Positions 1-64,000 of a DNA stretch of 64,000 nucleotides are shown here, in pieces. Position 1 is the first letter of the stretch; every line of letters begins with the position of its first letter. Source of the stretch: Chthonomonadales bacterium (GTDB lineage: Bacteria > Armatimonadota > Chthonomonadetes > Chthonomonadales > CAJBBX01); the NCBI GenBank assembly GCA_027459625.1, contig DAIDHP010000004.1, positions 124,001-188,000 of the forward strand, written 5' to 3'. Made by a program: the position numbers and the translations under genes. The notes under the pieces are model-generated. The model was not told where the DNA came from. It searched no databases and worked only from the letters and a program-made list of their open reading frames with translations.

Positions 1-74
1 GGCCGAGGCGTTTGTTTTGACAGCCATGACGGCAAACTTCGATTCAAAGCGGACCACCCTTATTGCTAATTGAC
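1..74 (+). other. Possible 3' end of an upstream gene
   Basis: Two plus-strand frames are open from the window edge. One stops with TAA at 67-69 and the other with TGA at 72-74. Neither 22-23 residue tail has a recognisable motif, so it cannot be said which frame, if either, is coding. A palindromic repeat begins just downstream, as expected at the end of a transcription unit. Confidence 0.2.
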
Positions 75-84
75 GTAAACTATG

Positions 85-181
85 TTAAGAGGTAATTGCA
101 AAATTCATAAAATGAGGCTAATATCGCTCATTTCATACTCGGCGAAATACCTGAAAAGCGAATTTTGCAATAACCTCTTAA
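85..181. repeat. Palindromic intergenic element, copy 1
   Basis: This is the best-preserved member of a repeat family found at least five times in the window. Its 22-bp terminal arms (85-106 and 160-181) are reverse complements with one mismatch and start TTAAGAGGTAATTGCAAAA. Inside is a second perfect 7-bp hairpin (AAATGAG/CTCATTT around the loop GCTAATATCG). The internal string ATATCGCTCA is shared with the copy at 40579-40660. No open frame fits the element. Confidence 0.75.
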
Positions 182-215
182 GTTTACCGGATTTCCCCCT
201 TCCGGTCAAGTTAAG
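177..215. repeat. Second hairpin abutting repeat copy 1
   Basis: The arms at 177-191 and 201-215 pair at about 13 of 15 positions around a pyrimidine-rich loop. The left arm starts inside the right arm of the preceding element. The right arm leads into another TTAAGAGG (211-218), the same octamer that starts the element at 85. It may be a terminator-like RNA structure or a partial further repeat end; no T-run follows. Confidence 0.4.
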
Positions 216-589
216 AGGGGAGATGGGCATAACAAACGCGGTTGTATGCCAAAAGAACCCCCAAGGCCGGCATCCTCGTTTGCACCGGAACAGACGATTA
301 TCGCCCATGGGAACATTCAATCCGCTCCTTGCGATAAATATTGTTTCATATTCTCGTATGTTGTATTCCACCAGGCAGATTTTAGGACTCCTTCCAATGG
401 TTACGGGTATAATCATTTGGGTATGATAATCTGTTGGCGTAACCGCAAAAAGTTTGGCTGCGTAAGCTCCAGTTTCCCTCATATCCGCATAAATTGAGAA
501 CCAACCAAATCCTCCGCCTCGCCTGCCTGCGCGACTGAAACAGACATAGGACAGACCCGGCGGCGGGAGGAAATCGAGGAGAATAATTA
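216..589. other. Intergenic region upstream of the acyl-CoA synthetase gene
   Basis: No credible gene was found. Short open frames here overlap each other on both strands and lack ribosome sites. TATAAT at 408-413 could be a -10 box for the downstream gene, but no convincing -35 box lies 16-18 bases before it. The last 40 bases are purine-rich and carry the ribosome site of the next gene. Confidence 0.4.
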
Positions 590-3334
590 ATGGACAAACC
601 GTACAAACCTAACGCCGAGCGACCAAACGGTATTTTTCATCTTCGCAGTAATCCGCTGGATGTCTTCTTCAAGCCGGAGAGCGTTGCCGTTATTGGCGCG
701 ACTGAGAACCCGGGAAGCGTAGGCAGAACTCTGCTTTGGAACCTTATCAGCACCCCGTTCGGGGGAACCGTATATCCAGTAAATCCCAAACGCGCAAGCG
801 TCCTCGGTATCAAGGCGTATCCCAGCATCGCCGATGTGCCCGAAGTGGTGGATCTTGTGGTGGTGATAACACCAGCCAAAACCGTTCCGGGCGTAATTCG
901 CGAGTGCGTGCAGGCCGGTGTCAAAGGGGCGATAGTCATTTCCGCAGGCTTCAAGGAGCTTGGCCCCCAGGGAGCCGCGCTCGAACAGCAGGTGCTGGAA
1001 GAGGCGCGCAAGGGGAACATGCGCATTGTGGGACCGAACTGCCTCGGGGTGATGTGCCCCGTATCCGGGGTGAACGCCACTTTCGCTCCGGCTATGGCTC
1101 TCACCGGTAACGTGGGCTTTATCAGCCAGAGCGGCGCCCTGTGCACCTCCGTTTTAGACTGGAGCCTTAGCGCACAGGTCGGATTCAGCGCTTTCGTATC
1201 CGTAGGCTCCATGGCGGACGTTGGGTGGGGCGACCTCATCAACTATCTGGGTGACGACCCACGCACTTCCAGCATCGTGATCTACATGGAGAGCATCGGA
1301 GACGCACGCTCCTTCCTATCAGCCGCGAGAGAGGTGGCGCTGACCAAGCCGATCATCGTTATCAAAGCCGGAAGAACCGCCGCTGCGGCGAAGGCCGCCG
1401 CTTCCCATACCGGCTCCATGACCGGCTCCGACGCCGTACTCGAAGCCGCCTTCCGCAGGTGCGGCGTGCTACGCGTGAACGAGATATCCGATCTTTTCAA
1501 TATGGCGACCATTCTCGCCCGTCAACCGCGTCCTAAAGGACCCAAGCTTACGGTTATCACCAACGCAGGCGGACCCGGGGTTCTCGCCACGGACGAACTT
1601 ATCACATCGGGCGGTGAACTGGCTCCAATCACCGAGGAAACCATCAATAAATTGAACGAGTTTCTGCCCGGGCCTTGGAGCCACGGCAACCCCATTGATG
1701 TTTTGGGAGACGCCTTGCCGGATCGTTATGCGAAATCCGTGGAGATCGCCGCCAACGATCCGAACACCGATGGTCTGCTTGTTATCCTCACACCGCAATC
1801 CATGACCGACGCCACCGGCACGGCGGAGCAGCTCCGCCCGTATTCCCATCTGCCGAACAAACCGATACTGGCGAGCTGGATCGGAGGCCCGCTAGTCGCA
1901 CACGGCGCCGAGCTCCTCACTCGTCAAGGCATTCCCAATTTCGCCTACCCGGACGCAGCCGCGCGCGCCTTCAACTACATGTGGAAATACAGCTACAACC
2001 TGAACGGTTTGTATCAAACGCCGGAAAGCAACGAAATCGCAGGGGAGGGGGCTCCGGATCGGGAGGAGGCAGCAAAGATCATCGAGAGGACGAGGATGGA
2101 TGGACGTACGATCCTCACGGAGTTTGAATCCAAGGAGCTTCTGGCGTCTTACGGCATTCCAATCGTGAAAACTATTGTTGCCGCAGATGAGGATGTCGCA
2201 GTGAAAGCGGCGGAGGAGATCGGATATCCGGTAGTGCTGAAACTCTTCTCCGAGACGATCACCCACAAGACGGATGTGGGCGGAGTGAAGCTGAATCTGC
2301 TGGACGAAGACGGAGTAAGGCGAGCGTTCAGCGCAATTAAGACGAGCGTTACCGAAAAAGCCGGCGCCGAGCATTTTCAGGGGGTTACGGTTCAGAAAAT
2401 GGTCAAGCTCGAAGGGTATGAAATCATCCTCGGCGCCAGCGTCGATCCGCAATTCGGCCCCGTGCTGCTCTTCGGCTCCGGCGGGCAGTTGGTGGAGGTG
2501 TACAAGGACAGTTCCTTAGCGCTGCCTCCGCTCAACACGACACTCGCTCGGAGGATGATGGAGCAAACGAAGATATACAAGGCTCTGCAGGGGGTTCGCG
2601 GACGCAAGCCTTGCGACTTGGACCTGCTGGATCAGATACTGGTTCGCTTCAGCCAGTTGGTTGTCGAACAGAGATGGATCAAGGAGATCGACATCAACCC
2701 GATCCTTGCATCCGCTGACGCCATCATCGCACTGGACGCCCGCGTGGTGGTGTATGACAAGGACACACCCGAGGAGAAACTTCCCAAGCTTGCCATCAGA
2801 CCCTATCCCATTCAGTACATCAAGGATTGGACCATGCCTGACGGCGCGGTTGCGACCATCCGACCGATTCGCGCATCCGACGAGCCGTTGCTGGTGAAAT
2901 TCCATGAAAACCTTTCTGAAACCACCGTTTACAAGCGCTACCTGCATGTAATTAAGCTGAGCCAGCGTGTGGCGCATGAAAGGCTGACGCGAATCTGTTT
3001 CAACGATTACGATCGCGAGATTGCGTTGGTCGCCGATTACCGTCATCATGAAACGGGCGAGCATATGGTTCTCGGGGTGGCTCGCATGAGCAAAATACAC
3101 GGCACCGAGGATGCGGAATTCTCCATCGTGGTGGAGGACGAGTATCAATGCTGCGGAATGGGGACTGAGATGCTGAGCAGACTCATCCAAATCGCCAAGG
3201 ATGAAAAGATACAACGCCTGACCGCAACGATCCTCATGGATAATCTGCCAATGCAGAAAGTGTGCAAGAAACTCGGCTTTACGATAGAGCATACTCCTGG
3301 CGAGGAGACCGTGAACGCATTCCTTAATCTCTGA
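590..3334 (+). CDS. Bifunctional acetate-CoA ligase (ADP-forming)-like / GNAT protein acetyltransferase
   Basis: The 914-residue protein has the PatZ/YfiQ architecture. It has a CoA-binding Rossmann domain (about 25-120), succinyl-CoA-ligase-like domains to about 450, an ATP-grasp domain (about 500-720) and a C-terminal GNAT acetyltransferase (about 755-910). The ligase family makes acetyl-CoA or acyl-CoA from the acid, ATP and CoA, or the reverse; the GNAT part in PatZ-type proteins acetylates lysines of metabolic enzymes. SHTGS near residue 274 is the loop that carries the phosphorylated histidine of active ADP-forming synthetases, so ligase activity is plausible; as I recall, enterobacterial PatZ lacks this residue. 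GAGGAG precedes the ATG at a good distance. It is monocistronic, with a terminator downstream. The natural acyl substrate cannot be read from sequence. Confidence 0.9.
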
Positions 3335-3401
3335 AGGCTCGCAATACCATTCAATGATACAAGGAAATCAGCTTAGTCCCATGTTTTAGGGAGTACTTAA
3401 C

Positions 3402-3437
3402 CGCCTCTTCGATATGATTTTGGAGAGGCGATTTTTT
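3402..3437 (+). terminator. Rho-independent terminator
   Basis: CGCCTCT (3402-3408) pairs with AGAGGCG (3424-3430) and is followed by six T at 3432-3437. It ends the transcript of the acyl-CoA synthetase gene. Confidence 0.75.
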
Positions 3438-3508
3438 ATGCGTGCGGATGATAGGATCGTCCATGAGCGGTGATTACTATCATTCGTAATAAGCGTATAA
3501 TATTTATA

Positions 3509-3600
3509 CCGAGGTGATTGCTAAATTCGGAACGTGAGAGGGACAAAGCTTTTTGGATATTTGAGGATAATCCTGAAACACGCAAATCGTTAAACCTGAG
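3509..3600. repeat. Degenerate or half copy of the palindromic element
   Basis: The left end GAGGTGATTGCTAAATTCG resembles the termini of the intact copies. The expected partner about 80 bases on (GCAAATCG then AAACCTGAG) pairs poorly. It is read as a decayed member of the family. Confidence 0.35.
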
Positions 3601-3737
3601 ATAACATCGATTACGGGTATCGGAATACCATGGCATCGGAATGGTGGGCAGGTTTTGAGAGGGAAACGCCGGTGAAGTTGGAATCGGGGATATGGGTTGC
3701 GAAGAGCTTGAGGATGCGGAAAAACGGAGGGGGAGCG

Positions 3738-4292
3738 TTGAAGAGACACAATGACATGGCATTGGCGGAGATTATCGCGCAGTCTCGTCATTTGTTACAG
3801 CAAAATCAGTTTTGGGAGGTCACGGAGCTTCTTACGGGGTTTGGTGCGCAACACGATCTCTCCGGCGAAGCTTTGAACATCCTTGGCATAGCTTGGTCAT
3901 TGTTGGAGGAGTACGCAAAGGCGAGGGACGTGTTTGAGCGCGCCATCGGTAAAAGGCCCAAGGCGGTGGATTTCCACTATAATTACGCCATGCTCTTACG
4001 CCGCATGGGGCTTTTCGAGGAGGCGATGGAGGAGATTAACACCGTTCTTTACCTTAACCCGCAGCATCCGCCATCCCTGAAGCTTCAAAGGTTGCTGCAA
4101 ATGCATCTGCAGGATAAGAGCATGCACACTGTCACCGAGTTTAAACCCATAAAACGGGATGCGGAACCCTCCTCGGCATGGTACGGGCTTGTCTGTCAGT
4201 TTTGCGGCGCCAACAACGCCAACAACGCGAGGGTATGCACCAATTGCGGCAGTGTGCTTAACGACGCGCCTCCGATCATTCCGGTGGAGTGA
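3738..4292 (+). CDS. TPR protein with C-terminal zinc ribbon
   Basis: The product of about 184 residues has two or more tetratricopeptide repeats (for example the stretch around ALNILGIAWSLLEEYAKA and the FHYNYAMLLRRMGLFEEA helix pair). It ends in a four-cysteine zinc ribbon, CQFC...CTNC, near residue 153-170. TPRs usually bind protein partners; the ribbon may be structural or nucleic-acid binding. The frame is open from an ATG at 3630, but the only good ribosome site (GGAGGGGG, 3726-3733) sits just before a TTG at 3738, which is taken as the start; ATG at 3756 is an alternative. It converges on the next gene with a 2-bp gap. No specific function is assignable. Confidence 0.7.
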   Translation: MKRHNDMALAEIIAQSRHLLQQNQFWEVTELLTGFGAQHDLSGEALNILGIAWSLLEEYAKARDVFERAIGKRPKAVDFHYNYAMLLRRMGLFEEAMEEINTVLYLNPQHPPSLKLQRLLQMHLQDKSMHTVTEFKPIKRDAEPSSAWYGLVCQFCGANNANNARVCTNCGSVLNDAPPIIPVE

Positions 4293-4294
4293 AG

Positions 4295-6037
4295 TTATCT
4301 CACCATGACAGGCGTTATGCCCGGCGTGGATATCAATGCGTGACGATCCGTTTTACGATCCCATACGATCTCCGTCGACGCGAGCCCTTGGCTGTCCGTT
4401 TTCAAGGGGTTGGAGGCGATCTCTCCGCCAGGGGCTGCGATGGTGACCGTTTGATTGGGAATGGGGTTGCCGAAACGATCCCTCACCCTAACGGCGAGAT
4501 AGTTTCTGTCGGGAGGGTTGTTCGGCTCCTTTTCGAACGATCCTGTGAGCAATGCGGGCGGTCCCGAGGTGATGACAAGGGGGTAATGGATCAGGCTTGA
4601 TTGAGTTAACGCATCAATCTCCTCGGTTCCGGCGGCGGTGGTCTGCACGTTTCCGTTTTGATCCACGAACAGTTTCCCGTCGGGCGATCCCCATACGACC
4701 GATTCCTTGTCCGAGGCGGATAGAGAGCTTGGCAACTGAAGCGCAAGCGGTTGTCCCGCCTGGAGGGTTGTCACCGGCATGGTGACAACCTGTCTCGCAG
4801 GTTGAGGAGTCGTGGAGAGCACCATCAGCGCCTCCGCCACGCAGCGCGGATTCCCGTCGGAGGGTGAGTTAACGTACAGGTTGCCCACCGTCATCTCCGT
4901 GGAACCGCCGCCGTCCAGGTTCATCGCTTGCACCGCTCCCAGCGACACCATGATGCTGCCCATATCGTTAAGGGTGACACCTTTGCTTTGCGATTGCCTT
5001 CCATCCACCGTGACGAGCAGAATGTTGCCGTTCTTCGTCACCCCGATAGCCGTGCGGGGGGCTCGGTCATTGGCGAAGGAGGGATCGGTGAAATGCTCCG
5101 TCTGCCAATCCACGTTTACCGTCCCGTTTTGCACCAGAATGGGACCGCCGCTAAAAGCCTGCTGCACGCTTTTCCAAATACCGGAGTCATCGTGGGCGGA
5201 GTGGAACGCCGATCTGGAAGCGTAAACCCCTCTCGGCAGACCGGCGAGAGGCGGGGTGGAGTAGGCGTTGAAACGTATCTTCACAAAGTCGCCGGGTTTC
5301 ACATGCGCCTGCAGCCATTGCGCCCCCGTGCCGCTCGCCGCGAGAATCGCCGAGTTCGGCGCAATGGGCGCAGCGTCCGACCCCGGGACGGGTGCGCCGG
5401 CGATTGCCGAGATGGAGGAACCCAGAGCCATCGTTCCGGTGATATTGTTTAGTGTGACAATTGTCGCTTTGTTGCTGACATGCGCCATGGAGGAGTAAAT
5501 TGGAGTGAGAATGGTGATTTGATTCGAGCCCAAGGGACGGTTGATCTCATCCAGAAATCGGTCGGAGCCATCCGCGGCGTCGAACTCCGCCTGCGTGACG
5601 ACCATCCCCATGCGCAGGGAGTTATCCGCAGTGATACCGAAAGCGGTGCGCCAAGGGAGCGAGTCGGTTATCAACTGACCGTTCTGAATCGTAAGCCCGA
5701 CGGGAAATCCGGGTTCCTCGAAATAATCGCCGTTGACCGCGGCTATCGCGTTCTGATCCTTGGCGAAGTCCGCGATCGTCTCCTTGGGTGTCAGTGGGGT
5801 TGCGGGGAGGAAAGTTCCGTGCGCGATGAACGGCTCCAAGCGTATCCCCGCCTGCTTCATGTCTATCTTCAGGGAGTTGATGACCAACGGATCCCCCCCG
5901 GATGATCTGATTGTCTGGCTGTACAACACACCGGGAGCGATCGTGCAGAACGTTTGAGAGTCGGCGCGGCTTTTTTGCAAGGGGAGAAAAAACGAGATCA
6001 GTGCGACGAATGCGAAAACACGATTTTTGTACGGCAT
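4295..6037 (-). CDS. Secreted phosphodiester glycosidase (NAGPA/DUF2233 family) with Ig-like tail
   Basis: The 580-residue exported protein has a signal peptide (MPYKNR then FAFVALISFFLPL, cleavage after SRA). The central domain matches the NAGPA family named after the uncovering enzyme that removes GlcNAc from phosphodiesters; bacterial members act on cell-wall or exopolysaccharide phosphodiesters. Seen motifs are RTAIGV near residue 332 and NLDGGGSTEM near 384, a family signature. The C-terminal 100 residues resemble a bacterial Ig-like (Big_1) domain with VRVRDRFGNPIPNQ. A longer frame extends to 6202 but would bury the signal peptide; GGAAGG lies just upstream of the chosen ATG. The natural substrate is unknown. 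Confidence 0.82.
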   Translation of the reverse strand: MPYKNRVFAFVALISFFLPLQKSRADSQTFCTIAPGVLYSQTIRSSGGDPLVINSLKIDMKQAGIRLEPFIAHGTFLPATPLTPKETIADFAKDQNAIAAVNGDYFEEPGFPVGLTIQNGQLITDSLPWRTAFGITADNSLRMGMVVTQAEFDAADGSDRFLDEINRPLGSNQITILTPIYSSMAHVSNKATIVTLNNITGTMALGSSISAIAGAPVPGSDAAPIAPNSAILAASGTGAQWLQAHVKPGDFVKIRFNAYSTPPLAGLPRGVYASRSAFHSAHDDSGIWKSVQQAFSGGPILVQNGTVNVDWQTEHFTDPSFANDRAPRTAIGVTKNGNILLVTVDGRQSQSKGVTLNDMGSIMVSLGAVQAMNLDGGGSTEMTVGNLYVNSPSDGNPRCVAEALMVLSTTPQPARQVVTMPVTTLQAGQPLALQLPSSLSASDKESVVWGSPDGKLFVDQNGNVQTTAAGTEEIDALTQSSLIHYPLVITSGPPALLTGSFEKEPNNPPDRNYLAVRVRDRFGNPIPNQTVTIAAPGGEIASNPLKTDSQGLASTEIVWDRKTDRHALISTPGITPVMVR

Positions 6038-6272
6038 GGACTTCCTTCCGGCAAAGCGTTGAATTCCTGAGGATTGCGACTTGCTTCTCGCCCTGGATTC
6101 ATTCGGGTGGAAATCCCGACGGGTGAGACGCCTCGTCTGCGCAATCACCCTTACAGTATATTCCCATTCATCAACAGGGGTCAAATGGAATTCAAGCTTC
6201 ATAAGAGATATTCTTATTCGATAAACGCATAAACGCCCAGCGTACCAATTGCGGGCTATCGAGGCGCGGATT

Positions 6273-7265
6273 TTAGAAAAGCGATCCGTCCTCCCAATCC
6301 CTCAGCGTGGCGCGAATCAAATCATCCATCTCCTGGTCCCAAGCGGGAAACGATTTCGTGGTGTTCAGCATATCGCATAAGCACATGAGATCCAGCAGCG
6401 AGGCAATTCTCCTCCACCCTTCTGGCAGTTGTCCCCCGGAAAAGGTGAACCCCTCGATGAAACGATTTTCGAAGCGACCCGGCAAAAGTCGCCTGTAACG
6501 GAGCATATGCCCGATATCCAGCAGGCAGGTTCCGGAGTGCGCGAACTCCCAATCCAGCACGGCGTTAACGTAAGCCTTGCCGTCCTCCTCCTTCACGAGG
6601 ATGTTCCACAAGCCGAAATCGCCATGCACCAACTCGGCGGATTCCCTGACCGTCTCCAGCAAGGGCGTATTCTCCTCGTATAGTTTCCAGATGCGGCGCA
6701 CTCGCTCATCGCCAAGCTTTTCCCCCGCTACGCCATGAAAGAGCGCCTGCGCCAAGTGCGTCAGATAGCCATCGATCACATCGGTGAAGGGATAGATGAA
6801 CTGGATGTCGGTCGTGAAAAAGCCCGCCTGGTGAAGCTTGTATTTCGAGATATCCGCAAGAATGCAGCCGATTTCGAAAGCAAGGAGTTCCGTATCCTCG
6901 GGCGCACGGGAAAGGTAATCCCCAAGCGGTATTCCCTCCGCGTAGGAGAGTATCGAGAAGGGGGGGAACCCCTGCGGGGAGCTCTCAAAACTGGCGAAAT
7001 GCATCTCCGGCATGGGGATGGAGTTGCGCAGCATGTGATAAAGCTGCCACTCCAGAGCGCACGCCAAGGGGTCGCGCACGTACAGGCGAAGAACCAGAGG
7101 CTTGACGGTTTCTTTGAAACGCAGGAGGTAGTTGGTGTTGCATTTGCCTGAGGGGATCAGTTCGCAGGTTGCCAGATCGCCTGGTTGATGTATGGAACGA
7201 AGCAGCCGCTCTATTTGGGAGAAATTCAAAGAGTACGTTTCCGTCCTCCGCTCCAGATGATCCAT
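6273..7265 (-). CDS. Aminoglycoside/choline phosphotransferase (APH)-like kinase
   Basis: The 330-residue protein has the fold and catalytic signatures of the APH/ChoK kinases. ELVHGDFGLWNILV near residue 207-220 contains the HxDxxxxN catalytic loop, and LDWEFAHSG near 236-244 holds the metal-binding aspartate of the DxD/E motif. Such enzymes phosphorylate small hydroxyl compounds (aminoglycosides, homoserine, choline, sugars); sequence alone does not identify the acceptor and there is no sign of a resistance cassette. It runs in the same direction as the phosphodiester glycosidase gene but is separated by about 235 bases, so a shared transcript is uncertain. GAGGCG lies upstream of the ATG. 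Confidence 0.78.
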   Translation of the reverse strand: MDHLERRTETYSLNFSQIERLLRSIHQPGDLATCELIPSGKCNTNYLLRFKETVKPLVLRLYVRDPLACALEWQLYHMLRNSIPMPEMHFASFESSPQGFPPFSILSYAEGIPLGDYLSRAPEDTELLAFEIGCILADISKYKLHQAGFFTTDIQFIYPFTDVIDGYLTHLAQALFHGVAGEKLGDERVRRIWKLYEENTPLLETVRESAELVHGDFGLWNILVKEEDGKAYVNAVLDWEFAHSGTCLLDIGHMLRYRRLLPGRFENRFIEGFTFSGGQLPEGWRRIASLLDLMCLCDMLNTTKSFPAWDQEMDDLIRATLRDWEDGSLF

Positions 7266-7526
7266 TCATCGCCTCGGCAAGTAAAATATTCGCATTATCG
7301 ATTATACCAAAAATAGGTGAAATGTCGCTCTGTCATGGAGATGGGGAAGGCGGGCGGGCCGACAAGCCAAGGCGTCAAGACAGACGCCGCCATAGTGCGA
7401 GACGACATGAGGAGATATCGCGTTTCTCACTCCGCTCGAAAGGCGGACGCGGCTGCTTATCTGGTATGATTTATCATAATATTGACGATATCACAGCTTG
7501 GTCGGAATAATCGGAAGAGGGTGTGA
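7266..7526. other. Divergent intergenic region before the restriction island
   Basis: The region separates the leftward kinase gene from the rightward hsdM gene. It has AT-rich patches around 7460-7490 (TATGATTTATCATAATATTG), but no clean -35/-10 pair could be fixed. A GAAGAGGG ribosome site precedes hsdM. Confidence 0.4.
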
Positions 7527-9097
<1,571 letters not shown>

Positions 9098-9101
<4 letters not shown>

Positions 9102-9523
9102 CAAACGAAAGGCTTCAAGAAATGATTACAGCCGGCGAGTCGCTCGATGTAGAATTCAAGGGAGAGGAGCGTAAACCTCTATCCGATGACGATCTGGTGG
9201 AAGCGGTTATCTGTTTGGCGAACAGATACTCCGCTTCTCCAGCATGGTTGTTGATCGGGGTGGAAGATGATTGCCGGGTTACGGGTGCGCGTCCGCGTCA
9301 TGAAGCCGGACATACCGATACTGCACGGCTCATGGCTCTCATCGCAAACCGTACTAGACCTTCATTAACAACGCGTGTGACTTTGGTCTCCCTTCACGGA
9401 AAGGAGGTGATCGTGATCGAGGTTCCACCAGCGCCGGCGCCGGTGGGCACGACTGCCGGCAAGTATCTACGTCGGGTAATAGAAGGTGTAAAAAAGGGCT
9501 CCTATTATGAACGGAGGCATTAA
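9098..9523 (+). pseudogene. Truncated Schlafen/AlbA_2-type gene (3' part lost)
   Basis: The 141-codon reading frame starts within the stop of hsdM (ATGA overlap). It matches the AlbA_2 (Schlafen-like) N-terminal domain: ESLDVEFKGE, AVICLANR, WLLIGVEDD, and GKYLRR at the end. Family members beside type I systems are usually 400-600 residues, with ATPase-like and winged-helix parts after this domain. Here the similarity stops at GKYLRR and a short unrelated tail leads to TAA, followed by non-coding, decayed DNA. This is read as a 3' truncation by deletion or rearrangement. A small stand-alone AlbA_2 protein cannot be excluded, since translation would still be coupled to hsdM. Confidence 0.6.
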
Positions 9524-10195
9524 AATATGAGCGCACTCATAAATATAAACGCGTTCTTATCTCATTTGACCGCACTCAATGAATAAGACCGTGCGCATTT
9601 CACGATCGCTCGCGTGCAATAATATGACCTTGTCTGCGATATGCAGCGACACAACGCCAGTATCTTATAGCGGGTTGGCAGCGCATCGCCCATCTTCACC
9701 ATGAGGGTAATTCGCCGAATTGCTTGCGCAGCGGCACATGGCTAAGCGGCATCAGGTATCGGTCAAAGGTGAACCAGGCAAGGAATACGGCATCCGCTCC
9801 CGTGCCGCTGGTTTTTTGATTTGGATAAATTGCGCTCCTATGCAAGAAATGTCAATCTTGTTCCTGCAGGTATGAGCGCCACTGAGTTTTTGATGGCAAA
9901 CCGGAAGGCGGCGGGCATTGAAGAGGATTAGAACCAGTTACTCGGACGCTAACTGCCACATCGCCCTCTTCAATAAGGAAACTGCAACGGATCCACATGG
10001 GAAGATGGTTACCGAAGGAGAAAGAAATGAAATGTGGGATTTGCAAACAGGGTGAAATCACGCTGCAGGCAGGCGTGCTGGTGAATATCAGCGAATTTAG
10101 CACAGCCAGCATTTGAATGATATTATTGGACAGGGATCAGCGCAGCCTGGCGAAATACCGCGGACTAATCTGGTCCATCCTGGAGGATTTGGGAT
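9524..10195 (+). other. Decayed gene remnants inside the restriction operon
   Basis: About 670 bases carry no intact gene. Short plus-strand stretches look like fragments of small genes interrupted by stops and frameshifts: a HicA-like tail around 9739-9815 (weak, eye-based), a frame ending RKAAGIEED at about 9931, and a relic zinc-finger antitoxin start at 10027. The final part (about 10120-10205) has an open frame ending LEDLGYGE just inside the next gene. The region is read as a toxin-antitoxin graveyard left by recombination between hsdM and hsdS. Confidence 0.45.
10027..10116 (+). pseudogene. Relic YgiT/MqsA-type zinc-finger antitoxin start
   Basis: A 29-codon frame has a good ribosome site (AAGGAG) and begins MKCGICKQGEI. 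This resembles the CxxC-x-x-G opening of YgiT/MqsA-type antitoxin zinc fingers. The second CxxC and the helix-turn-helix domain are missing, and the frame runs into TGA after unrelated residues. It is probably a truncated antitoxin gene. Confidence 0.4.
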
Positions 10196-11341
10196 ATGGA
10201 GAGTGAAAATTCGAAGACGGGTGATTCGCGCAAATCTTTCGGCGGAAAGCGCGAAGGAGTTTCCCTTCCTGCTCCGCCATTGCGTGCGGGTATGCCTGAA
10301 CGCTATGACGCCACGCTGAACGAGATCAAGCGGCGGATTCGGACGGAGCGGCTTCGTGTAGTCCTTTCCGCCAATGCGGCCATGATAATGATGTATTGGG
10401 AAATCGGCAGGATGATCCTGGATCGGCAGGAAGATCAAGGATGGGGCGCCAAGGTTATTGATCGTTTATCCTTGGATCTGCGCGAAGCGTTCCCTGAGAT
10501 GCATGGATTGTCTTCCCGCAATCTCAAGTACATGCGCACTTTCGCTAAAGCCTGGCCGGATCATGAAATTGTGCAACGTGTCATTGCACAAATGCCGTGG
10601 CGTCAGAGCATCGCTCTTCTCGAAAAGCTCGATGATGCACCAACTCGACTGTGGTATGCGCGACAGACAATTGAAAATGGATGGTCGCAGCCCGTCCTCT
10701 GCATGCAAATCGAGAGTCGCGCACACCTACGGCAAGGCAAAACCGTCAACAACTTTACTTTGACCTTGCCGCCCGCCGATTCAGATATCGCGGGACAGAT
10801 TTTCAAGGACCCGTACCTGTTCGATTTTCTCGGAACCGCCGATCCAAGGCGAGAGGCGGAAATCGAAAAAGCTCTGGTGGATCACATCCAGAGGTTTCTG
10901 CTCGAGCTGGGGGCGGGGTTCGCTTTCGTCGGGCGGCAGGTGCATCTGCAGTTCTCCAGCTCCGACTACTATCTTGACCTGCTCTTTTATCATCTCAAAT
11001 TGCGTTGCTTTGTGGTCGTGGAACTCAAAGCCGTGCCCTTCCAGCCCGAATTTACCGGCAAACTTAATATGTATATGTCCGTGGTTGACGACCTGCTGCG
11101 TCATCCCGACGACAAGCAGACCATCGGACTTTTGCTCTGCAAGGGCAAGGACAGACTGGTAGCCGAATACGCTCTGCGTGATCTTCATAAACCGATCGGC
11201 GTGGCGGACTGGGAAACGCGGATAGTGGAGTCCTTGCCGGAAGAACTGAAAGGCAGCCTGCCCACCATCGAGGAGATCGAGGCGGAAATGGCGAAGCTGG
11301 AAGCGGTAAAAGATGAGGAGGAACTCGAGTATGGCGGGTGA
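10196..11341 (+). CDS. DUF1016 (YhcG-type) PD-(D/E)XK nuclease-domain protein
   Basis: The 381-residue protein has the DUF1016 N-terminal helical domain (ANAAMIMMYWEIGRMI, then a DNA-binding-like LSSRNLKYMRTFAKAW) and a C-terminal PD-(D/E)XK nuclease fold. LDLLFYH near residue 259 and VVVELK near 273-278 carry the expected metal-binding acidic residues and lysine. DUF1016 genes are frequent passengers in type I restriction operons and defence islands; a role as accessory nuclease is inferred from that context. Length is normal. Its end overlaps the hsdS start by 11 bp, so the two are probably co-translated. The residues before about 25 are poorly conserved, so the exact start is uncertain. 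Confidence 0.85.
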   Translation: MESENSKTGDSRKSFGGKREGVSLPAPPLRAGMPERYDATLNEIKRRIRTERLRVVLSANAAMIMMYWEIGRMILDRQEDQGWGAKVIDRLSLDLREAFPEMHGLSSRNLKYMRTFAKAWPDHEIVQRVIAQMPWRQSIALLEKLDDAPTRLWYARQTIENGWSQPVLCMQIESRAHLRQGKTVNNFTLTLPPADSDIAGQIFKDPYLFDFLGTADPRREAEIEKALVDHIQRFLLELGAGFAFVGRQVHLQFSSSDYYLDLLFYHLKLRCFVVVELKAVPFQPEFTGKLNMYMSVVDDLLRHPDDKQTIGLLLCKGKDRLVAEYALRDLHKPIGVADWETRIVESLPEELKGSLPTIEEIEAEMAKLEAVKDEEELEYGG

Positions 11342-12665
11342 ATGGACAAAAATGTCATTTGATCAATGCGCCGACCTTGTGCGTGATACGGTGCATCCAT
11401 CTGAAGTAAGCGGACGACCATATATTGGACTTGAGCATATAAGCGAGGGACAACTCTCTTTGTCCGGTTACGGCTCAGCCGATCAAGTAACAAGTATCAA
11501 GTCACGCTTTCAAAAAGGGGACATCCTTTTTGGGAAACTCAGACCATACTTTCGCAAAGTCGTAATTGCTACATTTGATGGTGTTTGCTCGACAGATATT
11601 TGGGTAGTGCGGCATAAGCGAGGGATCGACCAAAGATATCTTTTCTACTGGATGGCCTCACCTGATTTTATCGAGGAATCAACCCGAGCTTCGGAAGGCA
11701 CAAAAATGCCACGGGCACAGTGGGAGTTTGTTGGGAGGATCACAAAGCTAATCCCTCCCCTCCAGGAGCAGCGCGCCATTGCTCATATCCTGGGGACGCT
11801 GGATGGCAAGATCGAACTGAACCGACGAATGAGCAAAACCCTGGAGGAGATGGCGCGGGCGATCTTCAAAAGCTGGTTCGTGGATTTCGATCCGGTGCGG
11901 GCGAACATGGAACGGAAAAACTCAACGCAAGGACACCAGGAAGCAAGGGCGCAAAGTGGTGAAGAAACTCCTCCCTTCCTTGCGTCTTCGCACCTTTGCG
12001 GCTTTGCGCTGAATCCGGAAATCGCCAGGCTTTTCCCGGATTCGTTCGAGGATTCGGAGCTGGGGAAGATACCCAGGGGGTGGATAGCATCTACGATTGG
12101 CCAAAATTTTCACATTGTTATGGGTCAATCACCGCCTGGAAATACATATAATGAAATCGGAAATGGTATGCCATTTTATCAAGGAAGAACAGATTTTGGC
12201 TTTCGTTATCCTTCTCACAGAGTTTTTTGTACAGCCCCAACACGGTTAGCTGAGCCAGGTGATACTCTTGTAAGTGTCAGAGCCCCTGTAGGTGATGTTA
12301 ATATGGCAAGTGAGCAATGTGCCATTGGACGGGGTGTGGCTGCTATTCGTCATCACAGTGGTAGTCGTTCCTTTACCTACTATTTAGTGCATCAATTGGG
12401 AGAGCATTTTCTCAAGTTTGAAGCCGAAGGAACAGTTTTCGGGTGCATTAACAAATTGGATTTCGAGAGACTGCCTTTTATAGTTCCATCACAAGAGATT
12501 CTATATGAGTTCGATCGTAGGGTATCACCGATTGATGATAAAATTGAAATCATTGAAAAACAAACTAAAATGCTAGTCATCTTACGCGATACATTATTGC
12601 CAAAGCTTATTTCCGGCGAGTTGCGGGTGAAGGATGCGGAGCGGATTGTCGGGAGGTGCACATGA
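11331..12665 (+). CDS. hsdS: Type I restriction-modification specificity subunit HsdS
   Basis: The 444-residue protein directs the HsdM/HsdR complex to its bipartite DNA target. It has two target-recognition domains separated by the conserved central helix region (LIPPLQEQRAIAHILGTLDG near residue 140) and ends with the second conserved region (DTLLPKLISGELRV). The start overlaps the DUF1016 stop, and the stop overlaps the next gene by ATGA. Between the central helix (WFVDFDPVRA) and TRD2 (LGKIPRGW) the protein carries about 30 extra residues encoded by an inverted GCAAAG-type repeat at 11919-12015. The frame remains open through it, so the protein is probably functional with a longer linker. 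Confidence 0.93.
   Translation: MAGEWTKMSFDQCADLVRDTVHPSEVSGRPYIGLEHISEGQLSLSGYGSADQVTSIKSRFQKGDILFGKLRPYFRKVVIATFDGVCSTDIWVVRHKRGIDQRYLFYWMASPDFIEESTRASEGTKMPRAQWEFVGRITKLIPPLQEQRAIAHILGTLDGKIELNRRMSKTLEEMARAIFKSWFVDFDPVRANMERKNSTQGHQEARAQSGEETPPFLASSHLCGFALNPEIARLFPDSFEDSELGKIPRGWIASTIGQNFHIVMGQSPPGNTYNEIGNGMPFYQGRTDFGFRYPSHRVFCTAPTRLAEPGDTLVSVRAPVGDVNMASEQCAIGRGVAAIRHHSGSRSFTYYLVHQLGEHFLKFEAEGTVFGCINKLDFERLPFIVPSQEILYEFDRRVSPIDDKIEIIEKQTKMLVILRDTLLPKLISGELRVKDAERIVGRCT
11919..12015. repeat. GCAAAG-type inverted repeat inserted in frame in hsdS
   Basis: The left arm (from 11921) has repeated GCAAGG/GCAAAG words on the plus strand. The right arm (to 12015) has the complementary words (CTTGCGTCTTCGCACC, TTTGCGGCTTTGCG). 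Together they form an imperfect long palindrome. Such purine-rich GCAAAGACGCAAAGG strings are common intergenic repeats in many bacterial genomes. Here the element lies inside a gene without breaking the frame and encodes the linker from KNSTQGHQ to LCGFAL. Confidence 0.6.
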
Positions 12666-13653
12666 TGAACAAAACACCGCGAATTAGACGTGCCTTTTCC
12701 ATTTCAGGTGAACTACTCATGAAATCTCGAGAGGCGGCCTTGGCAGCGGTCCAAATATACAACAGCCCATTGATCACGTTCAAGTCGGAGATATTTATTG
12801 TCCTGATGAATATTGCGTGGACATACTTGTTCCATTCTTATTATCGAAAAAAAAGCATTGAATACCGCTATTTTCAACAAAGGGCGAAACATCGCATTTT
12901 TGATAAGACGAAGTCCGGGGCGCACAAGTATTGGGAGTTGGAGCACTGCCTTAATGAACAGAAGTCCCCGCTTGACAAAGATACAGCTAATAACTTGCGT
13001 TTTCTCATTGGCATACGCCATGAAATCGAGCACCAAATGACCTCGCATTTAGATTCTTTCGTTAGTGCTAAGTTTCAAGCGTGCTGTTTGAACTACAATG
13101 TGTATGTGAAAAAGTTGTTTGGCGAAAAGTATGGGATCGATAAATACTTGGCGTTCAGTCTTCAGTTCTCGTCGATATCGAGGAAACAGTCTGATGGTTT
13201 GCAAACTCCGGAAAAAATGCCTTCGCACATTAAGGCATACGTAGAAGACTTTGAGAGCAAGCTATCCGAAGAGGAATTCAACAGTCCACGATTCGCATAT
13301 AGAGTGTTCTTTGTCGCAAAGATGGCAAACCACAAAGGACAGGCAGATCAGGTCATCGAGTTTGTAAAATCAGATTCGGAATTAACTATGAATATGAAAA
13401 AGGCCTACGCCGTGATTAAGGAAACGGAGCGGCCGAAGTATTTACCAGGCGGAATAGTGAAGTTGATGAATGATGAAGGGTTCTTTCGATTCAACATATA
13501 TTCACATATGAACCTGTGGAAGTTTATGGACGCGAAGAATCCTAGCAAGGGGTTCGGTGTAGAGGTACAGAAGATCTGGTATTGGTATGATAGTTGGGTT
13601 GAGCAGGTAAGGAAGCACTGCCAGGAGAACGCAGCCAAGTACGGGGGAAAAAA

Positions 13654-13657
<4 letters not shown>
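12662..13657 (+). CDS. DUF3644 protein of the restriction island (HEPN-like motif)
   Basis: The 331-residue product resembles the DUF3644 family often found beside type I restriction genes. Conserved stretches are [32 protein letters not shown] and [25 protein letters not shown] (residues 119-124) is an R-X4-H arrangement like the catalytic motif of HEPN ribonucleases, so a toxin or RNase role is possible; this is inference. The ATG overlaps the hsdS stop (ATGA) with GGGAGG upstream, and its own stop overlaps the hsdR start in the same way, so all are translationally coupled. Base composition is more AT-rich than hsdM or hsdR, suggesting a separate origin. Confidence 0.75.
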
Positions 13658-16803
<3,146 letters not shown>

Positions 16804-16810
16804 CAGACGT

Positions 16811-16853
16811 ATGTTCACGAATAGCCTCGGATAGGGGGCAATTCCGTGAACAT
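16811..16853. repeat. Inverted repeat between convergent genes
   Basis: ATGTTCACG (16811-16819) and CGTGAACAT (16845-16853) form a perfect 9-bp stem right after hsdR. There is no T-run, so it is at best a weak or rho-assisted end for one of the two converging transcripts. Confidence 0.35.
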
Positions 16854-16932
16854 CGTGTTTATGTGGTTCACCGAGAGTCAATCGGATCGCCCCTCTTCTC
16901 GTTTCCCTCGGTTTGGCGGGCACGTCAAAGCG

Positions 16933-19900
16933 CTAGGTTTCCTTGGCTGCCATATGGATGTCGGGGGTGACGCGCCGTAATCCGTCACTCTTTCCCCCGG
17001 AACCGAGAACCACCCTGACCTGATGTCGTCCGCCGTCATCCTGCAGGGATATCCGACCCTCCGTCAAAAGCCGCCCATCCATCTCCACTCGAATCACGCC
17101 TCGGCGCACGCCCTCGGGGTTTTCCACCGTGATGACGTAAGACGCGCTTTTATAGGCGTATGTCAAGGTGAATCGCCTCCATTTGCTCGAAATGACGGGA
17201 TCAATCTCGAGAATCTCCCCTCGTTTTTTGAAGCCGAGGATATGCTCGATCCATATGCGGTACATCCATCCCGCTGAACCGCTGTACCAGGACCATCCGC
17301 CTCTTCCGACCTTTCCGGGCAGCGCGTACACGTCTCCCGCCGTTACGTAAGGCTCCACGGCGTATGTCAGGGCGTTGTCGATGGTCCTGGCGCGTTCGAT
17401 CGGGTTCATCATCTCCAGCATCTCAACGGCGGTGTCTCCGTCTCCTATTAGGGCGAACGCCAGCGGCAGCCAGAGGGAACCGTGCGTGTACTGACCGCCG
17501 TTCTCTCGTATGCCGGGCGGATAGCCTTTAATGTATCCCGGATCCTTGGTTGTCTTGTCGAATGGGGGAGTAAAGAGTTTGATGATTCCCGCATCCTTGT
17601 CCATCAGGAGCCGCTTTGCGGATTCGATCGATTGTTTCGCTCTTTGCGCATCCGCCGCACCGCTGATGACCGCCCATGACTGCGGAAGGGAATCGATCTG
17701 ATCCTCATCGGAGTGGATGGAGCCCACGGGCGTGCCGTCGTCGTACCACGCACGGCGATACCACTCCCCGTCCCAGGCGGCGGCTTCCACATTCCGCGTA
17801 ATCTCCTGAGCCTTCATGCGAAGTCGATTGCTCTCGTTTTCGTCCAGTCCCGGTAGATTCGAGAAATCATTGAGTATGCGAATGAGGAACCACGCCAGCC
17901 AAACGCTCTCGCCTTTGCCCTCGGCGCCGATTCTGTTCATGCCGTCATTCCAATCCCCGTCGCCCATCAGCGGAATGCCATATTCCCCCAGAGCCTGAAG
18001 GGATCTGTTTATCGCCCGCATGCAGTGTTCCAGAAGGGAGAAACGCTCCGGGAGGACGGTTGGGATCGACATCCTGTCATGTTCATCCGCCCCAAGCGGA
18101 TCCGCTTTGATGAAGGGAACCTCCTCGCTTAGTATTTGATAGTCGCCCGTTACTTGGACGTAATGGTGTACCACCCATGGCAGCCAGAGGAGGTCGTCCG
18201 ATATGCGGGTGCGCACCCCGAGCCCCGCAGGTTCATGCCACCAATGCTGAACGTCCCCTTCCGTAAACTGTCTTGCGGCGGAGCGCAGGATGTGCTCCCT
18301 TGTCAAATTCGGCTTCGCATACGCCAAAGCCATGGAGTCCTGAAGTTGATCTCGGAAACCGTACGCCCCTCCGGACTGATAAAACGCGGAGCGAGCCCAC
18401 ATTCGGCATGCCAGGTTCTGGTAAGGCAGCCATCGGTTAAGCATCAGATCGATTGATTTTGTCGGTGTCTCCACCTGCACCCCGTTTAATGTTCGTTTCC
18501 ACCACTCCTGCGAGGCTTTGAACATGGATTCGCAGACGCCATCGGCTCGGAATCTTCGGATGATGGAGCGCATCTCCTCCTGGGATTCCGCCTCGCCGAG
18601 CAGGAAATCAATGGATACGGACTGTTTCGGCTCGATCTCCACATAGGTTTGGATCGCTCCGCAGGGGTCCAGGGCTGGTCCCACGCGGCGGGAGAGCATG
18701 GTTCGTGTCATTGCAAGAGGGGTCGACATGCTTCCGTTTCTTCCGATGAATTCGGTGCGATCTCCCGTGTATGAGGTCACACGGTGATTGCAGAAAATGA
18801 AAGCGACGCAAGGGCCGTAATCCATATGGTAATGATTGACCGCTGTTAACGCTTGCAAGTCGGAATCCCATGTGGTTACGATGTGCGGCTGCGTGTTTTC
18901 CCTGTTCACCCCAAGGGTCCACTCGCAGTAAAATGTGATGCGGAGTTTTCTGCGTTGAGAGGACTCATTTCTCAGTGTCAGGGTGTGAACTTTTACCGGC
19001 ATTCCCCCTTGATCATCCACCGGCACGTAAGTCAACAAGTTTTGTTCGATGGCGTGGCTATTGTGCTCGAATCGAGTGTATCCAATCCCATGACGGCAGC
19101 GATACGCATCCTTCTCTCGAATAGGATAGGGGGTTGGGGACCAGCTGGAGCCGATATCCTCGTCTCTGATATAAAACGCCTCCCCGCCCGGGGATTCCAC
19201 GGGATCGTTGCTCCACGGAGTGATTCGGTTTGATTGGCTGTTTTCGTACCAAGTGAACGCCGCGCCCGACTCCGTGATTGCGGTTCCAAATCGGGGATTG
19301 GCGATGATGTTCGTCCAAGGGGCAGGCGTGTTCGTGTCGGGGCCGAGATAGATCGCATACTCCCACCCGTCTTGAGTGAATCCGCCGTATCCGTTGAAAT
19401 AGAGCAATTCAAGGAAGGGCAGCAGTTTGGAGGGCTCGTCCTTGACCAATCCAGACGGCTTGAATTGGTCCGCCACTTGATGGGGCGCCAAGACACCCGC
19501 CAATTGTTGCGCCAAAGGACCTCTTGAGGCGACCATGACAACGCGTGCGACGCAGAGCATCAGATCCAAATCCTCGACGGGTATTTGGTCCGCGGCACGC
19601 AGGAAAACGCCTCCGGGTTGATCGATTCCCGTGTACTGCGAGTGAGCCTGTATCAGTCTCCTCAAATGGTCGTGCAGGGGTTGGGAATAGACGGCGGTCT
19701 CCTGATTGAGGATCAGAAGATCCACCTTCAAGCCTCTCAGCCTCCAATAGCTGTGCGCCTGGAGAGCCTGTGTCACCAGGTCGATATCGCTGGAATCCTC
19801 GATCAGCACCGCCGCAATGGGCAAATCTCCCGAGATGCCGTAAGCCCACAATGCCGATTGTCCCTTTTCATTTTTCCTAAGCCTCTCGGACGATGTTCTG

Positions 19901-22900
19901 AACTGCATTTGGGGGTAGAGAATATGCCCCGCGAGTTGCTGGTACTGGTTTGCATCCTCCTGTTGGATGCGCAGGTGCCTGAGTTCGATCTGCCCGTTCG
20001 TCCAAGCAATGTCGAAGGCTCGCGTAATATTGTTCGGATCGGCGTATTTTTCAATTAGATGAAGCAGTTCCGGTCGTGATTCCGCCGCGAGGGTCACGAA
20101 CGTGAGTTGTATTTTTTGCCCCCCATCCAAATTCACTTGACGTCTGATGCTGAAGACGGGGTCCAATACCGCCCCCGTTGAACAGCTCAACGGCTCCTTG
20201 ATCGACTTGGGACTGCGAAGGGTTCCGTTTCGGCCGATGAACCCCAATCTGTCCGTTTCGAATTCGAAAGCCCTGTCGGAGGTCTCAGACATGGCGCAAA
20301 GATGTCCCGCCCAGACCTGCATGTCCTCGGGGGATCGCCGTCTTCTCCACGCCATAAGAGCGGAGTATTCCGGTACGGCTTCGGTTTGCACAAAGAGCTT
20401 TACGAATGCGGGGTGAGAGATATCGCCGTTATGAGTGGTCATTGCGAGTTCGAGATAACTGGTAAGCTCAATCGAGCGTTTTCGCAGCGAGCGATTGTAC
20501 AGCGAGATACGGCGAATCTCCGCATTGTCCTCGGGTGATACGATAACTTCCATGTTCGATTCGATCCCCGCCTCGCGACACCTGATTTCAGCCTTTTCGT
20601 TGGAGAAGATCACGGCGTACTTTTTCTCAGCGGATTGAATGGGATGATGAGAAAGGGACCATTCGCTGCCCGAATCCATATCGCGGAGGTAAACGAAGGA
20701 GCCGTAGTTATCCCGTGTCGTATCCGCACGCCATCGCGTGATGTCGATATCCCTCCATCGGCTATACCCCCCTCCGGCGTGGGTGAGCATAAGAGAGTAT
20801 TCCTTGTTCGCCAATAGCAGAGTCTTCGGAGCCAGCGTGTTGGTTATTTCGAGCCTTCCCATTCCGGATACGGTTGGAATGGGGGTTAACCGAGGCGGCG
20901 GCGCTTCGCGAGCGTAATCCTTCGCGACGGGAGGATGGATGGGTATCCTTTCATAAAGCAGGGATTCCACAGCCTTGACGCGAGGGTCGGAGTGAAAACG
21001 CTTCTGAATGATATTGCTGTTCAATACATTATCCAGGGACAACAGGATCATTCCCTGGTGATGCGCCATGTAGGAGTAGACGATCACGCCTCGCTCACCT
21101 TGCGAGCTTGTCTGTCTGGTGTAATCGATCGCTTCGAAGTATCCGTATCGGCTTCTTTGTCCGAGCCGCCCGAGCTTTTCCATCCGACGCAGATTCCGAT
21201 ACGCCAAGGAGGGGTGCGTCATCAAAGCCAGCGCGGTGGCATAGGGCGCCACCACCAAGTCCTCCTCCAAACCCCGTTTCAACCCCAAACCCGGCACGCC
21301 GAACGCGCGATACTGATAGGTTTGGTGCGAATCCAAGGCGCTGTACGCCGCTTCGGAAATTCCCCATGGAATCCCCCTTCTACGGGAATACTCGACTTGC
21401 AATTGAACGGCGGTGACGCAGGCTTGATCGATGAGCGAGTTCTCAAAGCGCTTCATCATCAGCAAGGGCATGAGGTATTCGAACATCGTCCCGCTCCAGG
21501 ATAGGAGAGGCCGTTTGCCAAATGCGAGACCATAGGGACGCCCCAAAGCCCACCAGTGCTCGGCGGGCACCTGCCCCGAGGCGATGGCTGTCAGGCTTCC
21601 CAAACGCGCCTCGCTCGCCAGGAGGTCGTAGAAGGAGTTGTCCATTCGCCGGTCGGTTACATTGTATCCGGTGTGAAACACCCGTCTTTCAGGATCGTAC
21701 AGATAATCCATGCGAATGTTCGTAGCCAAATCATGCATGGACTGAATGAGATTATTCCCTGTTTCCAACAGCTTTATCGCTTCCAAACGGGCTTCGTCCG
21801 CCAATTGTGCAAGTCGATTTAACCACTCCTGCAAGGATTCGGGAAGGCTCAGAGTATCCATTCGTGAATGGATGGCGAGGAAGGATGACAGTCCCGGCAC
21901 CGCGCCTGTAGCGATATTGCGCAGGCTAGGACAACTTGATAGGGCTTGTCTTCGCCATTCATGCGCCTCCTGTCCGAGTGGAAGAAGGCTTACTTGCATG
22001 GGAGGTACGAGCATTTGCGCCCAGCCAAGGTATATGTTGATGAGTTCATCCCATTGCTTGGAGTGATAAAGGATCATGGAAGCCCACTCGCAACAGGATG
22101 CGTCCATTCCCGGGGTGTCGCAAACATCATTTTTCGTAACAAGAGAGAGCTTAAGGAAGTTCCTTAGTTTTTTGATTTGCCCGGGGAAGGATTCCGGAAT
22201 ATGGGAAAGCAGTTTACCGAGTTCTGAGTGTAAAGTATCGCAATGTGGTTCATGTTTTCTGGCGCTCTCCATGGCTAGCCCGAGGACGGAGTGTGTGTCG
22301 GCTAATCCTCTCAACGCCTTCGCATCGATTAAGGGGGCGTCCATCATATCCAAGACGGCGTGTTCCATCGTCCACAAGGAGGCTTGCAGATTCCCGCTGT
22401 CCACCATTGAGATGTATGCGGGCTGCAAGGGCTCGATAGTGGAGGTGTCGTACCAGTTCAAAAGATGCCCCTCGAATTTTTCCAGTTCCTGCAAGGTTTG
22501 AACGGTGTTTAAACACCTGAGAATGGTCGCCGCGATGGTCTCATAACCGAAATCGTACGCCGCTGCGCAAGAGAGAAGATATAACCCTATGTTCGTGGGG
22601 GATGTGCGTCTGGCGATTTCCCGAGTCATGAACTCCTGGTAATTGTCGGGGGGCAGCCAGTGGGTGGATTCCGTGACGAACTGATCGAAAAACCTCCAAG
22701 TTTGGCGTGCCGTCAAACGTAAATGCCGCTGTTCCGTCGAAGTAATCGGAATCTGCATCCTAAGTTTGCGCGGTTGATTCAGGAACGATACGGCTCCTGG
22801 GGCGATCAGCCATAGAACAATGAATATCCCACTGAACACGATCGTTTGCGGGGCGAAAGCCGCGATGAGAAGGGCTATCCCCACGGCAAACGCGGATTGC

Positions 22901-25900
22901 CATAACAAGCGAAGAACGAACTCATTGTTGCGGTCTTTCGCCTTTCGATGCGTCTCCGCCGCAGTCTGCCATTCCATGAGATGCTTGTGGCTCACCCACT
23001 TCCTGTATGCGACGCGCGTGATTGCATCCAACGACAAGGAGGCCTGGTGCGGGGTGAATGAGATGTTTAAGGTTGTTCGGAGGAGACTATCGAGATATTC
23101 CCGAATGTGAACGGGGTTTCCCGATGCGGTCGCCAATATCATATCCAATAATTTGAGAATGAACGGCATGAAAAAGACACAGGATAGGAACAGGGTGACC
23201 CACCATAGCGTCGGAAAGGCTAGCCAGCCAAGGATGAAAGATGCAAGCATGAAGACGGGCAGCAGACTCCGGCGTAAATTGTCCAATATCTTCCATTTGT
23301 TAATGATGGAAATGGGGTTCGGTGGTTTGGGATGATACCCTTTTGGAGGGTTGGATTTCAGCCAATCCGCTATCTGCCAGTCTCCTCGAATCCAGCGATG
23401 CTGGCGACTGCAATAAGACAGGTAGTTTTGAGGAAACAGATCAAAAAGCTCGATATCGCTTGCGTATCCCACTCTGGCGTGGATTCCTTCAATTAGATCA
23501 TGGCTTAGCAGATGGGAATCCGGGAAACGCCCTTCAAGGATTGCGTGAAACGCATGCAGATCGTATATCCCTTTCCCGTGATAGGATCCCTCTCCGGATA
23601 GGTCTTGATAAATGTCGGAAATCACATGCGTATAGGGGTCGACACCTCTTGCATCCGTAAAGATGGAACTGAAAAATGTCGAGGTGGCGCTTGGCAAACT
23701 GGAAGAGACCAATGGCTGAATAATGGCGTAGCCTCGATCCAGTTTGAGTTTTTCCTCATTCACATGAGGACAATTTAAAGGATGAGCCAGCGTCTCGATC
23801 ATCCTTTTTGCGGTGTCGCAAGGGAGTTGAGTGTCGGAATCCAATGTGATCACAAAGCGAATGTTGCGCAGCCGCTCCGGATCGCCCGTTCGCAAAAGAT
23901 AATCCAGTTCCTTGCCGCCTTCTCCGACCAGAAATCGGTTTAACTGCTCTAACTTTCCTCTCTTGCGTTCCCAGCCCATCCAGCAATTTTCGCTGGGGCA
24001 CCACGTTCTGTCACGATGGAAAAGGAGGAAAGCCTCCTCGTCATATTTGGCATTAAGCTCCTCAATTCCGTGGATCGCCAGATCTAGCTGCTCCTCGTCC
24101 ACAGGCATTTGCATGGATGGAGCATCCACGTAATCGCTGAAGAGCGAGAAGAGTATGTTTTGATCTCTATTCGCCAGATACCTGATTTCAAGCCTTTCAA
24201 TCTCCTCTTTAATCGCTTCCGGGCTTGATAGCAGTGTGGGCACCACCACCAGGGTTTTGTATTCGGCTGGGATCCCGGACTTGAAATCCATTCTCGGGAT
24301 AGGCTGCGGGGGTAAAAGATGCGTGAATAGATAATTCGCCAGCTGCACTGCGATTTCGGACGCGGGCGGAATAAGCAGAAGACTCAGCAGTGCGGGGAAA
24401 ACCCATGATCCCAAAACGGAAAAAAGCTTGAGGATCGGAAATGCAAGCGTTAGCAAAGTCAATAACGTTATGGCGGATATATAGGACAGACCGGGACGGC
24501 TTGTTATTTTGCGGCGCAAGCTTTCCATCAAGGGCGGATGATAGCCTAGATGACGTTCCAGTTCGATTCTTCCCTTGTCTATGAGGTAATAACCCACATG
24601 ACGCGTGACATCATCCGATCCCTCGTCTGCCAATTCCAACGCTTTCATCGCCACTTCGTCTTCGGTTAAGCCCGTGCGCCGTGAAATGGTTTCGATCACA
24701 TGTCGATATTGATCCCGCGTGTGAAAATTCATTTTGGAATAGACGGAGGCTGGATCCGTCCACAGCACGGCATCCACCCGGCAAAGGTTCTCGAACACAT
24801 GCCGCCAATCCAGCTGCGAAAGCTGCCGCAGGCTTGTGATGCTGTTCGCGAGAGAGACCTGTTCCAAAGTCTGCTTGCGTTGCTCCTCGCGGATCGCATC
24901 CGCCAGCGGCATATTTAGCTTTCGCTCCAGCCATGTGCGCACGGGGTTGAGAGCGTTTTCCTCGTCGAATAGTCTGCTTGCAAGCTCATCGGCGAAATAG
25001 GGGGAGGGTTCGGGATGCTCATGCGCCAATTCCGCAAGGATATCCAAAAGATAATCCGGATCGTTTCGCACGGCGTTTTGAAGACGGTTCGACCAAAAGT
25101 CCGCCTTCTCCCTCTCCCATAGTCTCCGGTTTACATCCACAGCCAAATAATGGATGCATTCCACCAAACTCATTCGAAGCATCAAGGGGATTGCCCATAG
25201 CTCCCCCATCGTTAATGTGGCGTTGTGTTGCTCGGAGCGATAGGATTGATACGACTGGATAAAATTGGTGATGATATCCCTATCCAATCTTCCATCCGTG
25301 TCGGAAACCATCTCAAAGGCGATTGCGTAAATACGAGGCAGTTCGCTTAGGGCGCCTTGGTTAATCACAGGTAGTTCGTTATAGTATTTCCTAGGCAGGT
25401 TCCTCTTGATATCGTCTATGTGACTCTGAACGATATACATATTATCTAGCAGCCATTCCGCCGCCAAAGGCAACGATTGCTCAATTTTCGCCGTTTCCGC
25501 CAAGTTGCCTCGAATCTCTCTGAGCAGAGCCTCGCTAACGCGCAGCTTCTTGAGGAGAAACTGCCCGTGACTCTTCGCGGAAGAGACGGAGTGGATGGCG
25601 GCTGCAAGCCTGCCCGCCTGCCAATGCAGCTTATCCACCGTTAAAGGCTCGTCACGGAGAAATGGTTTCTGCGTTGGAGGTGGGAACTCCTTCATGTTTG
25701 GATGCAGGAACGTAATACCAGCAGACCCACCGGGGGATTCCTTGATGATCTGGTTGATTCTGCTTAACTCGTCTTGATTAGCCTGGATGACAATGGTGGA
25801 TTCACTATGCAGAGTCCATTTTTCATAATTTTTCAAAAGCGCATTATCCACGCCAAGATCGATCAGGGAGAAGATAATCCAACCCGCCGAAGCGCCTAGG

Positions 25901-26241
25901 GGTGGGAAAAGCCATTCGATGCCATATGGAAGATTATAACCAAAGGAGTTGATTAGCGGTAGGTGGATATGGACGAAAAAGAGTGTGCCTATCAATCCGA
26001 AGCCTAATCCGATCAATGTGGCGTATAATGGGGACAACGTGTAATTATCCACGGTGACGCTCTTGTCGGCTTTGTGAAACACGCCAGCCGATTTGACATA
26101 ACCGGATTTTCTTATACGCTGCAGGCATTCGCCCGCTTCCTGTGGATTACGAAAAATACATACGAATACGCTTCGTACATGAATAAAACTTTTGAAATAT
26201 CGGAAGTACCATTGTATTTTTTGCATTATCATACCGTTCAT
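16933..26241 (-). CDS. ndvB: Cyclic beta-1,2-glucan synthase (GT84-glycoamylase-GH94)
   Basis: This is the largest gene here, about 3,100 codons, against about 2,800-2,900 in rhizobia and Brucella. The enzyme builds a beta-1,2-glucan chain on itself, cyclises it and trims it; the product usually sits in the periplasm. Order: N-terminal membrane segments (about 60-130); GT84 glycosyltransferase with LDSDTQLP near residue 800 and a WIRGDWQ region near 950, followed by more membrane helices; glycoamylase domain (about 1530-1740, GERGVIVYSYMAHHQGM); and GH94 phosphorylase with its sugar-binding domains to the C-terminus, including GDGDWNDGMN near 2763. A frame opens upstream at TTG 26328, inside a repeat-like sequence; ATG 26241, preceded by AAGGA, is preferred, but ATG 26271 is possible. 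It is a single-gene unit. Confidence 0.9.
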   Translation of the reverse strand: MNGMIMQKIQWYFRYFKSFIHVRSVFVCIFRNPQEAGECLQRIRKSGYVKSAGVFHKADKSVTVDNYTLSPLYATLIGLGFGLIGTLFFVHIHLPLINSFGYNLPYGIEWLFPPLGASAGWIIFSLIDLGVDNALLKNYEKWTLHSESTIVIQANQDELSRINQIIKESPGGSAGITFLHPNMKEFPPPTQKPFLRDEPLTVDKLHWQAGRLAAAIHSVSSAKSHGQFLLKKLRVSEALLREIRGNLAETAKIEQSLPLAAEWLLDNMYIVQSHIDDIKRNLPRKYYNELPVINQGALSELPRIYAIAFEMVSDTDGRLDRDIITNFIQSYQSYRSEQHNATLTMGELWAIPLMLRMSLVECIHYLAVDVNRRLWEREKADFWSNRLQNAVRNDPDYLLDILAELAHEHPEPSPYFADELASRLFDEENALNPVRTWLERKLNMPLADAIREEQRKQTLEQVSLANSITSLRQLSQLDWRHVFENLCRVDAVLWTDPASVYSKMNFHTRDQYRHVIETISRRTGLTEDEVAMKALELADEGSDDVTRHVGYYLIDKGRIELERHLGYHPPLMESLRRKITSRPGLSYISAITLLTLLTLAFPILKLFSVLGSWVFPALLSLLLIPPASEIAVQLANYLFTHLLPPQPIPRMDFKSGIPAEYKTLVVVPTLLSSPEAIKEEIERLEIRYLANRDQNILFSLFSDYVDAPSMQMPVDEEQLDLAIHGIEELNAKYDEEAFLLFHRDRTWCPSENCWMGWERKRGKLEQLNRFLVGEGGKELDYLLRTGDPERLRNIRFVITLDSDTQLPCDTAKRMIETLAHPLNCPHVNEEKLKLDRGYAIIQPLVSSSLPSATSTFFSSIFTDARGVDPYTHVISDIYQDLSGEGSYHGKGIYDLHAFHAILEGRFPDSHLLSHDLIEGIHARVGYASDIELFDLFPQNYLSYCSRQHRWIRGDWQIADWLKSNPPKGYHPKPPNPISIINKWKILDNLRRSLLPVFMLASFILGWLAFPTLWWVTLFLSCVFFMPFILKLLDMILATASGNPVHIREYLDSLLRTTLNISFTPHQASLSLDAITRVAYRKWVSHKHLMEWQTAAETHRKAKDRNNEFVLRLLWQSAFAVGIALLIAAFAPQTIVFSGIFIVLWLIAPGAVSFLNQPRKLRMQIPITSTEQRHLRLTARQTWRFFDQFVTESTHWLPPDNYQEFMTREIARRTSPTNIGLYLLSCAAAYDFGYETIAATILRCLNTVQTLQELEKFEGHLLNWYDTSTIEPLQPAYISMVDSGNLQASLWTMEHAVLDMMDAPLIDAKALRGLADTHSVLGLAMESARKHEPHCDTLHSELGKLLSHIPESFPGQIKKLRNFLKLSLVTKNDVCDTPGMDASCCEWASMILYHSKQWDELINIYLGWAQMLVPPMQVSLLPLGQEAHEWRRQALSSCPSLRNIATGAVPGLSSFLAIHSRMDTLSLPESLQEWLNRLAQLADEARLEAIKLLETGNNLIQSMHDLATNIRMDYLYDPERRVFHTGYNVTDRRMDNSFYDLLASEARLGSLTAIASGQVPAEHWWALGRPYGLAFGKRPLLSWSGTMFEYLMPLLMMKRFENSLIDQACVTAVQLQVEYSRRRGIPWGISEAAYSALDSHQTYQYRAFGVPGLGLKRGLEEDLVVAPYATALALMTHPSLAYRNLRRMEKLGRLGQRSRYGYFEAIDYTRQTSSQGERGVIVYSYMAHHQGMILLSLDNVLNSNIIQKRFHSDPRVKAVESLLYERIPIHPPVAKDYAREAPPPRLTPIPTVSGMGRLEITNTLAPKTLLLANKEYSLMLTHAGGGYSRWRDIDITRWRADTTRDNYGSFVYLRDMDSGSEWSLSHHPIQSAEKKYAVIFSNEKAEIRCREAGIESNMEVIVSPEDNAEIRRISLYNRSLRKRSIELTSYLELAMTTHNGDISHPAFVKLFVQTEAVPEYSALMAWRRRRSPEDMQVWAGHLCAMSETSDRAFEFETDRLGFIGRNGTLRSPKSIKEPLSCSTGAVLDPVFSIRRQVNLDGGQKIQLTFVTLAAESRPELLHLIEKYADPNNITRAFDIAWTNGQIELRHLRIQQEDANQYQQLAGHILYPQMQFRTSSERLRKNEKGQSALWAYGISGDLPIAAVLIEDSSDIDLVTQALQAHSYWRLRGLKVDLLILNQETAVYSQPLHDHLRRLIQAHSQYTGIDQPGGVFLRAADQIPVEDLDLMLCVARVVMVASRGPLAQQLAGVLAPHQVADQFKPSGLVKDEPSKLLPFLELLYFNGYGGFTQDGWEYAIYLGPDTNTPAPWTNIIANPRFGTAITESGAAFTWYENSQSNRITPWSNDPVESPGGEAFYIRDEDIGSSWSPTPYPIREKDAYRCRHGIGYTRFEHNSHAIEQNLLTYVPVDDQGGMPVKVHTLTLRNESSQRRKLRITFYCEWTLGVNRENTQPHIVTTWDSDLQALTAVNHYHMDYGPCVAFIFCNHRVTSYTGDRTEFIGRNGSMSTPLAMTRTMLSRRVGPALDPCGAIQTYVEIEPKQSVSIDFLLGEAESQEEMRSIIRRFRADGVCESMFKASQEWWKRTLNGVQVETPTKSIDLMLNRWLPYQNLACRMWARSAFYQSGGAYGFRDQLQDSMALAYAKPNLTREHILRSAARQFTEGDVQHWWHEPAGLGVRTRISDDLLWLPWVVHHYVQVTGDYQILSEEVPFIKADPLGADEHDRMSIPTVLPERFSLLEHCMRAINRSLQALGEYGIPLMGDGDWNDGMNRIGAEGKGESVWLAWFLIRILNDFSNLPGLDENESNRLRMKAQEITRNVEAAAWDGEWYRRAWYDDGTPVGSIHSDEDQIDSLPQSWAVISGAADAQRAKQSIESAKRLLMDKDAGIIKLFTPPFDKTTKDPGYIKGYPPGIRENGGQYTHGSLWLPLAFALIGDGDTAVEMLEMMNPIERARTIDNALTYAVEPYVTAGDVYALPGKVGRGGWSWYSGSAGWMYRIWIEHILGFKKRGEILEIDPVISSKWRRFTLTYAYKSASYVITVENPEGVRRGVIRVEMDGRLLTEGRISLQDDGGRHQVRVVLGSGGKSDGLRRVTPDIHMAAKET

Positions 26242-26585
26242 AATTCCTTGGGATAATCGCACCATTTGCATTTCAATGCCGAATTCTTCGTAAGTCGGAA
26301 TTCCGCATCGACTGAATGAAACTTGCAATTAACCGCATCTGCGCACGTTATGCGAACCGTAACGCTTCTCGATGCCTTTGTCGTTGGCGCATGAGCCTTG
26401 CATTTCATGGAGGAACGGATTATGCAATCAATGCTACATATAGGTGGTGCAAATAAGCAACACTGCGTGTGATTTGATTTAGTTCAGAGGATAAGTTGTC
26501 CGTGCCATCCTGATCCTGTTACATTTTCAGTTATGAGATAGACAGCGTGCAAGAGAGCATAGGATTGAACACATGTCACTCTACT

Positions 26586-26672
26586 TTGGTAATTGCAAAA
26601 ACACATTGCGGGAATATCCGCAGACATGCGCTGCGAGAACCGAGGGGCATGTTCCGTGCTTGCAATTACCTT
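26586..26672. repeat. Palindromic intergenic element, copy 2
   Basis: GGTAATTGCAA (26588-26598) and TTGCAATTACC (26660-26670) are perfect 11-bp inverted ends. Inside, GCGG/CCGC closes a GAATAT loop, placed like the internal hairpin of copy 1. Confidence 0.7.
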
Positions 26673-26880
26673 TTGTAATAGCAAAAACATATACGTCCAC
26701 ACTCTTTTTTACAATCCGCCTCCTCATGGGAGATGATGATTTCCTGAATGCCTCCATATATTAATACGGATGAATCCGAATTGTTTCATCATTCGGTTAT
26801 AGGGGTGTGTGAGTCGGCAGAGGATTGCGGCTAAGAATTTGAGGAGCCGGGGAGATTTTTTTTTCGTAAGGCAATTGACA

Positions 26881-26934
26881 ATCCCCTGCAATTGTGTTAA
26901 TCTTTTTCACACATATGATGGAATTGCAGGGGAT
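26881..26934 (-). terminator. Perfect 13-bp inverted repeat, possible terminator
   Basis: ATCCCCTGCAATT (26881-26893) and AATTGCAGGGGAT (26922-26934) are exact reverse complements, with a small GTG/CAC stem in the loop. It follows the stop of the leftward DnaA-N-like gene by about 30 bases. On that strand an AT-rich tract with nine A lies further downstream rather than a T-run at the stem base, so classic termination is unproven. Confidence 0.45.
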
Positions 26935-26964
26935 GTAAAAGGTGAGTATAGAGCTGAGTAAGCG

Positions 26965-27606
26965 TTAAGAGTCGCTTTGCTTTTGCCACGCCCTTAATCG
27001 CTCCAACTCCAAGGCGATGGATGGCGCCGGTATTTCCGTCAGCGCAGCGATTTTTTCCAGAACGCGCGCAAGCTGTCTTTCCGAGGTCTCGCTTGGGTTG
27101 TCGCCGTACAGTTCGTCCATCACATCGCTCAGAGCGTAAAGAATATCCGTGAGATATCGCGCTCGCATTTGCGGAAGCTGTCTCATGGACATGGCGTTAT
27201 AGGAGCGGGAGACATACTCGAATATTCCATCCCAGGAATGAGCGGTATCCGATTTTATATCGCTCCTTTTATAGGTGGTGTTTTGCATGGTGGCGACGCG
27301 CATCTCTCGCTCCATGGCTCTTTTCCAGTCATCCAGGGTGGTGCCTTCGATCACGCGAAACTTCATAGTTTTCCCGAATGTGCGCGCGAGAGACGTTTCT
27401 ATGGTATTTTTATAATCGGTGTTTGTGAGTTGGGCGGGATTATTCAAATTTTCGCTGTTAATGCCGATAATAAGAGTATCCTCTTCCATTGTGATGGGAA
27501 CGGTCTGTTCCAATGTTTCCCACAGGGAGATATTGTTCGTTTTATCTTTGACGAGATCTACCGTCCGATTCCAAAGATCCGATAGAGAGTTGTTTTGCAT
27601 TGCCAT
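26965..27606 (-). CDS. Stand-alone DnaA N-terminal-domain-like protein
   Basis: The 213-residue protein's first 90 residues resemble domain I of the replication initiator DnaA: LWNRTVDLVKDK, then the PITMEEDTLIIGINSE strand region, then IETSLARTFGK and MKFRVIEG. The AAA+ ATPase and DNA-binding domains of DnaA are absent. The C-terminal half is helical (RQLPQMRARYLTDILYALSDVMDELYG) and charged. DnaA domain I mediates self-assembly and helicase loading, so this could be a DnaA partner or regulator; that is inference. AAGGAG lies nine bases before the ATG, and a strong sigma-70-type promoter precedes it. No nearby replication genes were seen. Confidence 0.65.
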   Translation of the reverse strand: MAMQNNSLSDLWNRTVDLVKDKTNNISLWETLEQTVPITMEEDTLIIGINSENLNNPAQLTNTDYKNTIETSLARTFGKTMKFRVIEGTTLDDWKRAMEREMRVATMQNTTYKRSDIKSDTAHSWDGIFEYVSRSYNAMSMRQLPQMRARYLTDILYALSDVMDELYGDNPSETSERQLARVLEKIAALTEIPAPSIALELERLRAWQKQSDS

Positions 27607-27655
27607 GGAATGAGACTCCTTTTTGGGATGAGAGGATGGATAACTACTAATGAGG

Positions 27656-27684
27656 ATTATACTGTCCTTGATAAATCAAGTCAA
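27656..27684 (-). promoter_or_regulatory. Sigma-70-type promoter of the DnaA-N-like gene
   Basis: On the minus strand TTGACT (27684-27679) and TATAAT (27661-27656) are separated by 17 bases. The expected start gives a leader of about 40 bases before the ATG at 27606. Confidence 0.7.
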
Positions 27685-27733
27685 GGGATACGCAGTTTCG
27701 GGTTCATTAACCCCATGCAGGGAGGATTATTGA

Positions 27734-29050
27734 ATGAGACGACTGAATCTGTCTGGAATCTTTACAGCGGTTCTTTGCTTCATCGTATTGGGAGTCGTTC
27801 GGGCGCAACAGGTTGCGCCCACCAATCCCGTCGCTCCGGTGAATCTCAATCAGGACAATACGCCGATTTCATTGGTTTCCGGAGAAGAGAATTTCGACCC
27901 CAATCAGCCTATCAAAGGTAACTTCCAACTTTCCGTAAACGTCACCTCGGACGCAGGCGTGGAACAGGACCTATCCGGTGTGTTTCTAACGGATCCTTCA
28001 GGCAGCATCCAGATGAAACTTATCGGAATGGTGCCTTTAAAGGGTTTAACACCCACCATGGCTGCCGATAAGATCGCCGCGCTTTTGAAGCCATACATCA
28101 AAAACCCCCAAGTGAATGTGGCGATCGTTTCCGTGCCTCATTCCGTGGTGTTTTTTAGCGGGGCGGTTCTTAGAGCGGGTTCCGCTCCGGTGGGGGAACA
28201 CACCTCTCTGGCGGAACTGCTTACCGTGGTGGGATTTTCGGACAATGCGGATCTCAGCCATGTGCGAATCATTCGTTTGGACCCCCAGGGAAATCGGGTT
28301 ACCACCACTTACAACCTGTTAAAATGGCTGAAACCCGAACCGGGGCAGACACCCGACGATTCACAAAATCCAATCCTTCAGGATAAGGACTTCATCTACG
28401 TTCCGATGGAAGCCCTGCCAGGCACAGGCATCGTCACGGTGGAGGGGGATGTCCTCAAACCCGGAGTGGTTCCTCTTCGCGCCGGCGTTCCAATGACCCT
28501 GCGTGAGGTGCTCTCCATGGCAGGCGGTTTGGACCCCACCGCCGCCAGGAGAATGGTTAGCATCCGACGCTACGGTGTGAGCAAGGAGATGGTGGTGGAT
28601 TACGACAAGGCCGAGGCGAACAACGCCTTGGATAATGTCACGATGGATCCTGACGATGTGGTGTACGTTCAGAAACTGGGCGAGAACCAGTTCGTGAACC
28701 TCAACGGCGCTTTCATCAAACCTGGCAAACTACCGTATAACCACAAGGAGACCTTGACGGAAGCGATCTCGGAGGCGGGCGGATTGACGCCATTGGCAAA
28801 GGAGAAGGATGGAAGGATATTCCGCCACGTGGATGGCAATGATCCAACCAAGACGCAGATTATCGCTTTCAACTACTCCAACATACGCAACAACAAACAA
28901 CCGGATATCATGCTCGAACCGGGCGATACGGTGGAAATTCCAACCGGCATGGGACCGAAACCCGCCATGACGCCGTTGGAGTTGACAAGCTCCTTGCTTA
29001 GCATCGCGCTTATCATCGACAGATTGTTCAGCAGGAATCCGTATTATTGA
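27734..29050 (+). CDS. Polysaccharide export outer-membrane protein (Wza-like, SLBB)
   Basis: The 438-residue exported protein has a signal peptide ending LGVVRAQ. The polysaccharide-export domain (about residues 50-125, with KLIGMVPLKGLT and KNPQVNVAIVS) is followed by three SLBB-type modules (FFSGAVLRAG, VTVEGDVLKPGVV, VNLNGAFIKPGKL) and a C-terminal hydrophobic helix (LTSSLLSIALIIDRLF). In Wza the C-terminal helix forms the outer-membrane channel. Family members export capsule or exopolysaccharide with an inner-membrane kinase and polymerase, none of which lie nearby. GGGAGG precedes the ATG. A strong terminator follows, so it is a single-gene unit. Confidence 0.85.
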   Translation: MRRLNLSGIFTAVLCFIVLGVVRAQQVAPTNPVAPVNLNQDNTPISLVSGEENFDPNQPIKGNFQLSVNVTSDAGVEQDLSGVFLTDPSGSIQMKLIGMVPLKGLTPTMAADKIAALLKPYIKNPQVNVAIVSVPHSVVFFSGAVLRAGSAPVGEHTSLAELLTVVGFSDNADLSHVRIIRLDPQGNRVTTTYNLLKWLKPEPGQTPDDSQNPILQDKDFIYVPMEALPGTGIVTVEGDVLKPGVVPLRAGVPMTLREVLSMAGGLDPTAARRMVSIRRYGVSKEMVVDYDKAEANNALDNVTMDPDDVVYVQKLGENQFVNLNGAFIKPGKLPYNHKETLTEAISEAGGLTPLAKEKDGRIFRHVDGNDPTKTQIIAFNYSNIRNNKQPDIMLEPGDTVEIPTGMGPKPAMTPLELTSSLLSIALIIDRLFSRNPYY

Positions 29051-29073
29051 TATTCCTGATGTTCGCCTCGTTG

Positions 29074-29105
29074 AGAGCCGCCCGCATCGGGCGGCTCTTT
29101 TTCTT
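29074..29105 (+). terminator. Rho-independent terminator
   Basis: The GC-rich stem GAGCCGCCC/GGGCGGCTC has a short loop and a T-rich tail (CTTTTTC). It ends the export-protein transcript. Confidence 0.88.
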
Positions 29106-29234
29106 CTCCCTCCTGGCAGTCCTCTCTTATATCTTTTATCCCAATTTCCGCCGAAACAGGGTGTTTATCGGGTACGATATAAATTGGTGAATTTTCGATT
29201 CCCATCGTACAACAAACAAGGAGGACTCACCTTC

Positions 29235-31907
29235 ATGAGTAGCACGAAACGCGTTTGGCTCTTCCAAGAGGGCGACGCGAAGATGAAAGATTTATTGGGC
29301 GGTAAAGGCGCCAACCTTGCTGAAATGACTAACCTCGGATTGCCGGTGCCTCCGGGTTTTACTATCACGACCGCAGTCTGCAACGAGTACTACGCCAACG
29401 ATAAAAAACTGCCGCAGGGTTTGATGGATGATATTAAAAAAGCTCTGAAACATGTTGAAGAGAATATGGGCAAAAAACTGGGGGATCCCAACAACCCGCT
29501 TCTCGTATCCGTTCGTTCCGGCGCGAAATTCTCCATGCCGGGAATGATGGACACAATCCTCAACCTTGGTTTGAATGAGAAATCCGTTCAGGGGCTGATC
29601 AAACAGACCGGGAATGAAAGATTTGCATATGACGCGAATCGACGTTTCATTATGATGTTCGCGAACATCGTCATGGAAGTGGAACGCCGCAAGTTCGAGG
29701 CAATCTTCGACGAGTACAAAGCCAAACTCGGCGTCAAGCAGGACACCGAGGTTGACGCAAACACTCTCAAATCCGTTTGCACCGAATTTCTCGCTCTTTA
29801 CTTGAAAGAGACCGGATCCGGTTTCCCGAGCGATCCCATGGTTCAGCTGCAAATGGCGATTGAAGCCGTATTCCGCTCTTGGATGAACGATCGCGCCATC
29901 GTTTATCGCAACCGCGAGAAAATAGCGCACGATCTTGGAACCGCCGTCAACGTTCAATCCATGGTCTTTGGCAACATGGGGGATGACTCCGGTACCGGTG
30001 TCGCATTCACTCGTGACATGGCTACGGGTGAAAACGTGATGTATGGCGAATATCTGATGAACGCTCAAGGAGAGGATGTGGTTGCCGGTATTCGAACCCC
30101 CATGCCCATCTCCTCTTTGAAGGAGCAGAACCCTGCCATCTACAAGCAGTTCGATGAGATCGCCAAAAAACTGGAGCAGCATTACACCGATGCGATGGAC
30201 CTGGAGTTCACCATCGAGAAGAATCGTCTCTTTATCCTTCAGTGCCGCGTTGGAAAGCGCACCGCCGGGGCTGCAGTGAAAATTGCCGTGGATATGGCTA
30301 ACGAGGGCTTGATCTCCAAGGACGAAGCGATACATCGCGTCAAACCATCCGACCTGGACCAACTGCTTCACCCGCATATAGATCCCAAGGCGAATCTCGA
30401 CGTGCTCACAAAGGGATTGCCCGCATCCCCGGGAGCGGCGTTCGGGATGATCGTGTTTGAATCCACCGATGCGGCGATCAAAGGTCTGACCAATCCCGTG
30501 GTTCTCGTGCGACCCGAGACCAACCCCGATGATATCAGAGGTATGGTCGCCTCCAAGGGCGTACTGACGGCTCGCGGAGGTATGACATCCCATGCCGCAG
30601 TTGTGGCGAGAGGTTTCGGCTTGCCGTGCGTCGCCGGTTGCGAAAGCCTGGTGATTGATGAATCCGCCAAGACGATGACGGTGGGCGATGTCGTTCTTAC
30701 AGAGGGGGATTACATCTCCATCGATGGTTCCACCGGACGAGTGATCCTTGGAAAGGCTCCGTTAATCGACGCGGAGATCACGGCTGAATTCAAGACTCTT
30801 CTGGAATGGGCGGACTCCGTGCGCAAACTTGGAGTTCGAGCCAATGCTGACAATCCCAAGGACGCCAAAAACGCATTCGAATTCGGCGCCGAGGGCATTG
30901 GGCTTTGCCGAACCGAGCATATGTTCTTCGAGAAGGATCGTCTACCGATCGTTCAGGATATGATTCTCGGCGAAACAGAGGCGGATCGACGTGTGGCGTT
31001 GAACAAACTTCTGCCCGTGCAGCAAGGGGACTTCGAGGGAATCTTCGAGGCGATGCAGGGCAAGCCGGTCACCATTCGTTTGATTGACCCGCCATTGCAT
31101 GAATTCCTGCCGAAATATGAGGATGTTCTCGCACGCATCGTGGATCTCAAAGCTCGAGGAGTGGCTCCGGGATGTCCGGCTTACGAACTGCTGGAAAAAC
31201 AAGAGACGCTGCTGGAAGCCATTGAAAGTATGCGCGAGCAGAACCCGATGCTCGGTTTACGCGGCTGCCGCCTCTCCATCATTTTTCCCGAGATCGTGGA
31301 GATGCAGGTGAGAGCCATCTTCCAGGCGGCGGTTAAAGTCTCCAAATCCGGCATGGAAGTCCATCCGGAGATCATGATTCCGCTGGTTTCTCATGTCAAC
31401 GAGCTTAAGTTCCTGAGGGATAAGCTGGAAGGAGTCGCAAAGCAGGTGTTGGCGGAGCAGGGAGTGACGATGGACTACAAGTTCGGAACCATGATCGAAA
31501 TCCCGCGCGCCGCGCTCACTTCCGACGAGATCGCCGAATACGCCGAGTTCTTCAGCTTCGGAACCAACGATCTCACTCAAACCACCTTTGGCTTCTCCCG
31601 AGACGACGCCGAGGGTAAGTTCCTGCAGAAGTATATCTCCATGAAGCTCCTGTCCGTAAACCCATTCGAGTCTTTGGATGAGAAGGGCGTGGGCAAGCTG
31701 ATGAAGATCGCCGTTTCGCAGGCGAAGGAGGTCCGCCCCGAAATCAAACTCGGTATCTGCGGCGAGCATGGCGGCGATCCCGCATCCATCACTCTGTGCC
31801 ACAAGATCGGTTTGAACTACGTGTCCTGTTCGCCGTTCCGCGTGCCGATCGCGCGATTGGCCGCTGCTCAAGCGAGCATCGAAAGCGTGGGGGAGAAGGA
31901 TAAGTAA
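29235..31907 (+). CDS. ppdK: Pyruvate, phosphate dikinase
   Basis: The 890-residue cytoplasmic enzyme interconverts pyruvate + ATP + phosphate with phosphoenolpyruvate + AMP + pyrophosphate, linking glycolysis and gluconeogenesis. The N-terminal nucleotide-binding domain begins with LLGGKGANLAEM. The swivelling phosphohistidine domain holds GGMTSHAAVVAR, with the catalytic histidine near residue 453. The C-terminal TIM barrel has FGTNDLTQTTFG and GICGEHGGDP with the catalytic cysteine near 841. Length is normal. The frame is open from 29184, but AAGGAGGA just upstream of ATG 29235 and the homologous opening KRVWLFQEG fix the start. It is a single-gene unit between two strong terminators. Confidence 0.96.
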   Translation: MSSTKRVWLFQEGDAKMKDLLGGKGANLAEMTNLGLPVPPGFTITTAVCNEYYANDKKLPQGLMDDIKKALKHVEENMGKKLGDPNNPLLVSVRSGAKFSMPGMMDTILNLGLNEKSVQGLIKQTGNERFAYDANRRFIMMFANIVMEVERRKFEAIFDEYKAKLGVKQDTEVDANTLKSVCTEFLALYLKETGSGFPSDPMVQLQMAIEAVFRSWMNDRAIVYRNREKIAHDLGTAVNVQSMVFGNMGDDSGTGVAFTRDMATGENVMYGEYLMNAQGEDVVAGIRTPMPISSLKEQNPAIYKQFDEIAKKLEQHYTDAMDLEFTIEKNRLFILQCRVGKRTAGAAVKIAVDMANEGLISKDEAIHRVKPSDLDQLLHPHIDPKANLDVLTKGLPASPGAAFGMIVFESTDAAIKGLTNPVVLVRPETNPDDIRGMVASKGVLTARGGMTSHAAVVARGFGLPCVAGCESLVIDESAKTMTVGDVVLTEGDYISIDGSTGRVILGKAPLIDAEITAEFKTLLEWADSVRKLGVRANADNPKDAKNAFEFGAEGIGLCRTEHMFFEKDRLPIVQDMILGETEADRRVALNKLLPVQQGDFEGIFEAMQGKPVTIRLIDPPLHEFLPKYEDVLARIVDLKARGVAPGCPAYELLEKQETLLEAIESMREQNPMLGLRGCRLSIIFPEIVEMQVRAIFQAAVKVSKSGMEVHPEIMIPLVSHVNELKFLRDKLEGVAKQVLAEQGVTMDYKFGTMIEIPRAALTSDEIAEYAEFFSFGTNDLTQTTFGFSRDDAEGKFLQKYISMKLLSVNPFESLDEKGVGKLMKIAVSQAKEVRPEIKLGICGEHGGDPASITLCHKIGLNYVSCSPFRVPIARLAAAQASIESVGEKDK

Positions 31908-31925
31908 TTTCCTGATCCGCACTGC

Positions 31926-31963
31926 AAACCCCCGCTCGAATCTCCAAGTTCGAGCGGGGGTTT
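31926..31963. terminator. Bidirectional terminator between convergent genes
   Basis: AAACCCCCGCTCGAA pairs with TTCGAGCGGGGGTTT around a seven-base loop. The flanking A and T runs let it serve both ppdK on the plus strand and the leftward glycosidase gene. Confidence 0.9.
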
Positions 31964-31980
31964 ATTACTATGGGATATGT

Positions 31981-34900
31981 TTATCTCGCGGGGATGAAGT
32001 GGAACCACTCCACGTTTATCAAATATCCCGCGCCACCCGTGAATTTGAGATACAGATTATGCACCCCTTTGACGAACTTGATGGGAACCTGCATATCCAC
32101 CCACTTCTGCCAATCCCCCGTGCTGGTCACCGTGCACTCGCCGATTTTCGGACCGTTAAGGCTATCGAGATGAATCTCGATGTTCCCGCCGGTTCCCGGC
32201 GCCACAGCCACGCGAAAACTGACCGCCTTCGCCCCCTTGCCGAAATTTAGCCGGTCGTAACCGAGCCAGGACCCGTTGCTGATGAACCCCACGCAGGTGC
32301 CGTCGGTGGATGGTGCGTTCTGGGTGTCGTGGTTGTGATCGTAATTCCACGCGAAAACCCGCATGAAGGCGTCCTTGCCGATGCGAGTGTAGTTCATGCG
32401 CAAAGGATCGGAGGGGGCGCCCTCCACGCCGTCTTCGGTCATGGCGGTTATCCGATAGTAATAGGCTCCGTGCAGCGTCTTGCCGACGAAATCGCCCTCC
32501 AAATCCTTGAACTCCTTGGTGTCGCCCGCCACGTATGTCACGTAATTCGCCCTTCCAGGCTGAAAATCGGGCGATGTCGATCGGTATATCCGATACCAGA
32601 ACGCCCCTTTGACGGGGTTCCAGGCGAAGCCTCCCTCCTTCTGTCTTAAGCTTGTCACCTTATCGGGGGCATGGGTTTCCGACGCGGGATCGAGGATGAT
32701 GGAGGCACAAAGAGAGGGCGCGGTGACGGGATAGTTCCCCGTTTCCGCTCCGTCGGACGCGATGATGTAATACTCCAAACCCTCGCTCCCGATCATTGCT
32801 CCGGGGATCGTCACGGCGAAGATCGACTTGCAACGCCTAGTCATTTTCATCGTACGCCATCGGCTTTCGCCGAAATGACGGTATGCGAAAAGCGCGTGAA
32901 CGCTCCCGTAGGTACGATCCGAAAGTATCCTCGCCTCGATGCTCGCATTCTGTCTCAAACCGCACGATGTCGGGGGCGAGATGACAATGACACGAGGCGG
33001 GATGTCCGACTTTCGCCCCGCATGGGCGCTGGAGGGAAGGGACATCGGGCTTAGTCCGCCGCTAACGGCGCACCGTACCCGGTACGTGTGATACCCGCTA
33101 ATATCGTCCTGATAACGGGTCGTTGAGGGAGGCAGACGCCTGCGGGTGATTCGCTTTCCATCCCGATACACGAAGAATCCCAAGGCGTCTTGCGGCTGTT
33201 CGTTTTTCCAAGTGATCACCGCACCCGACATGTCCCCTCGGGCTCGAACATGAGAGGGAGCCTTGATATCCTGCGCCGCTCTTAGTTGCTCCACGCGCGG
33301 AAGGTAACGGAGCTGCACGTATCTGTTTTCCGCGCTGACCACATTGCCAAGGGAGGAGATGTCAATCACTCTGTGCGTGAAGTCATGCATCCATCGCCGG
33401 AACGCCCCGGGCAGCGCGTCCCACGGGGCGGTTTCAAAATTCTGATCCAACTCGTCGTAAGCCTCCACCGCGTCGATACGATCCCGGAGCAGTTTCAATC
33501 GGAAACGATCCCCGGGATCCTTCGCCTGCGCGATGCACCTGTCAATGATCCGAAGCTGCGCCTTGGCTTTGTCGATATCTTTGGTGCGGTTGGCGTTGGT
33601 GAACGTCGCTGTCACCTCGCATTCGCTGGCTCCGGTTGCGAAGGCTTCATTCTGGTTGATGATGGGAGTTATGGCCGGCGCCGCCTTCGCACCGTAATCC
33701 GCCTTGGCGTAATTCGAATAGACCGTTTCCGACGATGCGAGATGGTTGTGAATGTCCCACGGAGCCTTGGCGATGTATTCGATTTTCGCATCAACCGCGT
33801 CTGTCAACCGCCAGGTCAATGTCTGGAAGCCTGTCATGTTCTGGGCGCGATGAAGATATGCGGCGATCGTGTCCGACAGGTTCATGTTGTAGGGATAGTA
33901 GTAAAGCGAACTGCCTCCGTCCCTCTCCATCCACGGGCATCCCCAGTATTGATGCGGTTTGTAGATGGCGCCGCTCTCGAAACCGGCGGAGTAGGGGGAG
34001 ATCGGCGCCACGATGACATCGGCGGGCAGAGCGTCAACCAACTCCTTGCTCAGCCCCCATCCGGAAACGGCGATCTTGATTTGAGGCGCCTTTTTCTTGA
34101 ACTCCGCGTACATCTCGTTGAAGATCCGATGCCACTGCTCCGAATTCGGTCGCCCCTCGGCGAGATAGCAGATGAAGTAATCCAAATGAGGATAATCACG
34201 GATGATCTGGTCGGTGCGCGCCTTCACGATGCTCGGGTCATCCACCTTGGCGTTGTAGATGGGGGGTAGGGTGTCGATATCGATTCCCAGTGCGATCCTC
34301 ACCCCGCGCGTATGGGCGTAGGCGATCACTCGCTGCAAAAGCGAGGCGCCTTTGCGGAACGTTTGCCAGTTGCTCAATCCGTTGTTATGAAGCGTGCCGT
34401 CTGAGCCGGCGTCGTAATCGTCGAAAAGGTCTCCCGCGCCGAATCGATACTTGCGCACCTTCCACCCCGGCATGTTCCAGCCGTGCCCCGTTGCGGCGGT
34501 CGCCATCCACACGCGGCTGAGTATCCCGCGCCACTCCCAGTCGCTGAACATCTCGTCGTGGCCGCCGTCGCCCGTGTAATTATGCAGGTTCAGGAGGTTC
34601 ATGCGCATCTTCGCCATCTGGTCGATCACATACTTGTAATCGCGGAAGGAGTAGGAAGTGGCGGATTGGGGGAAGTTGGTCCAGGGCAGAACCCCCCGCA
34701 CCGTTTGCCTCGGCGTGACGCTCTCATTCACATTTGGCAGGAAGAGGGGGATTTTTTTGACGGGCATCACATCCCCCGCGAAGGAGAAGTTCACCCCGTA
34801 AAAATCGGCGAGAAGTCCGTAAACTCCGTATAGCGTTCCCGTCGGACTGCCGCCGCTGATCACCAGAATCCCCGGTTTCCCCGGAAGAGTTTTCAGCAGA

Positions 34901-35256
34901 TATCCCTGACTTCCGAGGGAATCGAGCGCGTTCAGTCTCCCATCGCGGGCGAGGCGGGCGATATCGCGGTTGGTCGCCGCCTCCCCGATCAGAAATGCGG
35001 GGGAGTTCAGGGGAGCCGTGTCCCTTCGGATGGCTGCGACTTCCCCCGTGCGATCGTACAGATATCTCTGCAGCTCGCGGGCGGCGTAGATCTCCATGTC
35101 GCTGGCGCGGGAGCCGATCACGATCTGCGCATGAGACAGGGGCTGAGAGGCGCGCGCCCCGCCTGAGAGAGTCAGGAAAGCGGGGATGAGTACGAACGAA
35201 AATAAGAGGATAAGGAATCCGGCGAAATACGAGACGGCACACCTAAGTGATTTCAT
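31981..35256 (-). CDS. Large secreted glycoside hydrolase-like protein with FN3 and CBM6 modules
   Basis: The 1,091-residue exported protein has a signal peptide and hydrophobic core (FAGFLILLFSFVLIPAFL, then GGARA). An alpha/beta domain of the kind preceding hexosaminidase and alpha-glucuronidase barrels follows (about 40-150, IVIGSRASDMEIYAARELQRYLY). The middle looks like a TIM-barrel catalytic region (about 150-550, MNLLNLHNYTG, YFICYLAEG, ISPYSAG). Then come helices, two or three fibronectin-III-like domains (ITWKNEQPQDALGFFVYRDG) and a C-terminal CBM6-type carbohydrate-binding module (GSWLGYDRLNFGKGA, LYLKFTGG). It probably attacks extracellular polysaccharide; linkage and catalytic residues cannot be fixed by eye. 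ATG 35256 with GGGGGG upstream is preferred over the longer frame from 35313. Confidence 0.75.
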   Translation of the reverse strand: MKSLRCAVSYFAGFLILLFSFVLIPAFLTLSGGARASQPLSHAQIVIGSRASDMEIYAARELQRYLYDRTGEVAAIRRDTAPLNSPAFLIGEAATNRDIARLARDGRLNALDSLGSQGYLLKTLPGKPGILVISGGSPTGTLYGVYGLLADFYGVNFSFAGDVMPVKKIPLFLPNVNESVTPRQTVRGVLPWTNFPQSATSYSFRDYKYVIDQMAKMRMNLLNLHNYTGDGGHDEMFSDWEWRGILSRVWMATAATGHGWNMPGWKVRKYRFGAGDLFDDYDAGSDGTLHNNGLSNWQTFRKGASLLQRVIAYAHTRGVRIALGIDIDTLPPIYNAKVDDPSIVKARTDQIIRDYPHLDYFICYLAEGRPNSEQWHRIFNEMYAEFKKKAPQIKIAVSGWGLSKELVDALPADVIVAPISPYSAGFESGAIYKPHQYWGCPWMERDGGSSLYYYPYNMNLSDTIAAYLHRAQNMTGFQTLTWRLTDAVDAKIEYIAKAPWDIHNHLASSETVYSNYAKADYGAKAAPAITPIINQNEAFATGASECEVTATFTNANRTKDIDKAKAQLRIIDRCIAQAKDPGDRFRLKLLRDRIDAVEAYDELDQNFETAPWDALPGAFRRWMHDFTHRVIDISSLGNVVSAENRYVQLRYLPRVEQLRAAQDIKAPSHVRARGDMSGAVITWKNEQPQDALGFFVYRDGKRITRRRLPPSTTRYQDDISGYHTYRVRCAVSGGLSPMSLPSSAHAGRKSDIPPRVIVISPPTSCGLRQNASIEARILSDRTYGSVHALFAYRHFGESRWRTMKMTRRCKSIFAVTIPGAMIGSEGLEYYIIASDGAETGNYPVTAPSLCASIILDPASETHAPDKVTSLRQKEGGFAWNPVKGAFWYRIYRSTSPDFQPGRANYVTYVAGDTKEFKDLEGDFVGKTLHGAYYYRITAMTEDGVEGAPSDPLRMNYTRIGKDAFMRVFAWNYDHNHDTQNAPSTDGTCVGFISNGSWLGYDRLNFGKGAKAVSFRVAVAPGTGGNIEIHLDSLNGPKIGECTVTSTGDWQKWVDMQVPIKFVKGVHNLYLKFTGGAGYLINVEWFHFIPAR

Positions 35257-35740
35257 GAAAGTCCCCCCATGATGGCTAGTTAACGGCATTTCAATGCGAA
35301 TAGTATAGTTCAAAATGCGTTTGATTTAATAATCATGGAACTTTCAGACTCTTGAAATCTAAAAATCCGATCCCAATGTTCAATAATGGCATGTTGTTTC
35401 AGCGAAAGGAGCGTTCGTATCGGTGGAAAAGGCTTTATCCGCGGGGAAAAAGCCTCTAATGCAAGGAAAAGAGGGAATTCATTAGCTTACAAAGATATTA
35501 AAAGCAAATGCGGAAGCCTCTTTCTTGAGTGCGGAAGCCTATTTCTTAAGTGCGAACCCCTTTTCGCGAATGCAGGAATATGGGGAGCGATTGAATCAAG
35601 AAGATTGGATTGTACAAATCCCGGTGGAGGCGTCGCGGGGAATGATATCGCCTCGCTTGTAGCGAGAAATTCACAAGCGAGGGAAGCTTGCGGGGGCGCG
35701 CGGCTTTACGGACAATAGGCGTTCGTTTCGGGGCGATTTA
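35257..35740. other. Intergenic region with short tandem repeats
   Basis: No credible gene was found. A 110-codon plus-strand frame at 35386-35718 lacks a ribosome site and its repeats come from the DNA repeat at 35509. A TATACT -10-like box on the minus strand (35307-35302) may serve the glycosidase gene, without a clear -35. Confidence 0.4.
35509..35580. repeat. 21-bp tandem direct repeat
   Basis: Units begin TGCGGAAGCCTCTTTCTTGA (35509), TGCGGAAGCCTATTTCTTAA (35530), TGCGAACCCCTTTTCGCGAA (35551) and a partial TGCAGGAATA (35571). The first two differ at two positions; the later ones are decayed. There are no CRISPR-like spacers. Confidence 0.65.
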
Positions 35741-36367
35741 TCAGGGCTTCCAAATCATGTTACTATTTGAAAATGCCATATTAATCGATTTGGCGTGTCC
35801 GTCCATGTACGTGAAATTGAGCCTGCCATAATGCCGCCTCTCCGGAGTTACGCAATCCTTGTTGCCGCAGGCGTTGGGACCCGTGGCGTCGCATTCGAAG
35901 ATCATCACGGTTTCAGCGGGAGTATTCACTTTGTTTTCCGAAGTCCCCCCAACCGCGGCGTTGAGCGCATAGGTGAATTGATACCTGGATGCCGGGCAAC
36001 GAATGATTTGCCCCTTCATGTCGGATTGCATATGGGTTTGCGCTGCATCGTACCATTTCGATGCCGGGGGAAAGGTGTTGTCCCAGTCGGATGAGTAAGT
36101 TGTAAGCGCGCGTCCCAGCGCCTGTAAGTTTTCCTCGCATGTTATATCCCTGGCTTTCACTCTTGCGCAGATGAAGACATCCCAGATGGCAAAAGCAAAA
36201 CCCACAGCGGCTAGGAGATACATTGCGGTGGCGAAGCGTCGGAAAACAACTTTGTCCGCCGGTATCTTTGCGACTGCGGAAATCAGGTGAATTATCACTG
36301 CGGGAATAATAAGGTAAATCAGAAACTCCGCATGGCGGATAACGTGCAAGATCGTCTCGTCAATCAT
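35741..36367 (-). CDS. Polytopic pilin-like (H-X9-DG) protein without prepilin cleavage site
   Basis: The 208-residue protein's C-terminal 140 residues resemble DUF1559-type pseudopilins. It has a helix ARVKARDITCEENLQALG followed by YSSDWDN, and a terminal HYGRLNFTYMDGHAK that fits H-X9-DG. Unlike the neighbouring prepilin it lacks an FTLIE-type leader. The helix is instead preceded by two extra hydrophobic segments (about 14-32 and 45-65), so the protein is probably fixed in the membrane and not processed. It lies downstream of the prepilin gene on the same strand, but a terminator lies between them. Function is unknown. Confidence 0.65.
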   Translation of the reverse strand: MIDETILHVIRHAEFLIYLIIPAVIIHLISAVAKIPADKVVFRRFATAMYLLAAVGFAFAIWDVFICARVKARDITCEENLQALGRALTTYSSDWDNTFPPASKWYDAAQTHMQSDMKGQIIRCPASRYQFTYALNAAVGGTSENKVNTPAETVMIFECDATGPNACGNKDCVTPERRHYGRLNFTYMDGHAKSINMAFSNSNMIWKP

Positions 36368-36671
36368 CTGGAGACTCCATATTCAATGAGCGTTGCAATA
36401 CCGGCGTGATTATCGTATCTTACCCCCATTTGGAATAACCTCGCTTAGAGACGCGTTCATTGCGATTTTCATAGCGGGTTCGCAGAGGGGTGACTATTGA
36501 GATCGTCCAATGGATTACGGCAATGCGCCCCAATTTCTGATGGGAAAGCCAATCAGTCTTGTTCTCACGGAAGGGTACCTCGTGATCATCCTCGCACACC
36601 ACAGAGGCGCATACGATAAAACCCATTGCCAACGCCATGGGTTTTATTCAATGACCATAGGATACCTTGAT
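36368..36671. other. Intergenic region between two pilin-like genes
   Basis: No gene was found. It contains the terminator of the upstream prepilin gene (36616-36647), and otherwise unremarkable sequence that should hold the promoter of the leftward gene. Confidence 0.4.
36616..36647 (-). terminator. Terminator of the DUF1559 prepilin gene
   Basis: ATAAAACCCA (36616-36625) and TGGGTTTTAT (36638-36647) form a perfect 10-bp stem with built-in A/T tracts, 25 bases past the stop on the minus strand. Confidence 0.75.
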
Positions 36672-37502
36672 TTAGAACGGGCTGAATGTCGCCTGGAATC
36701 CGTTGCCGTTTCCAAGGACGCCTGTTCCCGCAGCGTTTCCTCCCCACATGTAGGGACATTTATCCTGCTGGCAGTCCGTGCCGTTGGCGGTTGGGGCTTG
36801 ATTGGAAACCGCCTGGTAGGGGATGCCTCCGGTGGAAACCTGAGAACCCATCAGCATTTTGGCGTGACCGTCCGCCATGAGGAAATTGCCGCCGTTGTCG
36901 TGGCGTCCGGCTCCCCACCACCATTGCGATGGTCTTCCGCCCCCGTTACCGAAGGTGTAGGTCGCCCAAGTGGTGTAGCCTGGTCCGCCCGGATCGCCGC
37001 CGTTCCCCTGCATCGAGTAATCGGGCAAGCCGTTGCCGAACGGATATGTGGTGATGCCGGTCAACTCGAAAAGCAGCACCGTTGACGCCGGGGCTTGGAG
37101 GCTCGCATCGGTGCTGGAGTTGCTGAACCATATGGGGTCGAGGTTAACGTTATACCCGTAAGAATTGGTCTGCCCGCCCTTCCAAGGTGAGTTCAAGTCG
37201 TCGGGGCATTTGAAAACGGCGTTATCCTTTACATAAGGGTAAATTCTTGTAGCCCAACCCAGTCCGTTCGCGCCGTCCGACGGCATGAACGATTCGTCGA
37301 AATCCTGAGTGTATTGCATGATGGCGAGTCCGATTTGATTCATGTTGGATAAACAGGATATTTGCCTTGCCTTCTCCCTCGCCTGCGCAAAGACCGGGAA
37401 AAGGATCGCCGCGAGAATCGCTATTATCGCGATAACCACGAGCAATTCAATCAAAGTGAACCCTTTCCTTACGGATTTGGGTGTGCGCGTTGCTGAAACC
37501 AT
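36672..37502 (-). CDS. DUF1559 prepilin-type protein (H-X9-DG)
   Basis: The 276-residue type IV pilin-like or type II pseudopilin-like protein has a class III leader, [19 protein letters not shown], near residue 14. A prepilin peptidase would cut after the G and methylate the F. The typical continuation [16 protein letters not shown] follows. The globular domain ends with [15 protein letters not shown] (H-X9-DG). Hundreds of such proteins occur in Armatimonadota and Planctomycetes genomes, mostly of unknown role. The frame reaches 37577, but the ATG at 37502, nine bases after AAAGGA and directly before the leader, is the start. A strong promoter lies about 100 bases upstream. Confidence 0.88.
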
Positions 37503-37603
37503 TTTTACCATTCCTTTCTGAGATGTGTCGGAGTTTAAACAGCGGGATATTCGGCGAGGCTTAGTATCCCTTCCCATACCCTGCGTCCTGGAAGGATTAG
37601 GTT

Positions 37604-37633
37604 ATTATACGAGCAACAATTCATTTATGTCAA
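37604..37633 (-). promoter_or_regulatory. Sigma-70-type promoter of the DUF1559 prepilin gene
   Basis: On the minus strand a perfect TTGACA (37633-37628) and TATAAT (37609-37604) are 18 bases apart, giving a leader of about 95 bases. Confidence 0.75.
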
Positions 37634-37768
37634 ATATTATCAATAAGATAATTTTATTTCAGATGATTAGACGCAAGAGGCATGTAATTGTTCATTTGCA
37701 AATATCGCACTTCAATCGCCTTTGCTCATCCTGTGGACACATTGCCTTGCAGAAATCCGCCCCATCAA

Positions 37769-37797
37769 TTGACACAAGTCCATCCTATGAATATAAT
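37769..37797 (+). promoter_or_regulatory. Consensus sigma-70-type promoter of secDF
   Basis: TTGACA (37769-37774) and TATAAT (37792-37797) have a 17-base spacer. Transcription should begin near 37804, just before the hairpin leader of secDF. Confidence 0.8.
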
Positions 37798-37803
37798 ATT
37801 AAG

Positions 37804-37856
37804 GCGGATGTCCCGTCATTGCACGGGACGCATTTTTTGACGGGTGTTTTCGCCCG
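37804..37856 (+). promoter_or_regulatory. Attenuator-like leader of secDF
   Basis: GTCCCGT (37810-37816) pairs with ACGGGAC (37823-37829) and is followed by six T (37833-37838), a complete terminator placed a few bases after the predicted start. CCCGTCA (37812-37818) can instead pair with TGACGGG (37838-37844), which would undo the terminator. A third hairpin (37841-37846 with 37851-37856) excludes that alternative. These mutually exclusive pairings suggest transcription attenuation. No ligand motif or leader peptide was recognised. Confidence 0.5.
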
Positions 37857-37874
37857 ATGGAGGGATGGACTGGT

Positions 37875-40313
37875 TTGAAAAACATACACGTGCGCCTGTT
37901 CTTTGTCATCTTGCTTCTTCTGGCAGGATCCATTTACGTGGTGATTGCGATGAAGACGCGATATGGGCTTGATATTCAAGGCGGGATGAGAGTTATACTT
38001 GAAGCGAATACGAATGATCCTTCCGTACGGGGGAAACCATTTACGCAGAATGAATTGCAAACGGTCGCAGAGATCATACGCAAACGCGTGGACGCCCTGG
38101 GCGTTTCCGAACCGGTGGTGTACGCCAAACCCCCCAAGCAGGTGGTTGTGGAGTTGCCAGGCATCAAAAACAAGCAACAGGCTCTGCAAGCCATTAAATC
38201 CACCGCTAAGTTGGAGTTTCGTTACGTTCCGCAACTAGACCCGGGCGGCGGGTGGACCACGCTGGATATGACAGGACCCCAATCGGGTTTCCAGCAGATC
38301 ATAGGTCCCGACGGCAAGCCTGTTCCGGAATCCGTGCTCAACACCCTTGTCTTCAGCCAGCCTCCCATCTTGGATGGAAGTCAGTTACTTCCAAACTCCT
38401 CGGTGAGCCTCACTACGGGCAAGCCGGAAATCCAATTTGAATTTAAGAACAGCGCCAAGAGTGTGTTCGAGGATTTCACACGAACCCACATCGGCAAGAC
38501 GCTCGCCATCTTTTTGGATAACAAGCTTCTTTCCGCGCCTGTGATCAAGGATGTGATCCCAGGTCAGGGGGTGATAGACGGCAATTTCACGGTGGATTCC
38601 GCCAAAACGCTCTCCGATCTTCTGAATGCGGGCGCCCTCCCCGTGCCTCTGATTCAAAAAGAGGTCTATTCCATCGATGCGACATTGGGAACTCAGGCCG
38701 TTCATGAAACGTTGATCGCCGGAATCATCGGTCTTGCCCTTGTGTTGCTCTTTATGCTCTACTGGTATAGATTGCCTGGATTGATGGCGGATATCGCATT
38801 GGGGTTATACGCGGTGTTCACCTTCGCGTTATTCAAACTTATTCCCGTCACCCTGACGGTGCCTGGCATCGCCGGTTTCATTCTGTCCATTGGTATGGCT
38901 GTGGATGCGAACATCCTCATCTTCGAACGCACGAAGGAGGAGAGGAATTCAGGCAAATCCATGCGCACCTCCATCGAGGTGGGATTCAAGCGGGCTTTCA
39001 CGGCCATTTTTGATTCCAACGTCTGCACTCTTATAACGTGCACCGTCCTTTACCATTTCGGCACCGGTGAGGTGAAAGGTTTCGCATTGACACTGGCGGT
39101 TGGCGTCCTCGTATCCCTGTTTACCGCCATCACTTGTACGCGAACCTTCCTTCTTCTGTTAGCCGGCACCTCCTTGGGGCAACATGACAAGTATTACGGT
39201 TTGCACCTAGGGATACATCCGAAACTGGGCGTGACCAAGAAGATGTTCTTTTGGTTCGGGCTTTCCGGAGCGGTTATCATCCCCGGACTGATCTTCTGGG
39301 GGTTGGGCGGAATTAAGAAAAGCATCGAGTTCACTGGGGGAACGGAAATCACCGCGCAATACAATCATCCCATCTCCGCCGGGGAGATTCAGAGTGCGAT
39401 GGCGGCTGCGGGTCACAAAGAGGCGAACATCGTTATCGGGCAGAATAACATGGCGTTCATCACCGTCAAGCTTTTGCAGACTCCTCAGGACAAGGCTCCC
39501 GTGTACACCGCCATACAGAATAACGGGGGAAAGGTGCTTGAGGACGCCACTGTGGATCCCTCCATCAGCAGGGAGCTAACCAGAAACGCCATTCTGGCGG
39601 TCATTTACGCCTCGGTACTGATCATTCTCTTCCTCGCATTTCGGTTCTCCATTCCGAACTTCTGGGAGGGTTTGAAGTTTGGCACCTCCGCAGTTATCGC
39701 ATTACTGCACGATGTCGCGGTTGTGTGGGGGGCGTTTGCGATTTTCGGTTACTTCTTCAAGTGGCAAATCGACAGTCTGTATGTCACCGCGTTGCTGACG
39801 GTCATAGGGTTTTCCGTTCACGATACGATCGTCATTTTCGATCGAACCAGAGAGAATCTGTATCACAAAGCGAGAGGCGAAACCTTTGCGGAGGTCACTG
39901 ACCGCAGCATCGAACAGACTTTCAATCGATCCATAAATACGAGCGGCACGGTTATCATGGTCTTGCTTGCACTGTTAATCTTTGGAGGACCTGTCGTCAA
40001 GCTGTTCGTGACGGCGTTACTTATCGGCGTCATAAGCGGAACGTACTCCTCCATTTTCAACGCGAGCCCGATTCTGGTGCTTTGGCGCTCCTTGACAAGC
40101 GACAAGCACGCCGTGCTTGAAACCGCAGGCGTGCCGCTTAGGACGGCTGTCGCACCCGTTCGCCCCGCGCCGCAGTCTTCCGCTCCAAAACCGGTGAAAC
40201 CCGTCACGCCCGCTCAACCTAAAACGAGCGTCGATTCATCGGATCCATCCAAGCCGGCTTCCTCAACGAATGCACAGAAAACATTGTCGAAGAGGCGCAA
40301 GCGAAGGATGTAG
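37875..40313 (+). CDS. secDF: Fused protein translocase subunit SecDF
   Basis: The product of about 812 residues joins SecD and SecF, the membrane subunits that use the proton gradient to help SecYEG push exported proteins through. SecD has its first membrane helix at the N-terminus, then GLDIQGGMRVILEA, a periplasmic head (GVSEPVVYAKPPKQVVVELPG) and a helix bundle around LGTQAVHETLIAGIIGLALV. SecF begins near residue 440 with its own first helix and EFTGGTEIT. The tail after about 750 is proline-, alanine- and lysine-rich and probably disordered. A frame begins at ATG 37857, but GGAGGG at 37860-37865 fits the TTG at 37875. It opens the secDF-recJ-rel-dtd block, with a terminator after it. 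Confidence 0.93.
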   Translation: MKNIHVRLFFVILLLLAGSIYVVIAMKTRYGLDIQGGMRVILEANTNDPSVRGKPFTQNELQTVAEIIRKRVDALGVSEPVVYAKPPKQVVVELPGIKNKQQALQAIKSTAKLEFRYVPQLDPGGGWTTLDMTGPQSGFQQIIGPDGKPVPESVLNTLVFSQPPILDGSQLLPNSSVSLTTGKPEIQFEFKNSAKSVFEDFTRTHIGKTLAIFLDNKLLSAPVIKDVIPGQGVIDGNFTVDSAKTLSDLLNAGALPVPLIQKEVYSIDATLGTQAVHETLIAGIIGLALVLLFMLYWYRLPGLMADIALGLYAVFTFALFKLIPVTLTVPGIAGFILSIGMAVDANILIFERTKEERNSGKSMRTSIEVGFKRAFTAIFDSNVCTLITCTVLYHFGTGEVKGFALTLAVGVLVSLFTAITCTRTFLLLLAGTSLGQHDKYYGLHLGIHPKLGVTKKMFFWFGLSGAVIIPGLIFWGLGGIKKSIEFTGGTEITAQYNHPISAGEIQSAMAAAGHKEANIVIGQNNMAFITVKLLQTPQDKAPVYTAIQNNGGKVLEDATVDPSISRELTRNAILAVIYASVLIILFLAFRFSIPNFWEGLKFGTSAVIALLHDVAVVWGAFAIFGYFFKWQIDSLYVTALLTVIGFSVHDTIVIFDRTRENLYHKARGETFAEVTDRSIEQTFNRSINTSGTVIMVLLALLIFGGPVVKLFVTALLIGVISGTYSSIFNASPILVLWRSLTSDKHAVLETAGVPLRTAVAPVRPAPQSSAPKPVKPVTPAQPKTSVDSSDPSKPASSTNAQKTLSKRRKRRM

Positions 40314-40398
40314 TCCATTCGTCAAGGATGTTTTTCGATACGCGGCTATTGTCAGAATACGTGGTAAGACGTCATCCATTTTCAGATGGCGGGAAATT

Positions 40399-40488
40399 CA
40401 GGGTGATTGCAAAAGTCGATGATGTAAAGAGCCAGACGAGTATCATGTCTGTGCATCATTCGAATTTGCTTATTTTTGCAATCACCTG
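40399..40488. repeat. Palindromic intergenic element, copy 3
   Basis: CAGGGTGATTGCAAAA on the left and TTTTGCAATCACCTG on the right are inverted ends. Compared with copies 1, 2 and 4 the left arm has G for A and the right arm has the compensating C for T, so pairing is kept. An internal GATGATG/CATCATT stem is present. Confidence 0.72.
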
Positions 40489-40523
40489 TTCAAGTTATTG
40501 TAAAGTCAGAATCGGCTCGGCAA

Positions 40524-40572
40524 GCCTGTGGCGTGACACATTCTATGTGTATGAGAGCCACAGGCGTTTTGT
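40524..40572 (+). terminator. Terminator of secDF
   Basis: GCCTGTGGC (40524-40532) pairs with GCCACAGGC (40557-40565), with GTTTTGTTTT following. It lies between two copies of the palindromic element. Confidence 0.8.
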
Positions 40573-40578
40573 TTTATG

Positions 40579-40660
40579 GTCGTAATTGCAAAAGTAATGG
40601 CTGATATCGCTCACTTGTCTCTATACGACTCACCTGCAATTGAATTTTGCAATTACCTGA
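40579..40660. repeat. Palindromic intergenic element, copy 4
   Basis: GTAATTGCAAAA on the left and TTTTGCAATTAC on the right pair perfectly. The interior shares ATATCGCTCA and the tail GAATTTTGCAAT with copy 1, so homology extends beyond the ends. Confidence 0.72.
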
Positions 40661-40771
40661 AACGGGATAAATCCGGCAAACCGCATATCGCTGCTTATGT
40701 CCGGAATGTTCTAATGAAGAGCCATTTCCGCAGGCGTGTGTTATATGATATTTTTAAGAAGGTGATGGCGG

Positions 40772-42538
40772 TTGGAGCATAGTGCGCTATACAAATGGAG
40801 ATTGATGAAGCCTGATTCCAATGCGATCAGCCTTCTGCAACGCGAATTGGGTTGCTCCCGCCTTATTGCCACTCTGCTCGTAAATCGAAATATCATGAAT
40901 CCCTCCGACGCTGACGCTTTTTTGAACCCCTCCTATTCTCATTTGGCTGATCCTTTTCTCCTGCCCGACGCTGACGCCGCCGTGCGCCGCATTCATTTGG
41001 CGTTACGCCGCGGAGAATTGATCGGCATCCATGGCGACTACGACAGCGACGGAGTGACTGCGGCGGCACTGTTGGCGCGTCTGCTTCACAAAATGGACGC
41101 GCGTACGACCGTTTACGTTCCACATCGGGAGAGGGATGGTTATGATCTCCGCAGCAAATTCGTGGATAAGGCGATTGCCGAAGGGGTCAAACTTATCATC
41201 ACTGCGGATTGCGGCATCCAGCGGTTCGAAGAGGTGGATCATGCCAAGGAAGCGGGGATAGACGTTATCATTACCGACCACCATCTTCCTTCCGACACTC
41301 TTCCCGACGCCGTGGCGGTGGTGAATCCGATGCGCAAGGACTCGAAATACCCATTTGCATATCTTGCAGGCGTGGGCGTCGTTTACCGATTGGGCGAGGC
41401 TCTTGTGAAGTTTACGGGCAAATCAATCGACTCCTACAGAAGAGCGTACGCCGATCTTGTCGCCATCGGCACCATCACCGATATCATGCCGCTGCTTGGC
41501 GAAAATCGAGTGTTCGTCAAAAACGGGTTGCGGCAGATTCAAGCTTCGAAAAAACCGGGGATCAGAGCCCTTTTGGATACCTCCGGGATTGGCAATAATC
41601 CTATTACAACGCATCACGTCGGTTTCCAAATAGGGCCGAGAATCAACGCCATAGGGCGAATGGATGATGCGAATATCGCACTTTCGCTACTTATAACTCA
41701 TGAAACCGCTGTGGCAAGTGAACTCGCGGGGATGTTGGAGCAGGCTAACAACAGCCGCAAGGAGGAGGAGAGAAAAATCCTTCAGGAGGCGTTGATGCAG
41801 GCGGGCAAGAGCGAGGACGATGATCTGTTTTGCATTGTGCTGGCGGGTGAAAACTGGCATCCCGGGGTGGTGGGGTTGGTCGCGAATAAAATTGTGGATA
41901 TGTTCAGTCGCCCCTCCATATTGGTCTCGATAGATATGGAGACGGGGATAGCCAAAGGCTCCGCCCGCAGTATTAAGGCTTTCAATATCTTCGACGCCAT
42001 ATTGGAATGCAATCAGAGGATGGGACGTGACGGACAAACGCTCAAAGAGTTCGGGGGGCACTCGCACGCAGCGGGTCTTTCACTACACTCCCGATATCTC
42101 AAAGAGTTTTCCGAAATGATGGATTGCATCGCCAAGGAGCGTTTGAAGAGAGAGGATTTCATTCCCATTCTCCAGGTGGACGCGGTTGTGGACCTGGCGA
42201 AAATGACGTCGGATGTGATGCGTGATATTGCGATGACGGCGCCATGGGGGCATGCGAACGAAGAGCCCATGTTTGTCAGCACGGGGTTGAGAGTGGAAAG
42301 GATGGAGAAATTCGGGAAAGAGATGAACCATGCAAAGTTTCTCTTCTCAATCCCGGATGGAGTCAAGTTGGAGGGAATCATGTGGCGAGCGAACCGGCTG
42401 CCTTGGATGCCCATGCCTGAATCCGAAGTGGCGATATGTTACAAGCCGGAAATAAACTCGTATAATAATCATATCAGATTGAATATATTGGACATACACC
42501 CCGCCACAAAGGGTGTCAAATGCATGATGGGATTGTGA
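40772..42538 (+). CDS. recJ: Single-stranded-DNA-specific exonuclease RecJ
   Basis: The 588-residue DHH-family exonuclease degrades single-stranded DNA 5' to 3' in recombination and repair. The metal-binding motifs are HGDYDSDG near residue 85-92, DCGI near 149 and TDHHLPSD near 168, and the DHHA1 domain has GGHSHAAG near 430. Length is in the normal 560-580 range. The TTG at 40772 is chosen because it keeps the N-terminal KWRL motif usual in the family, with AAGGTG upstream; an ATG at 40805 is the alternative. The rel gene starts 12 bases after its stop, so they are probably co-transcribed. Confidence 0.92.
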   Translation: MEHSALYKWRLMKPDSNAISLLQRELGCSRLIATLLVNRNIMNPSDADAFLNPSYSHLADPFLLPDADAAVRRIHLALRRGELIGIHGDYDSDGVTAAALLARLLHKMDARTTVYVPHRERDGYDLRSKFVDKAIAEGVKLIITADCGIQRFEEVDHAKEAGIDVIITDHHLPSDTLPDAVAVVNPMRKDSKYPFAYLAGVGVVYRLGEALVKFTGKSIDSYRRAYADLVAIGTITDIMPLLGENRVFVKNGLRQIQASKKPGIRALLDTSGIGNNPITTHHVGFQIGPRINAIGRMDDANIALSLLITHETAVASELAGMLEQANNSRKEEERKILQEALMQAGKSEDDDLFCIVLAGENWHPGVVGLVANKIVDMFSRPSILVSIDMETGIAKGSARSIKAFNIFDAILECNQRMGRDGQTLKEFGGHSHAAGLSLHSRYLKEFSEMMDCIAKERLKREDFIPILQVDAVVDLAKMTSDVMRDIAMTAPWGHANEEPMFVSTGLRVERMEKFGKEMNHAKFLFSIPDGVKLEGIMWRANRLPWMPMPESEVAICYKPEINSYNNHIRLNILDIHPATKGVKCMMGL

Positions 42539-42550
42539 TCGGACGCGGCG

Positions 42551-44824
42551 ATGATCAACATGGAAGTGAATAATTTGGAGATGGAGGAGCCGTATCAAAA
42601 GTTGCAACTCCTCTTGGACGCCTTGCGTAAGTATCATCCCGAGGATGATGAGGATGTAGTGCGCAAGGCGTATGCGTTTGCAGCCGAAAAGCATGCGAAC
42701 CAGATTCGCCGTTCCGGAGAGCCGTATATAAACCACCCCTTGGCAGTCGCATCAATCCTAGCCGAGCTTGAAATGGATGCATCCACCCTCGCCGCCGGAT
42801 TATTGCATGATGTCGTCGAGGATACCGGGGTTACCATCGATGAAATATCGCAGCTTTTCGGCAAGGAGATTTCCTCTTTGGTTGATGGCGTCACGAAATT
42901 GAAAATCGTCGAGGAGGATCCCTTCACCCCCTTGTCCATTTCCGGAACCGTCCTTACACCCGACGCGGACGACGCACTGGTTCGCCGAAAGGTGGAGATG
43001 ATTAAAAGCGCGGCTAACCTCCGCAAAATCTTCATCGCAATGGCGCGGGACCTGCGCGTGATGGTGATTAAGCTTGCCGACAGGTTGCATAATATGCGCA
43101 CGCTTGGCGCCATGCCCGAGCCAAAGCGCAAACGGATTGCCGAGGAGACGCTGCAGATATTCGCCCCTTTGGCGCATCGGCTTGGTATATGGCAGATTAA
43201 ATTCGAGCTTGAGGATCTCGCCTTCAAATACAGCGAGCCGGTGCAATACTCCAAACTCGCACAGCAGGTGGCGCAAACGCGTACCGAAAGAGAGGATGAG
43301 GTCGAGGAGGCTATCACCAGCCTGCGAGAGCGTTTGGAGATGGAGGGCGTCTCCGATGTGCATATCACAGGCAGACCCAAGCATCTTTACAGCATCTACC
43401 AGAAGATGCTCAAGCAGGAACTCGACTTCAAGGACATATTTGATCTGGTGGCTTTAAGAGTGATTGTGCACACAAGGCAGGAATGTTATCACGCTTTGGG
43501 TATTGTAAGTGCGCTTTGGACGCCAATTCATGGCATGTATAGTGATTACATCGCCCGCAGTAAAAGCAATATGTATCAGTCCTTGCATATCAAAGTTATC
43601 GGGCCGCGAAACAAACCGATAGAAATTCAGATCCGCACCTGGGAGATGCACCGAACCGCGGAGTTTGGCGTGGCGGCGCATTGGGCGTACAAGGAAAAAG
43701 GCGAGGGCGGGAAGAATACCGACCAGTTTGAGCGCAAACTCTCATGGCTGCGGCAGCAGCTATTCGATTGGCAAACCGACGCTCGCGATTCTGGCGAGTT
43801 TCTGCGCTCCGTAACCGAGGACCTCTTTTCAGATCAGGTGTTCGTATTTAGCCCCAAAGGGGATGTTCTAGACCTCCCGGCTGGAGCCACGCCGGTGGAT
43901 TTCGCTTATCGCATCCATTCCGACGTGGGGAATCATACCGTGGGGGCCAAGGTGAATGGCAAGATGGTTCCTCTCTCTTACGCTCTTAAAAACGGGGATG
44001 TTGTGGACATCATCACCCGCTCCAACAGCAATCCAAGCAGAGACTGGCTGGCTTTCACCAAAACCTCCCACGCCAAAAGCAAGATCAAGGCGTTTTTGCG
44101 CAGGGAAACCTATGATGCGAATGTTCTGCAAGGCAGGGAAATGCTCCAAAAGGAGGCGGAAAAGGAAGGGATCGATCTTCAGGGGATGCTGAAGGATGAG
44201 GCGTTAAAGTCCATTGCGCCACTGTTCAATCTCCCAGGCGAGGAGGAGTTGCTGGCGGCTGTTGGATATGGCACGGTGACAGCCATATCCGTGCTTCATC
44301 GACTTCGTCCCGAAGATCAGCCCTTGCAGCGAAAGCTGGTGCTTGGCAGAGGGCGTTCCGATGAGAGCAAGCTGAAGATCACCGCAGGAAACGTGGATAA
44401 TGTGATGTTTCGAAGGTCCACATGCTGCATGCCCATTCCGGGGGACGAGGTTGTCGGGTATATCACCCGAGGGAGGGGCATGTCTTTGCATCGCAAGGAG
44501 TGCCCCAACGCACAGCATTATGAGAAAACCGAACCGGAGAGACTCACCTTCGTGCAATACGAGGGCGGCGATAATCAGGTCTATAGCGTCCGGTTGTTGC
44601 TTCTTACTTCGGATCGCACCGGTTTGCTGGCGGATGTGGGGGCTGTTTTTGGTGAGATGAAGACCAACATCACCGCAGTGAGAACGCAGTCGCATCGGGA
44701 TGGCACGGTTACTCTCTCCATATTCGCGGAGGTGAAGGATGTGGAACATCTTAATCGGCTCTTCATCGCGGTTAGACGCCTTTCGGATGTGATCACCATC
44801 GAGCGTGCGTTTGGCGGGAGATAA
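42551..44824 (+). CDS. rel: Bifunctional (p)ppGpp synthetase/hydrolase (RelA/SpoT family)
   Basis: The 757-residue stringent-response enzyme makes and degrades the alarmone (p)ppGpp. The HD hydrolase domain has HPLAVASILAELEMD and LLHDVVEDT near residues 61-92 and HNMRTLGA near 180, all intact. The synthetase domain has YQSLHIKVIGP near 342 and EIQIRTWEMH. A TGS domain (VFVFSPKGDVLDLPAGATPV near 433) and a C-terminal ACT domain (about 676-757) complete the long RSH form. Both activities are expected. The exact start is uncertain: ATG 42551 or 42560, neither with a strong ribosome site. It is followed by dtd, as in many genomes. Confidence 0.95.
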   Translation: MINMEVNNLEMEEPYQKLQLLLDALRKYHPEDDEDVVRKAYAFAAEKHANQIRRSGEPYINHPLAVASILAELEMDASTLAAGLLHDVVEDTGVTIDEISQLFGKEISSLVDGVTKLKIVEEDPFTPLSISGTVLTPDADDALVRRKVEMIKSAANLRKIFIAMARDLRVMVIKLADRLHNMRTLGAMPEPKRKRIAEETLQIFAPLAHRLGIWQIKFELEDLAFKYSEPVQYSKLAQQVAQTRTEREDEVEEAITSLRERLEMEGVSDVHITGRPKHLYSIYQKMLKQELDFKDIFDLVALRVIVHTRQECYHALGIVSALWTPIHGMYSDYIARSKSNMYQSLHIKVIGPRNKPIEIQIRTWEMHRTAEFGVAAHWAYKEKGEGGKNTDQFERKLSWLRQQLFDWQTDARDSGEFLRSVTEDLFSDQVFVFSPKGDVLDLPAGATPVDFAYRIHSDVGNHTVGAKVNGKMVPLSYALKNGDVVDIITRSNSNPSRDWLAFTKTSHAKSKIKAFLRRETYDANVLQGREMLQKEAEKEGIDLQGMLKDEALKSIAPLFNLPGEEELLAAVGYGTVTAISVLHRLRPEDQPLQRKLVLGRGRSDESKLKITAGNVDNVMFRRSTCCMPIPGDEVVGYITRGRGMSLHRKECPNAQHYEKTEPERLTFVQYEGGDNQVYSVRLLLLTSDRTGLLADVGAVFGEMKTNITAVRTQSHRDGTVTLSIFAEVKDVEHLNRLFIAVRRLSDVITIERAFGGR

Positions 44825-44849
44825 GCATGAAAACGAGAGGTTTGGGGCA

Positions 44850-45299
44850 TTGAGGGCGGTGGTTCAACGCGTCAGCCAGGCGTCGGTGCAAGTGAACGGG
44901 GCATTGGCGGCATCCATAGGGGAGGGTTTGGTGTGTCTTGTCGCGGTGCGCACGGATGACACCGACGGGGATGTTCGGTACATTGGGGATAAATTGGTCA
45001 ATCTCAGGATATTTGAGGATGAGGCGGGCAAATTGAATCGATCCCTTTTGGAAACTGGTGGAGACGCTCTCCTGATTTCCCAATTTACGCTCTATGGGGA
45101 CGCCCGCAAGGGAAGACGCCCCGGTTTTATTGACGCCGCCAATGGGGAGAAGGCGATTGAGTTGTATGAGGCGCTTTGTGAAGAGGTCGCGCGAAAGGGA
45201 GTGCGTGTGGGTAGAGGAGTGTTCGGCGCGGATATGAAGGTAGCGCTCGTTAATGATGGACCCGTCACTATTCTTCTTGACAGCCGCAAGGAATTCTGA
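44850..45299 (+). CDS. dtd: D-aminoacyl-tRNA deacylase
   Basis: The 149-residue enzyme hydrolyses D-amino acids, and glycine mischarged on tRNAAla, from tRNA. Family motifs are SQFTLYGDARKGRRP near residue 78 and the NDGPVT motif near 136, which holds the Gly-cisPro-type loop region. The frame opens earlier, but the family begins MRAVVQRV, which here means the TTG at 44850, with GAGAGG upstream. It lies 25 bases after rel, so it is probably in one transcript. Its last codons are duplicated downstream. Confidence 0.93.
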   Translation: MRAVVQRVSQASVQVNGALAASIGEGLVCLVAVRTDDTDGDVRYIGDKLVNLRIFEDEAGKLNRSLLETGGDALLISQFTLYGDARKGRRPGFIDAANGEKAIELYEALCEEVARKGVRVGRGVFGADMKVALVNDGPVTILLDSRKEF

Positions 45300-45375
45300 T
45301 TTAATACTGATGAATGTTGGATAGACACATCGCACGATTTGACAGCCGCGAGGAAATCTGATTTAATACTATTGA
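45278..45375. repeat. Direct duplication of the dtd 3' end
   Basis: A 37-bp segment beginning TTGACAGCCGCAAGGA (45278-45314), covering the last codons and stop of dtd, recurs with a few changes at 45339-45375, 61 bases on. It is a local tandem duplication; the second copy is non-coding. Confidence 0.75.
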
Positions 45376-45512
45376 ACGCGAAATTATCATCCCCAAACAT
45401 GAATGAATCCAAGAGGGATATATCAAGTCGCAGTGCGAATCTTGGGCGTCCATTTCGCTCATGTCATGATGAGTATTTGAAAACGCTCTGCGCTCATTGA
45501 ACTACGCGATAC

Positions 45513-46082
45513 ATGATCAAAACGAGAAAAGCGGCTCCCTTTTTTCGGAGAGGTGAGAGGTATAGAATCTCCGGCAGATTGATGGAAGCGATAAATGAAT
45601 ATAGGAGCGCGATTCAGTATGATGATCAACACCCCTATTATCGCTTCAAGCTGGCGGAAACCCTGCTTGCGGTTGGGATGATTCAAGAGGCGTCGGAGCA
45701 GTTGGAGATGGCTTGCGCACTCGATTCCGAGAATGGATATTATCATTTCAGATTGGCGGAAGTATACAATCGGATGAATCGCATTTCCGAAGCCATCGAT
45801 GAAATGCAGCAGGCGTCGCTCTTTTCGCCGACCGACAGCTATTACAATATACGCCTAGGCATTCTCTATCTCCAATGCGACAACGTGGCGGATGCTGTGT
45901 TCGCATTTTATCGTGCCGTCAGCCAGGAGCCTAAGAACGCTTCTTATCACTGCCTGTTAGGGGATGCGTATGTGAAACTTGGTTCGGAGAGGCAAGCTTT
46001 GCGCCATTATAGTTGCGCAGGCGATCTCAGCGATTATGATACAAAGTATTTGGAGAGAATGCGGCGTCTGTGCAGCGATTGA
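45513..46082 (+). CDS. Small TPR-repeat protein
   Basis: The 189-residue protein is made almost entirely of about five tetratricopeptide repeats with the usual spacing of 34 residues (GRLMEAINEYRSAIQYD, GMIQEASEQLEMACALD, NRISEAIDEMQQASLFS, DNVADAVFAFYRAVSQEP). There is no signal peptide or other domain. It is likely a cytoplasmic protein-binding scaffold; no partner can be named. No good ribosome site precedes the ATG, so the start is uncertain. A palindromic element follows directly. Confidence 0.75.
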   Translation: MIKTRKAAPFFRRGERYRISGRLMEAINEYRSAIQYDDQHPYYRFKLAETLLAVGMIQEASEQLEMACALDSENGYYHFRLAEVYNRMNRISEAIDEMQQASLFSPTDSYYNIRLGILYLQCDNVADAVFAFYRAVSQEPKNASYHCLLGDAYVKLGSERQALRHYSCAGDLSDYDTKYLERMRRLCSD

Positions 46083-46092
46083 CCGTATAATA

Positions 46093-46182
46093 CAGGTCAT
46101 TGCAAAAAAACGTTTTTCTGGTATGCCAACGTGCGTGATACACATATTGGCTGTCAGAACTGCTGAATTTTGCAACCACCTC
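46093..46182. repeat. Palindromic intergenic element, copy 5
   Basis: AGGTCATTGCAAAA on the left and TTTTGCAACCACCT on the right are inverted ends with two mismatches. The GAATTTTGCAA tail matches copies 1 and 4. It is the most diverged of the clear copies. Confidence 0.6.
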
Positions 46183-46310
46183 AACCGAGGGATATGAGTT
46201 GAAAAAACAGGGAATTGCAGTATGCGCTTTTCGGCTCTTTCACCAAGCGTTTCCTGTGAGCTATAAGCCCCTCATCCATATATTGCAATGTCCTCAGGAG
46301 GAAAATTCAA

Positions 46311-46757
46311 TTGCTTAATAACGGATTTATCTCCGGAAACACGATACCGGATATGTCGGAGTTGGAAATACTAGATATCACCCGAAGATTACTGCAGGCT
46401 ATTCACGATGGGGATTCCGAGGCATATCGAGCCTTATGCGCCCCCGAAGTCTCTTGTTTCGAAACGGATGTGGCTCCTTATCGCATAGATGGCGTGGATT
46501 TTCATCTGGATCTGATTCAGGCGATGAAACGTCAGGACGTGTATGAAAAGCTTATCCGGTTTGATCTTCTCTCTCCCAGAGTTCAGCTTTATCCCGGTTT
46601 CGCCGTGATCACTTACACTCGCTTGATGACTTATCAAGGGGAAGGCAACCCATACTATAAAACCTCCAATGAAACCAGAGTGTTCGCCAAGGAGAGCGAT
46701 GGCTGGAAGATGATACACTTTCACCGTTCCGAGATGAGTTCCGATTTCATGCCATGA
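46311..46757 (+). CDS. NTF2-like protein (CaMKII association-domain/DUF4440 type)
   Basis: The 148-residue protein has the cone-shaped NTF2-like fold seen in the CaMKII association domain and DUF4440 families: an N-terminal helix (ILDITRRLLQAIHDGDSEAY), CAPEVSCFETD, then strands YPGFAVITYTRLMTYQG and the closing GWKMIHFHRS. Such proteins are usually oligomeric and bind small ligands; no catalytic residues are evident. It starts with TTG, nine bases after AGGAGG. It may be transcribed with the following stress-protein gene, 48 bases away. Confidence 0.7.
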   Translation: MLNNGFISGNTIPDMSELEILDITRRLLQAIHDGDSEAYRALCAPEVSCFETDVAPYRIDGVDFHLDLIQAMKRQDVYEKLIRFDLLSPRVQLYPGFAVITYTRLMTYQGEGNPYYKTSNETRVFAKESDGWKMIHFHRSEMSSDFMP

Positions 46758-46805
46758 GCCGTTAGCATCAAAAACGAAATATTGCCTATGAAGGAGGGGT
46801 CCGAT

Positions 46806-47246
46806 ATGTTCGCTAAAATTCTTCTCGCTTCCGACGGATCAAAATACGCATTGAAGGCGGCGAAGTTTGCCGCCGAACTCGTCATCCAAAACGGTTCCAA
46901 ATTGATAGTGCTCCATGTTTTCACAATTCCCGTATCTCTCGCTGCGTTTTCCGCATATGGAGGAGGGGAGGTGGATCAGACGGAGTTTGAACGATACACC
47001 ACGGATGTTCAGGACGCCGTTTCGCGCCGCACCGCCGAGGCTTTGGAACCTTACTCTCTTGATTATGAAACGCGACAGGAGGTGGGGCATCCCGCTGAGA
47101 CTATCATCCGAGTTGCCGAGGAGGAGAATTGCAATCTGATCGTGCTGGGTAGCAGAGGCTTGAGCGAAATTCGCTCGTTTTTAATGGGGAGCGTTTGCGA
47201 TAGAGTGAGTCATCACGCCCATTGCCCCGTTCTTATAGTAAAATAG
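46806..47246 (+). CDS. Universal stress protein (UspA family)
   Basis: The 146-residue single-domain Usp has the opening ILLASDGSKYALKAA. It also has the nucleotide-binding loop GSRGLSEIRSFLMGSVCDRV, matching G-2X-G-9X-G-(S/T) of ATP-binding members. A longer frame starts at 46782, but AAGGAGGGG six to eight bases before ATG 46806 fixes the start. Usp proteins help survival under starvation or oxidative stress; a specific trigger cannot be inferred. Confidence 0.9.
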   Translation: MFAKILLASDGSKYALKAAKFAAELVIQNGSKLIVLHVFTIPVSLAAFSAYGGGEVDQTEFERYTTDVQDAVSRRTAEALEPYSLDYETRQEVGHPAETIIRVAEEENCNLIVLGSRGLSEIRSFLMGSVCDRVSHHAHCPVLIVK

Positions 47247-47381
47247 ATTCATCACCGAGTTTTCATCTTCACGCATCCAAAGGGGCATGCGGATTTGATG
47301 AGTAGCCTTTATTTCCGTGCAATTGCATTGAATTGCTATTCTGAAACACCGATTGATGTATTCATGAATTAGGAGGAAGGT

Positions 47382-47972
47382 ATGTCGATTCAAATCCCCA
47401 AACCGCCAGGATTGGAGTCTCTTAAAGCGCTTGGCATTCATCCGAGGAATGTCAACAAGGAACATGAGGAAAGCCTGAGTTTCCTCGACCGTATTGCATT
47501 GAAAATCACGGTTGTAGTTGGAACCATGGGCTTTTTCCTCTTGATTGCCTTATGGACCTTCATATGGACCGGTTACAATATGATCGCGTCTCTGTTTCCC
47601 AAACTCGGGATAAGACCGTTCGATCCGTTCCCCGCATTTGTCGCTTATCTCTTGATTAGCAATGTGGTCCAAATACTACTAATGCCGCTCATCATGGTGG
47701 GGCAGAATCTTCAAGGCAAGCACGCCGAACTTCGCGCTGAAAACGATTATCAAATCAATTTAAAGGCGGAGAAGGAGATTAACATGATCATCAGCCATTT
47801 GGAGTATCAAAACTCATTGCTGTTGATGATCATCGAGAACCAAGGCGTCAATCATGAGGAGGCTCTTAAGATGATCACAAAGAATGAAGCTGAAATTCGC
47901 AAAATTCTAAGTTCCCAGGAGAATCAGGAACCGGCGAACATAACATCAGATATGAAAAGCGCGGAAAGCTAA
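47382..47972 (+). CDS. DUF1003 membrane protein
   Basis: The 196-residue protein matches DUF1003. It has two membrane helices (about 42-62, VVGTMGFFLLIALWTFIW, and about 85-108, FVAYLLISNVVQILLMPLIM), then the conserved cytoplasmic LRAENDYQINLKAEKEI segment and a helical tail. DUF1003 function is unknown. AGGAGGAAGG precedes the ATG. Its last 27 bases overlap the convergent gene on the other strand. Confidence 0.82.
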   Translation: MSIQIPKPPGLESLKALGIHPRNVNKEHEESLSFLDRIALKITVVVGTMGFFLLIALWTFIWTGYNMIASLFPKLGIRPFDPFPAFVAYLLISNVVQILLMPLIMVGQNLQGKHAELRAENDYQINLKAEKEINMIISHLEYQNSLLLMIIENQGVNHEEALKMITKNEAEIRKILSSQENQEPANITSDMKSAES

Positions 47973-48836
47973 GATTATCAGCAATACCATGATTACCGCA
48001 TACAGCATTGCGAAAGCTTCCGATCTTGAATAGCGGAAGCTTTTCCAATGCAACCCTATCATCACCACCGCCATGGGCACCAAAGCCGGAAGATTTACAT
48101 TGAAGAATATCGTGAAACCCATATAGGCGCAGAGGGTGATGATCAACGCCTTCACCGTTAACGAATACGTCCGCTGATTGGGCGAAAACCTGCAAATCGC
48201 CGCCACGAAGAAGGCGATAAAAAGATAATCCGCAAATCCGATGGATGGAAGCTGTTGAAAGATAGGAAGTTTCGGTGCGGTTTTCACCAAGAGGGTGTGC
48301 CTTACCGCGTGAGCGACAGGGGATGGACTTTGAAGCGCTTTTTGCACCGGTCCGCCTAGCAACACTGTCCAAATATCCACGAAAGCCAACGCGATGGAGA
48401 CCGGCAAGATCAGATTCACGTCGCTTAATAGATACGAAAGCGCACCGCCGATGCTTGCAGCGAACCAAATCAACAATAGGTTGGTTACGCCTGGAAGAAA
48501 GCTCTCCACCGCTATTACAGGCAAGAACCCAATTCTTGACAGCGCCACCCAAATGGCTCCCAAAATCGAATATAACATGAACTTGATGGCTATGGATCGA
48601 TTATGTGAGCCTTTTACGCCCACGAGTGTGGCGAACCAAAGAGTCAATGCCATGGAGCATAGTGCGAGAAGAGGTGCGAGAACAATGATCGCTCGTCCGT
48701 GCAGGAACCAAGTTAATACTCTCCACATTGCCAAATAGGAGATGAGAATAATTGGAATGTAAGAGCGGGGGGCGTCTGGTAAAGTGTTTGTTTGACCTTC
48801 GCCTGAACCATCCGATGAAGTGTTTTGTGATTCCAT
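47946..48836 (-). CDS. Polytopic membrane protein, candidate presenilin/SPP-like aspartyl protease
   Basis: The 296-residue protein has about nine hydrophobic segments and no signal peptide. Three features match intramembrane aspartyl proteases. An aspartate lies in a membrane helix (FVDIW, D154). A GxxD aspartate lies in the next helix (GFAD, D203, like GLGD). A PAL tripeptide (250-252) stands 47 residues later, close to the spacing in presenilin (48) and signal peptide peptidase. The first aspartate is preceded by V instead of the usual Y or F. Activity is therefore a hypothesis; an unrelated transporter-like protein remains possible. GAGGAG precedes the ATG. It is transcribed from a promoter that overlaps the divergent promoter of the ANTAR regulator. 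Confidence 0.5.
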   Translation of the reverse strand: MESQNTSSDGSGEGQTNTLPDAPRSYIPIILISYLAMWRVLTWFLHGRAIIVLAPLLALCSMALTLWFATLVGVKGSHNRSIAIKFMLYSILGAIWVALSRIGFLPVIAVESFLPGVTNLLLIWFAASIGGALSYLLSDVNLILPVSIALAFVDIWTVLLGGPVQKALQSPSPVAHAVRHTLLVKTAPKLPIFQQLPSIGFADYLFIAFFVAAICRFSPNQRTYSLTVKALIITLCAYMGFTIFFNVNLPALVPMAVVMIGLHWKSFRYSRSEAFAMLYAVIMVLLIILAFRAFHI

Positions 48837-48857
48837 GAACTCCTCTGGAAATTCGCT

Positions 48858-48887
48858 TTGACAAAAGATACTGTTTTATTATATAAT
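48858..48887 (+). promoter_or_regulatory. Sigma-70-type promoter toward the ANTAR regulator
   Basis: TTGACA (48858-48863) and TATAAT (48882-48887) have an 18-base spacer. It predicts a start near 48894 and a leader of about 270 bases before the regulator's ATG. Confidence 0.7.
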
Positions 48888-48907
48888 AGGAATGAAACTA
48901 ACGTCAA
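48878..48907 (-). promoter_or_regulatory. Overlapping sigma-70-type promoter toward the presenilin-like gene
   Basis: On the minus strand TTGACG (48907-48902) and TATAAT (48883-48878) have an 18-base spacer. The -10 box overlaps the plus-strand -10 box within the palindrome ATTATATAAT, so polymerase can occupy only one direction at a time. Confidence 0.65.
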
Positions 48908-49163
48908 ACATAGGAATGATAGTTCATTCACATATCAACTCCTTAACGCATAGCCACAAAACGCGATGTATCAATGAGGATATTTTGCGATCCCTCCGGT
49001 CGGTTCCACTTCTTCGGGTTGAATCCTAAATCTCAATGACGCAGTGTGAGGCGTCTTGATTGTCTCAATCAGCCAAATTCACCAACGTTCCGGAGGCTCT
49101 ATATTCATACATGGAGCGATGAGGCTTCACCGTCCAAGTTGATCATTACAGGAGGGCTAGGAA
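48888..49163 (+). other. Long leader of the ANTAR regulator gene
   Basis: The stretch of 276 bases has no gene. Small hairpins can be drawn: GACGC/GCGTC around an eight-base purine-rich loop, and GATTG/CAATC directly after it. ANTAR proteins bind paired hexaloop hairpins in leaders, but a clear pair of such loops was not found here. An AGGAGGG ribosome site is at the end. Confidence 0.4.
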
Positions 49164-49757
49164 ATGTCTGAAACCACTGGTAAAACAAAGCTGCGTATTT
49201 TAATCGCCGATGATGAGCCAATTATCCGTCTGGATTTGAAGAAAATGCTCGAGGAAATCGGATATGAATGCGTTGCCGAGGCTGGTGACGGGGCGAAAGC
49301 CGTGGAAGCGGCTCGAAACCTATCTCCAGATCTTGTAATCCTGGATATTATGATGCCTGAAATGGATGGCATTGACGCTGCGAAAATCATTGATCAGGAA
49401 AAAATAGCTCCGGTGATACTTCTTTCCGCCTACAGTCAGGTGGATTTGGTGAATCGCGCCAAGGAGGCGGGTGTATTCTCCTATCTGGTGAAGCCATTCA
49501 AGATGGCGGATTTGGTACCCGCAATCGAGATCGCCATGTCCAGATGGCAAGAGATGCTGGAATTGGAAAAAGAGGCCAAGGATTTCGAAGATAAACTGGA
49601 AACGAGAAAAGCCGTTGATCGAGCGAAGGGCATACTGATGGATCAGTACGGGCTTAAGGAGCAGGAAGCATTTCGACGAATTCAGGTCCAAAGCATGAAC
49701 ACTCGGAAATCCATGCGTGAAATCGCCGAAGCCATTATCATCGCCCATAACGTGTGA
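49164..49757 (+). CDS. Response regulator with ANTAR RNA-binding domain
   Basis: The 197-residue protein has an N-terminal CheY-like receiver (IADDEPIIR; phospho-acceptor aspartate near residue 60 in VILDIMMPEMDG; conserved lysine in YLVKPF). A coiled linker follows, then a C-terminal ANTAR domain (about 135-190, AVDRAKGILMDQYGLKEQEA). ANTAR regulators act as phosphorylation-dependent transcription antiterminators that bind hairpins in leader RNAs. The next gene is a HisKA_2 sensor kinase, the usual partner (compare EutW/EutV). AGGAGGG lies seven bases before the ATG. Target operons are not evident in this window. Confidence 0.92.
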   Translation: MSETTGKTKLRILIADDEPIIRLDLKKMLEEIGYECVAEAGDGAKAVEAARNLSPDLVILDIMMPEMDGIDAAKIIDQEKIAPVILLSAYSQVDLVNRAKEAGVFSYLVKPFKMADLVPAIEIAMSRWQEMLELEKEAKDFEDKLETRKAVDRAKGILMDQYGLKEQEAFRRIQVQSMNTRKSMREIAEAIIIAHNV

Positions 49758-49807
49758 GGTGTTTAAATCCCATTGCTTCACAACCTTGGGTGAATAGGAG
49801 TTAGATT

Positions 49808-51562
49808 GTGCGAACCCCGTTGAGAATGCGACGTCTCTTTTATCCGGGACGGCGAAGCGAGAATCCGGATGTCGCTATCCTCCAGCAGGAGCTTGAGGAA
49901 AAAGACAGACAGCTTCGAGACACGCTCATGCTGGTGGATAAACTGCGCGCGGAATGCACCGAGAAAGCCGCCGAGGCGGAATCCTTGAGCCGTCTGGGAG
50001 AGGCCACGGGGTCAGTTTTTGATTTGGAGGAGATGCTCAAGGCCACCGCTGAAATCGCCATTCGCCTTACCGGAACCGATTCTTGCCAGGTTTATCTCTA
50101 CGATAAGACGCGGGATGAACTCGTTCTGCGCGCCGCCGATGAAACCGCCACGAACATGATAGGCAAAATCCACCTGAAATTGGGCGAAGGCATTACGGGT
50201 TGGGTGGCGAGAGAACGAAAGCATGTGGCTATCGTCCGAAACGCGACCCGGGATCATCGCTTTAAATACTTCTCCGAGATTCACGAGGAGGAATATGAAA
50301 GCATTCTCTCCGTGCCTCTCATTTTCCGAAATGAGGTGCTTGGAGTTATCAATGTTCGCACGAAACATCCTCACGAATACACCCTCAACCAAGTGAGACT
50401 GCTTTCGGGCATCGCGAACCAAGTGGCGGGCGCCATCGATAAAACACGGCGCGCACGGCTTCTGGAAAAAACAGCGGATCAGTTGCACACACTGTCCGAA
50501 GTCAGTCAGGCGATCACTTCCAACGTATACCTTAACGATATCCTCGAACTATTCGTGAAGATGACCGCCCGCACCATGAACTACAAAGTATGCACGGTGT
50601 TATTGCTGGATCAGGAAAAGAACGAACTGGTAATCAAAGCCACTCAAAGCGATGACCCCGCCTACACAAACAAGCCCAATTTGAAAGTCGGAGAGAGCCT
50701 CGCAGGCAGGGCTGTCATGGACGGAAAAGTCGTTACCGTGCTGGATGTTAAAAAGCATCCGCGTTATAAGTTTCCCGATATCGCCGAGCGGGCCGGATTG
50801 TGTTCCCTTGCGGCGATACCGCTGATGTTTCAAGGCAAGGCGATAGGGATTCTTAACTGCTATACGGATAAGCCCCACACCTTCACCAAAGAGGAGATCA
50901 CCATTCTCCAGGCGTTGGGCGCCCAGGCGGCGTTTGCGGTGGAGCACGCCAAATTAATGGTGAAATCCGCCGTCATACAGGAGATGCATCATCGCGTCAA
51001 AAACAATCTCCAACAAATCGCCAGTTTGGTCCGACTTCAAATGCATTTCAGCAAAGGCGCGAGTGTCGAGGAGACCATGAACGACACTCTGAATCGTATC
51101 CTCGCCATTGCCGCGGTGCATGAACTCCTCTCGCGGGAGGATTTGGATTCAGTAAGCGTAAAAAAGGTGTCGGAGCAGATACTCACCGCCACAAAGCAGA
51201 GCGTGGTGGCTCCAGGCAAAAGCCTGTACACGCTCGTGGAAGGCCCGGATATCCGACTCCCGCTCAACCAAGCCACATCATTGGCTTTGGTGATAAACGA
51301 GTTGGTGCAAAATGCGGTGGAGCATGGTTTCGCTACCATCGATGAAGGACGGATTTGGGTGAAACTAGAGGAAACCGATTCGGAAATAGCTCTTTATATT
51401 TTAAATGACGGTCAACCGTTGCCCGAAAATTTCGACCCCGTAAAAACGAGCAGCCTAGGCTTAAGGATCGTCATGGACCTGGTCCGTGGCGGCTTGGGAG
51501 GCACATTTGTGATGGAGAACAAGGACGGAATTCTCGCTACGGTGCGATTTCCGAAAGCTTAA
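49808..51562 (+). CDS. GAF-domain sensor histidine kinase (HisKA_2 type)
   Basis: The 584-residue cytoplasmic kinase has no membrane helix. An N-terminal coiled coil (about 20-60) is followed by a GAF domain (about 75-215), a second GAF domain (about 245-385), a HisKA_2 dimerisation domain with EMHHRVKNNLQQIASLVRLQ (phospho-histidine near residue 393) and an HATPase_c domain (NELVQNAVEHGF, GLGLRIVMDLV-like end). It presumably senses a small ligand or redox state through GAF and phosphorylates the ANTAR regulator encoded 50 bases upstream. It starts with GTG after AGGAG. Confidence 0.9.
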   Translation: MRTPLRMRRLFYPGRRSENPDVAILQQELEEKDRQLRDTLMLVDKLRAECTEKAAEAESLSRLGEATGSVFDLEEMLKATAEIAIRLTGTDSCQVYLYDKTRDELVLRAADETATNMIGKIHLKLGEGITGWVARERKHVAIVRNATRDHRFKYFSEIHEEEYESILSVPLIFRNEVLGVINVRTKHPHEYTLNQVRLLSGIANQVAGAIDKTRRARLLEKTADQLHTLSEVSQAITSNVYLNDILELFVKMTARTMNYKVCTVLLLDQEKNELVIKATQSDDPAYTNKPNLKVGESLAGRAVMDGKVVTVLDVKKHPRYKFPDIAERAGLCSLAAIPLMFQGKAIGILNCYTDKPHTFTKEEITILQALGAQAAFAVEHAKLMVKSAVIQEMHHRVKNNLQQIASLVRLQMHFSKGASVEETMNDTLNRILAIAAVHELLSREDLDSVSVKKVSEQILTATKQSVVAPGKSLYTLVEGPDIRLPLNQATSLALVINELVQNAVEHGFATIDEGRIWVKLEETDSEIALYILNDGQPLPENFDPVKTSSLGLRIVMDLVRGGLGGTFVMENKDGILATVRFPKA

Positions 51563-52045
51563 CCCATTTAGGTAAAGGTTTAATTCGATACGAGCGGCTT
51601 TCGTCGCTTATTTTCCATTCAATGATCCATCGGCGATCGGATTGAAGAATTACCTGCATTCGTGTTACCTTATCCGTTCCTCGTCGTAAACTGCATGCTT
51701 GGCTATCGAACCATTCCCACTGTCAGAAATTGCCATGTTTCCTTTAGCAGAGTGTATATGGATGGCCATAATCGCGAAAACTCTCTTTTCAGCTTAAGAA
51801 ATTCCAAGCTTTTCTGAAGCCTGATATAAGACTTCGCACTTATACTCTATGCCTGTGAATGCGGGGGAATGCAAGTATCTGTGGTTGGAATTTCAATACC
51901 CGTGAACCGTTCGCCCGCAAATTCAAAAGTCCTTATCAGGAAGATCACCAAACTCGTTTCATGATCCTATTGTTCGAGAACCAGTGTTGATAGATGAGGG
52001 TCGGACTCCGCTTGGAGTTTCAGGCGAGAACCAAATAGGGACTAT
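51563..52045. other. Intergenic region before the efflux operon
   Basis: About 480 bases without a recognisable gene. A small AGCG/CGCT hairpin followed by TTATTTTCC near 51591-51614 could end the kinase transcript weakly. ACTCC/GGAGT at 52008-52021 makes a small hairpin near the tolC-like start. No clear promoter was found. Confidence 0.4.
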
Positions 52046-53305
52046 ATGATAGGGAAAGGATGTACCAAGCCTATGCGCATTTTGATCGTAACGATTATAT
52101 TGATGATGGCGGGGGGATACGCCTGTTCGCAAACCCCTACGCCGCGCCAGCTGTCATTGGATCAAGCCTTGCAAATGGCACGGCGGAATGATCCGCTGGT
52201 AAAAAGCGCTCGCTACCAAGTTCAGGGGACGAGCGCCCTCCTCAAGGGTTCGTCGCTTCCTCAAAACCCCACATTAAGTTTGGCTCACGGTGTTGGACAG
52301 AACACAGGGGGGTTGGACGAGGATGTGCTTCTTTCACAAGTGATCCCTCTGGGCGACAAGACTCGGCAGCTTATTCACGCCGCAAGGGCGGCGAATGGCG
52401 CCGCAGTGGCTGACTTGGGGTCCACATTGACGAACTTGGATTTTGAGGTGTACCACGCCTATTACCAGGCGCTTGAGGCGGATGCGGACATGACATTAAG
52501 CTCGCAGGCTCTGGATACCTCAAAAGAGTTCTCCAAGGCTGCCACTCTCCAATATCAAGCCGGAGATGTGGCGCAAAGCAATGTGCTGCGAAGCCAGATT
52601 GAGGTTACCCGAGCGGAGCAGGCTCTTACGGCTGCGCAAACGAATCGAGCCAACAAATACCTCGCATTGCGAAATATATTGGGGTTGCCCGCCAACGAAC
52701 CCCTCCAGCTCACGGATAAGCTTGCCTTTTCCCCCGTGAGCATCAAACTTGACCAGCTTATCACCACCGCGCTATCCAATCGTCAGGAAATCCAGTCCGC
52801 ATACGAAATGGAAAAGCGGCAGGAGGCGTTATTACACGAGACGAAGGCGCAAAGTCAACCGGATCTCTTTTGGGAGGCGAGGCATTCCAATATCGATCCC
52901 GGTCTCAGCTCGGGGGATTCCTTTCGAGTGGGCTTGCTCATTCCAATCTTCGATTTTGGAACGATTAAACAGGATGCTCGAGCCAAGGAGGCGGATGTCA
53001 AAGCTCAGCGAGAAGTGTTAAAGGAGACACAGCGTTCCGTTGAACTGGAAGTTGAAACCGCTTACAGCAACCTTCTGCAGGCGCAGAAGGATGTTCAATC
53101 ATTTGAAAACGGACGTTTGGACCAAGCCAGGAAGCTGTTGGACATGGCGCAAACCGGTTACGAATCGGGAGCGAATTCCTATTTGGAGCTGCTTGACGCG
53201 CAGCAGGTCTACCGGTCCGAAGAGATGAACTACACACATGCACTTGCCACCTATTGCGTCACCAAAGTGGCGTTACAAAAGGCGGTGGGAGGGAAATTGC
53301 CTTGA
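52046..53305 (+). CDS. TolC-family outer-membrane efflux protein
   Basis: The 419-residue exported protein has an N-terminal hydrophobic signal (ILIVTIILMMAGG, then YACSQ, perhaps a lipobox). It has two OEP repeats with long coiled helices (LSLDQALQMARRNDPLVKSA; AQTGYESGANSYLELLDAQQVY), as in CusC/CzcC-type outer-membrane channels. It forms the outer-membrane duct for the adaptor and RND pump encoded directly downstream. Its stop overlaps the adaptor's TTG start. ATG 52046 or 52073 could be the start; the second puts the signal at the N-terminus, the first has a weak AGGG site. Confidence 0.87.
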   Translation: MIGKGCTKPMRILIVTIILMMAGGYACSQTPTPRQLSLDQALQMARRNDPLVKSARYQVQGTSALLKGSSLPQNPTLSLAHGVGQNTGGLDEDVLLSQVIPLGDKTRQLIHAARAANGAAVADLGSTLTNLDFEVYHAYYQALEADADMTLSSQALDTSKEFSKAATLQYQAGDVAQSNVLRSQIEVTRAEQALTAAQTNRANKYLALRNILGLPANEPLQLTDKLAFSPVSIKLDQLITTALSNRQEIQSAYEMEKRQEALLHETKAQSQPDLFWEARHSNIDPGLSSGDSFRVGLLIPIFDFGTIKQDARAKEADVKAQREVLKETQRSVELEVETAYSNLLQAQKDVQSFENGRLDQARKLLDMAQTGYESGANSYLELLDAQQVYRSEEMNYTHALATYCVTKVALQKAVGGKLP

Positions 53306-54900
53306 TCTCTACACGAAAACGAAACCTTGTTCTATTCTGCTTGACCCCCATTTGCGGGCTGATTCTGCTATCCGGATGCGGCAACAAAGCGGACCCACCC
53401 TCTGACAATACGGACCCGGCCCCTATTCCCGTGAATGTAGTGAATTCGCGGGTGCAATCCATGAAGGTGACGGTAAACGCGCAAGGCACAATTGTTCCAG
53501 CGCAAGGCGCAAGTTGCACTATCGCTCCAGTGATATCCGGCAGACTGGTAGCGGTGTTGGTAAAGGAGGGCGACAATGTGAGTAAAGGGCAGGTGGTGGC
53601 GTATTTGAACTCCGGCACTCAAACCGCCGCCGCGCAGAGCGCTAAAGCCGCCCTTTCCGTGGCTGCGGCGCAAGCCTCCCAGGCGAGCATCGCAGCGAAA
53701 GCCTCCGCAGTGGATCAGATCAATTCGGTGAAGCAGGCGCGTATCGCTCTTAATGCGGCGATAGTTAACCGCAAAAACTCCATAGCCCAAGCGCAGACCG
53801 CTCTCGCGGTCGCACAAACCAACCTGCGTAAACTAAAAGCGGGCGCCAGACCACAGGAGATCGCTCAGGCTCAGCAAGAGGTGGAAAAGGATCAAGCCAC
53901 TCTATCCCGTGCGGAAACTGAACTGAACCGCGTTCAATTTCTGTTCCAAAAGGGAATTGCCGCTCAAAGGCAGGTGGATGACTCCCAAACCTCTGTGCAA
54001 GTGGCGAAATCCACGCTTAAGAGCGCCATGGATCAATTGAACCTGCTCAAAGCCGGAGCTAGGTCGGAGGATATTCAAACTGCGGAACTTCAGGTGCAGC
54101 AAGCCCAGGAGTCCCTGTCTCAAGCGCAAACCGGAGGGGACGCGGCTGTGCAACAGGCGCAAGCCACCTTGAATCAATCGGACCAAAGTCTGTTGCAGGT
54201 TGAGGCGAAACAACAGGAGGCGCATGCGATGCAGGTTAGCGTTTCCCAAAAGGAGGCGGATTACTCAGCCGCGCTTGCCAACGAGGGGTATACATTGCTT
54301 CGATCTCCCATTAACGGCGTGGTGGTGAAAAGAATGCTCAATCCCGGAGACATGACTGACCCCAACACCCCGGTGCTGCAGATAACAAACGTCAAAACCC
54401 TTAATCTTCAGGCGAGTTTGCCTGCGGAAAACGGATCCAATGTGAGAGTTGGCATGCAGGCTTTCGTATTTGCATCGGGCGGCGCCAATGCTATGATTGT
54501 TGGACGGGTGATCTATGTGGGACAGGTGGATCCGTTAAGTAACCTGCTTACCGTTCGCATAGAGTTTCCTAACCCCGGAAAAAAGATAAAAGTTGGAGAG
54601 TTTGCATCCACTGAAATTCGGTTGAACGTAATACCGCATGCAATCACGGTTCCTCAGCAAGCGATCATTGTTCGAAATGGGCGGGATTCCTTGTTCACAG
54701 TGAGTTCCGATAACGTCGCTCATCTCGTCGAAGTTGTAACCGGCGCTCAGCGCAATGGCACGGTTCAGATAACAAATGGTTTGATGGGGGGTGAGAATGT
54801 CATCCTGCTGGGGCAATATGAACTCGCAGACGGAGCAAAGGTGGCGAAGCGATTCGATGCCGTTGCTCCTTCCCAAAGGAGCGGTAACAATGGGAATTAG
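53302..54900 (+). CDS. RND efflux periplasmic adaptor (HlyD/CusB-like lipoprotein)
   Basis: The protein of about 532 residues is the membrane-fusion part of the tripartite pump. The N-terminus is a lipoprotein signal (LILLSGC; lipid-modified cysteine near residue 28). A lipoyl-like half follows (GRLVAVLVKEGDNVSKGQ), then a very long alanine- and glutamine-rich coiled coil (about 120-330), the second lipoyl half (LLRSPINGVVVKRMLNPGD) and beta-barrel domains. The TTG at 53302 overlaps the tolC-like stop, and the 3' end overlaps the permease start by 11 bases, so all three genes are translationally coupled. The long hairpin is more typical of drug or organic-compound pumps than of short metal adaptors. 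Confidence 0.88.
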   Translation: MISTRKRNLVLFCLTPICGLILLSGCGNKADPPSDNTDPAPIPVNVVNSRVQSMKVTVNAQGTIVPAQGASCTIAPVISGRLVAVLVKEGDNVSKGQVVAYLNSGTQTAAAQSAKAALSVAAAQASQASIAAKASAVDQINSVKQARIALNAAIVNRKNSIAQAQTALAVAQTNLRKLKAGARPQEIAQAQQEVEKDQATLSRAETELNRVQFLFQKGIAAQRQVDDSQTSVQVAKSTLKSAMDQLNLLKAGARSEDIQTAELQVQQAQESLSQAQTGGDAAVQQAQATLNQSDQSLLQVEAKQQEAHAMQVSVSQKEADYSAALANEGYTLLRSPINGVVVKRMLNPGDMTDPNTPVLQITNVKTLNLQASLPAENGSNVRVGMQAFVFASGGANAMIVGRVIYVGQVDPLSNLLTVRIEFPNPGKKIKVGEFASTEIRLNVIPHAITVPQQAIIVRNGRDSLFTVSSDNVAHLVEVVTGAQRNGTVQITNGLMGGENVILLGQYELADGAKVAKRFDAVAPSQRSGNNGN

Positions 54901-57900
54901 TAAATTCGCAACGCACAACATCAAGGCAATTCTCTTTGTCACCGTGGTGTTATGTGCGCTTGGCGCATGGATTGTCACCTCTTTTCCCGTTTCGATCCTG
55001 CCTGACATTACGTTTCCACGGGTTGAGATTGTTGTGCATGCAGGGGATCGACCAGTCAACATGATGGAGGTGGGCGTATGCCGTCCGATGGAGCAGACCA
55101 TCGCGACGATTCCCGGCGTTACCCGCATTCGGTCTCGTAATATGCGCGGCGCCACAAAGATATCCGTGGATTTTGATTGGGGCACGGATATGATAATGGC
55201 GGAGCAGCTAATCAATACCAAAGTGAATGAATTGCGTTCCTCTCTGCCTCCTGATGCCGAAGTGAGTGTGGAGAGGATGAATCCAACCGTTTTCCCCATC
55301 TACGGGTTTTCGCTTGAGTGCAAAGGATTGACTCAGTCGCAACTGTGGGATTTGGCGACTTACACATTGAAACCATTACTCGTTCGAGTCCCAGGCGTGG
55401 CGCAGGTTGTGGTTCAAGGGGATAAAATCCCGGAACTTGCGGTTAATGTTCATCCGCTCAGGCTTGCTGCGTTCAATCTATCCCTTCAGGATGTGGAAAA
55501 TGCAATCGCCCAGAGTAATGTCATCAAATCGGTGGGACGGATTGACGCTCATTTTCAGCAGTATCAGGCCATTGTGACAGGGCAAATCACCAATCCGGAT
55601 CAATTGAATAATATCGTCGTCGCCACGCATAACGGCATACCCATCACCCTTAAGGACGTTGCAAGTGTCTATCCGTCCGACAAACCGCAACAGACAATCG
55701 TGACCGCCAACGGCAGGGAATCGGTGCTTCTGAACATCGTACGGCAACCTAATGCCAATACTGTGACCGTGGTCCAAGGGGTGAAGGCGGAATTGGCCAA
55801 GGCGATGATTATGCTTCCTGCGGGAACGCATACGAAGGTTTTCTACGACCAGTCCATTTTGGTGGAGGATGCCGTAAAAAGCGTTCGCGACGCGGTGCTT
55901 ATCGGCGCAGGGTTGGCGATGATTATTCTGATGATGTTTCTGGGGGACCTTCGAGCCACCTTGGTCACCTCGGCGATTATCCCGGTAACGCTGTTGATCA
56001 CGTTTCTACTTATGCGTGTAGCCGGATTAACGATGAACCTAATGACGCTTGGAGCCTTGGCGGTTGGCATAGGATTGGTCATCGACGATGCGATAGTGGT
56101 GGTGGAGAATGTCTTTCGGCACCTCTCTCTCGGGGAGTCCAGGAAAAATTGCATCGAGAAGGCTTCCGCCGAGATGACCGGCCCGATGATCGCCTCATCG
56201 TTAACCTCGGTGGTCGTTTTTATGCCTCTGGTTCTGTTAACCGGCGTAGCGGGGGCGTTTTTCACCGCATTGGCGATCACATTGACGTTGGCATTGATTA
56301 CCTCCTTGATACTGGCGATTATTGTCAGTCCAAGTCTCAGTTCCGTTTTCCTGAGGGTGAGGAAAAATCATCAGGAACACGGCAAATTGATGGAGGAAGC
56401 GATACGGTTTTACGAGAAGGTCATTCGCGGGGCGCTCAAGCGACTGTGGATATTTCCGCTAAGCGCGGCGATTATTCTTGCATGTATCTTCTTTTTCGCC
56501 TCCAGACTGAAAACCGGATTTATGCCGAGCATGGATGAGGGCTCCTTCGTTTTGGATTACATCACCCCGCCCGGCACCTCGCTTCAGGAGAGCAATCGAA
56601 TATTGATGAAGATCGAGGATATTTTACGGAATACGCCTGAAGTTAAGTCTTTCTCCCGTAGAACAGGCACTGAATTAGGCTTTTCAATCACGGAGCCTAA
56701 CACGGGTGACTTCGCCGTCATGTTGAAGCCGCCGCCGCGTCGTAATATCGACGATGTTATGAACGGAATAAGAGATCAAATACAGCGGCAGGTGCCCGGG
56801 GTTCAGGTGGATTTCATAGAGGTGATGCAGGATTTGATCGGCGACCTGTCCGGTGCGCCCGCTCCTGTGGAAATCAAGCTGTTTGGCGATCATTTAAATC
56901 AGTTGAATTCAACCGCTCGTAAGATCGGGGATAAGCTAGAAAAAATACCGGGCGTGGTGGACATGAATGATGGGGTGGTTGAAATGGGGCCCCAGATGGT
57001 GATGGATATCGATCCGATTAAGGCGGGCAGAGTGGGAATGACGGTGGATGATGTCGCCACGCAAGTGAACGCAGCCATGTACGGGGATGTTGTGACCAGC
57101 TATCTTGACGGATACAAGCAGATCGGCGTTCGCGTTAGATATCCATACCAATACCGCGAGGATCGCGCCCAAATGGAGATGATCCCCATCCGCACGCCCA
57201 ATGGGATCATCCTTCCATTGTCCGCATTTGGAACCATTAAGCGCTCGTTAGGATCCACGGAGATATATCATGAGAATCAGAGAAGAACCGTCTCCGTGAC
57301 CGCGCATCTGGCGAACAGAGACCTTGGCAGCGTCATGAAGGATGTTAAGACGATGATGCAAAAAATGACTATGCCTCCTAGCGTGTCCTATGTTCTTGCG
57401 GGTCAATACGAGAGCCAGAAAGAATCCTTTAGCAACCTTATGATGGTTTTGATCCTTGCGGTGATGCTGGTCTTTTCCGTGATGCTCTTTAAATTCGGCA
57501 ACTTCACCTCACCGTTATCTATCGTATTAGTGATGCCGCTATCCTTATTCGGTGTCACATTGGGACTATGGATTACGGGCACGGCATGGAACGTATCCTC
57601 CTATATGGGGGCGATTATGCTCGTGGGAATCGTGGCGGAGAACGGTATCCTTCTGTTTGACCAAGCTCAGAAAAACGAGCGCTCCGGGATGAAGTTGGAG
57701 GAAGCCGTTGTTCACGCCGGACGAGTGAGGCTGCGGCCTATTCTCATGACCAGCATGGCTATGATCCTCGCACTATTCCCGCTCGCTATGGGGTGGGGCG
57801 CCGGTGCGGAGATGCAGAAGCCATTGGCTATCGCCGTGATTGGGGGAATGTGTTTCTCCACGCTCTTCACGCTTATCTATGCGCCGATGATATATGTGGC

Positions 57901-57988
57901 ATTGCGCAGGTTTGAGATATTTGAGTTGCTTCAGCATAAATTGCACAGGCAAGAGAAATTAAAACCCGTACCAAGCGATGCCGATTAA
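54890..57988 (+). CDS. RND efflux permease (AcrB/MdtC superfamily)
   Basis: The 1,032-residue proton-driven inner-membrane pump has 12 expected helices and two large periplasmic loops. The opening is FATHNIKAILFVTVVLCALG with FPVSILPDITFPRVEI. The fourth helix has GLVIDDAIVVVENV, with the two aspartates of the proton relay near residue 400. The second half has LVGIVAENGILLFDQAQ and RLRPILMTS. Substrate is not certain: the paired aspartates fit HAE1-type drug pumps, while the neighbours give no metal signature. AAAGGAG precedes ATG 54890. It is the last gene of the operon, before a strong terminator. Confidence 0.9.
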   Translation: MGISKFATHNIKAILFVTVVLCALGAWIVTSFPVSILPDITFPRVEIVVHAGDRPVNMMEVGVCRPMEQTIATIPGVTRIRSRNMRGATKISVDFDWGTDMIMAEQLINTKVNELRSSLPPDAEVSVERMNPTVFPIYGFSLECKGLTQSQLWDLATYTLKPLLVRVPGVAQVVVQGDKIPELAVNVHPLRLAAFNLSLQDVENAIAQSNVIKSVGRIDAHFQQYQAIVTGQITNPDQLNNIVVATHNGIPITLKDVASVYPSDKPQQTIVTANGRESVLLNIVRQPNANTVTVVQGVKAELAKAMIMLPAGTHTKVFYDQSILVEDAVKSVRDAVLIGAGLAMIILMMFLGDLRATLVTSAIIPVTLLITFLLMRVAGLTMNLMTLGALAVGIGLVIDDAIVVVENVFRHLSLGESRKNCIEKASAEMTGPMIASSLTSVVVFMPLVLLTGVAGAFFTALAITLTLALITSLILAIIVSPSLSSVFLRVRKNHQEHGKLMEEAIRFYEKVIRGALKRLWIFPLSAAIILACIFFFASRLKTGFMPSMDEGSFVLDYITPPGTSLQESNRILMKIEDILRNTPEVKSFSRRTGTELGFSITEPNTGDFAVMLKPPPRRNIDDVMNGIRDQIQRQVPGVQVDFIEVMQDLIGDLSGAPAPVEIKLFGDHLNQLNSTARKIGDKLEKIPGVVDMNDGVVEMGPQMVMDIDPIKAGRVGMTVDDVATQVNAAMYGDVVTSYLDGYKQIGVRVRYPYQYREDRAQMEMIPIRTPNGIILPLSAFGTIKRSLGSTEIYHENQRRTVSVTAHLANRDLGSVMKDVKTMMQKMTMPPSVSYVLAGQYESQKESFSNLMMVLILAVMLVFSVMLFKFGNFTSPLSIVLVMPLSLFGVTLGLWITGTAWNVSSYMGAIMLVGIVAENGILLFDQAQKNERSGMKLEEAVVHAGRVRLRPILMTSMAMILALFPLAMGWGAGAEMQKPLAIAVIGGMCFSTLFTLIYAPMIYVALRRFEIFELLQHKLHRQEKLKPVPSDAD

Positions 57989-57997
57989 GCCCCGACA

Positions 57998-58028
57998 AGC
58001 GTCGGGGTGTTTTCCCCGACGCTTTTTT
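57998..58028 (+). terminator. Terminator of the efflux operon
   Basis: AGCGTCGGGG pairs with CCCCGACGCT and is followed by TTTTTTAT. A second, overlapping hairpin (CCCCGACAAGCGTCGGGG, 57990-58007) competes with it. Confidence 0.9.
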
Positions 58029-58152
58029 ATCAGGAGAGCTATGTGAATGCTTAATAGACTCACAGTAATTTCAAAGAGAATACACAGTGGCGCTTGATAT
58101 AATGAACGTGTATCCGCAGGGATACATCTCAATATACGAAGGAGAGTATGAA

Positions 58153-58785
58153 ATGAACCGTTCCATAAGAAATGGAAAGATCGTTCCAATTGTTTTCGCC
58201 TGTTTGATTGCCGCATTCGCTGCATGCGCATTTGGTAAGCCGTATCACACCACTTCCTCTCACGCCTCTATCTCATCGCAGAGGGCGAAAAAAGTCGTTT
58301 TGAGGAGATTTCCCGGTAGAATAACCCAAAAGGTCACTTTGGAGAATGAATCCGGCCATTGGCAGTACGGTGTCATGGTTCTTTCCGGAAAGACTTTGCG
58401 CGAGGTGATGGTGGATTCTCACACAGGAGAGATCGCGAATGTGGAGGTTACCAATGCTGGCAAGGAGAGGATCGAGGAAAGACAGGACGCCGTCAAAGCG
58501 GGAAATCCACGGGACCGCAGAGGAGAACTCAAACATGCGACTATTTCCCCTGAGACCGCGAAAAGGATCGTATTGAAACGAATTCCCGGTAGAATAACCC
58601 AAAAGGTCACATTGGAGAACGAATCCGGCCATTGGCAGTACGGTGTCATGGTTCTTTCCGGAAAGACCTTGCGCGAGGTGATGGTGGATTCTCACACAGG
58701 ATGGATCGCGAATGTGGAGGTTACCAATACGGGCAAGGAGAGGATCGAGGCAAGGCATGACGCCGTCAAGCGTCATAAACGATAG
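58153..58785 (+). CDS. Exported protein with duplicated PepSY-like domain
   Basis: The 210-residue protein has a signal peptide (IVFACLIAAFAACAFG). Two nearly identical PepSY-like units follow, each with an N-terminal helix (AKKVVLRRFPGRI / AKRIVLKRIPGRI), then ESGHWQYGVMVLSGK, LREVMVDSHTG and EVTNxGKERIE. PepSY domains often inhibit peptidases or act in the periplasm beside sensor kinases. The units repeat with a 273-bp (91-residue) period. AAGGAG precedes ATG 58153; a longer frame from 58087 would displace the signal. It lies just upstream of an OmpR-type two-component pair, so a sensing role is possible. Confidence 0.78.
   Translation: MNRSIRNGKIVPIVFACLIAAFAACAFGKPYHTTSSHASISSQRAKKVVLRRFPGRITQKVTLENESGHWQYGVMVLSGKTLREVMVDSHTGEIANVEVTNAGKERIEERQDAVKAGNPRDRRGELKHATISPETAKRIVLKRIPGRITQKVTLENESGHWQYGVMVLSGKTLREVMVDSHTGWIANVEVTNTGKERIEARHDAVKRHKR
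58312..58770 (+). repeat. Recent in-gene duplication of about 185 bp
   Basis: Segments 58312-58497 and 58585-58770 match at all but about ten positions by eye, counting synonymous and replacement changes. The high DNA identity indicates a recent duplication or gene conversion. Confidence 0.8.
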
Positions 58786-58873
58786 TATGAGATATAATTT
58801 GGTATCAATCGCTGAGGATTCCAAACTTTTCGGTGATCTTTAACGTGATGCCATTGGAATCGTGCGAAATATT

Positions 58874-58895
58874 GGGACGGGTTGCCACCCGTCCC
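58874..58895. repeat. Perfect 9-bp hairpin just before a ribosome site
   Basis: GGGACGGGT and ACCCGTCCC flank a four-base loop (TGCC), 9 bases upstream of the GGAGGAGGA ribosome site of the response-regulator gene. No T-run follows. It could slow transcription, protect the message or be an operator. TATAAT at 58793-58798 is a possible -10 box upstream. Confidence 0.6.
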
Positions 58896-58915
58896 TAATG
58901 TGGAGGAGGAAGAAA

Positions 58916-59593
58916 TTGAAGGTGTTGATAGTCGAGGATGACCAGAGCGTATCGCGCTTTCTGAAGCAAGCCGTCTCCGAGACAGGCTACGCCGCCGAAG
59001 TGACAGAGGATGGCTTGCGTGGAGCGGAACTTGCGGAGATATCCGAATATGATTTGATACTACTGGATGTGATGTTGCCTGGAATGGATGGTTTTTCCGT
59101 ATGCAAACGCCTTCGCGCCAATCACGTACACACTCCGATTCTCCTGATCACCGCTCGTGATGCATTGCAAGATAAGATAGAGGGCTTGGATAGCGGAGCG
59201 GATGATTATATTGTCAAGCCGTTCCAAGTGGGGGAACTATTGGCGAGAATGCGCGCACTGTTAAGGAGGGGCGCCTCCTCCCCGGCAATACTCAAGGTTG
59301 CCGACTTGGTGTTGGATCCCGCCACTCGCAAGGCGGAAAGAGGCGGTAAGCAGATATATCTGTCCGCCACAGAATATTCCCTTTTGGAATATCTCATGCG
59401 GAATGAGGGCAGAGTTCTCACAAGATCAATGATCCTGGAGCATGTGTGGCAGTATGATTTTGAAGGCAACGATAATGTTCTGGATGTATATATCAGTTAT
59501 TTGCGGGGGAAGATCGACAAGGGGCATCCAACTCCCTTAATCCATACGGTTCGAGGCGTTGGTTACAGAATGGAGAACGAGCATAATGGTTAA
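58916..59593 (+). CDS. OmpR/PhoB-family response regulator
   Basis: The 225-residue regulator has a receiver domain (VLIVEDDQSVSRFL; phospho-acceptor aspartate near residue 51 in LLDVMLPGMDG; lysine in YIVKPF). The C-terminal winged-helix DNA-binding domain ends with NVLDVYISYLRGKID and HTVRGVGYRM. The TTG at 58916, directly after GGAGGAGGA and in frame with the family start MKVLIVEDD, is chosen over the longer frame from 58862. Its stop overlaps the start of the kinase gene by eight bases. It probably controls neighbouring envelope functions such as the PepSY protein or the efflux pump, by position only. Confidence 0.92.
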   Translation: MKVLIVEDDQSVSRFLKQAVSETGYAAEVTEDGLRGAELAEISEYDLILLDVMLPGMDGFSVCKRLRANHVHTPILLITARDALQDKIEGLDSGADDYIVKPFQVGELLARMRALLRRGASSPAILKVADLVLDPATRKAERGGKQIYLSATEYSLLEYLMRNEGRVLTRSMILEHVWQYDFEGNDNVLDVYISYLRGKIDKGHPTPLIHTVRGVGYRMENEHNG

Positions 59594-60893
59594 TTCGATG
59601 CGAGCGCGGATGACACTCGTCTTCACGTTCTCCATCGCCGTTCTTCTATTCGTGGCGAGCGCAGGTATCTCCAGTTATTCTCGCCGTTTCGCCGAAGGGC
59701 ACGCCTCCTACATGCTTCATTCCACCGAACAACGCTTGCGCAGGGAGATGAAAGAGCGGGGGAATAAGTTCAGCCTCATTGACTTTTATGATGAGGAGCC
59801 GGATATCTCCGTGGAGAATATCGCCATCCTCATTCTTGGTCCTCACGAAAAAATACTGCAAAAGACGCCTGGGAGAGTCCCCTCCTTGCCACTCGTTCCC
59901 TCTGACCAATGGCGCATCCGGCATATGAAAGTAAATCATCTTAGCGTGGTGGTTGCGTATCCGTGGGACCAGCGCGAGGAAGCCCTGCAGGATCAAGTCA
60001 AGGATCTCTTTGTCTTCAGCATGATATTGCTTTTGGGTGGCATGATCGGATCTTGGATGTTGGTCGGCAAAACGCTGTCACCGATTCGCCAACTTTCACA
60101 ACAAGCGATGGCGGCATCAACGGATGAGCTTAAAGTCAAACTAACTTCCCCCTCCGAGGATTCGGAGATGGTGGAGTTAGTGGGGACGTTAAATGACCTT
60201 TTGGCGCGCATTTCCGAATCCGCCGAGATGAAAGGAAGGTTTTACGCAGGAGCCTCTCATGAGTTAAGAACCCCTTTGCAAGCGTTATCCGGACACTTGG
60301 AACTGTCGTTGACGCGCCCTCGCACGGCTGAGGAATATCGGAAGGTGATAGAGGAGGCGAGCCTGCAGACGCGCCGATTGATTTCCCTCATTCGTGACCT
60401 GCTTCTATTAAATCAATTGGACACCTCTCCGCCTCCGCCGAATGAGCCTGTGGATATCTCAGATTTATGCGAGCAATCCGCTTTGACCATGAAATCCTTT
60501 GCGGAAGAGTGTAATATTCACATTCATTTGGATGTTCCCGATAATATAACCCTTCAGGCGCCTTACAACCATATCCAAATGCTCATACGGAACCTTATAG
60601 AAAACGCGGTAAAATACGCGAAGGAGAATGGAAATGTGACAATTTCCGCCGTGATGGAACCAGTAGTTAAGATTACGATTTTCAATGAGTGCGATTATAT
60701 CGGCAGTTGGGACGAGAAAAAGCTATTCGAACCTTTTTATCGCCCTGATGCTTCAAGGAACTCAAAAACGGGCGGGAACGGACTCGGGCTTGCCATATGC
60801 GACGCGATTGTTCGTATCAATGGATGGAGCCTGACTCTTCGTCAGGAGGTCGGAGGGATTAATGCTCAAGTGATTTTGACAAATCGAAGATAA
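59586..60893 (+). CDS. HAMP sensor histidine kinase
   Basis: The 435-residue inner-membrane kinase is the partner of the regulator it overlaps. One membrane helix (about 12-32, LVFTFSIAVLLFVASAGI) is followed by a periplasmic sensor region of about 110 residues. A second helix (LFVFSMILLLGGMIGSWML) leads to a HAMP linker, then HisKA with GASHELRTPLQALSG (histidine near residue 224) and HATPase_c with NLIENAVKYAKENG and GGNGLGLAICDAIV. The layout resembles CusS/QseC-type kinases. The signal sensed is unknown. Confidence 0.9.
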   Translation: MVNSMRARMTLVFTFSIAVLLFVASAGISSYSRRFAEGHASYMLHSTEQRLRREMKERGNKFSLIDFYDEEPDISVENIAILILGPHEKILQKTPGRVPSLPLVPSDQWRIRHMKVNHLSVVVAYPWDQREEALQDQVKDLFVFSMILLLGGMIGSWMLVGKTLSPIRQLSQQAMAASTDELKVKLTSPSEDSEMVELVGTLNDLLARISESAEMKGRFYAGASHELRTPLQALSGHLELSLTRPRTAEEYRKVIEEASLQTRRLISLIRDLLLLNQLDTSPPPPNEPVDISDLCEQSALTMKSFAEECNIHIHLDVPDNITLQAPYNHIQMLIRNLIENAVKYAKENGNVTISAVMEPVVKITIFNECDYIGSWDEKKLFEPFYRPDASRNSKTGGNGLGLAICDAIVRINGWSLTLRQEVGGINAQVILTNRR

Positions 60894-61002
60894 AACCAAT
60901 AAGGCGCAAAGGATGTGATTTTCGTGTATTGGTATAAGTCATATTTCATATCAGTCGTTCCATGCATGTGTCTTGGATTGAGAAGAATGATAGGTGGCGT
61001 CG

Positions 61003-63315
61003 ATGTGCATTATGCGTGAAAATACCCCTTCGGATTCATCCAAAACTTCGGATTTGCCAACGCGCAGGGACATTTTGAAGATAGCCGGACTGGCGTTGAT
61101 TGATCCAATTGCGTCGGTTAAAACTGCGGACATGCCCTTCAATACCCCCTCTGTTTACTGGGTTGCGCAACCATCCCGACCAGATGAAACCGTGATGATC
61201 GTCGGTGCGAACCTTGGGAATGTTCGCAAGGTGAAAGTGGCGTTGTTGAGGGATAAGCCCTTTGCCCCGCCCTCCATTCGAGTGAATTCGGAGCCTGTTC
61301 CGGATTCACTGCCTTGGAAAGAGGTTTCACCCCTGCAGAAATCAGATATCTGTGTGAAGTTTGTCATCCCGAAGGATTTAGGTTACGGGGTTTACCTCTG
61401 TCAATTGGTTTCAGGCAAACAGCCTGTGTCCACGATAAGGATCAATGCGCCCGATATTTGGTGGATCCAGGGGGACGAAGGGAGGACCGCAACATCCGGC
61501 GGGAGGCTAAGAATCTTTGGCAGATGCATGGCGATTCCGTCCTTGCATTCAAGTACGAGCGTGCGGGTTGACACTGAGCCCTACCCTCCGAGCGATTACC
61601 CCATACAACCAAAACATCCGAAACAATCCGCGTCAATGGTCTGCTTGCGAGGCGCGGATGGAAGGAATCGTTATATCAAAGCCCGATCCCATGATCCATG
61701 GTCTATCTCTTGCGATTTAAGCAAGGAACTCGAACCCGGCTCATACTCTGTGATGGTGCATAACGGACGTGGAGGGGAGTTCGGGTGGGTTCCGGCGGGC
61801 TCCATTGAAGTTAAAACTAGGCAAGCTGCGAATAAAAATGTCTACAGCGTGATGGATTATTACGGGGCAAACGCGAAGCAAGAGATGCTCAGCACCCTTC
61901 CAAAGGGCTCAATCTCGGTGGATCGCACGGATGCCGTTTCCTCGGCGCTGAAAAAGGCGCAAGCGTATGGCGGGGGGATCGTCTTCTTCCCCGCAGGCGT
62001 CTACACGCTCCGTGCACCGTTGAACATTCCTCCGAACACCATTCTCAAAGGGGAGGGGATGGGGTTGGTCACATTATGGTGGGGAACCGGAAACATGGCT
62101 TTGGATGGAGGGAGCAATCGCAGACGTCTCACGGCGGAGGATAAGAACAATCCCCCGGTGATGATATCGGGGGATCGTTATGGTATCGAAGACCTTACCC
62201 TCATCATGCCCAGAATGTATCAGACCGGTGTTGTGACCGGTAACGGTTTTCGGATGCGGCGAGTGAGGGTTCTCGTGGACCGGTATTGGATTAGGTCGGG
62301 AGAGAGGGAGGAAGGGTTATTATTGCAGCTTGGCGACAATTGCCAGGTGACCGATTGCGATATCGTCGCCCGAGGGGTTGCCATGATTTCCGGAGCGGGC
62401 ATGGTCATCGCCAGAAATAGAATAACCGCAGGCAAATCCAACTTGGATTTGGCGCACTCTGATGGTGTCATCGTTGAGGACAATGTCATGATCAGCATGG
62501 ATCCAACCGCTTACATCAACCTGAGCGGAGAGGGGCGTAATGTCTATTATTCCCGCAACAGGCACGAGGCTTTCTATGCGCAACAATCGGATTTCTCATG
62601 GACATTCGATGGCGTGGCGCAAGCGTATCTTGGACGGGTCGCATCGGCTCATGGCGTGGATATCGAATTGGGGGATGATCCGCAATATCCTGACTGGGCG
62701 AAAGAGAACAGCCCGCTGTGGAGGCGATCCGTGGTCTGCATCCTTGGAGGAAAGGGCGAGGGACAATACCGATATGTCGTCGAAAACCGAGGGAGAAGCT
62801 GGAAAGTGGATATGCCGTTCTCAATCCCGCCGGATTCGAGTTCGGTGATTAACATCATTCCGTATCGGGGTAACGTGATGCTGATTGGGAATCGATTCGA
62901 AGACGCCGGTTGGGTGAATCTGGGATATGGATCTTCGTTCAACGTAATTGGAGCCAACAACCAAACATTCAGAGTCGGGGAGATGCTGAATCTTGGATTG
63001 CGAAATACAGATGGAGTGATGCCTTCCTGGTACGTCCAATATCACGATAACGATATTCGCGAAGGGGATACAATGGTGCAATCCGTCGGTGACATGAGAA
63101 ACTCGCAACTGTTTTCGAGTTCCGTAACCCGTTTCTGTTTGCATAGAGGCCAACACATCCATGACGACAACTGGGGCGGAATAGGCATCACCGGGAATGC
63201 GGAGGATATCATCGTGGAGAATTGCACATTGGATAATTCAAACGGGGCAATTCGGGTGGATGCGGAAACAAAGGGGGTGCTGGTGCGACGCAATCATCTG
63301 AAATCAGCCTCGTAA
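61003..63315 (+). CDS. Exported right-handed beta-helix (pectate lyase superfamily) protein
   Basis: The protein of about 770 residues has an N-terminal twin-arginine-like signal (TRRDILKIAGLALI), suggesting Tat export. Next come beta-sandwich regions of the IPT/TIG kind (ETVMIVGANLGNVRKV; GGRLRIFGRCM). From about residue 300 there is a pectate-lyase-superfamily opening (RTDAVSSALKKAQAYGGGI, FFPAGVYTL, ILKGEGMG), then many beta-helix coils of the VIARNRI / VIVEDNVMI type to the end. It probably binds or cleaves extracellular polysaccharide; catalytic residues are not identifiable. ATG 61003 with AGGTGG upstream is preferred; GTG 60994 and ATG 61012 are alternatives. Confidence 0.75.
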   Translation: MCIMRENTPSDSSKTSDLPTRRDILKIAGLALIDPIASVKTADMPFNTPSVYWVAQPSRPDETVMIVGANLGNVRKVKVALLRDKPFAPPSIRVNSEPVPDSLPWKEVSPLQKSDICVKFVIPKDLGYGVYLCQLVSGKQPVSTIRINAPDIWWIQGDEGRTATSGGRLRIFGRCMAIPSLHSSTSVRVDTEPYPPSDYPIQPKHPKQSASMVCLRGADGRNRYIKARSHDPWSISCDLSKELEPGSYSVMVHNGRGGEFGWVPAGSIEVKTRQAANKNVYSVMDYYGANAKQEMLSTLPKGSISVDRTDAVSSALKKAQAYGGGIVFFPAGVYTLRAPLNIPPNTILKGEGMGLVTLWWGTGNMALDGGSNRRRLTAEDKNNPPVMISGDRYGIEDLTLIMPRMYQTGVVTGNGFRMRRVRVLVDRYWIRSGEREEGLLLQLGDNCQVTDCDIVARGVAMISGAGMVIARNRITAGKSNLDLAHSDGVIVEDNVMISMDPTAYINLSGEGRNVYYSRNRHEAFYAQQSDFSWTFDGVAQAYLGRVASAHGVDIELGDDPQYPDWAKENSPLWRRSVVCILGGKGEGQYRYVVENRGRSWKVDMPFSIPPDSSSVINIIPYRGNVMLIGNRFEDAGWVNLGYGSSFNVIGANNQTFRVGEMLNLGLRNTDGVMPSWYVQYHDNDIREGDTMVQSVGDMRNSQLFSSSVTRFCLHRGQHIHDDNWGGIGITGNAEDIIVENCTLDNSNGAIRVDAETKGVLVRRNHLKSAS

Positions 63316-63536
63316 GGGAGATGCCAAATGAGCTATTTCGGATCGAGTTTCGAATGGAAATAATTAATTCCGATTAAATCGCGAATATACGCTGGAAGCC
63401 ATCGGCGATGATTTTGATGAGCTAAGGATAACCCTATGAAGCGGGAGGATTTTCTGTCACATCACCGACGCCGCTGCGTTTTCGATTGATGTAATTATGA
63501 GTATTATTATAAATAGTGTATGTGTCTGTTGCATGA
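63316..63536. other. Short region between convergent genes
   Basis: No gene and no strong hairpin with a T-run was seen. It is AT-rich around 63480-63535. Confidence 0.4.
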
Positions 63537-64000
63537 TTAACTCCTAACCTCTTTGACGCTATCCTTCGGATCAATTGCATAAACCCTGACGTAGTCGAAG
63601 AAAGTATTGGGTGTTCCGCCCATTGCACCACCGATCATCAGATTCCGCCACAGCGGAGGGGATTTGGGAGTCCCATCACACATACTGAATAGGTAACTGC
63701 CCGATGGCTGACTTGTTTCAGATATCTGGTTGCCGATCCAACAAATAGATTGCTGCGGAACGCCGTCGAAATACACCTGTCGATAGCCATGCCATCCGTT
63801 TTCCGCGGACGCCGGTATCCATAGCTGCCCGTAGGTGTGCCACTGCGTGAAGTCTGTTCCGGCGGGCGGATACACGACGGCATTGAAGTTGCCGATGTTA
63901 CCGTTTTCCTTTCCGCTGCTCCAGTCATGGATGGTGGAATCGAACAGCTGCGGATGTCCCCATGAGGGATTGTATTCCATGATGTCATTCTCAATCGCCT
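63537..64000 (-). CDS. GH16-like glucanase/lectin-fold protein, partial
   Basis: The frame is open to the window edge, so the N-terminus is missing; about 154 C-terminal residues are visible. They contain ENDIMEYN, which fits the GH16 catalytic pattern E-x-D-x-x-E (the two glutamates being nucleophile and acid/base). The typical C-terminal lines follow: WHTYGQLWIPAS, GYRQVYFDGVPQ and FFDYVRVYAID. GH16 enzymes cleave beta-1,3/1,4-glucans, agar, carrageenan and related polymers; which one cannot be told here. An ATG at 63980 lies inside the motif and is not the start. Confidence 0.72.
   Translation of the reverse strand, partial: AIENDIMEYNPSWGHPQLFDSTIHDWSSGKENGNIGNFNAVVYPPAGTDFTQWHTYGQLWIPASAENGWHGYRQVYFDGVPQQSICWIGNQISETSQPSGSYLFSMCDGTPKSPPLWRNLMIGGAMGGTPNTFFDYVRVYAIDPKDSVKEVRS

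Follow-up and report, generated by a model that had tools for sequence, protein, structure and literature searches.

Intramembrane aspartyl proteases of the SPP/presenilin type have been described as eukaryotic and archaeal enzymes. The window, by which we mean the whole 64,000-nucleotide stretch of a Chthonomonadales genome analysed here, raises the question of whether bacteria also have such an enzyme: it contains a gene for a polytopic membrane protein that an initial annotation, made from the sequence, proposed as a presenilin/SPP-like candidate. Our literature search, with most subscription papers outside its reach, found no study of a bacterial member. We consider with good confidence that the 296-residue product belongs to the SPP/presenilin superfamily as a bacterial intramembrane protease of the GxGD diaspartyl type, an assignment of enzyme class from sequence comparisons in which catalysis is a prediction. 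On the best reading, it represents a new subfamily that spans the Armatimonadota and for which current profile libraries have no model. The archaeal model protein that has been crystallised has no real PAL motif; a bacterial family that does have one, and that occurs in single copy across its phylum, could serve as a simple one-protein model of SPP and presenilin. Such a family would also bear on the age of the enzyme class and on the clearance of signal peptides in bacteria without SppA.

The gene, its neighbours and its spread in the phylum

The source genome (4.55 Mb, 97% complete) carries one copy of the gene, on a contig of 233 kb. Comparison with a congener of 92% identity gave a dN/dS of about 0.14, the mark of purifying selection, which indicates a real gene under constraint. 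Its coordinates, expression signals and motif codons are collected in Table 1.

Table 1. Features of the protease-like gene, in window coordinates (conservation refers to the orthologue family)
Feature	Position	Strand	Basis or remark
CDS, candidate SPP/presenilin-like GxGD intramembrane aspartyl protease, 296 aa	47946..48836	-	ORF, ATG start
Shine-Dalgarno-like AGAGGAG, strong, 5' of CDS	48840..48846	-	sequence
Sigma-70-like promoter TTGACG-18-TATAAT, 11/12	48878..48907	-	about 41 nt before start codon; consensus match only
D154 codon, putative first catalytic Asp (AFVDIW), predicted helix 5	48375..48377	-	118/118 distinct cores
V158 (D+4) codon	48363..48365	-	93% conserved; strongly coupled to P250 of PAL
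GFAD 200-203, GxGD-type, putative second catalytic Asp D203, predicted helix 6	48228..48239	-	G200, D203 118/118
R216-F217 codons, RF at +13/+14 from GxGD Asp	48186..48191	-	K/R 93%, F 72%; as in SPPL2A (GFGDIIVPGLLIAYCRRFD)
PAL 250-252, outer end of predicted helix 8	48081..48089	-	P 114/118, A 79/118, L 110/118
E273 codon, family-specific near-invariant Glu, inner loop before extra C-terminal helix	48018..48020	-	98%

On the left, the gene is flanked by genes for a DUF1003 protein and a universal stress protein, and on the right, in divergent orientation, by those for an ANTAR response regulator and a GAF-HWE histidine kinase. Two opposed sigma-70-like promoters overlap at 48858-48907 and have a palindromic TATAAT in common; the plus-strand one (TTGACA-18-TATAAT, 12/12) points to the ANTAR regulator and the minus-strand one (Table 1) to the protease-like gene. 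The leader of about 270 nt between the plus-strand promoter and the ANTAR regulator gene holds a terminator-like hairpin (49038-49055). Because ANTAR proteins act by antitermination on leaders with such hairpins, autoregulation of the ANTAR regulator through this leader is possible by analogy.

The overlapping promoters might suggest that the product, although of the same enzyme class, is a dedicated signalling protease, working by regulated intramembrane proteolysis with the divergent kinase and ANTAR regulator. Indeed, about 24 of 76 loci, from several families, have an ANTAR regulator and/or kinase in divergent orientation to the gene. Most other loci, however, lack this linkage and have leuS (directly downstream in 18), a glycosyltransferase gene (upstream in the Fimbriimonas-type group) or other genes as neighbours, and the near-universal distribution described below looks like that of a housekeeping gene. 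We therefore regard a dedicated signalling protease as rather unlikely; the variability of the neighbours points to a general function and not to one tied to a single pathway.

A search with the single sequence detected an orthologue in 53 of 61 relatives, and a search with a profile of the core found the gene in 268 of 291 Armatimonadota genomes, nearly always in one copy. Among good genomes (completeness at least 90%, contamination at most 5%), 186 of 194 (96%) have it. The few genomes without it include two of 1.5 Mb and one genus of family f16. Viral contigs and plasmids were searched for relatives of the family, and none were found there.

Several orthologues differ in length or integrity. 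Frames of 500-680 residues in some genomes appear to be mostly N-terminal over-extensions. Very long copies in family f17 (L170:2541-5390 (-), L171:1059-5177 (+) and L172:3424-6555 (-)) have, in order, a CarboxypepD_reg-like N-terminal domain, a protease-like core with both aspartates and PAL, and a large soluble C-terminal part that resembles, by eye, an alpha/beta hydrolase without its nucleophile. Orthologues in family f32 (L150:898-2478 (-) and L153:1078-2589 (+)) carry a long soluble extension past the last helix, for which Pfam gave no convincing match. The copy in a genome that matches Chthonomonas calidirosea T49 (L065:4799-5808 (-)) is broken into two reading frames ahead of PAL, either by a sequencing error or because the gene has decayed; the T49 genome was obtained from 454 and Sanger reads (PMC4959169).

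Conservation of the putative catalytic motifs

The motif positions proposed in the initial annotation, namely an intramembrane aspartate (D154), a GFAD motif with a second aspartate (D203) and PAL at residues 250-252, are all found in the 296-residue frame, with spacings of 49 residues between the aspartates and 47 from D203 to P250, as it had stated. By family-averaged hydropathy, D154 sits in a hydrophobic helix. The same annotation had named orthologues lacking either aspartate or PAL as the observation that would speak against it. None of the 118 distinct orthologue cores lacks either aspartate, and the proline and leucine of PAL are kept in nearly all of them (Table 1). D154, G200 and D203 are invariant in all 134 orthologues, and P145 and E273 share this invariance in a set of 50/50 orthologues. 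The conservation of these motifs is far beyond chance, and at D154, G200, D203 and PAL it matches what would be expected for a catalytic site.

Two positions within the motifs are variable. The residue before D154 changes freely (VD, FD, AD, ID, MD and YD), and YD occurs in 2 of 118 cores. The VD of the window protein, taken in the initial annotation as a sign of divergence, is thus present as described, and the lack of YD is a trait of the family. The third position of GxGD is Ala in 60 cores (GxAD) and Gly in 58 (exact GxGD); the window protein belongs to the GxAD group and has no second Gly in this motif.

These observations also bear on the reading that the family has the same fold but is not, or is no longer, a protease, acting for instance as a membrane chaperone, channel or scaffold in which the two aspartates are structural or ion-binding. 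The replacement of GxGD by GxAD in half of the cores and the variable partners next to the orthologues would suit such a protein. In pseudo-enzymes, however, a catalytic residue is usually missing from some lineages, whereas here both aspartates are present in every one of the 118 distinct cores and PAL is nearly as constant. We consider a non-protease improbable and favour an active GxGD-type protease, in which the GxAD members, including the window protein, may be slow or differently tuned. The latter suggestion is made by analogy, because G219A in the archaeal PSH, which matches the second Gly of GxGD, slows catalysis (PMC2947513).

Remote homology, covariation and predicted topology

The window protein alone had no match in Pfam or the PDB, and its matches in NCBIfam were at chance level. 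The family as a whole was more informative. When 134 members were compared with 24,736 Pfam models, Presenilin matched 14 members and Peptidase_A22B matched 9, and these two are among the three models matched most often. One orthologue (L144) exceeds the gathering cut-off of Peptidase_A22B (PF04258) with 26.6 vs 23.3 bits (E 5.6e-6, or about 7.5e-4 when multiplied by the 134 queries), in a match that runs from the first aspartate (D1) to PAL. This curated cut-off is cleared by 1 of 134 relatives, the remaining A22B and Presenilin matches being weak; the Presenilin (PF01080) matches that we inspected fall at profile positions of about 330-396, and no member reaches the cut-off of that model.

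A profile of the core, compared with the 177,635 sequences of the PDB, gave the C-terminal fragment (CTF) of presenilin-1 as the sole match. Its E-value improved from 0.003 with 50 sequences in the profile to 0.0013 with 134, and the alignment places GxGD on GxGD and PAL on PAL. In SPPL2A (PDB 9k92), the stretch GFGDIIVPGLLIAYCRRFD has the same register as GFADYLFIAFFVAAICRF, with Arg-Phe at the same distance.

Archaeal homologues gave no comparable signal. The alignment of two archaeal PSH sequences with the family by hhalign had a probability below 1%, the family HMM did not detect archaeal PSH sequences, and none of 41 Armatimonadota genomes had a PF06550 match over cut-off, although control archaea were detected. 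One additional archaeal PSH sequence for the profile was found, on a Natrinema plasmid. A presenilin-homologue gene on a megaplasmid of Natrinema thermotolerans (L079:1441-2526 (+)) is labelled 'hypothetical protein' and adjoins srp19 and gar1. DUF1614 (PF07758), considered as a candidate bacterial relative, was set aside, as it gave no match over cut-off in 61 genomes.

Covariation was analysed by mean-field DCA with 177 sequences (Meff 146). Eight of the 123 top couplings join the three motif windows, compared with a mean of 0.9 for random window triples (p ~0.0004), a figure to be read with the noise of 146 effective sequences and with motif windows picked with the motifs known. The pairs V158-P250, T157-A202, A202-A251, A202-P254, F206-L252, V158-F206 and A151-P250 are all within the top 61 couplings, and the invariant residues themselves are not the source of the signal. 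The couplings support contact among the three motif regions.

Taken together, the A22B match over cut-off in one orthologue, the sole PDB match to presenilin-1 and the covariation of the motifs support the presenilin/SPP-like reading of the initial annotation. An unrelated polytopic membrane protein, such as a transporter or acyltransferase, could carry D, GxxD and PAL by coincidence, since these motifs are short, and single members do show weak Pfam matches to several unrelated membrane families. We judge such a coincidence very improbable in view of three near-invariant sites in 118 cores, the covariation and the two database matches. A divergent type IV prepilin peptidase (A24) would share the GxGD theme and a similar size, but has next to no probability, given that the window protein has no A24 match, contains PAL, belongs to a family that matches PF01080 and PF04258 instead, and coexists with a standard Peptidase_A24 gene elsewhere in the source genome (E 4.6e-12).

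Family-averaged hydropathy predicts helices at about 26-44, 51-73, 82-103, 113-137, 143-160, 200-216, 228-247, 249-263 and 276-294, in agreement with the approximately nine membrane helices of the initial annotation. D1, the second aspartate (D2) and PAL fall in predicted helices 5, 6 and 8, so that four helices precede D1 and one follows the PAL helix. Arg and Lys are abundant in the loops that follow helices 2, 4, 6 and 8, and the D1-D2 loop is without such enrichment. From this positive-inside charge pattern, we infer a topology with the N-terminus inside, the D1 helix running outward, the D1-D2 loop outside and PAL at the outer end of helix 8. Given the known side of the membrane that each loop faces in SPP, the D1-D2 loop outside would correspond to the SPP type of membrane orientation, opposite to that of presenilin. 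SPP and presenilin have opposite membrane orientations (PMC2947513). In the long copies L170-L172, an apparently exported carboxypeptidase-regulatory-like domain precedes the core and a soluble part follows the last helix, a layout compatible with both ends lying outside in these paralogues. The AlphaFold model computed from the single sequence was too poor for reading the fold (pLDDT 49), and Foldseek with this model returned no match at E <= 0.001. Both the motif context and the predicted orientation appear to resemble SPP more closely than presenilin, with a shifted helix layout.

Proposed role and comparison with known systems

In the mechanism that we propose, D154 and D203 would occupy neighbouring helices, linked by a loop on the outer side, and would jointly activate a water molecule for the intramembrane cleavage of a peptide bond. 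The PAL segment, where helix 8 reaches the outer face, would pack against both aspartates, as in SPP and presenilin. The SPP orientation would suit substrates with the N-terminus inside, for example residual signal peptides and type II anchors. We tentatively suggest, with somewhat less than even confidence, that the enzyme clears signal-peptide remnants and other single-span or type II membrane segments.

SppA (S49) was not found in the source genome, and across the phylum it was detected over cut-off in only 110 of 291 Armatimonadota genomes by a search that 10 of 14 control genomes pass; both results leave room for such a role without proving it. It was likewise not found in most listed genomes of the source order. 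A strict replacement of SppA by the gene is not supported as a rule, because most of the approximately 110 genomes with SppA also have the gene, and one genome (G003) has neither over cut-off. A broader scenario would be that Armatimonadota possess an ancestral, near-universal aspartyl SPP of the eukaryotic/archaeal type with its own helix arrangement, which clears signal peptides in the many SppA-less lineages; half of them would use a natural GxAD site, equivalent to the Gly-to-Ala exchange that makes PSH slower. We regard this full scenario as possible but doubtful.

Among known systems, the SPP and SPP-like proteases (PF04258 Peptidase_A22B, MEROPS A22B) have D1, GxGD and PAL in the same order as the bacterial family. 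The GxGD...A...RF context of SPPL2A is that of the family, the D1-D2 loop is predicted outside as in SPP, and one orthologue exceeds the Pfam cut-off. The family differs from SPP in having VD, FD, ID and others instead of YD and GxAD in half of its members. In the classical layout of nine TM helices, D1 is in TM6, D2 in TM7 and PAL at TM9, whereas the bacterial proteins are predicted to have one helix fewer ahead of D1 and an additional one beyond the PAL helix, the additional one being preceded by a near-invariant Glu.

Presenilin (PF01080) is the sole PDB match of the family profile, with GxGD and PAL aligned; unlike the bacterial family, it is the catalytic subunit of gamma-secretase and has a cleaved loop and partner subunits (PMC2947513). 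Bacterial SppA (S49) shares with the family the proposed role in signal peptide degradation, but is an unrelated serine protease. Type IV prepilin peptidase (A24, PF01478) is also a GxGD diaspartyl membrane protease, but lacks PAL and is encoded by a separate gene in the source genome.

The archaeal PSH/MCMJR1 (PF06550; PDB 4HYC) is, like the bacterial protein, prokaryotic, encoded by a single gene and about 300 residues long; in both, a loop connects the neighbouring helices that carry D1 and GxGD, Val stands at D+4, and the aspartates are a comparable distance apart (58 residues vs 49 in the bacterial protein). It has no significant sequence match to the bacterial family. Predictors place the aspartates of MCMJR1 in TM5/6 of eight helices, and it shows PPL in place of a clear PAL (PMC2947513); in this motif, the bacterial family is thus nearer to the eukaryotic enzymes.
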